This document shows, piece by piece, positions 1 through 28,970 of a stretch of 28,970 nucleotides of DNA. Location of the stretch: positions 1 through 28,970 of the IMG/VR virus record IMGVR_UViG_3300006919_010533. One strand, given 5' to 3'. Within the stretch, counting starts at the first letter, position 1, and each line of letters opens with the position of its first letter. Both the position numbers and the translations under genes were made by a program. The stretch is from a virus. The notes below the pieces were generated by a model that was not told where the DNA came from, did not search any database, and was given only the letters and a program-made list of their open reading frames with translations.

Positions 1-340
1 ATTGATAAGGACCACCGTTGTAAAGCCATTCATCAAGTGATGCAGCTTCCCAGATGGGATAGAAGTGGAGTCCAATTGCGTTAGAAGAAGGAACAACAGC
101 ACCAGAGATGATGTTGTTTCCATAAAGGAGAGAACCAGCGACTGGTTCACGGATGCCATCGATGTCCACAGGAGGAGCAGCGATGAAGGCAACGATGAAG
201 CAGAGTGTAGCAGCAAGCAGGGTTGGAATCATAAGAGTTCCGAACCAACCAACATAAAGACGATTGTTGGTGGAAGTGACCCACTCAGTGAACTGGTCCC
301 AAGTATTCGATTGTTGTTTTGAAAGTGTTGTAGAAGACAT
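1..340 (-). CDS. psbA: photosystem II D1 protein, N-terminal part (runs off window)
   Basis: D1 is the reaction-centre core subunit of photosystem II. Cyanophages carry it to replace the rapidly damaged host copy during infection. The minus strand from the ATG at 340 reads 113 codons without a stop to the window edge. It contains the conserved D1 stretches [15 protein letters not shown] (first membrane helix), [15 protein letters not shown] and [19 protein letters not shown]. The 3' end lies outside the window, so introns, a downstream psbD or a nearby homing endonuclease cannot be judged. It has its own promoter at 508-536 behind a terminator and a leader of about 160 nt. Identification is essentially certain from residue-level recall of D1. 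Confidence 0.98.
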
Positions 341-500
341 TGTTTTGAAATTTAAGTAAGACCATCAGGGACATGGTGGAGTTACTATTTCCCAAGACCC
401 CTCGCCTTGGGATATAAGAGACGTGATTTAGACACCCTAGAGGTCTCGGTTTGCGGGGTGTGTTCCAACGGTTAAGAAATGTAAACTTCTTTGTCGTTGA
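341..500 (-). promoter_or_regulatory. long structured 5' leader of psbA
   Basis: About 160 nt lie between the inferred transcription start near 501 and the psbA ATG at 340. No gene is supported in this stretch. Two inverted repeats could fold in the transcript: ACACCC/GGGTGT (432-437 with 456-461) and CCCAAG/CTTGGG (391-396 with 406-411). The leader length and hairpins suggest post-transcriptional control of D1 expression, but this is inference. An ORF spanning 285-608 in another frame overlaps the real psbA start and is a shadow. Confidence 0.5.
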
Positions 501-536
501 TTTATTTAGTATACTACGGTCTCCACTACTTGTCAA
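501..536 (-). promoter_or_regulatory. psbA promoter: consensus sigma70 fused to a late-type box
   Basis: On the minus strand TTGACA (531-536) is followed after exactly 17 nt by TATACT (508-513). The next bases continue as CTAAATAAA (501-509), which resembles the T4/cyanophage late promoter (NATAAATA). The early -10 and the late box share the dinucleotide CT. This would let psbA be read first by unmodified host polymerase and later by the phage late sigma (gp55-like). The sigma70 part is near consensus; the late part is an inference from a short motif. Confidence 0.75.
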
Positions 537-608
537 GTCCCCATTTGGTAGTACCCATTTGGAGGTGTTGAAGCGGTGTCTCCCGAAGACCTGTCTATTA
601 TAAGGCAC

Positions 609-630
609 AAAAAAAGGGGTGTCAACCCCT
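609..630 (-). terminator. intrinsic terminator after the 53-aa gene
   Basis: The stem AGGGGT/ACCCCT with a 4-nt loop (615-630) is followed on the minus strand by a run of T (609-615). The TAG stop of the upstream small gene begins the stem. It separates the hli/ferredoxin operon from the psbA promoter. Confidence 0.85.
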
Positions 631-790
631 AAAATCGATATTCCTCTATCTTGTCCAAGACCAAATTAAGATACTTATGAGCAAGATCCTTTTCTCCTTG
701 CCATACAGTTTTTGGCTCTTGATCAACTTGATGTTTTAACTTAAGAACATGACACTTGATTTCATCTCTTGTCAATTGGTTATGTGACAT
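629..790 (-). CDS. small conserved-type phage protein, 53 aa, unknown function
   Basis: A 53-aa ORF from ATG 790 to TAG 629-631. It is hydrophilic and charged, rich in Lys, Glu and Asp, with a probable helical character and C-terminus KIEEYRF. There is no signal peptide, membrane segment or cysteine cluster. It begins only a few nucleotides after the T-run of the terminator at 795-830, with no Shine-Dalgarno sequence visible. It therefore relies on readthrough, or on a promoter such as the late-like motif in that terminator loop. Coding status is supported by length, the tight fit between two terminators and phage-like composition. I do not recognise a family. Confidence 0.6.
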   Translation of the reverse strand: MSHNQLTRDEIKCHVLKLKHQVDQEPKTVWQGEKDLAHKYLNLVLDKIEEYRF

Positions 791-794
791 AATA

Positions 795-830
795 CAAAAA
801 AAACTCTGTCCTTTATTTAGAACAGAGTTT
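795..830 (-). terminator. intrinsic terminator with late-promoter-like loop
   Basis: A perfect 9-bp stem AAACTCTGT/ACAGAGTTT (822-830 and 801-809) encloses a 12-nt loop and runs into 8-9 T on the minus strand. It ends the hli-petF-thioredoxin-hli operon. The loop reads TCTAAATAAAGG, which contains a CTAAATA motif like the late boxes elsewhere in the window. Confidence 0.85.
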
Positions 831-835
831 GAGAA

Positions 836-973
836 TTAAATTGGGTTATATGCGGGAACCATCATACCGCCGTCCATGTCATCATCATCATCTACGTCCT
901 CACTAAACAGGGCGGCATAAAAAATAAATGTGCCCAGCATTATAGAACCTAGAAGTAACATATCATTCACCAT
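836..973 (-). CDS. small membrane protein with acidic Asp run, 45 aa
   Basis: A 45-aa ORF from ATG 973 to TAA 836. Residues 5-22 (MLLLGSIMLGTFIFYAAL) form one clear membrane helix. A run of five Asp and a C-terminal tail ending VPAYNPI follow. The start overlaps the end of the 35-aa hli gene by 7 nt, so the two are probably translationally coupled, with AGG upstream of the ATG. It is the last gene before the terminator at 795-830. The position next to hli, ferredoxin and psbA suggests a thylakoid or membrane role, but no family is recognised. Confidence 0.65.
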   Translation of the reverse strand: MVNDMLLLGSIMLGTFIFYAALFSEDVDDDDDMDGGMMVPAYNPI

Positions 974-1074
974 ACACCTGGAATGATCTGGCCACTAACG
1001 GCATAAGATCCCATTGCGGCAATGACTCCAATCATTGCTGCCCAACCATTAATGCGTTCTGCTTTTTCGTTCAT
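967..1074 (-). CDS. hli: high-light-inducible protein, minimal 35-aa form
   Basis: Hli proteins are single-helix relatives of chlorophyll a/b-binding proteins. They bind pigment and protect photosystems from excess light. This ORF (ATG 1074, TGA 967) is only 35 aa. It is almost entirely the Hli core: EKAERINGWAAMIGVIAA, then GSYAVSG and the typical end QIIPGVW. The usual Arg of the NGR chlorophyll-binding motif is Trp here (INGWAAM). It starts by ATGA overlap with the gene upstream. It is too short for most ORF callers, but the family match is clear. Confidence 0.88.
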   Translation of the reverse strand: MNEKAERINGWAAMIGVIAAMGSYAVSGQIIPGVW

Positions 1075-1220
1075 TGTTTTTGCTCCTGAGTTTTGTTGTA
1101 AATAACGACTCTGCCATTTTCGTGACTGAATACTAATTCGTCATCGTGCCCCCAGCAGAGTTCTTCGTATAGGGCATTTAATTTAACTATGTCTTCTTGA
1201 AGTTGATTAGGATTTGGCAT
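1071..1220 (-). CDS. small hydrophilic phage protein, 49 aa
   Basis: An open frame extends up to 1265, but the likely start is the ATG at 1220. That ATG sits inside the last codons of the thioredoxin-like gene (14-bp overlap) and gives 49 aa beginning MPNPNQLQEDIVKL. The protein is acidic, with one Cys and the stretch GHDDELVFSHENGRVVIY, which looks like a beta hairpin. It ends by ATGA overlap with the 35-aa hli gene, so it is inside a translationally coupled string from ferredoxin to hli. The function is unknown; context suggests a redox or photosynthesis-linked accessory. Confidence 0.65.
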   Translation of the reverse strand: MPNPNQLQEDIVKLNALYEELCWGHDDELVFSHENGRVVIYNKTQEQKQ

Positions 1221-1499
1221 ACTGATCAAATAACTTTCTGATGTTTTGGGTAATTCCCATACCACCTATGTATTCTTCTAACTTGTTTCCTTCAGAATCT
1301 GTAACAACAAGAACAGGTGTTGCAGTCACACCATACTTTTTAGCAAGATCTAGTGCTTCTTGAGATGGAGTTGACCCAAAATCTTCAAGATCTACCTTTT
1401 CAATGATGCTGGTTCTTTCATCTTTGATAGAACGAAAGTATTTTTCTACCAACATACAAGGGCCACAAGAGTCCTTGGAGAAAAGAAGAAACTTGTTCA

Positions 1500-1500
<1 letters not shown>
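1207..1500 (-). CDS. thioredoxin/glutaredoxin-like protein with CGPC active site
   Basis: A 97-aa thioredoxin-fold protein. The active-site motif SCGPC (Cys12, Cys15) follows the first beta strand, and the cis-Pro loop TATPVL (Pro62) is in the expected place. This is the classic thioredoxin WCGPC motif with Ser in place of Trp, in a glutaredoxin-length protein. It likely reduces disulfides in host or phage proteins, such as ribonucleotide reductase, or takes electrons from the ferredoxin coded just upstream. The ATG at 1500 overlaps the ferredoxin TGA by one base (TGATG), so the two are coupled. The fold is certain; the partner is not known. Confidence 0.9.
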
Positions 1501-1884
<384 letters not shown>

Positions 1885-1886
1885 TG

Positions 1887-2078
1887 TCAAGTGCTCCTGT
1901 TTACTTCGTAAATAGATGAATCACCATAAGTCTTGTGGTCCTTATATCCTACCATACGACCCTTCGTATTCTGAAGAGCAGGCATGAAAGCAACAAGGAA
2001 AAAGACGGCAGGTGCTCCGATGATGAGTGCTCCAGCAATCACATAATATGTGAAAAGTTCAACGATGCTGTGTTCCAT
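1887..2078 (-). CDS. small membrane protein, 63 aa, photosynthesis cassette
   Basis: The frame opens with a TTG further up, but the ATG at 2078 just after the hli stop is the better start and gives 63 aa. Residues 5-33 form a hydrophobic segment with Gly and Ala (YYVIAGALIIGAPAVFFLVAF), probably one helix or a tight pair. A polar tail with KGRMVGYKDHKTYG follows. It could be a photosystem-associated small subunit, but I cannot assign it to a known Psb, Psa or Pet family. It lies between hli and a 28-aa membrane peptide gene. Confidence 0.75.
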   Translation of the reverse strand: MEHSIVELFTYYVIAGALIIGAPAVFFLVAFMPALQNTKGRMVGYKDHKTYGDSSIYEVNRST

Positions 2079-2080
2079 AA

Positions 2081-2299
2081 TCAAATACCGAATGCACCGA
2101 AGAAGAACAGGCTACCAGTAGTTGCATAGGAAACGACTGCTGCGACGAATCCCAGCATGGCAACACGACCGTTCAGTTTCTCTGCTTTTTCAGCATGTGT
2201 TTCGATACCATAACGATCAAGATCTTCTTTAGTCATGTACATGGTGGGTTCAGTTGCCCACATATTCTGTTGTCCACGCTCATTAGTTGTTACGGTCAT
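2081..2299 (-). CDS. hli: high-light-inducible protein, 72 aa
   Basis: A one-helix chlorophyll-binding stress protein. The Hli motif AEKLNGRVAMLGFVAAV is present at about residues 39-55, with the Glu and Asn-Gly-Arg that ligate chlorophyll in this family. It is followed by SYATTGSLFFFGAFG. The N-terminal 38 residues are polar and phage-typical. It would protect photosystem II when D1 turnover is high. It is first in the cassette and has the strongest promoter in the window, 26 nt upstream. No clear Shine-Dalgarno sequence is seen. Confidence 0.95.
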   Translation of the reverse strand: MTVTTNERGQQNMWATEPTMYMTKEDLDRYGIETHAEKAEKLNGRVAMLGFVAAVVSYATTGSLFFFGAFGI

Positions 2300-2324
2300 T
2301 GTCTTTGTAAAGAACTGTTACATA

Positions 2325-2353
2325 ATTATATAGGAAATGTAAAGTTCTGTCAA
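2325..2353 (-). promoter_or_regulatory. perfect-consensus sigma70 promoter of hli
   Basis: TTGACA (2348-2353), 17-nt spacer, TATAAT (2325-2330) on the minus strand: a full match to the bacterial consensus. The -35 overlaps the TGA stop (2350-2352) of the last gene of the sugar cluster. It would start strong early transcription of the photosynthesis cassette, independent of the long operon upstream. Confidence 0.9.
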
Positions 2354-3156
2354 GCATCTCTTTGTGTTGGTTCCGTAATTCTTCCAAGATATGGATCGTA
2401 GTTCATATAATCAACAATATCAATATTAGCACCATTCTGTTGCCAAAAGTTAGTGAGAGCCTGGTAATTGCCCTTGTGATAGATGTCAACGTGCTCTGGG
2501 TGTATAGAAGACCCAAGTTCTGTTCTATAGACTAATAGGGGCATGGAATAAGTGTTACCGGAATTATAAATCAAATCATCAGCAACTGGTCTTGGTTTAC
2601 ATCCATTGTCCAATTTATACTTTTCACCACGAACATGAAATCTTAAAAGTTTTTCTGCATGATGACGATTGATAATATAACATGCTGTTGAAAAATCATT
2701 TACAAATCTTTTGTGAAGACGAACATGAATATCCCCAGTACAGATAATAGCAATTTGAACTACATCCCAATCATATGGAACATGTGCATAAAAGTCATTC
2801 CAAGTAAAATTCCAAAACCTTACCGTTTCTAAACTACAGTCATCTTCCATCATAATCGCATAAGGAGAATCAGAAGTTTCTAACCAATGCTTGATGGCTT
2901 TAAGATGACTTGTAGAACATCCAATTTCTCCAGAAGAAACTCTATCAGGATATTTTCCTGTGAGTATATCACTCAAGTCATCATCACGGCCATCATATCC
3001 AGAGATGCGAGTATAGTTTTCAATTTCCCAATACTTAAATTGATCTTCCATATACTTCCATCTTTCTGGTTGATCATCCAGATTGATACAATATATCGGA
3101 CCCATACCCTTAAGTTTAAAGGCAGATTTATTTTTATCTAAAAGTGCTTCTGTCAT
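2350..3156 (-). CDS. glycosyltransferase family 25 (LPS glycosyltransferase-like)
   Basis: 268 aa. GT25 enzymes transfer galactose or related sugars to lipooligosaccharide. The N-terminal signature YCINLDDQPERW (22-33) matches the family's hallmark of a beta strand followed by a nucleotide-sugar loop. It is followed by GEIGCSTSHLKAI (76-88) and the metal-binding EDD (104-106). The C-terminal third has no recognised motif. It is the last gene of the 20-kb cluster, 3 nt after the UDP-sugar dehydrogenase gene, and its stop codon lies in the hli promoter. The acceptor and sugar are unknown. Confidence 0.85.
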   Translation of the reverse strand: MTEALLDKNKSAFKLKGMGPIYCINLDDQPERWKYMEDQFKYWEIENYTRISGYDGRDDDLSDILTGKYPDRVSSGEIGCSTSHLKAIKHWLETSDSPYAIMMEDDCSLETVRFWNFTWNDFYAHVPYDWDVVQIAIICTGDIHVRLHKRFVNDFSTACYIINRHHAEKLLRFHVRGEKYKLDNGCKPRPVADDLIYNSGNTYSMPLLVYRTELGSSIHPEHVDIYHKGNYQALTNFWQQNGANIDIVDYMNYDPYLGRITEPTQRDA

Positions 3157-3159
3157 TTT

Positions 3160-4296
3160 TTAAAAGTCAATCTTATAAACTTCTTCAGATGGTTTGCCAA
3201 ACTTAACCCGTTCACCATATCCATCAAGATCGTCTCTAATCTGTGTCATAATAGTTTCAATATCGTCAATATAAACAGTATAACCAGCATAAAGAAGGTC
3301 TAAACAAAGTCTATACTGCTGACTCTCTGTGAGAATATCAGTTCCTTTTTTATAAGAAACATAATCAAAGTAAAAAGGAAGTTTATTTACATTTTTAGAA
3401 ATAAAATAATCACATAAGAATTTTGCATGTTCATTATTAAAGTTATCAGTGGTGTTTCCTAGATCAAATTTGAGACCAAGTTTTTTTGCAAATGCTCCAA
3501 AAGAACGATTATCTCTAGGAAGACATGGGCCACCAAAACCATATCCATACTTCAAATATTTACGACCAACTCTCGTATCATCACCAATTGCTTCAAGAAC
3601 AGTTGATATTTCATTCTCCAAACCATAGAGAGTCATCACTTGTCCAACCATGTTTGCATAACTAATTTTTGTTGTTAGAAAACAATTAACTGCAAGTTTG
3701 ACAAGTTCTGCAGAAGTAGTTGACATAAAGTGAATCTTTGGTTCAGTTTCCTGAATCTTGTGATAAAGTTCACAAAGATCTGCATATACTAAACTATTAT
3801 CACCACCAATGAGAACCATATCTGCACGTCTCAAATCACGTACAATGGATCCTTGAGCAATAAATTCTGGATTGTAAAATACTTCTACACCGCATTCTTT
3901 CAACTCTTCTTGAATCTCTGCACAATCTCCAGGATTTGTTGTACACCCAACAACAAAAGATTTACCAGCAGATTTAGAAGATTTTTTAATATCTTCCACT
4001 ACCTCCCATACAGCTTCAACGTTATAACTTCCATCCGAACGTGAAGGTGTTGCAACAAGAGTGTAAATTATATCACACTCATCAATTACTTTCTGATTAC
4101 TTATCGTAGCAGTAAAGTTTGTTGCCTCAAGTAGCATCTTCTGTACTTCAGGTTCATTGGTATTAATAAATTTGTTTTGAAGACCATTTACATAGTCTTC
4201 TCTGCAATCAGAAACAATAACTTCATATCCAGCTTGTTCGCAAAGAAGAGCAAAGCAAATACCTAATCTACCAGCTCCGATAACTCCAATTTTCAT
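3160..4296 (-). CDS. UDP-glucose/GDP-mannose dehydrogenase family protein
   Basis: 378 aa. This family oxidises C6 of a nucleotide sugar twice using NAD+ to make a uronic acid. The Rossmann motif GAGRLG is at 7-12, NPEFIAQGS at about 142-150 (family NPEFLREG), Lys200 and Asn204 in the central helix, and the catalytic Cys258 in GYGFGGPCLPRD. All catalytic landmarks are present, though the protein is somewhat shorter than typical Ugd (about 390-450 aa), and part of the C-terminal domain looks reduced. It starts by ATGA overlap with nadE, which codes for the enzyme that makes its NAD+ cofactor. Confidence 0.9.
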   Translation of the reverse strand: MKIGVIGAGRLGICFALLCEQAGYEVIVSDCREDYVNGLQNKFINTNEPEVQKMLLEATNFTATISNQKVIDECDIIYTLVATPSRSDGSYNVEAVWEVVEDIKKSSKSAGKSFVVGCTTNPGDCAEIQEELKECGVEVFYNPEFIAQGSIVRDLRRADMVLIGGDNSLVYADLCELYHKIQETEPKIHFMSTTSAELVKLAVNCFLTTKISYANMVGQVMTLYGLENEISTVLEAIGDDTRVGRKYLKYGYGFGGPCLPRDNRSFGAFAKKLGLKFDLGNTTDNFNNEHAKFLCDYFISKNVNKLPFYFDYVSYKKGTDILTESQQYRLCLDLLYAGYTVYIDDIETIMTQIRDDLDGYGERVKFGKPSEEVYKIDF

Positions 4297-5114
4297 AGTT
4301 TAAACGTAGGAATTGATGACATTTTATGTTGATTCTGGGTGTTAAACTTTTGATATTGCTTAACTGCATGTTTCTGTTCATCAGATAAAGGATTACCTTT
4401 CCACATATCAAGTGAAGATGGATCTTTCCAATCCATTATTCCACTTTCCATTACCCATTCGAGAAGTTCATAGGAAACACCAAGTTGTTGCTCATCCGTT
4501 CTACTATCTCCCCAAAGCCCATCGGTTGGAGGAGCATCAATAATACGTTGATCTACACCAAGATATTTTCCAAGTTCCCATACTTCTGTTTTATAAAGAT
4601 CTGCAATTGGTGCAATATCAACACCACCGTCACCATATTTAGTATAAAACCCAACACCATAATCCTCAACCTTATTACCAGTTCCAACAACAATACCATT
4701 TTTAGAACCAGCAACTTGATATAAAGTTACCATACGAAGTCGTGATTTTGTATTCGCATTTGCAAGTTCATTTTTAGTAAACTCATCACCAGTCCACCAT
4801 CCAAATGATTGCAAGAATTTATCATAAACTCCAGAAAGTTCAACTCGAACTTTAGTCACATTATCATATTTCTTTTCCAACTCATTAACATAATCTCTTG
4901 AAAGAGAATCACTATCATGAGAAGAATACAATGGCATTGAAAGAACATAAGTTGGAAACCCAGTTTCAGCACAAAGAGTAGCTGTAACAGCAGAATCGAT
5001 TCCACCAGATACCCCTACAACAAATGCTTTGATACTAGGATTATCTGAAACATATTGATTTAACCATTTAACAATATTTTCTTTGAGATGTTGATAGTCT
5101 GTAATTCTATTCAT
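4293..5114 (-). CDS. nadE: NAD+ synthetase, ammonia-dependent type
   Basis: NadE converts nicotinate adenine dinucleotide to NAD+ using ATP and ammonia. The ATP-pyrophosphatase P-loop VSGGIDSAV (35-43) is perfect, followed by NTKSRLRM (about 121-128) and GTGNKVED (144-151), then DIAPIADLYKTEVW. At 273 aa it is the single-domain form without a glutaminase domain. The frame extends to a TTG at 5135, but the ATG at 5114 forms an ATGA overlap with the GT11 gene and is preferred. Its place inside a sugar cluster next to NAD-dependent dehydrogenases and epimerases is unusual. It may boost cofactor supply or act on a related adenylated substrate. Confidence 0.92.
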   Translation of the reverse strand: MNRITDYQHLKENIVKWLNQYVSDNPSIKAFVVGVSGGIDSAVTATLCAETGFPTYVLSMPLYSSHDSDSLSRDYVNELEKKYDNVTKVRVELSGVYDKFLQSFGWWTGDEFTKNELANANTKSRLRMVTLYQVAGSKNGIVVGTGNKVEDYGVGFYTKYGDGGVDIAPIADLYKTEVWELGKYLGVDQRIIDAPPTDGLWGDSRTDEQQLGVSYELLEWVMESGIMDWKDPSSLDMWKGNPLSDEQKHAVKQYQKFNTQNQHKMSSIPTFKL

Positions 5115-5959
5115 AGCACAATCCAATCGGAACAATAAAGGTCTTTGATGTTTTTATCTGCATAAGCAGGACCAAACCACATCTTTGGTGCAATCACTTT
5201 TTTGTTAGGGTTTGCAATCAACCATGCTCCCCACCAACTCATACTACTGTTAGCAATTATAGCATGTGAACACAATGACATCAAGCACAAGTCAGCATAT
5301 GGTGTATAAGAACCATCAGAATATTTCTGTTGAGGTTCAGAAATTAAAAATCTATCTCCAGAGAAAAATTCTTGTTCTTTGACCCATTCAGGAGAATCTG
5401 AAAATACAATTACTGGTTGATCATCATCAAACTCTGCAAGGGCTCGCTCATAATATTCAAGTGGTTGAACAGGGTGTTGATCACCACATTGAGTATAACT
5501 CCATTTGAATCCACGAGGGTCAGTGAGATTTGGATCTCCACGTCGAACATGAAGCATAATAGGTTCACCTTCAACTGTAGACATCATCTCCTTACACGGA
5601 AGAAGATGTTCATCATGAAATGTGTAGTCCTCTCTTATTTGATCTGAAATGTGTTGAAAGTATTTTTCAGATTGAAAGAACCCATGGAGACTTGTATTGT
5701 CTGGACATTTGTCAAAGAGTTCTTGAGAGAAATGAAAGTGTGGTTCCTGAACGTATTTAACATCCTCACCAATTCCCTCATGTCTATTTGATGAGAGTTT
5801 AAAGCAATCATGAAGACTATAATTTTCTATCCCTTTCATATGTGATGGAGGAATACAAAATTGATAACCATGTTTAGCTGCTATTCCACGAAGAGCAGCA
5901 TATTCGAACATTTGATTTCCAAGTCTCCCCAGACTTCCTATGTGATTAAAAAATAACAT
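5111..5959 (-). CDS. glycosyltransferase family 11 (alpha-1,2-fucosyltransferase-like)
   Basis: 282 aa. GT11 enzymes usually transfer L-fucose or a similar 6-deoxyhexose from GDP onto a glycan. The three family motifs are seen: GRLGNQMFEYAA (11-22), HVRRGD (137-142, donor phosphate binding) and SSMSWWGAWL (238-247). It starts 4 nt after the methyltransferase gene and ends by ATGA overlap with nadE. It is the first of four GT11-like genes here and resembles the one at 8173-8982 most closely. The real donor may be a sugar made by this cluster rather than fucose. Confidence 0.9.
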   Translation of the reverse strand: MLFFNHIGSLGRLGNQMFEYAALRGIAAKHGYQFCIPPSHMKGIENYSLHDCFKLSSNRHEGIGEDVKYVQEPHFHFSQELFDKCPDNTSLHGFFQSEKYFQHISDQIREDYTFHDEHLLPCKEMMSTVEGEPIMLHVRRGDPNLTDPRGFKWSYTQCGDQHPVQPLEYYERALAEFDDDQPVIVFSDSPEWVKEQEFFSGDRFLISEPQQKYSDGSYTPYADLCLMSLCSHAIIANSSMSWWGAWLIANPNKKVIAPKMWFGPAYADKNIKDLYCSDWIVL

Positions 5960-5963
5960 AATC

Positions 5964-6563
5964 TCAAATAATTTCTAAATCATAGTATTTGTTGAAGTTA
6001 ACAATTCCCGTACCTAATCGGGAACCATGACCAAGTTCAGAAAAGTCATAACAATCATGCCTATCACGATCAATTCCATCCCAAAATTCTTGCATACTTC
6101 CACCGGCATTATTATGGATATCATCCAAAAATAACAATCCACCTTCCCAAACACTCTCCAAATGTTTAACCATTTCAACTTCTTCTCTACCAGTATGTGC
6201 TGCATCAATTGTTAAAAATCTAATATTAGTGTAATCAATATTATCATTCATAAAATTACCAATTCTAAATTCAATGTTTCTAAATTTTTCAGGAACATCA
6301 TTAGAATGTTTGGCAATATCATAACTGATAATATTATTAGATTCATTATGAGACATCATAAGTGCAGATCCACCCAAGCATGTTCCAATCTCAAGAATCG
6401 TTATATCATTAAATAATGTAGAAAGATATGCATATAGTGGATAATCACTCACTCCTGGTTTGTTCCAGTTACCTTTTTGACCGGCCCACATATAATCAGT
6501 AAGATATTCATACTGATTATAGTTTGCAAGAAGATCTTCAGAATCAATTTTTAACTTATTCAT
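5964..6563 (-). CDS. class I SAM-dependent methyltransferase
   Basis: 199 aa. The SAM-binding motif I is visible as ILEIGTCLGGSALMM (56-70). The downstream ID-AAHTGREEVEMV stretch resembles the IDgdHsye motif of sugar and cephalosporin O-methyltransferases (Methyltransf_24/CmcI group). It likely methylates a hydroxyl of a glycan residue. A strong ribosome site AAAGGAG precedes the ATG at 6563, after a 50-nt gap that is one of the few real gaps in the cluster. I see no strong promoter in that gap. The substrate is unknown. Confidence 0.8.
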   Translation of the reverse strand: MNKLKIDSEDLLANYNQYEYLTDYMWAGQKGNWNKPGVSDYPLYAYLSTLFNDITILEIGTCLGGSALMMSHNESNNIISYDIAKHSNDVPEKFRNIEFRIGNFMNDNIDYTNIRFLTIDAAHTGREEVEMVKHLESVWEGGLLFLDDIHNNAGGSMQEFWDGIDRDRHDCYDFSELGHGSRLGTGIVNFNKYYDLEII

Positions 6564-6613
6564 TTTATTTCTCCTTTAAAAAATTACAGTTTACACATGA
6601 TTGAATCACTACA

Positions 6614-7435
6614 TCAAATTTGAAAGTGATTATATTTTTTCAGATATTTTTGACGTGAATAATAATGTTTTAATTGTTTCTTATTTAAGACTTTTATTTT
6701 TTCCCATTCAGCAACATTACTTGCCATGTGTGGATTGGAAAACCAAGAATTTTCACTTCTCCCATGCTCCAAATGATAAACAAAATCAACAATTCTACCA
6801 ACCTTATATCCTAAAGTGGTGAATCTGTGCAATCTCTCAACATCTTCTGGAGCATAGGCTTTAAAGTTTTCATTCTCCATTCCTCCCTCTATATAAACAT
6901 CCCTATTGAAAACTTGCACCCATCCAGCATCAGCAGTTGAAATATTTGTATGCTTATCCAAATCGGTATAGTCCTTTGTCATTAAAAACTTGGAGACGAC
7001 CTCATCGTCAGCATACACTCGTTTTTGAAAGTTTCCTCTCTCATAAGGATAGACCACATCAAAAGTTTTATCAAGTATACTTTGATATGATTTTACATAA
7101 GATTCTAGAGGAAGAATTACATCACTATCATAATTGAAAATAACTTCAGTCTTTGCTTCCATCAACATTTCATTAATAATTCTTTGTCGATGAAATAACT
7201 TATCATCACTTTTCTCAAAGATGTGGTTAATATTGATATCTACATCCACAATATTATGAAGAATTGGCATTGCCTTCTCTTCAAACACTGAATGAGTATC
7301 TACCTCTTTGATGAGAATATTAGTATCAAAAGTTTCTAAAAGAAATGCAACTACCGTTATGATATTTCTAAGCCGATCTTCTGACTCTATTCGTATTGGA
7401 ATTATGAATGTAGCTTTCGTTAAATCAATTCTCAT
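6614..7435 (-). CDS. GT-A fold glycosyltransferase (galactosyltransferase C-domain type)
   Basis: 273 aa. The N-terminal part starts with a strand TFIIPIRIES and has the DxD metal site in NYDSDVI (Asp103, Asp105). The later stretch AGWVQVFNRDVYIEGGMENE with APEDVER matches the C-terminal domain found in GT7 and GT27 enzymes, which positions donor and acceptor. A plausible role is addition of a hexose or N-acetylhexosamine to the glycan. It overlaps the GT2 gene upstream by 11 nt. The family is fairly sure; the sugar is unknown. Confidence 0.82.
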   Translation of the reverse strand: MRIDLTKATFIIPIRIESEDRLRNIITVVAFLLETFDTNILIKEVDTHSVFEEKAMPILHNIVDVDININHIFEKSDDKLFHRQRIINEMLMEAKTEVIFNYDSDVILPLESYVKSYQSILDKTFDVVYPYERGNFQKRVYADDEVVSKFLMTKDYTDLDKHTNISTADAGWVQVFNRDVYIEGGMENENFKAYAPEDVERLHRFTTLGYKVGRIVDFVYHLEHGRSENSWFSNPHMASNVAEWEKIKVLNKKQLKHYYSRQKYLKKYNHFQI

Positions 7436-8180
7436 CTGGATACTTTCTGTTTTTCATGAACTCTGGATATTTTTCTTGAACATAGCGATACTCTCCTCTG
7501 TTCATCATCCAGTTTCCCTCTGGATGTTCAATTACACAGTCATACTGTGATGTTGCCTGACTGCTTACTCTATTATCATGCTCACGATTTGCAATCAATA
7601 CACTATGAATGAATTTAGGCATACCATTATTCCATCTCATTCTATGATAAAAATCAGTGTCAAGCAAGAGTTTGAGATTAATATCAAATTTCACCTTACA
7701 ATCATTTAGAAAAGAAACTGCAGAAGGGCTGCTGAGTAAATTTCTACCTTCTAAAGTGTAGTCTGACCATATAGGCATCTTTTCACTTGCATATCTACCA
7801 TCTCTCAGTTCACAAAATCCACTGAATACCCACTTACACTCAGGGTCTTGATACTGATCATATATGTTTTGAAGAGCAGTGTTATCTACAAACACATCAT
7901 CAGAGAACATGATTTTAATAATTCTACCTTCACAGTTATCAAGAGCAACGTTTATATTTTCACAAGGGACATCACCCTCATATCTAACATATGTGAATTC
8001 AAAATCATCTGAATATTCCTTACAGACATCCAAGATACCATCATTCTTACTTTGATCAGAAATGACAATATCAATATCTTGAAAAGTTTGACTCTTAATT
8101 GAATCGAAGAGTTCTCTCAACCACTTAGGGCCATTCTCACCACGATCATGGCACGGGATAGCAATGCTGATTTCAGACAT
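7425..8180 (-). CDS. family 2 glycosyltransferase
   Basis: 251 aa from the ATG at 8180. The open frame runs to 8255, but GGAG lies 7 nt before this ATG, and the GT2 domain begins right there with ISIAIPCHDRG. The N-terminal nucleotide-binding region includes DIDIVISDQSKNDG, and the metal site is MFSDDVFVD (SDD 93-95). No membrane segment is present, so it works in the cytoplasm or at the membrane face. It overlaps the second GT11 gene by 8 nt. The donor is not predictable. Confidence 0.88.
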   Translation of the reverse strand: MSEISIAIPCHDRGENGPKWLRELFDSIKSQTFQDIDIVISDQSKNDGILDVCKEYSDDFEFTYVRYEGDVPCENINVALDNCEGRIIKIMFSDDVFVDNTALQNIYDQYQDPECKWVFSGFCELRDGRYASEKMPIWSDYTLEGRNLLSSPSAVSFLNDCKVKFDINLKLLLDTDFYHRMRWNNGMPKFIHSVLIANREHDNRVSSQATSQYDCVIEHPEGNWMMNRGEYRYVQEKYPEFMKNRKYPDEN

Positions 8181-8982
8181 CAAGATACTCCCATTCCTTC
8201 TGGTAAATATCCGTAGGATCCTCCCCATCAGGTCCAAACCACAGTTTAGGACCAATCACCCTATTATGTCCTGCCAACCATGCTCCCCACCATGAGAAGG
8301 TAGAGTTGGCAATGATGTTGTAATTACACATAGACATCAAACACATATCATGTATGTTATCACTTTCAGAGATAAAGAATCTATCTGAAGAGAAAAACTC
8401 ATGTCCAAAAGCCCATTGAGGGTCATCAGTAAAGACAAAAACTGGAATGTCTTCGGGAAGTTTAGACAGTGCTTCTTCATAGTAACTGATAGGAAGCACA
8501 GGATGATATGTTGGTTTGATCAAATGATCTGTGCGACGAACGTGCAGAGAAATTGCTTCTGTATGTCCCTCATCAATGACAATTTCTTTCCAAATTTCAT
8601 CACAGAGTTTCTTTACATCATCACGAAACTCAAAGTCTTTACGAAGTTCTTCTTCTACATGAAAGAAATATCTTTCAGACTGAAAGTAACCATATAGATT
8701 TACATTATCAGGACAAGTTTTTACAAGTTCTTTATCATACCTAAAAGATGATTCCTGTTTATATTGTCCATTTAAAAGACCAACATTATTAAGTGATGGC
8801 AATTTAAAAGCCATGAAGAGTTTATGTTGATTTTCTTCATCATTAAACTCATCATCATTCCTCGGTCCATTCGGAATACAAAAGTCATATCCTCTTGCTT
8901 TTGCAATTCCTTTAGTTGCTGCATATTGGAACATTTGATTTCCAAATCGGCCATTCTTTCCTAGATGGTTATGTCCTATCAT
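8173..8982 (-). CDS. glycosyltransferase family 11 (second copy)
   Basis: 269 aa. Motifs NGRFGNQMFQYAA (10-22), HVRRTD (mid-protein) and STFSWWGAWLAG (C-terminal third) define GT11. Overall layout and phrases such as FQSERYF, FFSSDRFFISE and KLWFGP parallel the GT11 protein coded at 5111-5959. The two are probably paralogues within the cluster with different linkages. It starts by ATGA overlap with the DUF5672 gene. The donor could be a GDP-6-deoxyhexose. Confidence 0.9.
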   Translation of the reverse strand: MIGHNHLGKNGRFGNQMFQYAATKGIAKARGYDFCIPNGPRNDDEFNDEENQHKLFMAFKLPSLNNVGLLNGQYKQESSFRYDKELVKTCPDNVNLYGYFQSERYFFHVEEELRKDFEFRDDVKKLCDEIWKEIVIDEGHTEAISLHVRRTDHLIKPTYHPVLPISYYEEALSKLPEDIPVFVFTDDPQWAFGHEFFSSDRFFISESDNIHDMCLMSMCNYNIIANSTFSWWGAWLAGHNRVIGPKLWFGPDGEDPTDIYQKEWEYLDV

Positions 8983-9668
8983 CTTTCTAATTTAACTCCT
9001 GGTGGTAGTCTATAATGAAATCCAAATGGTGTCACCCCCTCACATTCCGGAACTCTTGTTTCCTGTGAAAATCTTACAGCAACATCAACAGGTGCATACT
9101 TACACCCCTGCTCTATAAAAATATGCCTATTATGAACACAAACATTTCCATCCTCATGATAATTCACAACTCCTTCTGGCATCCAATAAAAGTCACTATT
9201 GTTAGTTTCCCAAGGAACTTCAACTTTAGTCGGAACCTCAAGAAACTTTTTACTCCTTAAAGAAAATCCACCATTACCAACACGATGGTGATTACCAAAA
9301 GGATCAATGTATGCATCCTCAACTACTGCCCATGGAGCTCCAATATAATCATAATTCAACCATTGTGGATCCCATTTATCTGGGAACAAAACAAAACCAT
9401 CTTGCTGAACAAGTAAGCAGTGTGATGTGTCTATATGATTATGAAGATGGTACACGACATAATGATTATAATCATTATAGTTTTTAATATCAGTTACTGG
9501 TCGTTCTATGGTGATATTTGAATCTAAATTTGGAGGATCCTTATCTGTTACTAATTTCACGGACCCATATTTTATACCATTCATGCTGGTATAAACCGCA
9601 GTTAGAGTTTCATTTATTCGGTCTGTAGTATCAATACTGACCAATGTAACATCAGATAGATCAATCAT
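8979..9668 (-). CDS. DUF5672-type putative glycosyltransferase
   Basis: 229 aa. The core HCLLVQQDGFVL, YDYIGAPW and VGNGGFSLRSKKFL is the hallmark of DUF5672 proteins, which sit in polysaccharide clusters and have a predicted GT-A fold. A direct activity is not established for most members. It starts by ATGA overlap with the divergent GT11-like gene and ends the same way, so it is part of the tightly coupled string. The assignment rests on motif memory, not on a database search. Confidence 0.8.
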   Translation of the reverse strand: MIDLSDVTLVSIDTTDRINETLTAVYTSMNGIKYGSVKLVTDKDPPNLDSNITIERPVTDIKNYNDYNHYVVYHLHNHIDTSHCLLVQQDGFVLFPDKWDPQWLNYDYIGAPWAVVEDAYIDPFGNHHRVGNGGFSLRSKKFLEVPTKVEVPWETNNSDFYWMPEGVVNYHEDGNVCVHNRHIFIEQGCKYAPVDVAVRFSQETRVPECEGVTPFGFHYRLPPGVKLER

Positions 9669-10600
9669 ACTTCATCTCTATAGATATTTGTTCTTTGCTT
9701 ATACTCTTCCCATTCTAACCTACATTCATCAGGTGTAAAGAGTTTACCTACTCTGTCCATATAATAAGTTGGGTAACTATATATGCTACATCCAAGAGAC
9801 CACCATCCTTGAGATCTATTGTGATCAAACCAATACTTTGGAGCAATGCAATTTTGTATGTTTTTATTCAACCACAATGGCCAGCAAGCAAATGTTGATG
9901 CTCCACAAATAATATTTTTTGCATTTTTAAGTGCAACAAAATCCCAAGCAACACTATCATGATAAGCAGGAAACTCTGGTAAAACTATATTTGCAGTTTT
10001 AACATCTTCAGTAACAATACAAAATCTCATGTTCGGATTAAACTTCAACATATTTTGTATTGCATTGTCATAATATGATCTTGGAAACCAACAACCAGCA
10101 TTCCCAATCATATCACTACCACGAAAATTGATGACACAAATATCATCACCACAAGTTTCATTGTGTTCAAATTCTGGTTTTACTTTTAACCAACTACGAA
10201 CCAAATCCATTTCATCATAAAAATAATCTTCCGATTGAAAAGATCCATCAATCTTTGTATTATCTTTTATTTCAAAAAGTTTTTTATCAGTGAGTCTAAT
10301 ATCTGTTTTTAGCATAGGGTCAGTATATAACCCGTGCCTATGTTCTACATAATAGTTCTCTATCCCATCAGGAAGTTTATCTGGTGGGCCGCCAGGAGGA
10401 CTGGAACCACCATAAACTGGTTTACCAAGATCAAGATCCATAAAATGAATTCCATTATCATTGAATCTTCTATCGCCAAAATTTTCCAGTCCAGTGAACC
10501 CATAATCAAATCCCCTCTTACGGGCGAGCATTCTAGTAGCTACGTAAACAAATAACTGGTTACCAAAACCTTGACCATAATAAAATTCAGAAACAATCAT
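9665..10600 (-). CDS. divergent GT11-like glycosyltransferase
   Basis: 311 aa. The N-terminus EFYYGQGFGNQLFVYVATRML retains the GT11 G-x-GNQ-F signature. NFRGSDM in the middle stands where HxRRgD is found, and STFACWPLWL replaces the usual SSFSWWGAWL. The key Arg of the donor motif is present. It has about 30 more residues than the other GT11 genes, including a Gly/Pro-rich loop near residue 65. It is probably a fucosyl- or other 6-deoxyhexosyltransferase. Coupled by ATGA to its neighbours. Confidence 0.75.
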   Translation of the reverse strand: MIVSEFYYGQGFGNQLFVYVATRMLARKRGFDYGFTGLENFGDRRFNDNGIHFMDLDLGKPVYGGSSPPGGPPDKLPDGIENYYVEHRHGLYTDPMLKTDIRLTDKKLFEIKDNTKIDGSFQSEDYFYDEMDLVRSWLKVKPEFEHNETCGDDICVINFRGSDMIGNAGCWFPRSYYDNAIQNMLKFNPNMRFCIVTEDVKTANIVLPEFPAYHDSVAWDFVALKNAKNIICGASTFACWPLWLNKNIQNCIAPKYWFDHNRSQGWWSLGCSIYSYPTYYMDRVGKLFTPDECRLEWEEYKQRTNIYRDEV

Positions 10601-11886
10601 TTGAATTCAGAAACAACTTTTGCAATGTAATCAATCATATCTTGTGTAATTGTAGGAGAGCATCCCAAGAAAAATACTTTATCAAGAACTTGATTTGCTT
10701 CTGGATATTTTCTAGCATCATCTAAATGACTATATCCAGGATGCAATAAGATATTACCAGCAAAATAATTGCGAGTTTGAATTTTATTTTTTTCAAAATG
10801 CGAAACTAAAGATCTTTTCAGATTTTTATCATCACAAACAATAGGAACTCCAAACCAACTTGTTTCAGATTCTTCTCGCTCATTTACAACTCCAGTACCA
10901 GGAATACTCTCAATAATCTTTTGTATTTTTTTCTTATTACTTCTACGAATCTTATGTATCTCTTCAAACTTGAGAAGTTGAATTGAACCAACTGCACCTT
11001 GCATATCTAAAGGTTTAAGATTATATCCCATATTACCAAACACATATTTGTGATCAACAATATCAGGATAATCCTGCAACCAAGTGTCAAATCTCCTCCC
11101 ACAAACACCATTCGAAAGAAGATTTTGCTGTCCAACACAATAACATCCTCGTCCCCACCATGCAAAACTTCTAGCAAGATCTACTATAGCCTTCTCATTT
11201 GAAGAAACCATTCCACCTTCAATTGTGCAAATGTGATGTGCTGGATAAAATGAGCAAGATGCTGCAATAGCATGTTTTGTCAAATAGTCACCCTTCCAAG
11301 TGCTACCAAGACTATCACAATTGTCTGCGATTAAATGTACATCATTTGTTTTGCATATATCAACCAGTTTATCCATATCGTATGCATTACCAAGAACAGG
11401 TGAAGATATAACTGCTCTTGTATTTGGTGTGATTTTATCTGCAACCTGATCAAGATTCCAATTCAAATCCTCCCAAACAATATCAACAAATACTGGTTTC
11501 AATCCACATTGTGCAATAGGAGCTACAGTAGTCGCAAATCCACATGCACAGACAATAATTTCGTCACCATCTTTCCATCCAAAATATTTTTTAAGAGCAG
11601 CAAACATTACAAGATTTGCAGAACTCCCAGAATTTACCATTACAGAATGTTTAAATCCAAACTTTTGTGAAAATTCATGCTCAAATTTATTAACCTTTTC
11701 TCCAGATGATAACCACTTACCTTTCATAACAGAGTAAATAAGTTCTCTGGCTTCAAGGTCATCCCAATAAGGACCAGAATAAAAAACAGGTTTACCTTCT
11801 TTCCAATTCTTATTTGCCATAAATGGAAAGATATCATCATCCATCTCTTTGGCAGAGTCAATAAAATTTTCAATCAACTGATACAT
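10597..11886 (-). CDS. rfbH: RfbH-type 4-keto-6-deoxyhexose 3-dehydrase (PLP/[2Fe-2S])
   Basis: 429 aa in the DegT/DnrJ aminotransferase fold. E1 enzymes of this fold remove the 3-OH of a CDP-4-keto-6-deoxyhexose on the way to 3,6-dideoxyhexoses. The usual PLP-lysine motif SFYPxK is SFYPAHH (212-218), with His at the Lys position, the hallmark of dehydrases rather than transaminases. Iron-sulfur ligands fit E1: Cys190-x57-Cys248-x-Cys250, then Cys262 after 11 residues (7 in the enterobacterial enzyme as I recall). The start at ATG 11886 with GGAG 9 nt upstream is preferred over the TTG at 11904. The partner reductase and CDP-glucose enzymes are not in this window. Confidence 0.88.
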   Translation of the reverse strand: MYQLIENFIDSAKEMDDDIFPFMANKNWKEGKPVFYSGPYWDDLEARELIYSVMKGKWLSSGEKVNKFEHEFSQKFGFKHSVMVNSGSSANLVMFAALKKYFGWKDGDEIIVCACGFATTVAPIAQCGLKPVFVDIVWEDLNWNLDQVADKITPNTRAVISSPVLGNAYDMDKLVDICKTNDVHLIADNCDSLGSTWKGDYLTKHAIAASCSFYPAHHICTIEGGMVSSNEKAIVDLARSFAWWGRGCYCVGQQNLLSNGVCGRRFDTWLQDYPDIVDHKYVFGNMGYNLKPLDMQGAVGSIQLLKFEEIHKIRRSNKKKIQKIIESIPGTGVVNEREESETSWFGVPIVCDDKNLKRSLVSHFEKNKIQTRNYFAGNILLHPGYSHLDDARKYPEANQVLDKVFFLGCSPTITQDMIDYIAKVVSEFK

Positions 11887-11909
11887 ATTCTTTATCTCCA
11901 CCAATACAT

Positions 11910-11938
11910 ATTCTACAAGACACCCATTAAGTTGTCAA
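11910..11938 (-). promoter_or_regulatory. internal sigma70 promoter in the sugar cluster
   Basis: TTGACA (11933-11938), 17 nt, TAGAAT (11910-11915) on the minus strand, in the 65-nt gap before rfbH. A late-like AATAAATA (11946-11953) lies just upstream and overlaps the end of the DUF3431 gene. This splits the long operon into at least two transcription units. The start site would be only about 17 nt before the rfbH ATG at 11886. Confidence 0.75.
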
Positions 11939-11951
11939 TTTCCAATATTTA

Positions 11952-12650
11952 TTAGATTTCCTGAAGGTCTTCAGTCCACATCATATATAACAATCTTTCT
12001 ATCAAATATGACTCACCAGAAGTGCTTTGAAATTCTTCAGGTGGTTCATATGAAACAAAAAACTTTAGTTTTTCATAAAACTCTTTACTAAATTTTAAAA
12101 TATTTGCTTTAGGAACAACATAGTTTCCGCCAGGAGCAAATCTATTAAAAGGAAAATTAGGAGGATTTTGAAATAGTTTACCAAGCATTTGTGGAAAAGT
12201 TGAAAAGTGTCTTGTATAGATTGTTTGATTAGACACTGCTTCCCATGTCGGTTGAATAAATCCTCCACCATTACAAACAAAAGCCGTACTGTCATGAAAT
12301 CTTTCAATAGGAAGAAAATACTCGGCAGTCAAAGCACGATAAAATCTTTCACGAGTTGTATAATACTCTGCCCCACCTTTATCTTCAGGTCTTTGAAACA
12401 TATTTCCTTTTATGAAAATACAAACATCGGGAAGTTTCTCATAATGTTCCACAATATATCTCATTATATCATAGATGTTTTCACCAACATTGGGAGAACG
12501 AATACTTTCACCAAGATGACTCCAATCCTTTTCAACATCACTTCTATCATAAATGATGGTATTTTCTGGTGAAAACCCATAATCATAAGTAGTGCTTAGC
12601 CACTCAAGATCAGAATTATGATTTGATACTACTAATGTTTTTGTTGTCAT
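11952..12650 (-). CDS. DUF3431-like protein, probable glycan-modifying enzyme
   Basis: 232 aa. Landmarks are DVCIFIKGNMFQRP (about residues 75-88), a Gly-rich CNGGGFIQP, and FAPGGNYVVPKANIL near residue 165, followed by ESYLIERLLYMMW. These resemble DUF3431, a family with a predicted glycosyltransferase-like fold and no firm biochemical role. No signal peptide or membrane helix. ATGA overlap with the exostosin-like gene upstream, and GAGGAT serves as ribosome site. It is the last gene before the internal promoter at 11910-11938. Confidence 0.7.
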   Translation of the reverse strand: MTTKTLVVSNHNSDLEWLSTTYDYGFSPENTIIYDRSDVEKDWSHLGESIRSPNVGENIYDIMRYIVEHYEKLPDVCIFIKGNMFQRPEDKGGAEYYTTRERFYRALTAEYFLPIERFHDSTAFVCNGGGFIQPTWEAVSNQTIYTRHFSTFPQMLGKLFQNPPNFPFNRFAPGGNYVVPKANILKFSKEFYEKLKFFVSYEPPEEFQSTSGESYLIERLLYMMWTEDLQEI

Positions 12651-13576
12651 TTTACATCCTCAATATATTTTTGAAAAAAATTATTTAAATCTAAATTATA
12701 TAATTCCATTTTCTGTGCCTGTAAGAACAGGTCGTTATTTTGTACCAAAAGTTCTTTTGTTATTTCACTATACTCATCAACAAAAAGAACTGGATAATCT
12801 TTAAACAGTTCCTCTAGATAAGAGTGCCTTTTCATAATAGGAACCCTTCTCATATACAGAACTTCCCAGTTGCGGTGACAGTCAATAGCATTACCACGAG
12901 GACAAAGAACAAATTTGCACGATTTAATCCCCTCAAGAAAAGTTGAATAACCAACTCGATTTTGTTCAACAAAGGTCCAGGATTCATTTTGAAACTTTTC
13001 TTTCAATCCAGATCTTTCTGAATGATTATTTTCATTATGATTAATATAAAGAAGTTTGTATGAGTTTGGATTACTTTTTTCCATCTCCTCCTGAAGAAGT
13101 TCAATTCTATTATCACTCATAGACATTCTTCTTTGAACTCCATAAGGAGCAGGAATTACCTTTTCACCAAAAGATACTGCATTGACTGCAACAATTCTAA
13201 TCACATTGTCAGGAATAGAACCAAATATAAATTCATCAGTAGGTGTGTCTTCCAGATTAGTAAAAATGACAAATCTCATATCAGGAAAATTGCCACATAA
13301 TTTAAGAAGATCACTCCTTCTATGAAGAGATTCAATATATGGCCGGTCTTCAGGTTTGACTTCAACAATATCTCTTTTATACAGTCGTATATTGTCAATA
13401 AACAAAGTCATATAATTACGACTCTTCTTTATTTCAAATAACTTTGACACAAACTCCACATTCATAAGATTTGCATCTTTCATAAAAGAGGTATAAATGT
13501 TCCCCCATTGTCCTGACTGATCACCAAAAGAATAATCACACAGTTCAGATAATGCTACACCTTCAATTAGTTCCAT
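12647..13576 (-). CDS. exostosin-like (GT47-type) glycosyltransferase
   Basis: 309 aa. The C-terminal half carries FVLCPRGNAIDCHRNWEVLYMRRVPIM, a close form of the exostosin-domain sugar-nucleotide site (P-RG---D--R-WE----G-IPI). The N-terminal half has no motif I recognise. Unlike eukaryotic exostosins it has no membrane anchor. It overlaps the GT17 gene upstream by 10 nt. Activity would be transfer of a hexose or uronic acid to the growing glycan; the donor is unknown. Confidence 0.8.
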   Translation of the reverse strand: MELIEGVALSELCDYSFGDQSGQWGNIYTSFMKDANLMNVEFVSKLFEIKKSRNYMTLFIDNIRLYKRDIVEVKPEDRPYIESLHRRSDLLKLCGNFPDMRFVIFTNLEDTPTDEFIFGSIPDNVIRIVAVNAVSFGEKVIPAPYGVQRRMSMSDNRIELLQEEMEKSNPNSYKLLYINHNENNHSERSGLKEKFQNESWTFVEQNRVGYSTFLEGIKSCKFVLCPRGNAIDCHRNWEVLYMRRVPIMKRHSYLEELFKDYPVLFVDEYSEITKELLVQNNDLFLQAQKMELYNLDLNNFFQKYIEDVK

Positions 13577-14424
13577 GGTTTAATAAATTCTGCATACTTG
13601 TCCTGATTCTCTACAATATATTCGGGGTATGAATCATCAATCGGTACAGCTTTATATGTCATGCCACGATTCAAAGGATCGAGACCTTGTTCTACTTTTT
13701 CTTCAGCATTAGAAACATTAACATCAGTGTTGTTTTCAGTATGCTCATAAGATGCTAATTTTAATTTAAAGTTTTCAGCATTGCCCAAAAAGCTAAAATG
13801 CCAACCACCATCCTCAATCCTATATGCATTTTTGTGATCTTGACGATGCTGATCAATTGTTGTTGATTTTAAATGTTTCCAAGTACAAATTCTTGATCCC
13901 ATCCAATCATCTTGATACAGGAAGTTCAGTTTGTAGTAGTAGGCATTGCAGAGAGTCACATAGTGATTGTTAGGATCAAACCAGGAAAGGTCTTCTAGGA
14001 CATATGGGTTAATAATTTCATCAGCATCACTAGTGATCACCACGTCCTCATCAGATACTCCTGCTTTCTCAATACCAAAAGCACTATTGTTTCTGTTGTA
14101 GATAGCACGTTGGAAACGAATAGGAATATCAATAAACCTGGTTCCATATGGATCTTTATCATTATAGGCCACATGATACTTGGTCTTTTCAAGCATGTGA
14201 CTAAAATCATTAGGAATCTCTTCAGTCACATGATGAATAATCTTATCGTTCAACTTACCAAAACGATCTTTGTTCTCTTGATAGTAGAGAGGTTTTTCAT
14301 TACCACTTACAGTGAATGGAGATTCCGTAAGAACAAAATAATCAACAACATCCTTAAGAATATTCAACCGCATCTCCAACAATTCTAGTTCGTTGAAGAA
14401 GATAAAGGAATCGAAAACTTTCAT
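13567..14424 (-). CDS. glycosyltransferase family 17 (N-acetylglucosaminyltransferase-like)
   Basis: 285 aa. GT17 is the family of eukaryotic beta-1,4-mannosyl N-acetylglucosaminyltransferase (MGAT3), with many relatives in bacteria and large viruses. Family features seen are the start VFDSFIFFNELELLEMRL, the FVLTESPFTVSG strand-loop, RFQRAIYNR, and the metal site TSDADEI (DADE 133-136). ATGA overlap with the methyltransferase gene upstream. The assignment to family is strong; the phage enzyme's sugar is not known. Confidence 0.9.
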   Translation of the reverse strand: MKVFDSFIFFNELELLEMRLNILKDVVDYFVLTESPFTVSGNEKPLYYQENKDRFGKLNDKIIHHVTEEIPNDFSHMLEKTKYHVAYNDKDPYGTRFIDIPIRFQRAIYNRNNSAFGIEKAGVSDEDVVITSDADEIINPYVLEDLSWFDPNNHYVTLCNAYYYKLNFLYQDDWMGSRICTWKHLKSTTIDQHRQDHKNAYRIEDGGWHFSFLGNAENFKLKLASYEHTENNTDVNVSNAEEKVEQGLDPLNRGMTYKAVPIDDSYPEYIVENQDKYAEFIKPWN

Positions 14425-15176
14425 TTGATAGTACCATACATTACTTTTGGATTAGATTCTACACCATGTTCTCCATAAAAATTAACTTCATGAGTATCTG
14501 ACATGATTTCTACAAACTCCTGGTGAGACATATTTCCATGATCAACATGGAAGTCATTGTGCATCAGATAAAATCTGTCCGACTTTTTCACAAACTTATT
14601 AATATATTCCATCTGCGTTTCCCGATCACATTCAGACAAAGCATAGTTGCTAATGAACAGATCAAAGTTTTCCTCTATCTCAATCTCTTCTCCCCGATGG
14701 GACAAAGTGGGTAGATCAAACTCGGAAAGATATTTACGAGAGAGTTCATTACATTCTTCAAGATCAATCAGAAGATAATTATCAAAGTCAATGAAAGAAC
14801 TCATGACTTTACACAAACCACCATAACCACCACCAACTTCGACAATAGATTTCATTCCCGTGCCAAATGCATTAATAATATCAGAAACATTCTTGATATA
14901 ACGAATGGTTGTAGGTGACATCATACCTACATCAGGATAATCAAACATTACTGGATTACCAATCGTGTCATTCTGTTTGATTTCATCTAGTTTGTCTTTG
15001 TAGTCAATTTCAATCTCATCAAGATAGAGTTGACCCTCTTCTTGAGAAACATGCTCTAGAACATGACGATACGCTCCAATACTCTTGAAAGTGTTGAAAT
15101 AATCTGAATTAACTGCTGCATAATGACACACCTGCAGATATGGCTTCACTGCAGAATCTTGTAGAGTCCAACTCAT
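14421..15176 (-). CDS. putative sugar O-methyltransferase
   Basis: 251 aa. The SAM site is SIVEVGGGYGGLCKV (110-124), followed by the acidic YLLIDLEECNELSRKYL and later FDLFISNYALSE. This arrangement fits the putative sugar O-methyltransferase group seen in LPS clusters. The first 90 residues form a helical N-terminal region. It starts and ends by ATGA overlaps. It may cap or mask a sugar by methylation, which could protect the glycan from recognition; that last step is inference. Confidence 0.78.
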   Translation of the reverse strand: MSWTLQDSAVKPYLQVCHYAAVNSDYFNTFKSIGAYRHVLEHVSQEEGQLYLDEIEIDYKDKLDEIKQNDTIGNPVMFDYPDVGMMSPTTIRYIKNVSDIINAFGTGMKSIVEVGGGYGGLCKVMSSFIDFDNYLLIDLEECNELSRKYLSEFDLPTLSHRGEEIEIEENFDLFISNYALSECDRETQMEYINKFVKKSDRFYLMHNDFHVDHGNMSHQEFVEIMSDTHEVNFYGEHGVESNPKVMYGTIK

Positions 15177-15853
15177 TTACAAATAACCTCCTTACAATCA
15201 ATACCCAACATAGTCTTACATGGTTTCCATCTTTCCTCTGGGACAACTGCAGGATCAACCCACCAGTCCTCATAAGGATTTCCCTCGTTCATCACATTTT
15301 TAGCAACCAACTGATATCCATGCGACTTTAGGATACGTGCTTGTTCGTCTTGACTGTCAGGCCCATCACAATAGACATCAGTTTCATATGTGATGACAGA
15401 GTATCTATATTCATCTAAAGGGAGTGCCTTAAGAGCATTTAGAGTTTGCTCTGCAGGTTCAATGTCAAGTTGAAGATAGTCAATTTGTTTAGGATAGTTT
15501 CTCTCTTCAAATAAAAACTTGTAATCAAATTTTGTTGCGTCTGCACAGATACATTGATTCCTTCGCATCGTATTGAAGAACTGAACTTTATCACCATCCA
15601 CTTCAAAAGACACGCCCATCCAATCAAACTCAGTTTCTAGAAGATAGGTATTGCTGATAACTCGTGGTTGATCTGCACCGATCTCAACATATACTCCATT
15701 CTTTTTACCATCAAGCATGGAAAGAACAAACATATCTTGCATCGATTGTGCATAATTGTTTGTAATATTTTCGGATCCAGGAAACTGATATTTGAGATTA
15801 TCAAAGTCAGAATTAAAATACCTAGGACACTTAGGCCAATTAGCTTCTTGCAT
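15173..15853 (-). CDS. FkbM-family methyltransferase
   Basis: 226 aa from the ATG at 15853. The open frame begins at a TTG (15868) inside the upstream gene, but GGAAG sits 8 nt before this ATG. Features are YAQSMQDMFVLSML, the SAM motif GVYVEIGADQP, NTYLLETEFDWMGVSFE and the acidic DYLQLDIEPAE. FkbM proteins methylate hydroxyls of sugars and polyketides. The C-terminal 60 residues, rich in Trp and Pro, are less conserved. It is one of three methyltransferases in the cluster. Confidence 0.85.
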   Translation of the reverse strand: MQEANWPKCPRYFNSDFDNLKYQFPGSENITNNYAQSMQDMFVLSMLDGKKNGVYVEIGADQPRVISNTYLLETEFDWMGVSFEVDGDKVQFFNTMRRNQCICADATKFDYKFLFEERNYPKQIDYLQLDIEPAEQTLNALKALPLDEYRYSVITYETDVYCDGPDSQDEQARILKSHGYQLVAKNVMNEGNPYEDWWVDPAVVPEERWKPCKTMLGIDCKEVICK

Positions 15854-15855
15854 AG

Positions 15856-16848
15856 TCAGTTCTTCCAATAATCGTAGATTCCTTCAGTGACTTCATATTC
15901 CATATTTTTCACTTTTCTATTAGGTTGTTTCATTGCCCATACAAACATATCTTCAATTAACTCTTCCAGTTTAGTATTATCTTTGAATTTAAGCAAGTTT
16001 TTTGCCTTATCATGATTACAATATGCGTGCTTTGCTTCGTGTCGTGGTGGGCCATGTTCAATGGGAACATCATACCCATACTTCTTACCAATAGATTGAA
16101 CTGTTTCAGCAACTTGATTCAAAGTAAAGTATTTGTCTGCACCGATATTAAAGGTCTCCCCATCAAACTCTGACAAGAGAATATCAAACGGTTCCATGTA
16201 ATATCTGATATCAGAGAAAGCACGAGTCTGTTCTCCATCACCATAGACAAGAATGGGTTGACCATTCAGAGTCTTACGAATAAAGATACCAATCACATTA
16301 CGATAACGATCCCAGATATTCTGATAGATACCCAGAACATTATGAGGACGGACAATATTATATCGCAGTCCAAACTGTTGATTAGCCATCTTTAAATCAC
16401 ACTCTACAGCATACTTTGCCATACCATAGGGATCGATTGGTTGTGGTTTCTTATCTTCAGTGAAGGGGGGTTCCTGTTCTCCATAGACTGCCATACTAGA
16501 TGTAAAGATCATCTTTGTATTGTAAGTAATGCAAGGATTGATCAAGTTAGCAGAGCAAATAAGATTATTCCGATAGTTGTAATTACGAATAAAGGGAGAC
16601 AGTCCCTCTGCAGCATATGCGGCAAAGTGAAGTAAGACATCTGGACGATGCTCCTCAAAGAGTGCCTCTACTTTCTTGCGCCTCTCCAGATTGAGTTTCA
16701 CAAACTGAAAGTTCTCACCCTTTGGAAGAAATGCTTTATGTCCACCAGATAAGTCATCAATACCAATAACAGTATGACCATTGGTAAGAAGATGTCTTGC
16801 ATAATTTGCACCTAATAATCCGGCACATCCAGTAACAAATATTTTCAT
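15856..16848 (-). CDS. NAD-dependent sugar epimerase (GalE-like SDR)
   Basis: 330 aa. Extended SDR: nucleotide motif GCAGLLG (7-13), FAAYAA, catalytic triad as TSS (116-118), Tyr141 and Lys145 (YGMAK), and RPHNVLG. Residues around YGDGEQTRAFSDIRY match UDP-glucose 4-epimerases. The first G of GxxGxxG is followed by Cys, which is unusual but tolerated. The frame can be opened 15 codons earlier at 16893, but the ATG at 16848 forms an ATGA overlap and starts the Rossmann fold directly. The exact substrate (UDP-Glc, UDP-GlcNAc or UDP-uronate) is open. Confidence 0.85.
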   Translation of the reverse strand: MKIFVTGCAGLLGANYARHLLTNGHTVIGIDDLSGGHKAFLPKGENFQFVKLNLERRKKVEALFEEHRPDVLLHFAAYAAEGLSPFIRNYNYRNNLICSANLINPCITYNTKMIFTSSMAVYGEQEPPFTEDKKPQPIDPYGMAKYAVECDLKMANQQFGLRYNIVRPHNVLGIYQNIWDRYRNVIGIFIRKTLNGQPILVYGDGEQTRAFSDIRYYMEPFDILLSEFDGETFNIGADKYFTLNQVAETVQSIGKKYGYDVPIEHGPPRHEAKHAYCNHDKAKNLLKFKDNTKLEELIEDMFVWAMKQPNRKVKNMEYEVTEGIYDYWKN

Positions 16849-17660
16849 CGATACTCTAAAATAAATTTTCTTTGCTCTTCTGTATTTTTCCAACTACATG
16901 GAAAAACAGGAAGATAATTATCCAATTCCATCAAATGAACATTTATATCTGTATTGAAAACCATACTATAATTTAAATGTTCTGTCAATAAAAGATCTGT
17001 CGTATATAAATTTTTTATACTTTTAGAGCATAAAACTGCTGCCATAGCAAAAGTTCCTACCCCAGATAATGCAACATTTTTTGCTGACATGAGTGTTGCA
17101 AAATCGTCTGCAACACTTGATGATTGAATTTCAACTTTATTTATTTTCTTTAGTTCATGAATGATTGGATTTTCAGTATCAGGCTCTGTTATCAAAATAC
17201 ATTTGTCGAAAGATTCTATCAAATTTAAATAAAAAATAAGAGGATTTGGAATATAGTTAGTTGGCGGATCAAATATTCTATGATAATTATCTCCACTTCT
17301 TAAATGCATAACAATAGTATCATCACCTATAACATCTTTTTTAGGAAGATCTAATTTATCAGATACAATACTTTTACATATTCTTCTAATGTTACCATAC
17401 ACATATTCTTTAGGTATACCTATTTCATTACCACCTTCATATATACCTTTTTCACAATGAACTAAAGGTTCCCAAGAATAAAATCTTCCAGATCCTCCAA
17501 AATCATTTTCTCCAAAAACAATATTAAATTTTTGTATAATCGAATGATCTAAATTTTGGCTAACAGAAGATGAGTAATATTCAGCAGCCATAATTGAGTT
17601 GGCAACTTGCTGAATATTATTTCCCAATCTACCACTCCAATGTGATACAGAATATCTCAT
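16845..17660 (-). CDS. distant fucosyltransferase-like glycosyltransferase
   Basis: 271 aa. The start YSVSHWSGRLGNNIQQVANSI and the mid-protein VMHLRSGDNY recall the GRLGN and HxRRGD motifs of GT11 and GT23 enzymes. SGVGTFAMAAVL stands where S-S-WWGAWL is expected. The sequence is clearly more AT-rich than its neighbours, with Asn/Ile/Lys-rich stretches, and may have been acquired separately. The start is ATG 17660, which overlaps the upstream TGA by one base (TGATG). Function as a transferase is likely but the family is less certain. Confidence 0.65.
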   Translation of the reverse strand: MRYSVSHWSGRLGNNIQQVANSIMAAEYYSSSVSQNLDHSIIQKFNIVFGENDFGGSGRFYSWEPLVHCEKGIYEGGNEIGIPKEYVYGNIRRICKSIVSDKLDLPKKDVIGDDTIVMHLRSGDNYHRIFDPPTNYIPNPLIFYLNLIESFDKCILITEPDTENPIIHELKKINKVEIQSSSVADDFATLMSAKNVALSGVGTFAMAAVLCSKSIKNLYTTDLLLTEHLNYSMVFNTDINVHLMELDNYLPVFPCSWKNTEEQRKFILEYR

Positions 17661-18511
17661 CACATATAGTCCTTTTTCATTTCGTTGAATACTTTTCGAA
17701 TACCCACATCAATAGTGGTTTTAGGAACCCACCAATCAAGAATAAATGTATCTGCGGTGTTCCTTTTATCCATCTGAACATTGTCTTTAGCAAGTCCAGA
17801 CTTAATTTTTACATCATGCATTCCTTCAATTGAGAAGCAACCTTGAATGATATTAGCAACTTCTCTAATAGTATTGGAATGAAATGAGGTAATGTGAAGA
17901 GGATCTTCTGGTTTGAAATCAGTAAAGTTTTCCATTACGGTTTCAAGAGCTTCACAACAATCCTCTGCATACAAAAACTGACGTTCTTCAGTACCATCAG
18001 TCATCATCTCAAATTCTTTTTCTTCAAATCCTTTCCGAATGAAGTCTGTGATGACATGAGCTTTGTCTAGATCTTTTTCTATACCATAAACATTCCAGAA
18101 CTTAACAGTCAGTCCTTTGAGTGCGGTAGTATAGAGTTCTCCAAGTTTCTTACAAGCACCATAAGGAGAGTAACTCATATTACTCATTTGAGATGATGCA
18201 AACACAAACCTTTTATTGTGCTTTTTGAGTAAATCAAAAGTTTGAGCCATTATACGGGTATTGTTATTGATAAAATCAAAAGTATGTTGATACTTTTTCA
18301 GATATCTCGACCCACCAACATCAAATGCAAGGAAGAATACAAAGTCAGCATTCTTGATTGCACGATCTAGATTATGATTTGGAATCTGGGTAAGGTCTTC
18401 ACCATGATGACGGGCAACATCAAACTCCGTAACTTCATGATTTTTATCACGAAGATACTCTGTGAGATATGCACCGATTTGGCCTGAAGATCCTAAAATA
18501 GTTACTTTCAT
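17660..18511 (-). CDS. NAD-dependent epimerase/dehydratase (SDR)
   Basis: 283 aa. Extended SDR with GSSGQIG (7-13), FASSQMS (105-111) and the catalytic pair Tyr117 and Lys121 (YGACK). VKFWNVYGIE follows. DVGGSRYL near residue 65 replaces the common HLAA-AHV motif, so substrate recognition is probably unusual. The C-terminal part with EERQFLYAEDCCEAL is typical of sugar-binding SDRs. It lies between the GDP-mannose 3,5-epimerase-like gene (ATGA overlap) and a transferase gene. It may reduce or epimerise the product of its neighbour. Confidence 0.82.
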   Translation of the reverse strand: MKVTILGSSGQIGAYLTEYLRDKNHEVTEFDVARHHGEDLTQIPNHNLDRAIKNADFVFFLAFDVGGSRYLKKYQHTFDFINNNTRIMAQTFDLLKKHNKRFVFASSQMSNMSYSPYGACKKLGELYTTALKGLTVKFWNVYGIEKDLDKAHVITDFIRKGFEEKEFEMMTDGTEERQFLYAEDCCEALETVMENFTDFKPEDPLHITSFHSNTIREVANIIQGCFSIEGMHDVKIKSGLAKDNVQMDKRNTADTFILDWWVPKTTIDVGIRKVFNEMKKDYM

Positions 18512-19554
18512 TTTTTATCAATCTGCTCCAAAATCCAATTGTAAGTTTTGGCAATGCCCTCTTCAAGAGTTTGAGAATAGTCCCAATCAAGTTCCCTACG
18601 AATGACATCGTTGTTAGAGTTGCGTCCACGAACACCAAGAGGAGCATCCAGTTTGTGTACCTTTCTTACTTCTTTATTAGCAACCCTAGCAGCAGTTTCT
18701 ACAAGTTGATTGATAGTAACCATCTCTTCGGAACCAATATTCACAGGACCCATGAAGTCACTGTCCATCAGTCTTCGAGTTGCTTCAATGCATTCGTCAA
18801 CGAACAAGAAGGAACGAGTTTGTAGGCCATCTCCCCACACTTCGATTGCTCCACCTTCCTCTGGGAGGTAAGCGACTTTACGGCAGATTGCAGCTGGTGC
18901 TTTTTCTCTTCCACCTTCCCAGGTTCCTTCGGGCCCAAAAATATTGTGATAGCGAGCAACTCTAACAGGGATCCCGTAATTGCGATTATAAGCAAAGTAT
19001 AAACGTTCCGAGAAAAGTTTTTCCCATCCATATTCAGAGTCGGGGTTAGCGGGATATGCAGATTCTTCACGACAATCGGGATTATCAGGGTCTAATTGAT
19101 TGTGCTCTGGATACATACATGCTGATCCAGAATAAAATATTTTAGTTCTATTTCCTACTGTCTCATTGAACTTACGTTGTTCATCAAGAACATTGAGATT
19201 AATTGTAACAGAATTATGCATGATGTCTGCATCGTTCTCACCAGTGAAAACAAAACCTGCACCACCCATATCAGCAGCGAACTGATAGATCTCATCAAAT
19301 GGTAGTACAAACTTTTCAGCAATCTGCTGATAAAAGTTTCCAAGATATCCAGAGAAACGAATACATCGACGAACAAAATCTACATCACGAAGATCGCCTT
19401 GAATAAATTCATTTGCTTCAGTTTCAGAAAACTCTGGTCGTTTAAGATCTACACCTCTTACCCAGTATCCTTCTGAACGAAGACGCTTTACCATATGACT
19501 TCCAATAAAGCCACCAGCACCAAGCACCAGTGCTGTTTTCTTATATTCACTCAT
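18508..19554 (-). CDS. GDP-mannose 3,5-epimerase-like SDR
   Basis: 348 aa. GDP-mannose 3,5-epimerase converts GDP-D-mannose to GDP-L-galactose. Close family traits: LVLGAGGFIGSH (9-20), QFAADMGGAGFVFTGEND (91-108) where the MGG loop is diagnostic, SGSACMYPE (142-150) with the Cys used as acid/base, and Tyr175/Lys179 (YGWEK). WEGGREKAPAA follows. A ribosome site AGGAG sits in the 32-nt gap upstream. GDP-L-galactose would be a donor that GT11-type enzymes could plausibly use. The activity of the phage enzyme is inferred. Confidence 0.85.
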   Translation of the reverse strand: MSEYKKTALVLGAGGFIGSHMVKRLRSEGYWVRGVDLKRPEFSETEANEFIQGDLRDVDFVRRCIRFSGYLGNFYQQIAEKFVLPFDEIYQFAADMGGAGFVFTGENDADIMHNSVTINLNVLDEQRKFNETVGNRTKIFYSGSACMYPEHNQLDPDNPDCREESAYPANPDSEYGWEKLFSERLYFAYNRNYGIPVRVARYHNIFGPEGTWEGGREKAPAAICRKVAYLPEEGGAIEVWGDGLQTRSFLFVDECIEATRRLMDSDFMGPVNIGSEEMVTINQLVETAARVANKEVRKVHKLDAPLGVRGRNSNNDVIRRELDWDYSQTLEEGIAKTYNWILEQIDKK

Positions 19555-19586
19555 AATTCAATAAAACTCCTATTATATATCATACA

Positions 19587-20408
19587 TCAAGAACAGAGAT
19601 TTTTCAATCCTTGCTCAAGAGAAATACTGGGAACAAACCCCAAAGTTTTTAATTTATTAGTATTGATGTAAAAATTTGATGGTAACACTGCCTTGTTAAA
19701 ATCTGGAGTTTCAACAGAAACAAATTGACTTTTACTATTCAATAGTTCTCTTGCCTTTTCCATAATGTTTCTAAAAGGCATTGATTCTCCACTAGCTACA
19801 TTGTAAATAGAGTTCATCTCTCCCTTGTCCATAACAAGTTTTATACCCCTACACACATCATCAGCGTGAGTATAATCCCGAATATGACTGCCACCATCAT
19901 GAAGAGTAATTGTCTTATCCTCTTTCATCAAATTAATAAGAAACCCAAGAACATTTTTCTTTGGTGATACTGTCTTATCATCCCCATACAAATTAGCAAG
20001 ACGAATGATTCGATACTTGACATTAAATGTTTGACAGAATGAAATAATCAATTGCTCTGCAGCTCTCTTTGTAATCGAATAAAATCCTCTGGGATCACAA
20101 GGATCAGTTTCTAATGCATCATTTATATTCAAACCATAAACAAAACCAGTGCTCACATAATTAAATACAATATTTTCGTTTTTACATTTTTCTAATGTTT
20201 CCAGCAAGATTTTAAGATTAGTATCAACATCAATCTGAAGATTATCAAAGACATTGTGATTTGTTGTTGTACTGATCAAATACAATATGTTATTTGATTG
20301 AGGTTCTCTCTCATTCCTAGGTATTTGTGTAATTTGGTCAGGAAAAAGACGACAAAAAGTTCCACCAATAAAACCGGTGGAACCATAAACGGAAATCTTA
20401 TCACTCAT
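19587..20408 (-). CDS. NAD-dependent sugar reductase/epimerase (SDR, possible RmlD role)
   Basis: 273 aa from ATG 20408, which overlaps the rmlC end by 8 nt. The frame can be extended to 20432 with a less likely start. Features: YGSTGFIGG (8-16), STGFVYG, catalytic Tyr110 and Lys114 (YSITK), RLANLYGD and HIRDYTHADD. Coming straight after rmlB and rmlC, it could supply the 4-keto reduction step done by RmlD in dTDP-rhamnose synthesis. The sequence looks more like a general epimerase than canonical RmlD, so it may instead yield another dTDP-6-deoxysugar. Confidence 0.8.
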   Translation of the reverse strand: MSDKISVYGSTGFIGGTFCRLFPDQITQIPRNEREPQSNNILYLISTTTNHNVFDNLQIDVDTNLKILLETLEKCKNENIVFNYVSTGFVYGLNINDALETDPCDPRGFYSITKRAAEQLIISFCQTFNVKYRIIRLANLYGDDKTVSPKKNVLGFLINLMKEDKTITLHDGGSHIRDYTHADDVCRGIKLVMDKGEMNSIYNVASGESMPFRNIMEKARELLNSKSQFVSVETPDFNKAVLPSNFYINTNKLKTLGFVPSISLEQGLKNLCS

Positions 20409-20949
20409 ATTCGTACTTATCACACTCTTCAAAAGTTTTTCCTTGCGAATCTTTTAGAGAAAGAACTGGATTTCCTTCAAATCCCCAATCAATATTCAGT
20501 TCCGAATCATTCCATAAAAGAGTTCTATCATGTTCTGGGTAATAATAATCAGTAGTTTTATATACTATCTCTGCCAAATCACTGACTACATAAAAACCAT
20601 GAGCAAATCCAGGCGGAACCCACAATTGTAATTCAGGCCTATCAAGTGTAATTCCAAACCATTTTCCAAATGTTTCTGATGTTTTACGAAGATCTACAAT
20701 TACATCATACACAACACCAGAAATGCATCTTACCAACTTTGCTTGAGGATGTTCAATCTGATAATGCAGTCCTCTCAATACACCTTTACTAGATTTGGAA
20801 TGATTATCTTGAACAAAAAATTCTGTTCTACTTACATTTTCTCTAAATTCTTTGGAATTAAAAGACTCCATAAAAAATCCTCTATCATCCTCATATTTTT
20901 TTGAGGTGATTACAAATGCATCTTTTAGATTAGTTTCTGTGATTTTCAT
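20401..20949 (-). CDS. rmlC: dTDP-4-dehydrorhamnose 3,5-epimerase
   Basis: 182 aa, the normal RmlC length, when started at ATG 20949; the frame stays open to 21072 inside rmlB. A cupin enzyme that epimerises C3 and C5 of dTDP-4-keto-6-deoxyglucose. Motifs: DDRGFFMESFN, QDNHSKSSKGVLRGLHYQ with the catalytic His, GVVYDVIVDLRK, and WVPPGFAHGFYV. The DYYYPEHDR and GIKWND-like end (LNIDWG) also fit. It overlaps rmlB by 20 nt. Substrate comes directly from RmlB. Confidence 0.95.
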   Translation of the reverse strand: MKITETNLKDAFVITSKKYEDDRGFFMESFNSKEFRENVSRTEFFVQDNHSKSSKGVLRGLHYQIEHPQAKLVRCISGVVYDVIVDLRKTSETFGKWFGITLDRPELQLWVPPGFAHGFYVVSDLAEIVYKTTDYYYPEHDRTLLWNDSELNIDWGFEGNPVLSLKDSQGKTFEECDKYEYE

Positions 20950-21856
20950 ACCATTCAATTGTTTGTTGAAGTCCATAGTCAAGGGAATATAATGGTTCCC
21001 ATCCAATGTGGTTTTGGATCTTTTTAATGTCAGTGGAATAACGTCGGTCATGACCAGGCCTATCCTTGACATATTCTATCATACTTTCGTCTCTACCCAT
21101 ATACTTTAGTATTTTCTTTACAAGATCAATATTTCTAATCTCACACTCTCCACCAATATTATATTTTTCACCAACTTCACCATACTTCCATACTTGAGTG
21201 AGTGCTGCACAATGATCCTTTACATACAACCAATCACGAACTTGCAATCCATTACCATAAACTGGAATTTTTTTATTGTCAAGAATATTACAAATTGTTT
21301 GTGGAATTAATTTCTCTTTATATTGTCTTGGGCCATAATTATTTGAACAGTTTGTAATAATTGCAGGGAGATCATAAGTATTATGATATGCCATCACAAA
21401 ATGATCACTTGCTGCTTTTGATGCAGAGTATGGATTTTTAGGAGAGTAATTAGATTGTTCTGTAAATGAACCTTCTTCTATTGAACCATAAACCTCATCA
21501 GTAGAGACATGAATAAATTTTTCTACATCGTACTTCAAAGATGCATTCAATAGATTTACAGTTCCAGTGATATTTGTCTTGATGAATTCTGAACAATCTT
21601 CAATAGAATTATCTACATGACTTTCGGCTGCAAAATGAAAAATTGTTTTGACATCATGTTTAGTGAAGACATTATCATACCATCCATCTTCTGCAATGTC
21701 ACATGGATACAAAGATATATTTTTAGGGAGATTGTTAGTATTTGCAGCATATGTAAGTTTATCAATGCAAATAATTTCATCATCAGTATTTTCAATTATA
21801 TGATGAAGAAAATTACTTCCAATAAATCCTGCACCACCTGTAACTAAAATTGTCAT
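20930..21856 (-). CDS. rmlB: dTDP-glucose 4,6-dehydratase
   Basis: 308 aa. It makes dTDP-4-keto-6-deoxyglucose, the branch point to rhamnose and other 6-deoxysugars. NAD motif GGAGFIGS (7-14), FAAESHVDNSI, STDEVYG (118-124) with the catalytic Asp-Glu pair, YSASK (Tyr143, Lys147) and NCSNNYGPRQ are all textbook. It is slightly shorter than bacterial RmlB (about 350 aa). No rmlA (thymidylyltransferase) is seen in this window, so dTDP-glucose may come from the host or from elsewhere in the phage. ATGA overlap with the cytidylyltransferase gene. Confidence 0.96.
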   Translation of the reverse strand: MTILVTGGAGFIGSNFLHHIIENTDDEIICIDKLTYAANTNNLPKNISLYPCDIAEDGWYDNVFTKHDVKTIFHFAAESHVDNSIEDCSEFIKTNITGTVNLLNASLKYDVEKFIHVSTDEVYGSIEEGSFTEQSNYSPKNPYSASKAASDHFVMAYHNTYDLPAIITNCSNNYGPRQYKEKLIPQTICNILDNKKIPVYGNGLQVRDWLYVKDHCAALTQVWKYGEVGEKYNIGGECEIRNIDLVKKILKYMGRDESMIEYVKDRPGHDRRYSTDIKKIQNHIGWEPLYSLDYGLQQTIEWYENHRN

Positions 21857-22362
21857 TTTTGATTATATTTTTCCAAAAGTTTAGGAGAGTATTGTTCCAA
21901 CTCATCAATATTTGTCTCTGCTCCTTGTACAGTTTGTTCTCTTTTTTTCTTTTCAAGAAAATAAACTCGATTACGAAGTTCAGAAGAAGCATACTTGTGC
22001 CTCCTCAAATGATAATGAATTTCTATGCCATTGTCAATACAATATTGCTTCCCAGTGAAATCCCTATCCTTATATTCTTCACTAAGGAATCTAACATCTA
22101 TATTTTGTGTTTGAATGAGATTCAATAAGTCTTCTTCCGTTTCATACACAAGAATTTCATCGACATATTTACAACTCTGCAATTGAACATACCGTTCATA
22201 TACAGATTGTATGGGTTTATTTTTAATCCCAGGCCTATCTACTGTAGGATCAACCTGAAGTGCAACGATTAAGTAATCACATATTCGCTTTTCCATCTTT
22301 AACATTGTCACATGACCAGCATGAAACAAATCAAATGAACTACAATTAAATCCTATTTTCAT
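21853..22362 (-). CDS. cytidylyltransferase family protein (TagD-like)
   Basis: 169 aa. A nucleotidyltransferase with the HxGH catalytic motif (HAGH, 14-17) after GFNCSSFDLF. YASSELRNRV stands where the RTxGISTT motif is in glycerol-3-phosphate cytidylyltransferase; the Ser is kept but the leading RT is not. It may activate glycerol-3-phosphate or a related phosphate as a CDP derivative. The C-terminal 30 residues are polar and extend beyond the usual ~130-aa domain. It is the first gene of the sugar cluster, 28 nt after the terminator at 22391-22417. TATAATATATTATAAATC just upstream (22372-22389) could hold a promoter, but no -35 is evident. Confidence 0.85.
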   Translation of the reverse strand: MKIGFNCSSFDLFHAGHVTMLKMEKRICDYLIVALQVDPTVDRPGIKNKPIQSVYERYVQLQSCKYVDEILVYETEEDLLNLIQTQNIDVRFLSEEYKDRDFTGKQYCIDNGIEIHYHLRRHKYASSELRNRVYFLEKKKREQTVQGAETNIDELEQYSPKLLEKYNQK

Positions 22363-22390
22363 TTTAACAATGATTTATAATATATTATAC

Positions 22391-22417
22391 AAAAAAAGAT
22401 GGGTATTGCAACCCATC
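22391..22417 (-). terminator. intrinsic terminator isolating the sugar cluster
   Basis: A perfect 7-bp stem GATGGGT/ACCCATC (22411-22417 and 22398-22404) with a 6-nt loop, followed on the minus strand by seven T. It ends the 67-aa gene's transcript just before the 20-kb cluster. Confidence 0.88.
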
Positions 22418-22422
22418 AAATA

Positions 22423-22626
22423 TCAGAGAGACATTTTTTTAGAAAGTTTAAAAATTAAATCATCAACCTTTGCTTCAAGTGCCGCAATTCTTTCAGAATC
22501 TCCACCACTACCACAAGGTGTATGTGCTTTAGACTCAAGTGCTTTAAGTCTTGCTTCAACTTCTACATCATACTTTGACATTGCTGCACCACTTGCAGAT
22601 TTTGCTGCTGTTCCTCTTGTTGCCAT
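22423..22626 (-). CDS. small Ala/Lys-rich coiled-coil protein, 67 aa
   Basis: 67 aa from ATG 22626. The N-terminal 18 residues are rich in Ala, Ser and Lys (MATRGTAAKSASGAA). Two heptad-like segments follow (VEARLKALESKA and ERIAALEAKVDDLIFKL), separated by a Gly/Cys stretch TPCGSGGDS. This suggests a small oligomerising or structural protein. The late-like promoter motif at 22652-22659 fits a virion or late role. It is followed at once by the terminator. I do not recognise a named family. Confidence 0.7.
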   Translation of the reverse strand: MATRGTAAKSASGAAMSKYDVEVEARLKALESKAHTPCGSGGDSERIAALEAKVDDLIFKLSKKMSL

Positions 22627-22651
22627 ATTATTAATAATTGAAATCCTTTAT

Positions 22652-22659
22652 TATTTATT
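22652..22659 (-). promoter_or_regulatory. late-promoter-like motif AATAAATA
   Basis: AATAAATA on the minus strand, 26 nt before the ATG of the 67-aa gene and just after the HNH gene stop. This is the distance and form expected for a T4-type late promoter, seven of eight bases against TATAAATA. The short motif in AT-rich DNA limits confidence. Confidence 0.5.
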
Positions 22660-22666
22660 CAAGAAT

Positions 22667-23119
22667 CTATATCTGCTCCGATATAAGTCTTTCCTGTTCT
22701 TCAAGGGGAAGAGAAGTGAAGAGTTTCCAAGCAGCATTTTTTTGAAATGTACTTCTACTCTTGTGACAATCATGACAAAGAACTTGAATATTATCAAGTT
22801 GTTCTTTAATAGTTTCAAGCCCCATTGAAAGAAATGACTGTCTAGATGTCTTTAAAGAGGGATTGATATGGTCAAACTCAAGATTTTCAGTTGAACCACA
22901 CTGACAACATTTTTCTCCTTTTTGCTCATATAAAAACTTTCTTCTAGATTCTCTTTGAAGATTATTTTTTATTTTATGCTGTTCTTTTGTTCTTTTATCA
23001 GCATATTTGTATGGGTTGTTTTCCCTATATCTTCGTTGAGTTTCAGCTACTTTTTCAGGATTAACCAATCTCCATCGTCTCTTTTGAGCCGCAGCATCTT
23101 CTTTGTTTTTATATGGCAT
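22667..23119 (-). CDS. HNH endonuclease, MPYxNKED type
   Basis: 150 aa. HNH fold with paired zinc ligands C71-x2-C74 (CCQCG), the core EFDHINP (Asp83, His84), and C115-x2-C118-H119 (LCHDCHK). The basic first 60 residues are likely a DNA-binding arm. The first residues MPYKNKED match the start MPYANKED of the HNH gene at 27669-28022, so the two are probably related mobile nucleases. HNH genes of this kind in T4-like phages are often homing endonucleases. A perfect TATAAATA box inside a hairpin lies 20 nt upstream. Confidence 0.88.
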   Translation of the reverse strand: MPYKNKEDAAAQKRRWRLVNPEKVAETQRRYRENNPYKYADKRTKEQHKIKNNLQRESRRKFLYEQKGEKCCQCGSTENLEFDHINPSLKTSRQSFLSMGLETIKEQLDNIQVLCHDCHKSRSTFQKNAAWKLFTSLPLEEQERLISEQI

Positions 23120-23128
23120 TTTATTGGA

Positions 23129-23156
23129 GTATCTCTGGTTATTTATACCGAGATAC
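23129..23156 (-). promoter_or_regulatory. late promoter TATAAATA inside a hairpin
   Basis: TATAAATA (23140-23147, minus strand) is a full match to the T4-type late promoter. It lies within an inverted repeat GTATCTC/GAGATAC (23129-23135 with 23150-23156), extended by GGT/ACC with one unpaired base. The box also forms the last codons (TAT AAA TAA) of the upstream 81-aa gene. It would drive the HNH gene at 22667-23119 and the 67-aa gene after it. Confidence 0.7.
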
Positions 23157-23384
23157 TACTCTATCACCCCTTATTTCTCTGTAACATGGTTGTCCATCTA
23201 ACCAGAGAGTATAATCAAAATCTTCCATTGCTGTCAGAAGTTGCATTTGATTATCTAAAAGATACATATCATGATATCGTTTAGTCCAAGAATCTGCTTT
23301 TTGAATTCTGTAGTCTGGAAATCCATTTTCTAAAATTCCACATTCAATATATCGATATGGAAAACGTTCCAGAATGATTTTCAT
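23139..23384 (-). CDS. phage protein of unknown function, 81 aa
   Basis: 81 aa, mixed charge, with several aromatic residues (FPYRYIECG, FDYTLWLDGQPCYREIRG). No membrane segment, signal or zinc motif. The ATG overlaps the stop of the 71-aa gene by one base (TGATG), so the pair is translationally coupled and shares the promoter at 23622-23651. The pairing suggests the two products act together, but I recognise neither family. Confidence 0.75.
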   Translation of the reverse strand: MKIILERFPYRYIECGILENGFPDYRIQKADSWTKRYHDMYLLDNQMQLLTAMEDFDYTLWLDGQPCYREIRGDRVVSRYK

Positions 23385-23599
23385 CAGGCAACCTCAACAA
23401 GCAGATCTTGATAGATGTATTCCATGAGGATCTCATAATCATCGAGAGGATCTCCAGAGAATACTACTCCTTCAGATTCATAATATCGACGGACTTTTTT
23501 GTAAAGTTTTGGATTCTTTACGTCAAGAAAAAAATCTCCATTAGATGCAGCACGTAAAACGCTGATATCTTTGGTCTTAAATTTTTCAGTCAGTGCCAT
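23384..23599 (-). CDS. phage protein of unknown function, 71 aa
   Basis: 71 aa from ATG 23599. Begins MALTEKFKTKDISVLRAAS; the middle KLYKKVRRYYESEGV is basic, and the C-terminus EILMEYIYQDLLVEVA is acidic and probably helical. A near-consensus early promoter lies directly upstream, so this is likely an early gene. It is coupled to the 81-aa gene. No recognised domain. Compact early genes of this kind in T4-like phages often modulate host functions; that is only a possibility here. Confidence 0.75.
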   Translation of the reverse strand: MALTEKFKTKDISVLRAASNGDFFLDVKNPKLYKKVRRYYESEGVVFSGDPLDDYEILMEYIYQDLLVEVA

Positions 23600-23621
23600 T
23601 GTTGTGAGTGTTATTGATGTT

Positions 23622-23651
23622 AGTATAGACGATAATGGAGCAACTTGTCAA
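23622..23651 (-). promoter_or_regulatory. sigma70 early promoter, stop codon in -35
   Basis: TTGACA (23646-23651), 18-nt spacer, TATACT (23622-23627) on the minus strand. The TGA stop of the Phd-like gene lies within the -35 box. It drives the 71-aa and 81-aa genes, with a leader of about 15 nt. Confidence 0.8.
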
Positions 23652-23821
23652 GGGGCTTCATTATTGTTCTCTGTATATAGATGAAAAGGAAAGTCATCTG
23701 CTGGTGCCATTATAGCTGCCTCTCCTTTATCATTAATTATTCCTATAGTCTCACCATTTTCAACTCTCGCAAAGAGTTCATCAAAATTTTTTTCCCACTC
23801 ATGTACCGTAAAAATGTCCAT
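23648..23821 (-). CDS. Phd/YefM-like antitoxin-type protein, 57 aa, no toxin partner seen
   Basis: 57 aa from ATG 23821. The N-terminal part, EWEKNFDELFARVENGETIGI then GEAAIMAP, follows the Phd/YefM pattern (v-e-k-nf-ell-rVe-Ge-v-I---g-pvA-l-p): a strand, an amphipathic helix, a turn at ENGE and a beta strand. In type II systems this domain binds operator DNA and its C-terminal tail neutralises the toxin. Here the tail is short (FPFHLYTENNNEAP). No RelE/Doc-like toxin is coded next to it, so it may be an orphan antitoxin or a small regulator. It has its own early promoter at 23844-23872. The match is by pattern, not search. Confidence 0.65.
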   Translation of the reverse strand: MDIFTVHEWEKNFDELFARVENGETIGIINDKGEAAIMAPADDFPFHLYTENNNEAP

Positions 23822-23843
23822 AAATTATTTTTTACGCATATTA

Positions 23844-23872
23844 ATTATCCCATAAACAAAAGTAAATGTCAA
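23844..23872 (-). promoter_or_regulatory. sigma70 early promoter of the Phd-like gene
   Basis: TTGACA (23867-23872), 17 nt, GATAAT (23844-23849) on the minus strand. The -35 begins 2 nt after the stop of the 50-aa gene. The expected start is about 16 nt before the ATG at 23821, and no Shine-Dalgarno sequence is visible. Confidence 0.75.
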
Positions 23873-23873
23873 T

Positions 23874-24026
23874 TTATGTTTGTTTACACTCTAGATAATC
23901 TTTTAGTGGATCTTTTCCTGTAGCAACAATTTGAAGAGCTCTTTTGTAGAAGAAGTTATTAGTATTTCCCGATGCTTCAAATGTTTCTTTTACTTTCACC
24001 CAATTATCATAGGTGTGTTGATCCAT
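23874..24026 (-). CDS. small phage protein, 50 aa, unknown function
   Basis: 50 aa from ATG 24026 to TAA 23874. Begins MDQHTYDNWVKVKETFEASG, continues NNFFYKRALQIVATGKDPL and ends ECKQT; soluble, probably all helix. A good ribosome site GGAG lies 8 nt before the ATG. A hairpin GTAGTGA/TCACTAC (24039-24058) sits just upstream of that site and could regulate access to it. It lies between talC and the Phd-like gene. I recognise no family. Confidence 0.7.
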   Translation of the reverse strand: MDQHTYDNWVKVKETFEASGNTNNFFYKRALQIVATGKDPLKDYLECKQT

Positions 24027-24038
24027 TTTTAGTTCTCC

Positions 24039-24058
24039 GTAGTGAGTCTTATCACTAC
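24039..24058 (-). promoter_or_regulatory. hairpin before the ribosome site of the 50-aa gene
   Basis: A 7-bp inverted repeat GTAGTGA/TCACTAC with a 6-nt loop. It ends right at the GGAG of the 50-aa gene (24026). There is no T-run, so it is not an ordinary terminator. TATAAT at 24062-24067 lies upstream but has no clear -35. Confidence 0.45.
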
Positions 24059-24087
24059 TTATTATAATCAGGATTTTAAGAATTTCA

Positions 24088-24115
24088 ATTGTGTTTTAGT
24101 ATCAACACACAATTA
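24088..24115 (-). other. stem-loop just after talC
   Basis: An 8-bp stem AATTGTGT/ACACAATT (24108-24115 with 24088-24095), 12-nt loop, starting 4 nt after the talC stop. The following GAAATTCTT is not a T-run, so it is more likely a 3'-end stabiliser or weak terminator. Confidence 0.45.
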
Positions 24116-24119
24116 CTTA

Positions 24120-24764
24120 TCAATTCTTAATCATGGACGCATCATGATCAAAAATTTCCATTCCCTTATCTGTTAAAATATGATTATACATCTGTTCAAA
24201 AACTTTTGGTGGCATGGTAACAATAGAAGCACCATTATACCAAGAACGAACAGCACGGTGAACACTACGAATAGATGCTGAAAGAACCTGTGTACGGCGT
24301 CCTTGAATACGATACATATCAGAAATGCCACGGACTACTTCAAGACCAGCAACAGATTGATCATCAAGTCTACCCACAAAAGGAGACACATAAGTAGCAC
24401 CAGCTTTTGATGCTAACACCGCTTGTGCGATACTAAAAATCAAAGTTACGTTAGTTTTGATTCCTTTGAGAGAAAGTTTTCTACAAGCAATCAGTCCTTC
24501 GGGAGTGCAAGGAACTTTAATTGTTGCTACTTCACCAAACTTTTCAGCAAGACGAAATCCTTCTTCATACATTTCATCAGCACTTCCCATAACCTCCATA
24601 CTAATGTCTTTAATTCCCATGTCTTTCAATTCTTGATAGACATCTTCTGGATTTCTACCACTCTTCATAATGAGTGTTGGATTAGTTGTAATTCCGTCAA
24701 TAAGACCAGTTGAAAAATGCTTGCGAATAACTTCAGTGTCAGCTGTGTCCAGAAAAATTTTCAT
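24120..24764 (-). CDS. talC: transaldolase, TalC type
   Basis: 214 aa, the length of the short TalC/fructose-6-phosphate aldolase-like class rather than the ~330-aa TalB class. Start MKIFLDTADTEVI, ITTNPTL, and the Schiff-base Lys83 in ATIKVPCTPEG. The tail SVHRAVRSWYNGASIVTMPPKVFEQM is typical. Cyanophages use it to push carbon through the pentose phosphate pathway and raise NADPH and ribose for nucleotide synthesis. It follows two tRNA genes, with a 16-bp palindrome between tRNA-Pro and its start. Confidence 0.97.
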   Translation of the reverse strand: MKIFLDTADTEVIRKHFSTGLIDGITTNPTLIMKSGRNPEDVYQELKDMGIKDISMEVMGSADEMYEEGFRLAEKFGEVATIKVPCTPEGLIACRKLSLKGIKTNVTLIFSIAQAVLASKAGATYVSPFVGRLDDQSVAGLEVVRGISDMYRIQGRRTQVLSASIRSVHRAVRSWYNGASIVTMPPKVFEQMYNHILTDKGMEIFDHDASMIKN

Positions 24765-24775
24765 TGATTTTTAGT

Positions 24776-24791
24776 TTAGTAAATTTACTAA
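24776..24791. repeat. 16-bp perfect palindrome next to tRNA-Pro
   Basis: TTAGTAAATTTACTAA, a perfect palindrome ending one base before the 3' end of tRNA-Pro and 12 nt upstream of the talC start codon. It could be an operator for a dimeric protein, a processing signal for the tRNA 3' end or an AT-rich recombination site. Its role cannot be decided from sequence. Confidence 0.6.
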
Positions 24792-24865
24792 TCGGGCATA
24801 TAGGATTTGAACCTATGACCTTTCCGCCCCAAACGGAACGCGCTACCAAACTGCGCTAATGCCCG
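24792..24865 (-). tRNA. tRNA-Pro (anticodon TGG)
   Basis: The minus strand folds as a cloverleaf: acceptor CGGGCAT/ATGCCCG, D arm with AGCGCAGTTTGGTAGCGCG, anticodon arm TTCCG-TTTGGGG-CGGAA giving TGG, and T arm with GGTTCAAATCC. No CCA is encoded. It sits 3 nt after tRNA-Ser. UGG reads all or most Pro codons and helps AT-rich phage codon use. Confidence 0.95.
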
Positions 24866-24868
24866 AAA

Positions 24869-24951
24869 CGGAGAGAACAGGAATCGAACCTGCGAAGGTG
24901 TTACCCCCAGCCGCTTTCAAGGCGGTGTCCTCGACCAACCGGACTCTCTCC
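24869..24951 (-). tRNA. tRNA-Ser (anticodon TGA)
   Basis: 83 nt class II tRNA. Acceptor GGAGAGA/TCTCTCC, anticodon loop CTTGAAA giving TGA, a long variable arm (GGGGGTAACACCTTC) and T loop GGTTCGATTCC. No CCA is encoded. It begins 3 nt after the stop of the 85-aa gene and is probably co-transcribed from the late promoter at 25245-25252. Confidence 0.95.
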
Positions 24952-24954
24952 AAT

Positions 24955-25212
24955 TCAACGAACCTCAAAGTCCAATTTACGAACTTTACGTTGTCGTCTT
25001 TGCTCCTGCCACTGAATATCTTGTTGTGACAGAACTCCCTTTTTATTTTGGGATTGATAAGAGTTTAGCATAACAACTTCAGATAAGTCAACTGCTGAAA
25101 CTCTATCACCACGAATAGTTGCCATGTTTGGACATCCACAAGAAACCGTCTTATTCTGATGTCCCTCCAACTCCCTACCACAGGAGCGACATCTAATTTT
25201 TATATTTTCCAT
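24955..25212 (-). CDS. small Cys-rich zinc-ribbon-like protein, 85 aa
   Basis: 85 aa. Two cysteine pairs, C8-x2-C11 (CRSCG) and C25-x-C27 (CGC), look like a small zinc-binding knuckle. A conserved-looking segment NMATIRGDRVSAVDLSEVVMLN follows, and then a Gln/Arg-rich basic tail. It may bind nucleic acid or a protein; no named family is recognised. A perfect T4-type late promoter sits 33 nt upstream. The stop lies 3 nt before tRNA-Ser, so both probably share a transcript. Confidence 0.75.
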   Translation of the reverse strand: MENIKIRCRSCGRELEGHQNKTVSCGCPNMATIRGDRVSAVDLSEVVMLNSYQSQNKKGVLSQQDIQWQEQRRQRKVRKLDFEVR

Positions 25213-25244
25213 TGTATTGTTCTGAACTTCTTCAATTTTAAATT

Positions 25245-25252
25245 TATTTATA
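25245..25252 (-). promoter_or_regulatory. late promoter TATAAATA
   Basis: A full match to the T4-type late box on the minus strand. It contains the TAA stop (25248-25250) of the 317-aa gene and lies 33 nt before the ATG at 25212. Probably drives the 85-aa gene and the two tRNAs. Confidence 0.7.
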
Positions 25253-26201
25253 CTTTCAATTGCTGTCTTGTCATTCTAACATATTCATCTCTAATCTCTT
25301 CTCCATAAGATTGATTACTATCTTTCCTACCTTTACAACTACCAACTCCACAAAATCCACAATTTTTGCCGTCAATCAAATAATTCAAAACAATGTGCTT
25401 ATATGATTCCACAGGATTTTTGAAAGTAATTTCTGAAATGTCAACTTTATTAAAAACCAATAATGATATTGTATTGAAAACAAAGCTCATTTGATTCACA
25501 TGTTGCAATCCATTCACATCACAGAATTTATGATATTCTTTCTTGTCAGAATGATACAAACTATAGAGAACAGAATAAATGCTACCTATTTTATGTTTCA
25601 ATTCTTTTGATTTAAAAATGTCTGCAACATCAGACACTTTGGATTTTGTTGAAATATCTGTTATTGAATTTTTATCCCATGGAAAATTCCAATCACTTTG
25701 AATCATATAATCAAGCAATATCCTTAAGTTTTTTGGTTGTGGATTACTTAAATAATTTCCCCTACCATCTAGATAATTTACTTTGAGATAATATTGTTCA
25801 TTATCTTTATCTATAACTTCTCTATCTAAAATTTCAATAGAATTCATTTCAAAACCACCTTCATCATAAAGATTCTCAAAAATATTCAATTCTTTAATCC
25901 CACATGCACCCAACCAATCAGTAAAATGAGGTTGATATCTTTCTTGAAATATTCCAAATTTATCTTTAAAACATTTTTTTGATACTATATTGCCCATATA
26001 GAATACAGAGTGACGATCAATATACTCATACTCATCATTCATATCATCTGGATGTATATAATGCATAGAATAAGGCACCCCTATACCCTTATAATAATTT
26101 TTTTCTCCCTTACATACTCTACCATCAATATATTCAATAGTGTCAGAGATATGAATAGAATTTACCTGATTGCCAGATTTATTAAAAATTGGAATTTCCA
26201 T
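25248..26201 (-). CDS. unknown 317-aa protein with C-terminal Cys cluster
   Basis: The only mid-size gene in this block with no recognisable family. 317 aa, AT-rich, with no signal peptide or membrane helix. Seven or more Cys are scattered, and three cluster at the end: CGFCGVGSCKGRK (C281, C284, C289). This could bind metal or an iron-sulfur centre and is followed by a charged helix EEIRDEYVRMTRQQ. The N-terminal half is rich in Tyr, Asp and Glu. No Shine-Dalgarno sequence precedes the ATG. It interrupts a string of very short genes and may be a later insertion. Confidence 0.8.
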   Translation of the reverse strand: MEIPIFNKSGNQVNSIHISDTIEYIDGRVCKGEKNYYKGIGVPYSMHYIHPDDMNDEYEYIDRHSVFYMGNIVSKKCFKDKFGIFQERYQPHFTDWLGACGIKELNIFENLYDEGGFEMNSIEILDREVIDKDNEQYYLKVNYLDGRGNYLSNPQPKNLRILLDYMIQSDWNFPWDKNSITDISTKSKVSDVADIFKSKELKHKIGSIYSVLYSLYHSDKKEYHKFCDVNGLQHVNQMSFVFNTISLLVFNKVDISEITFKNPVESYKHIVLNYLIDGKNCGFCGVGSCKGRKDSNQSYGEEIRDEYVRMTRQQLKV

Positions 26202-26218
26202 GAATAAAAATATAAAAT

Positions 26219-26389
26219 TTATTTTGATTTAATAATGTATTCAACAGTATTAGCAACATCATCCATCGCATCTCTTAAAAGTGGTTGTTGGCCAGAATGA
26301 CACTCTGATACCGCACCTTTTTTAGTTTCTTCGCAGAGAGTCCATCTCCACTGCTTCATACTTTTAGAGTACCACAAATTAATTTTCAT
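26219..26389 (-). CDS. small phage protein, 56 aa
   Basis: 56 aa from ATG 26389; a longer frame up to 26434 is unlikely because this ATG overlaps the end of the 65-codon upstream gene by 11 nt. The N-terminus MKINLWYSKSMKQWRWTL is aromatic and basic, and the rest (LLRDAMDDVANTVEYIIKSK) is helical. Two Cys. It looks like a small beta-hairpin-plus-helix domain. Function unknown. Part of a four-gene overlapping string from 26973 to 26219. Confidence 0.7.
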   Translation of the reverse strand: MKINLWYSKSMKQWRWTLCEETKKGAVSECHSGQQPLLRDAMDDVANTVEYIIKSK

Positions 26390-26573
26390 TTGTGTGCTCC
26401 TTGCCGACCAAAGTATATAATTTTCGAAGTTCACACATCATAATCATGTGTTCACTTTCCATATCACTAATCCTATATTGAAGATTTTCAATCATTTCAT
26501 ATAGACTTTCATGATTTAGTTTTTCAGATGGTTTGAAAAATTCTTTGATTGTCCTTTTAAGTTTCTTTTTCAT
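26379..26573 (-). CDS. small coiled-coil phage protein, 64 aa
   Basis: 64 aa from ATG 26573, overlapping the upstream TGA by one base (TGATG). The N-terminus KKKLKRTIKEFFKPSEKL is strongly basic. The centre ESLYEMIENLQYRISDMESEHMIMM fits a coiled coil, which suggests a dimer. The basic end could contact nucleic acid. No family recognised. Translationally coupled to both neighbours. Confidence 0.7.
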   Translation of the reverse strand: MKKKLKRTIKEFFKPSEKLNHESLYEMIENLQYRISDMESEHMIMMCELRKLYTLVGKEHTNEN

Positions 26574-26791
26574 CAATCAAAAACAGGTCGCACATTATAG
26601 TTATAACGTCTCCTCATCTCTTTCATTTGTTCAGGATCATTTCCATAAAGGCCCATATTCATATAAACACAATCAAGATATCGAAGTTCCTCACGAGTGG
26701 CATCCGTAGTAAATGCATCGCAATAAGATAAAATTTCTTGAGGAACTTCTACCTTTTGATACTCAATATCAATATAAAAAGGAACGGTCAT
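26573..26791 (-). CDS. small acidic phage protein, 72 aa
   Basis: 72 aa. Starts MTVPFYIDIEYQKVEVPQEI, a beta-rich beginning, followed by DATREELRYLDCVYMNMG and a C-terminal RRRYNYNVRPVFD. Two Cys. No membrane or zinc motif. It starts in the TAATG overlap with the membrane-protein gene upstream and is coupled to the coiled-coil gene. Function unknown. Confidence 0.7.
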   Translation of the reverse strand: MTVPFYIDIEYQKVEVPQEILSYCDAFTTDATREELRYLDCVYMNMGLYGNDPEQMKEMRRRYNYNVRPVFD

Positions 26792-26973
26792 TAATATTCA
26801 CCAATAAAAGATTTACATTTTTCCACATTCTTTTTACAAAACTGTCTTGCATATCCATCAACATCCACTTCCATTTTATGATGTGCCCGATTATGCATTA
26901 CACCTATAAGGATTAAAGTTCCTACAATCAAAAGATTGAAGTGAGTGACTGGAGATAGTAAAATTTTTTTCAT
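26791..26973 (-). CDS. small membrane-anchored protein, 60 aa
   Basis: 60 aa from ATG 26973. The N-terminal KK is followed by a hydrophobic segment FNLLIVGTLILIGVM (about residues 12-26), then a polar, His-rich and Cys-containing domain (HNRAHHKMEVD, FCKKNVEKCKSF). This is a signal anchor with the C-terminal part probably facing the periplasm or lumen, where the two Cys could pair. The ATG directly follows the T-run of the terminator at 26974-26998, with no ribosome site visible. Function unknown. Confidence 0.7.
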   Translation of the reverse strand: MKKILLSPVTHFNLLIVGTLILIGVMHNRAHHKMEVDVDGYARQFCKKNVEKCKSFIGEY

Positions 26974-26998
26974 AAAAAAAGAGGGCCCGAAGACCCTC
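26974..26998 (-). terminator. intrinsic terminator with TTCG tetraloop
   Basis: Stem GAGGGTC/GGCCCTC (one G-T pair) closed by the extra-stable TTCG loop (26981-26998), followed by seven T on the minus strand. It ends the transcript of the beta-barrel-like gene. Confidence 0.9.
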
Positions 26999-27022
26999 AT
27001 ATTATAGCACTTATTCTGAAAA

Positions 27023-27394
27023 TCAGAAAGCGTACTTCAGACCCAGTTTACCACCAACGTTCAGATCTTCGAACTCTTGATCAGTAGTAGCAGCAGAGAG
27101 TTCACCATAAGCAGACAGTTGATCGGTCAGACCAGCAGAAACTCCGACTTTACCAGAGAATTCGGTGGAAGACTCTGCACCGTCAGGGGAGACGATCGAA
27201 GGGCCACCTTGAATATACCATGCAGCAGAATCACCAAGACCAGCTTCATAACCTACGTGCAGATCGGTGACGGCTCCGGAGTAGTCATCTCCAACCCAAC
27301 CAGCATTGGTTTCCACATTCACGTAGGGACCTGCAAAAGCAGCACCAGCGGACATGGAGAGAGCAGCAGTTGCTGCGAATACAGATTTGATCAT
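27023..27394 (-). CDS. secreted beta-barrel/outer-membrane-like protein, 123 aa
   Basis: 123 aa with a clear Sec signal peptide: MIKS, a hydrophobic core VFAATAALSMSAGAA and a cleavage site AFA/GP near residue 21. The mature part alternates short strands and turns (VNVETNAGWVGDDYSG, LHVGYEAGLG, GKVGVSAGLT, GGKLGLKYAF). The final aromatic Phe is typical of outer-membrane barrels. Its codons are visibly richer in G and C than its neighbours. At this size it would make a small barrel or a repeated-strand domain. Host-derived or a phage-specific surface modulator are both possible. Ribosome site GAGG is 9 nt before the ATG, with its own promoter and terminator. Confidence 0.85.
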   Translation of the reverse strand: MIKSVFAATAALSMSAGAAFAGPYVNVETNAGWVGDDYSGAVTDLHVGYEAGLGDSAAWYIQGGPSIVSPDGAESSTEFSGKVGVSAGLTDQLSAYGELSAATTDQEFEDLNVGGKLGLKYAF

Positions 27395-27470
27395 TTTAGA
27401 TACCTCGTTAAATTTACTTGCGGAATGGTTACCCGCAGATGATGGATCGGACTCGACTTCCCGATCGCAG
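27395..27470 (-). promoter_or_regulatory. structured 5' leader of the barrel-like gene
   Basis: The ~75-nt leader contains two inverted repeats: GATCGG/CCGATC (27445-27450 with 27461-27466) and TGCGG/CCGCA (27419-27423 with 27433-27437). The ribosome site GAGG follows. This suggests control of translation or transcript stability. Confidence 0.5.
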
Positions 27471-27474
27471 ATTT

Positions 27475-27503
27475 AGTATACCACACTACTGTGGTCCGGT
27501 CAA
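27475..27503 (-). promoter_or_regulatory. sigma70 promoter of the barrel-like gene
   Basis: TTGACC (27498-27503), 17 nt, TATACT (27475-27480) on the minus strand. The -10 continues as CTAAATC, partly like the composite box at psbA. Confidence 0.75.
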
Positions 27504-27546
27504 CAAAACTGATGCGAGTACTTGAGGCATCTTCTGTTTGTTGTAA

Positions 27547-27580
27547 TTCGTAACATTAAAGTTACGAACAAGTATTTATA
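27547..27580 (-). promoter_or_regulatory. late promoter TATAAATA and inverted repeat
   Basis: A full T4-type late box TATAAATA (27573-27580, minus strand), followed 4 nt on by an 8-bp inverted repeat TTCGTAAC/GTTACGAA (27547-27568). It lies between tRNA-Gly and the early promoter of the barrel-like gene, so that gene may be transcribed both early and late. Confidence 0.65.
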
Positions 27581-27605
27581 CGGAAAACTTTTTAGGGTTT
27601 ACCGA

Positions 27606-27678
27606 AGCGGGATATCGGATTCGAACCGACGACATTCAGCTTGGAAGGCTGACGTTCTACCAACTGAACTAATCCCGC
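27606..27678 (-). tRNA. tRNA-Gly (anticodon TCC)
   Basis: Acceptor GCGGGAT/ATCCCGC, D arm TAGTTCAGTTGGTAGAAC, anticodon arm TCAGC-CTTCCAA-GCTGA giving TCC, and T arm GGTTCGAATCC. No CCA encoded. Its 5' end overlaps the 3' end of the HNH gene, whose TAG stop is tRNA bases 8-10. Confidence 0.95.
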
Positions 27679-28022
27679 AGTTGTAGAGTTCCGGCATGGA
27701 CTCTACGATGACAATTAGAACACAGACAAACACATTTGTCAATCTCTGTTTTAATCTTTTCTAAAGAAGAGTTATTATGTATTAGTTTACTAATACCATG
27801 CTCTTTCTCTGTATGATCCAAATGATGAAAATCTATCACCACAGGATCATTTTCACCACAAACAATACAAGGTGTCATTTGTTCTAAAACAAACTCTTTG
27901 TTTCGTTTAGAACGTGCTTCACGTAATTCTTTACGTTTTTGCTTGACATCTGACCGTTTATCATACTCCTTTTTATAAGCAGTTTGATAACGTTGTCGGT
28001 CTTCTTTGTTTGCGTATGGCAT
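27669..28022 (-). CDS. HNH endonuclease overlapping tRNA-Gly
   Basis: 117 aa. Zinc pair C52-x2-C55 (CIVCG), core IDFHHLDH (64-70), and second pair C101-x2-C104 followed by HRRVH (CSNCHRRVH). The first 45 residues are highly basic, a likely DNA-binding arm. The opening MPYANKED is shared with the HNH gene at 22667-23119. The C-terminal residues LRD and the TAG stop are coded by the first ten bases of tRNA-Gly. This suggests the nuclease gene inserted beside the tRNA and uses it as its end. Early promoter and late-like box lie upstream. A homing role is plausible, not shown. Confidence 0.88.
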   Translation of the reverse strand: MPYANKEDRQRYQTAYKKEYDKRSDVKQKRKELREARSKRNKEFVLEQMTPCIVCGENDPVVIDFHHLDHTEKEHGISKLIHNNSSLEKIKTEIDKCVCLCSNCHRRVHAGTLQLRD

Positions 28023-28043
28023 GTATCACGGGGTGTAGTAACA

Positions 28044-28060
28044 TTATTTAGTTAACTAAA
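28044..28060 (-). promoter_or_regulatory. late-like box in a 14-bp palindrome
   Basis: The palindrome TTTAGTTAACTAAA (28047-28060) overlaps a late-like CTAAATAA (28044-28051, minus strand), 22 nt before the HNH start. It lies between the sigma70 promoter at 28079-28107 and that gene. It may be an operator or a late promoter. Confidence 0.5.
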
Positions 28061-28078
28061 CCCTTTAACCATGAGACA

Positions 28079-28107
28079 AGTATAACCTGTTTGGATTATC
28101 TTGTCAA
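28079..28107 (-). promoter_or_regulatory. sigma70 early promoter of the HNH gene at 27669
   Basis: TTGACA (28102-28107), 17 nt, TATACT (28079-28084) on the minus strand, the same form as the psbA promoter. The -35 starts 5 nt after the stop of the upstream HNH gene. Confidence 0.85.
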
Positions 28108-28111
28108 GTGT

Positions 28112-28582
28112 TTATTCAAAGATAAACTCTTGCCATTCTGGAACTTTTGAATCAGTCAAATCTATAAGGACTTTACTAATCGGTGCTTTTGGAGTTGAAG
28201 ATAACTTCATTCCAGTGTGTTCCAGCATCTTATCACCCTTTTTAATATTACAAGGTGAACATGCAACCACTAAATTTTCCCAGGTATCTTTACCACCACG
28301 GCTACGCGGAATAACATGATCAATGGTTAAACTTTTTGTCGATCCACAATACTGACATTTATTTTTATCTCTCTTGTAAATCAAGTTTTTAGTTGGATAC
28401 ATATTGTTCATTCTACTAAATGGAATAATAACATAGTTTACCAATCGAATCACTCGTTTTGATATTAACTTTGCTTTTTCTTTGAACAATAGTATAATTG
28501 CTCTTTTCCAATTTGTAAAGTGAAGAGGTTCATAAGAACTATTAAGAACTAAAATTGTCGAATGAGGTTCTACAATTTCCAT
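28112..28582 (-). CDS. HNH endonuclease, cyanobacterial VLNxxYxPL type
   Basis: 156 aa. Unlike the other two, it begins with ILVLNSSYEPLHFTNWKRAI, the N-terminal domain of an HNH family very common in cyanobacteria and their phages. The nuclease core is C76-x2-C79 (CQYCG), TIDHVIPRSRGG (His89), WENLVVACSPCN and KK (Asn103, Cys108, Cys111, Asn112). All catalytic residues are intact. It may nick host or phage DNA or act in recombination. It follows tRNA-Thr and is driven by its own sigma70 promoter and a late-like box. Confidence 0.92.
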   Translation of the reverse strand: MEIVEPHSTILVLNSSYEPLHFTNWKRAIILLFKEKAKLISKRVIRLVNYVIIPFSRMNNMYPTKNLIYKRDKNKCQYCGSTKSLTIDHVIPRSRGGKDTWENLVVACSPCNIKKGDKMLEHTGMKLSSTPKAPISKVLIDLTDSKVPEWQEFIFE

Positions 28583-28603
28583 ATTAGTTCTCGCCTGTAA
28601 TAA

Positions 28604-28610
28604 TATTTAG
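28604..28610 (-). promoter_or_regulatory. late-like box CTAAATA
   Basis: CTAAATA on the minus strand, 21 nt before the ATG of the HNH gene at 28582 and just downstream of its early promoter. The same early-then-late order is seen at 28044-28107 and at psbA. Confidence 0.45.
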
Positions 28611-28628
28611 AGTAAGGTTAAGGATGTT

Positions 28629-28657
28629 AATATAAGACAAAACCGAAATTTTGTCAA
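28629..28657 (-). promoter_or_regulatory. sigma70 promoter of the HNH gene at 28112
   Basis: TTGACA (28652-28657), 17 nt, TATATT (28629-28634) on the minus strand. The -35 begins at the discriminator base of tRNA-Thr. Confidence 0.8.
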
Positions 28658-28728
28658 GCCTCCGACAAGATTTGAACTTGCGACCTTTGCTTTACAAAAG
28701 CACTGCACTACCACTGTGCTACAGAGGC
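28657..28728 (-). tRNA. tRNA-Thr (anticodon TGT)
   Basis: Acceptor GCCTCTG/CGGAGGC, D arm AGCACAGTGGTAGTGC, anticodon loop TTTGTAA giving TGT, and T arm AGTTCAAATCT. The outermost anticodon-stem pair is a G-A mismatch. No CCA is encoded. It lies 2 nt after tRNA-Asn. Confidence 0.93.
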
Positions 28729-28730
28729 AA

Positions 28731-28802
28731 CTCCCCCGGCAGGATTCGAACCTGCGACCAATCGATTAACAGTCGATGGCTCTACCGCTGAGCTACAGAG
28801 GA
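28731..28802 (-). tRNA. tRNA-Asn (anticodon GTT)
   Basis: Acceptor TCCTCTG/CGGGGGA with two G-T pairs, D arm AGCTCAGCGGTAGAGC, anticodon arm ATCGA-CTGTTAA-TCGAT giving GTT, and T arm GGTTCGAATCC. No CCA encoded. Its bases 8-10 supply the TAG stop of the upstream coding frame. Confidence 0.95.
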
Positions 28803-28970
28803 TTGTTTTCTCCTTTCTTTGTTTTGAAGTAGAGTTTATAATACCTCTTCTTCATCTCATCAATGAACTTCATGTCCTCTTCAAATCCCATATACTTGAG
28901 ATGTTGATAAGTACCTTCCATCTCACTTATGAGTAAAAGAAGATTGATTCCCGTTACGGGTCTTCCACCA
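28793..28970 (-). CDS. C-terminal end of an unknown phage gene (runs off window)
   Basis: An open frame of 58 codons enters from the right edge and stops at TAG 28793-28795, inside tRNA-Asn. The visible part has ITGINLLLLISEME-like hydrophobic helix character, then EDMKFIDEMKKRYYKLYF, a charged aromatic helix, and a basic tail KTKKGENNPL. The last residues NPL and the stop are coded by the tRNA's 5' end. No internal stop and good codon bias support a real gene. The family cannot be named from this part. Confidence 0.65.
   Translation of the reverse strand, partial: GGRPVTGINLLLLISEMEGTYQHLKYMGFEEDMKFIDEMKKRYYKLYFKTKKGENNPL

Follow-up and report, generated by a model that had tools for sequence, protein, structure and literature searches.

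The window, a stretch of viral DNA of 28,970 nucleotides (positions 1 to 28,970 of IMG/VR record IMGVR_UViG_3300006919_010533), carries on its minus strand an open reading frame that runs from a TTG over 10597-11904, with an ATG at 11886. From this ATG (10597..11886) it encodes a protein of 429 residues, predicted to be an RfbH/E1-like Fe-S, PMP-type NDP-4-keto-6-deoxyhexose 3-dehydratase of a long-loop clade. Translation of the same interval on the plus strand gives many stops. The final four bases of the gene (ATGA) overlap the following gene. The motif SFYPAHH occupies residues 212-218, and the cysteines C190, C248, C250 and C262 are spaced exactly as C190-x57-C248-x-C250-x11-C262. The Lys-to-His change and the cysteine spacing with an 11-residue fourth gap, described in an earlier sequence-only reading of this DNA, are thus exact, with the gene on the minus strand. 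The protein matches E1 with E = 1.2e-65. In the alignment to PDB entries 3bcx and 3bb8, which are E1 and its H220K mutant, H217 falls on the mutated PLP residue of E1. Judged from these alignments, a match with conserved His and Cys residues is not a chance resemblance; the four [2Fe-2S] ligand positions are present as in E1/RfbH, and cluster binding is predicted.

Several other sugar genes lie on the same strand. The gene at 8979..9668 encodes a DUF5672 protein, a predicted glycosyltransferase of GT-A fold and a candidate deoxy-sugar transferase; its homologues are found immediately downstream of RfbH in 55 of 78 viral loci. A glycosyltransferase-like gene (phrog_2644, 9665..10600) is located between the RfbH-like and DUF5672 genes and is an alternative candidate transferase. 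A TagD/RfaE-II-like nucleotidyltransferase gene (21853..22362) heads a run of RmlB, RmlC and SDR19 genes. The RmlB-type dTDP-glucose 4,6-dehydratase (20930..21856) scores above the curated cut-off, has the STDEVYG and YSASK motifs and is the probable source of the 4-keto-6-deoxy substrate. The RmlC-type 3,5-epimerase (20401..20949) also scores above its curated cut-off, its start being placed at an internal ATG that coincides with the beginning of the model match. SDR19 (19587..20408), about 7.7 kb from the RfbH-like gene, is a short-chain dehydrogenase and a predicted 4-ketoreductase. A plant-type [2Fe-2S] ferredoxin (PetF) is encoded at 1500..1793, likewise on the minus strand (TIGR02008, 163 bits for a cut-off of 81). 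The ketoreductase-like and glycosyltransferase-like partners had been passed over in the sequence-only reading, as had the sister-clade position of the enzyme described below. GME18 (18508-19554) was discarded as a specific partner of RfbH, being also present in cyanophages that lack RfbH.

The RfbH-like protein has a DegT/AAT fold in which the PLP Lys is replaced by His. E1 is its closest solved structure both by sequence and by fold (TM 0.85; Z 47.8, rmsd 2.5, 401 aligned residues), the other listed families reaching Z values of at most 45.8. The Fe-S loop is the lowest-confidence part of the predicted model (pLDDT 60-80). In the phylogenetic tree the protein is located outside the classic RfbH clade (support 100/100) and inside its sister long-loop clade (100/100), the two joining in an Fe-S clade at 100/99. 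It adjoins E1/RfbH and is separate from the ColD-like enzymes (99/97) and the transaminases (100/100). The placement among transaminases and the loss of Cys ligands in relatives, either of which had been named beforehand as grounds for giving up the assignment, did not occur. Left out of the tree were five of the 53 bacterial-contig matches, with overlong or truncated frames (L111, L114, L117, L123, L131), four PF01041 loci that repeat RfbH copies already in it (L149, L155, L164, L165) and three further PF01041 loci (L150, L153, L157).

Residue patterns follow the tree. The PLP-site residue is His in 67/67 dehydratase rows and Lys in 13/13 transaminase rows, and C248, C250 and C262 are found in all 29 rows of the Fe-S clade. 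None of the 38 ColD-like rows has these three cysteines together, so that a ColD identity is rejected on residues as well as by the tree. The Fe-S loop is four residues longer in the long-loop clade than in classic RfbH: the gap before the fourth Cys is x11 in 24/24 long-loop rows and x7 in 5/5 classic RfbH/E1 rows. Since it is common to all 24 rows of one clade, the x11 gap is not a defect. The phage enzyme thus shares with E1/DdhC/AscC and RfbH of Yersinia pseudotuberculosis the fold, the Lys-to-His change, the four Fe-S cysteines and one supported clade, but differs from them in the length of this gap and in its separate clade. It scores 359.3 bits against the NCBIfam RfbH model (NF011936), under the equivalog cut-off of 423, and is therefore classed in a sister clade and not as RfbH proper. 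Of the RfbH/E1 assignment first proposed, the E1-type enzyme with intact ligands is retained and membership of RfbH itself is not. Because of the sub-cut-off score and the long branches between the long-loop clade and E1, substrate and partner may differ from those of E1.

Conservation was followed in 86 viral sequences, comprising the window and 85 loci, many of them closely related; of the 202 IMG/VR stretches, the best-scoring 80 were used. H217 and the four cysteines are invariant in 86/86, and no in-frame stop was found in the matched stretch of any (0/86). The gene is under strong purifying selection, with a median dN/dS of 0.054 and a highest value of 0.120 over 140 pairs. Five further cysteines (C113, C115, C211, C220 and C409) are mostly kept in phages but not clade-wide. 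A passage of Sullivan et al. (2010, PMC3037559) leaves open whether the LPS genes of cyanophages have a function or serve as stuffer DNA, and a sugar cluster, RfbH-like gene included, that is stuffer or a recent non-functional acquisition could be imagined here. The low dN/dS contradicts this, as do the invariant ligands, the uninterrupted frames and a conserved overlapping gene pair, and we consider it very improbable. Assignment as a DegT sugar aminotransferase is rejected, His replacing Lys throughout the viral set and the protein lying outside the 13-row Lys clade. A subtler possibility is a moonlighting transaminase, an enzyme that would make a 4-amino-4,6-dideoxy sugar when no dedicated reductase is at hand and would seldom use its Fe-S cluster. 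Cyanobacteria, however, are rich in ferredoxin and FNR, and four unused cysteines would hardly all stay invariant. SpnQ does transaminate when deprived of its reductase and given enough PLP and glutamate, and no E3-type reductase was detected in the phages; yet under similar conditions E1 and ColD gave no transamination in the experiments outlined in PMC8987622. With His at the PLP site of every viral sequence, such a transaminase seems improbable to us, though less so than stuffer DNA.

The sequence-only reading had given the enzyme a CDP-linked substrate. That label is unsupported for the phage enzyme. No rfbF match was found in three complete related phages, and rfbG model matches in seven phage records were all below cut-off; neither gene was recovered by best match in 67 viral loci, nor rfbF by tblastn with a single rfbF query in 86 loci. 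The commonest linked 4,6-dehydratase in the 67 loci is RmlB-like (dTDP), at least 48% identity being required: it is found in only 38/67, however, and RmlC in only 30/67, which weighs against the module proposed below. Around the 13 bacterial loci of the long-loop clade, no rfbG-like frame lies beside RfbH, and rfbF-like matches do not exceed 24% identity. We favour dTDP as the substrate nucleotide. A Yersinia/Salmonella-type pathway, in which the phage enzyme would take CDP-4-keto-6-deoxyglucose made by host RfbF and RfbG, draws some weight from E1, the nearest characterised relative, which uses CDP, and from three carrier bacteria (G002, G006, G007) with both rfbF and rfbG over cut-off. Nostocales HT-58-2, on the other hand, has rfbF but no rfbG above cut-off, and together with the phage results this makes the CDP route rather unlikely. 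In a Nitrosomonadaceae bin, rfbF and rfbG were rejected as neighbours of RfbH because they are on different contigs.

An SDR19 homologue is present in 65 of the 67 viral loci having enough upstream sequence and in 80/86 overall. It is immediately upstream of RfbH in 51/86, with a 13-base overlap in 47 of the adjacent pairs. Among the six loci without it, four have about 3 kb or less of upstream sequence, and phage S-B43 carries SDR19 elsewhere. A homologue also occurs in 9 of the 13 bacterial loci. A search of 50,697 phage records gave six with SDR19 at about 50% identity, and exactly these six have RfbH at an identity of at least 60%; five are Synechococcus phages that look like close kin, and so the independent cases of co-occurrence are few. 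The mirror-tree test against RfbH in the viral loci did not single out SDR19 (r = 0.59; DUF5672 0.65, GTx7 0.63, SDR17 0.61, RmlC 0.78). SDR19 is probably the ketoreductase partner. It could also be an epimerase or a second dehydratase, and the module would then yield something else, such as an epimerised or 3-deoxy-4-keto sugar. Among curated models SDR19 scores best against RmlB (104 bits for a cut-off of 365), and the solved structures closest to it are those of epimerases and dehydratases. However, S/Y/K is retained and the catalytic Asp-Glu pair of 4,6-dehydratases is missing in 85/85 sequences, and the known 3,6-dideoxyhexose pathways require a 4-reduction after E1. We hold the non-reductase role to be unlikely, if the strongest of the alternatives together with that of a host reductase discussed below. 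The step after E1 is worded as "reduction and/or epimerization" in a passage of PMC8987622. Identity between SDR19 and the SDRs adjoining two classic rfbH genes is low, at 15% and 24%.

E1 needs electrons, and the absence of an E3-like reductase from the window, already remarked on in the sequence-only reading, extends to its relatives. PF00175 was found in none of seven phage records, which include three complete long-clade phages, and no match exceeded its cut-off in 50 fragmentary IMG/VR contigs among 80 fetched; one sub-threshold match (15.4 bits) contains an internal stop. Since no dedicated reductase was found in these viruses, ferredoxin is a possible donor. SpnQ, the E1 homologue of the spinosyn dTDP pathway, is an Fe-S 3-dehydratase working with ferredoxin/FNR or flavodoxin pairs and not with E3, as described in part of PMC8987622. 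A dTDP route is likely for the phage enzyme too. The proposed kinship is one of shared Fe-S/His type, and the SpnQ substrate is a 2,6-dideoxy sugar.

Is the ferredoxin at 1500..1793 the donor, as had been suggested? The gene is real and PetF would be a possible, non-obligate donor, but its presence counts as weak evidence, since many cyanophages carry petF. It was matched by 283 phage records (a psbA piece by 512), and a review gives petF in 44/153 genomes (PMC10452541, in part). A phage ferredoxin was found in 15 of the 50 contigs, all fragments, and is missing from contigs of 107 kb and 68 kb. All four RfbH-bearing Synechococcus phages tested have one, but they look closely related, and co-occurrence was rejected as proof. 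The PF00175 check covered six cyanobacterial carriers, the Prochlorococcus-family carrier G453 being left aside. PetH-type FNR is the sole PF00175 protein in four of the six (HT-58-2, with two RfbH-like copies, and three Prochlorococcus genomes). It is not a general rule that cyanobacterial carriers have only PetH: the incomplete G003 has no PF00175 protein, and bin G010 has, besides PetH, three FAD-NAD-Fer2 proteins, in which Fer2 lies at the carboxyl end. As no E3 reductase was detected in the phages, ferredoxin, from the host or as phage PetF, would most likely be the donor; SpnQ and the PetH-only carriers make this plausible. An alternative that we consider unlikely is that the host supplies an E3-like protein or another flavin/Fe-S reductase. 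Proteins whose Fer2 precedes FAD and NAD occur, at least one each, in the non-photosynthetic long-clade bins G005, G006, G007, G011 and G012, and Fer2-FAD-NAD proteins are also found in G004 (classic RfbH, non-photosynthetic), so that a dedicated reductase may serve part of the clade. Yet none was found in HT-58-2, the three Prochlorococcus genomes or the phages. Fer2-FAD-NAD proteins serve many oxygenase systems, and the best models of the named ones belong to other pathways and are below cut-off. These counts come from 4/4 PF00175 proteins in G010, 3/3 in G005, 4/5 in G012, 2/4 in G004, 1/4 in G006 and the one such protein each of G001, G002, G007, G008, G009 and G011.

Taken together, these data suggest that in marine cyanophages the RfbH-like gene is the core of a module for an NDP-3,6-dideoxyhexose, fed by an RmlB-type enzyme, supplied with electrons by ferredoxin and completed by SDR19 and by DUF5672 or a neighbouring glycosyltransferase; we give this reading a probability of about 0.64. 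An upstream RmlB-type 4,6-dehydratase of the phage or host would make the 4-keto-6-deoxy sugar nucleotide, which the RfbH-like enzyme would bind to PMP through a Schiff base. H217 would drive the loss of the C3 hydroxyl, and the intermediate would be reduced by two electrons, received from host ferredoxin or phage PetF, through the enzyme's own [2Fe-2S] cluster. SDR19 would then reduce the 4-keto group, and DUF5672 or the neighbouring glycosyltransferase would move the 3,6-dideoxyhexose onto a glycan. A more speculative extension, which we regard as doubtful, is that deoxygenation is light-driven, electrons passing from photosystem I through host or phage ferredoxin to the enzyme. The viral module, with a constant dehydratase, a fast-diverging ketoreductase that sets stereochemistry and a DUF5672 transferase, would then act much as a serotype-switching cassette does, re-tailoring the surface of the infected host or the virion. 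The function of the sugar-gene clusters of big cyanophages is left open in the relevant passage of PMC3037559. One cluster enzyme is here under strong purifying selection, its catalytic residues do not vary among the viral sequences and its partners are conserved; it leads to a sharp, testable predicted product, a 3,6-dideoxyhexose. DUF5672 gains a candidate role, and in a photosynthetic cell an E1-type enzyme may be able to do without E3.

The long-loop clade is seen mostly in viruses: 202 IMG/VR stretches carry it and, among the matches listed, 2/388 and 4/400 cyanobacterial genomes, these scans taking the best four or fewer scored candidates per genome. Coverage of bacterial contigs was partial because the scan was keyed on two peptides. 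The presence of the gene in phage isolates is already on deposit, their orthologues being 82% identical to the window gene. It is annotated as CDP-4-dehydro-6-deoxy-D-glucose 3-dehydratase in Synechococcus phage S-H68 (QBP05885.1) and as hypothetical or "DegT" in S-B43, S-B05, RN05-S and RB11-B; the record tables carry no analysis of module, clade, substrate or electron donor. A literature search over titles and abstract openings, which is not proof of absence, found nothing on this enzyme in cyanophages. The association of the RfbH-like gene with SDR19 and DUF5672 genes is new, and further distinguishes the phage enzyme from E1/RfbH, as does the lack of detectable E3, rfbF and rfbG in the three complete related phages. 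ColD (GDP-4-keto-6-deoxymannose 3-dehydratase, PDB 2gms) has the same fold and His but belongs to a sister clade, and is described in part of PMC8987622 as needing no external reductant. ColD-like enzymes are encoded in other cyanophages, ACG-2014f and S-CAM7, beside two nucleotide-sugar epimerase/dehydratase genes, annotated in S-CAM7 as GDP-mannose 4,6-dehydratase and GDP-L-fucose synthetase.

The enzyme gene (10597–11886, minus strand) of the 28,970-base virus record starts at an ATG, with an in-frame TTG at 11904 also open, and is joined to the next gene by an ATGA overlap. Its 429-residue product contains SFYPAHH at 212–218 and cysteines 190, 248, 250 and 262, as the sequence-only reading had stated. 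The closest solved structures by sequence are the E1 dehydrase (3bcx, 225 bits), the GDP-sugar 3-dehydratase ColD (2gms, 177 bits) and a putative 3-dehydratase (9wvy, 150 bits); transaminases score at most 102 bits. E1 is also the top fold match (TM 0.85; Z 47.8, rmsd 2.5, 401 aligned) of the predicted model (mean pLDDT 92.8, pTM 0.90, only 60–80 in the Fe-S loop), perosamine synthase being the next family (Z 45.8). An 80-row tree comprised 13 transaminases, 38 ColD-like proteins, five classic RfbH including E1, and 24 members of a long-loop clade including the window protein. Each of the four forms one supported group, and classic RfbH and the long-loop clade unite at 100/99, apart from the others. 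The kinship with E1 proposed earlier is thus upheld by both model and tree.

The PLP-site residue is His in 67/67 dehydratase rows and Lys in 13/13 transaminase rows. ColD-like proteins share this His but not the full set of C248, C250 and C262, which occurs in all 29 Fe-S rows and in none of the 38 ColD-like rows; C190 is not diagnostic because these too have Cys there. Classic RfbH, E1 included, resembles the window enzyme in the His and the three cysteines but has a gap of seven residues before the fourth Cys. The longer gap of 11, correctly noted from the sequence, marks the whole long-loop clade. Since its score against the RfbH equivalog model (359 bits) lies under the cut-off (423), the predicted enzyme is assigned to a clade sister to RfbH rather than to RfbH itself.

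The window looks like a marine cyanophage, with psbA, the PetF ferredoxin gene (1500–1793, minus strand), a large sugar cluster and five tRNAs; a transaldolase gene was also read from the sequence. A relative is encoded in 202 IMG/VR stretches, and the best 80 of these entered the viral comparison. Isolates carrying RfbH at 82% are S-B43, S-B05 and RN05-S (complete genomes), RB11-B (210-kb record) and S-H68 (partial), whose copy is already labelled CDP-4-dehydro-6-deoxy-D-glucose 3-dehydratase; further off are AG-345-D19 (62%) and a 642-kb uncultured phage (50%). The clade is thin in bacteria, with 13 loci in genome_contigs and, at E 1e-130 or better, 4/400 genomes of a Prochlorococcus carrier's family and 2/388 of the class of Nostocales HT-58-2. 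Phage contigs could sit in some of the bacterial bins concerned. In viruses the gene is clearly under maintenance: median dN/dS was 0.054 (range 0.013–0.120) over 140 of 3,655 pairs (0.05 < dS < 0.8, at least 20 differences), pairs that are not independent, many rows being close kin. This bears on the question 'stuffer DNA or functional', left open by Sullivan et al. 2010 (PMC3037559).

A homologue (at least 38% identity) of SDR19, the predicted 4-ketoreductase (19587–20408, minus strand), is present in 80 of 86 viral loci, directly upstream of RfbH in 51, with a 13-base overlap in 47 of these. Of the six loci where it was missed, four extend about 3 kb or less on the upstream side, and S-B43 carries the gene at another place in its genome; in the huge phage none was detected. 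Nine of 13 bacterial loci have it, seven directly upstream. Among 50,697 phage records, six match SDR19 at close to 50%, and the same six make up the full set matching RfbH at 60% or above; the next SDR19 match is at 31%. All 85 sequences compared keep the Ser, Tyr-x3-Lys and nucleotide-binding-motif glycines, residues that fit a ketoreductase (or epimerase). They do not fit a 4,6-dehydratase: the Asp-Glu pair, present in window RmlB (20930–21856), is absent in 85/85. Divergence is much quicker in SDR19 (median pairwise identity 0.49) than in RfbH (0.75), as if the reductase step had been swapped or diversified.

The module most likely converts an NDP-4-keto-6-deoxyhexose to an NDP-3,6-dideoxyhexose, which DUF5672 (8979–9668, minus strand) or a neighbouring transferase would then add to a glycan. 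Best hits in the 67 viral loci that extend 7.5 kb or further upstream gave SDR19 in 65, TagD-like (window 21853–22362) in 39, RmlB (at least 48%) in 38, RmlC (window 20401–20949) in 30, Fcl-like in 15, Gmd-like in seven, and rfbF and rfbG in none. The CDP label given earlier is not supported: the phages searched show no rfbF and no rfbG over cut-off, and window RmlB is over cut-off, so that dTDP is favoured. The seven Gmd-like genes leave a GDP substrate some plausibility. The ascarylose pathway consists of a 4,6-dehydratase, E1, an epimerase and a reductase, and is resembled by the window set RmlB, RfbH, RmlC and SDR19. By this likeness the dideoxy sugar may be of the L-series, a view held loosely because RmlC is not universal. 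The target glycan may be host LPS or may sit on the virion.

In loci with room downstream, RfbH is immediately followed by DUF5672 in 55/78 and by the GT11-like gene in 19/78. DUF5672 is very rare in phages (8 of 50,697 records), and seven of these records belong to RfbH carriers: five RfbH Synechococcus phages, another AG-345-D19 contig and the huge phage. The eighth is AG-345-E08. The DUF5672 model (pLDDT 82.8) matches LgtC (Z 11.3, rmsd 3.6, 205 of 229 aligned) and, among the 50 Foldseek matches listed, GT-A glycosyltransferases at TM 0.35–0.51, which supports a GT-A fold and bears on fold, not on donor sugar. In two bacterial carriers a DUF4422 protein, possibly a stand-in for DUF5672, follows RfbH (L091, 7759–8493; L092, 11319–12068).

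An E3, the reductase partner of E1, is expected to have the NAD domain PF00175, preceded by Fer2 and FAD. E1 requires E3, and ferredoxin/FNR or flavodoxin pairs serve its homologue SpnQ instead (PMC8987622). The E3-like search proposed by the sequence-only reading detected no PF00175 in the seven phage records covered, which include three complete long-clade phages (the same search's control was positive in 10/14 genomes), and none over cut-off in 50 fragmentary viral contigs. In HT-58-2 (complete chromosome record, two enzyme copies), the sole PF00175 protein is the FNR PetH (783 bits, cut-off 600). Each of three Prochlorococcus genomes has a single such protein, which lacks Fer2 and is best matched by cyanobacterial PetH at scores under cut-off (536–550 bits); a fourth (900 kb) has none. 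This suggests that ferredoxin may be the donor in cyanobacteria and in their phages. Phage PetF occurs in 15/50 viral contigs, so it is not the rule, and is widespread in cyanophages regardless of RfbH. By sequence reading, a thioredoxin-like small protein with CGPC (1207–1500) directly follows the ferredoxin gene.

Cyanobacterial bin G010 has, besides PetH, three proteins joining FAD, NAD and carboxyl-terminal Fer2. Because of this bin, our confidence in the module reading as a whole is slightly lowered, to about 0.64, as is the already low confidence in a light-driven module. In two reductases of the bin (L185, L187) an FHA domain is fused to FAD, NAD and Fer2 domains. The five non-photosynthetic long-clade bins (G005, G006, G007, G011, G012) and the classic-RfbH genome G004 each encode one or more proteins in which Fer2 precedes FAD and NAD, a type common in heterotrophs. 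Those of G004, G006 and G007 have best named models from other pathways, all below cut-off, and are therefore E3-like by architecture only.

ColD-like 3-dehydratase genes lie in cyanophages ACG-2014f (11917–13110) and S-CAM7 (11953–13086), each directly preceded by two genes of the nucleotide-sugar epimerase/dehydratase kind, which in S-CAM7 carry the annotations Gmd and GDP-fucose synthetase. This suggests that other cyanophages have a second route, GDP-based and colitose-like. The S-CAM7 ColD-like gene is annotated CDP-4-keto-6-deoxy-D-glucose-3-dehydrase, yet is without the Fe-S cysteines. The huge phage (LR756502) has a ColD-like gene (4443–5609) about 6.4 kb from its long-clade RfbH-like gene (12001–13299). 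Within the window sugar cluster, a nucleotide-sugar dehydrogenase gene comes next downstream of an NAD synthase gene (3160–5135), and homologues of the two are also adjacent near RfbH in the huge phage.

Follow-up and report, generated by a model that had tools for sequence, protein, structure and literature searches.

Can a tRNA gene end the protein gene that lies in front of it, and if so, how does a gene come to be placed in this way? The question is raised by IMG/VR record IMGVR_UViG_3300006919_010533, which was analyzed over its full length of 28,970 nt (the window), and for which an earlier note had claimed that an HNH gene and a partial gene both stop at a TAG formed by bases U8-A9-G10 of the following tRNA. 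Judging from a PhotoRC-II RNA and from the Kyanoviridae relatives, the source of the window is a T4-like cyanophage, a virus of marine cyanobacteria. The PhotoRC-II cis-regulatory RNA is located at positions 377-474 on the minus strand (Rfam RF01717, 73.7 bits). The minus-strand order at the locus is DUF7212 (partial), tRNA-Asn, tRNA-Thr, HNH no. 2, HNH no. 1, tRNA-Gly and an OMP-like gene (Table 1).

Table 1. Coordinates of the features at the locus, and public records with lost annotations.
Feature	Coordinates	Strand	Evidence or remark
HNH gene no. 1 (117 aa), free-standing homing-endonuclease type	27669..28022	-	phrog_3106, E 4.9e-29
TAG, stop of HNH no. 1 = U8-A9-G10 of tRNA-Gly	27669..27671	-	read from sequence
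tRNA-Gly(tcc)	27606..27678	-	ARAGORN; Rfam RF00005, 74.2 bits
HNH no. 1 leader	28023..28066	-	CTAAATA in modest hairpin
DUF7212 / phrog_741 gene, truncated by window end	28793..28969	-	PF23848, E 7.4e-29; phrog_741
TAG, stop of DUF7212 = U8-A9-G10 of tRNA-Asn	28793..28795	-	same in homologs
tRNA-Asn(gtt)	28731..28802	-	ARAGORN; Rfam, 68.4 bits
HNH gene no. 2 (phrog_16726), own stop; control	28112..28582	-	0/53 unique homologs stop in tRNA
Loci with lost annotations	L406 MT162468.2 13234-16098; L407 OP917831.1 142909-145434; L408 KJ019040.1 12223-14185; L001 HQ634189.1		

The tRNAs called by ARAGORN and Rfam, taken together with the ORF ends, confirmed this claim. tRNA-Gly starts with GCGGGAT-TAG and tRNA-Asn with TCCTCTG-TAG; the HNH no. 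1 ORF ends in ..CTG CGG GAT TAG (L-R-D) and the DUF7212 ORF in ..AAC AAT CCT CTG TAG (tail N-N-P-L), so both TAGs are tRNA bases 8-10. Nucleotides 1-10 of tRNA-Gly (27678-27669) are shared with the HNH no. 1 ORF, and those of tRNA-Asn with the DUF7212 ORF. As had also been proposed, the acceptor stem encodes the C-termini, in that the last two to three residues of both proteins are acceptor-stem code. Only the frame of HNH no. 1 stops within tRNA-Gly, the other two running to positions 78 and 85. As for the other tRNAs of the window, tRNA-Thr carries a TAG at 8-10 but has another tRNA immediately in front of it; tRNA-Ser has no TAG at these positions. An end of the proteins before the tRNA, which would speak against the overlap, is unlikely: an earlier in-frame stop is absent, and in some HNHs (L099) the codon of the last conserved His, probably the catalytic one, lies 2 nt upstream of the tRNA.

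On the evidence of conserved protein families, both ORFs are real genes. HNH no. 1 is 79% identical to its S-RIM50 homolog, and a dN/dS of about 0.15-0.2 relative to its relatives indicates purifying selection. It matches the phrog_3106 HNH endonuclease family (E 4.9e-29), and its Pfam HNH score lies below the cut-off (18.3 vs 21.4 bits). The gene is intergenic, located between HNH no. 2 and an intact tRNA-Gly, with no intron or intein host. Here, domain and family searches gave HNH-type families only, plus a weak ParBc_2 match, and no GIY-YIG domain.

U8 is nearly universal in tRNAs and A9-G10 is common, and UAR at positions 8-10 is thus frequent. It follows from this consensus that about one in three ORFs entering such a tRNA must stop there; the two U8-A9-G10 stops of a single window are, taken alone, weak evidence. 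Positions 8-10 were the commonest stop position within tRNAs in a random sample of tRNA-bearing viral contigs, which had been retrieved with TAG-containing tRNA patterns and is biased towards such tRNAs. On the TAG-bearing tRNAs of this sample, genes of 50 aa or longer were distributed 30/14/13 over the three frames and those of 110 aa or longer 8/7/5, which makes for a modest effect overall. That such a frame rule holds universally in phages was rejected, as the excess in the sample fades in long genes.

The families to which the two window genes belong depart strongly from this picture. Members of the HNH no. 1 family stop within a tRNA in 56 of 98 unique genes (57%; 11 tRNA identities), a number that includes apparently spurious ARAGORN tRNA-Phe calls in L134, L140, L144 and L154, which were excluded from the isotype and frame counts. 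The stop is at positions 8-10 in 36 of the 98; a second pass yielded 54 and 34, respectively. DUF7212 genes stop within a tRNA in 45 of 74 unique cases, 38 of them at 8-10 (Asn, Arg, Thr, Gly, Ala and Val). The ending noted in the window thus recurs in other phage genes, a check that the earlier note had called for. Among the other genes on the HNH no. 1-family contigs, only 31 of 1,110 stop in a tRNA, 13 of these at 8-10. No such stop was found in the 53 unique homologs of HNH no. 2, although 38 of them have a tRNA at most 300 nt downstream, nor in 30 members of the OMP family. The family-wide counts are far above background and the window pair is not due to chance; the Fisher values for these counts overstate independence, as the rows are related.

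The anatomy of the HNH genes points to the source of these stops. In one subfamily, near-identical genes share a conserved ..RKRL end that is followed, after 1-14 nt, by tRNA-Thr, -Lys, -Val or -Asp, and the stop is the in-frame one that the tRNA happens to offer, at position 6, 7, 8, 19 or 21. In other HNHs the ORF closes three residues past the last conserved His (..LCSNCHRILH-SGD* in L099; ..LCANCHQIEH-YGT* in L010). Variable in-frame tRNA stops and ORFs that end just after the last His indicate that these genes are mostly without a stop of their own, which the tRNA supplies. On the family tree the tRNA identity must have changed no fewer than 17 times, a number based on few columns and a topology with many unresolved forks.

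Genes unrelated to endonucleases borrow stops as well. DUF7212 genes that are not followed by a tRNA end at ordinary stops; cpeT stops within a tRNA in 6 of 18 cases (Gly, Val, Thr and Asp), and the small gene like that at 26219-26434 of the window in 7 of 44. C-terminal tails vary with the tRNA that is present, and the identity of the tRNA varies even at the single cpeT junction. Changing tails, ordinary stops where no tRNA follows and varied tRNAs at one junction are as compatible with passive borrowing as with regulation. For these three genes, which merely adjoin tRNAs, passive borrowing of the stop is the reading that we prefer. By eye, stops at tRNA positions 8-10 were also seen in a GIY-YIG-like protein gene (L279, tRNA-Leu) and in several 2OG-Fe(II) oxygenase-like genes (among L001, L232, L317 and L388).

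The overlap of HNH no. 1 with its tRNA appears to stem from a site at which a mobile-type gene sits or inserts, an aspect that the earlier note had missed. In S-RIM8 and S-H25, cpeT enters tRNA-Gly and stops at U8-A9-R10 with no HNH gene in between; it stops likewise in tRNA-Val of S-M1 and in tRNA-Thr of ACG-2014b. In S-RIM50, a phage of the same genus as S-RIM8, an HNH gene is located exactly at the cpeT/tRNA-Gly junction, with the layout cpeT..GTGCGGATGTAGTT-ttataaatagaattactacatcctcagaaac-ATG-HNH..ttGCGGATGTAGTT-rest of tRNA-Gly. GCGGATGTAGTT flanks the HNH gene on both sides, i.e. nucleotides 1-12 of tRNA-Gly occur in two copies, of which the left one provides the stop for cpeT and the right one that for the HNH gene. 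The presence of the HNH gene at this one site is hence sporadic, S-RIM8 and S-H25 carrying the HNH-less allele; an HNH-less close relative of the window itself was not found. Further differences between S-RIM8 and S-RIM50 within tRNA-Gly indicate that the insertion event was not perfectly clean.

Remnants of tRNA 5′ ends are seen at other loci. The left remnant in L104 consists of nucleotides 1-10 of a tRNA-Val (HNH-less relative L029), the upstream gene having its own TGA just before it; that in L073 consists of nucleotides 1-10 of a tRNA-Asn (relative L083), and L089/L090 contain a longer, orphan tRNA-Gly-like 5′ piece. A left copy in every HNH leader was considered and rejected: it is exact in S-RIM50 only, partial in L089/L090, L104 and L073, and absent from most leaders, and the leader matches of L026 and L099 are to other upstream tRNA sequence. 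From these few cases we infer that HNH elements, mostly stop-less, may settle at the borders between genes and tRNAs by insertion or recombination. The first ~10 nt of the former tRNA could then persist and terminate the gene upstream, and the start of the functional tRNA would come with the right end of the element.

A conserved RNA of ~73 nt was observed upstream of HNH genes in L073 (313-385) and at the same place in L114, L128, L129, L138, L145, L150 and L156. It is cloverleaf-like with a GTT anticodon loop and lacks U8-A9 and the usual T-loop; it was not called a tRNA by ARAGORN, gave nothing above threshold in Rfam and folded no better than shuffled sequences.

The HNH leaders share features with those of known phage endonucleases. 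A late promoter within a hairpin controls several T4 homing endonucleases, including segB (PMC2988022), and NATAAATA is a reported cyanophage late promoter (PMC2984593). TAAATA was found 20-36 nt upstream of the ATG in 53 of 84 HNH genes vs 99 of 646 other genes; in 39 of these 53, vs 35 of 88 late-promoter controls, it lies within a stem with no fewer than 7 bp. HNH leaders are also more stably folded than those of other genes. Late expression of the HNH genes from the TAAATA promoter would be consistent with these counts. In the window, TAAATA is located at 28050-28045 (-28 from the ATG of HNH no. 1) in a modest hairpin (-10.7 kcal/mol, z -2.1); the late-promoter hairpin is weak here, the motif being clear in most relatives. 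AGGGTTTAGTT in the same leader may be a decayed copy of the tRNA-Gly 5′ end, an uncertain resemblance (p about 0.07). S-RIM50 has a hairpin of nine perfect base pairs at L160:3961-3993 (GGATGTAGT..ACTACATCC; -19 kcal/mol, z -5.5): its 5′ arm is the left tRNA-Gly 5′ copy, and its loop contains TTATAAATA. The complementarity between leader and tRNA (GGATGTAGT..ACTACATCC) is striking in this phage, with no enrichment across the family; as a general property of the HNH leaders, complementarity to the own tRNA 5′ end was accordingly rejected (own 4.87 vs 4.68 for all pairs; permutation p 0.12).

We consider it likely that, taken as a whole, tRNAs provide abutting genes with stops and that the HNH no. 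1 family settles at tRNA 5′ ends by insertion or recombination. The near-invariant U8-A9-R10 allows tRNA genes to stop adjoining protein genes, and the 3′ border of these small free-standing homing-endonuclease-type genes would be the tRNA 5′ end, so that the tRNA would supply their stop. Passive compaction alone, in which tRNA-adjacent genes mutate their own stop away and run to the next one, the UAR at 8-10, with neither insertion preference nor regulation, draws on the fact that U8-A9-R10 is a built-in stop that entails minimal overlap, and on DUF7212, cpeT and the 26434-type gene, which use it with varying tails and have ordinary stops where a tRNA is missing. It leaves unexplained why 57% of the HNH no. 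1 family lies at tRNA 5′ ends compared with 0/53 for HNH no. 2, as well as the duplicated 12 nt of tRNA that flank the HNH gene of S-RIM50, and as the sole explanation we regard it as unlikely. A somewhat better, though still doubtful, case can be made for a cassette in which HNH gene and tRNA move together by recombination between conserved tRNA sequences, with no endonuclease targeting of the tRNA end: the HNH genes of the tRNA-Gly subfamily are always on tRNA-Gly (12/12, one clade), the tRNA body differs between S-RIM50 and S-RIM8, and microhomology between the 5′ end of tRNA-Tyr and the 3′ end of segB is implicated in the amplification of a T6 segment (PMC13096335). Near-identical HNHs on different tRNA identities argue against it, the tRNA being no fixed passenger.

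The earlier note had linked tRNA maturation to expression. In such a regulatory coupling, 5′ processing of the tRNA would strip the stop and so limit the output of the protein encoded in front of it, by way of a non-stop mRNA and a predicted tmRNA rescue. This would follow logically from a cut by RNase P in front of base 1. The same model has been proposed, as a hypothesis, for selB/selC (PMC8124441), and RNA processing has been suggested to limit endonuclease output for T4 segB and segG and Aeh1 mobE (PMC2988022). However, the place of the stop, the tail and the kind of tRNA all change freely, and DUF7212 and cpeT, which are no kin of endonucleases, end likewise; a regulatory role of this kind appears improbable to us.

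Free-standing homing endonucleases are defined by cleavage of the allele that lacks them and by biased inheritance. HNH no. 1 probably works like and belongs among those of phages, with mobility by homing. In mitochondrial tRNA punctuation, tRNA processing likewise sets the mRNA end and some protein genes overlap a tRNA, of which PMC8124441 cites an example; that system differs in concerning organelle genomes, in stops often completed by polyadenylation and in having no mobile element. Closest in habit is SegB of T4/T6, a free-standing phage homing endonuclease associated with tRNA clusters (PMC13096335, PMC2988022) that resembles the HNH no. 1 family in the microhomology between the segB 3′ end and the tRNA-Tyr 5′ end (PMC13096335) and in its hairpin/late-promoter leader (PMC2988022). 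SegB is, however, a GIY-YIG enzyme, whereas HNH no. 1 is of the HNH type, and the literature searched contained no report of a segB stop codon within a tRNA. T4 MobA-E are small, intergenic, free-standing HNH endonuclease genes of T4-like phages, as HNH no. 1 is, but in the T4 table they lie between protein genes and not at tRNA 5′ ends (PMC2988022). Closest in the non-stop idea is selB-selC (Mukai 2021, PMC8124441), in which an ORF enters a tRNA gene, processing would give a non-stop mRNA and remnant tRNA pieces persist in ORFs. It differs in being cellular and not mobile, and in that the ORF contains the whole tRNA-Sec or stops at nucleotides 46-48 rather than at U8-A9-G10 (PMC8124441); just nucleotides 1-10 of the tRNA lie within either window ORF. 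The open-access literature searched did not yield a previous description of phage genes that stop at U8-A9-G10, and one may exist elsewhere.

RNase P cleaves before tRNA base 1, and a transcript processed in this way has lost its stop. A read-through transcript could thus serve either as mRNA or as tRNA precursor: a ribosome terminating at 8-10 would keep the 5′ side of the acceptor stem unpaired, and the RNase P cut of the precursor route would leave a non-stop mRNA, so that one RNA molecule would serve one purpose at a time. In its most elaborate form, which we think improbable, the tRNA would be both landing site and terminator of a stop-less mobile HNH family, and a predicted hairpin/RNase P switch would cap the endonuclease dose. 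On early read-through transcripts the leader hairpin would shut off HNH translation while the tRNA folds and is processed; late transcripts starting within the hairpin would allow the HNH gene to be translated, each RNase P cut removing its stop and the dose hence being capped by tRNA maturation. Quite apart from this form, the arrangement would give a concrete rule for some phage homing endonucleases that sit against tRNA genes with both genes usable, and a natural set of RNAs whose ten shared bases are contested between tRNA maturation and translation.

Overlaps of this kind also affect public records. The cpeT CDS is missing in S-H25 and S-M1, where cpeT runs into a tRNA, and the DUF7212 CDS in Syn30, which the gene/tRNA overlap explains. 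The tRNAs after cpeT are missing in ACG-2014b, and the S-H25 tRNA annotated as Pro-TGG is Gly-TCC according to ARAGORN. In Streptomyces phage Paradiddles (MF347637.1, L403:3581-3847), an HNH homolog is located among tRNAs with an annotated tmRNA ~1.2 kb downstream, which would be of interest if non-stop mRNAs arise there.
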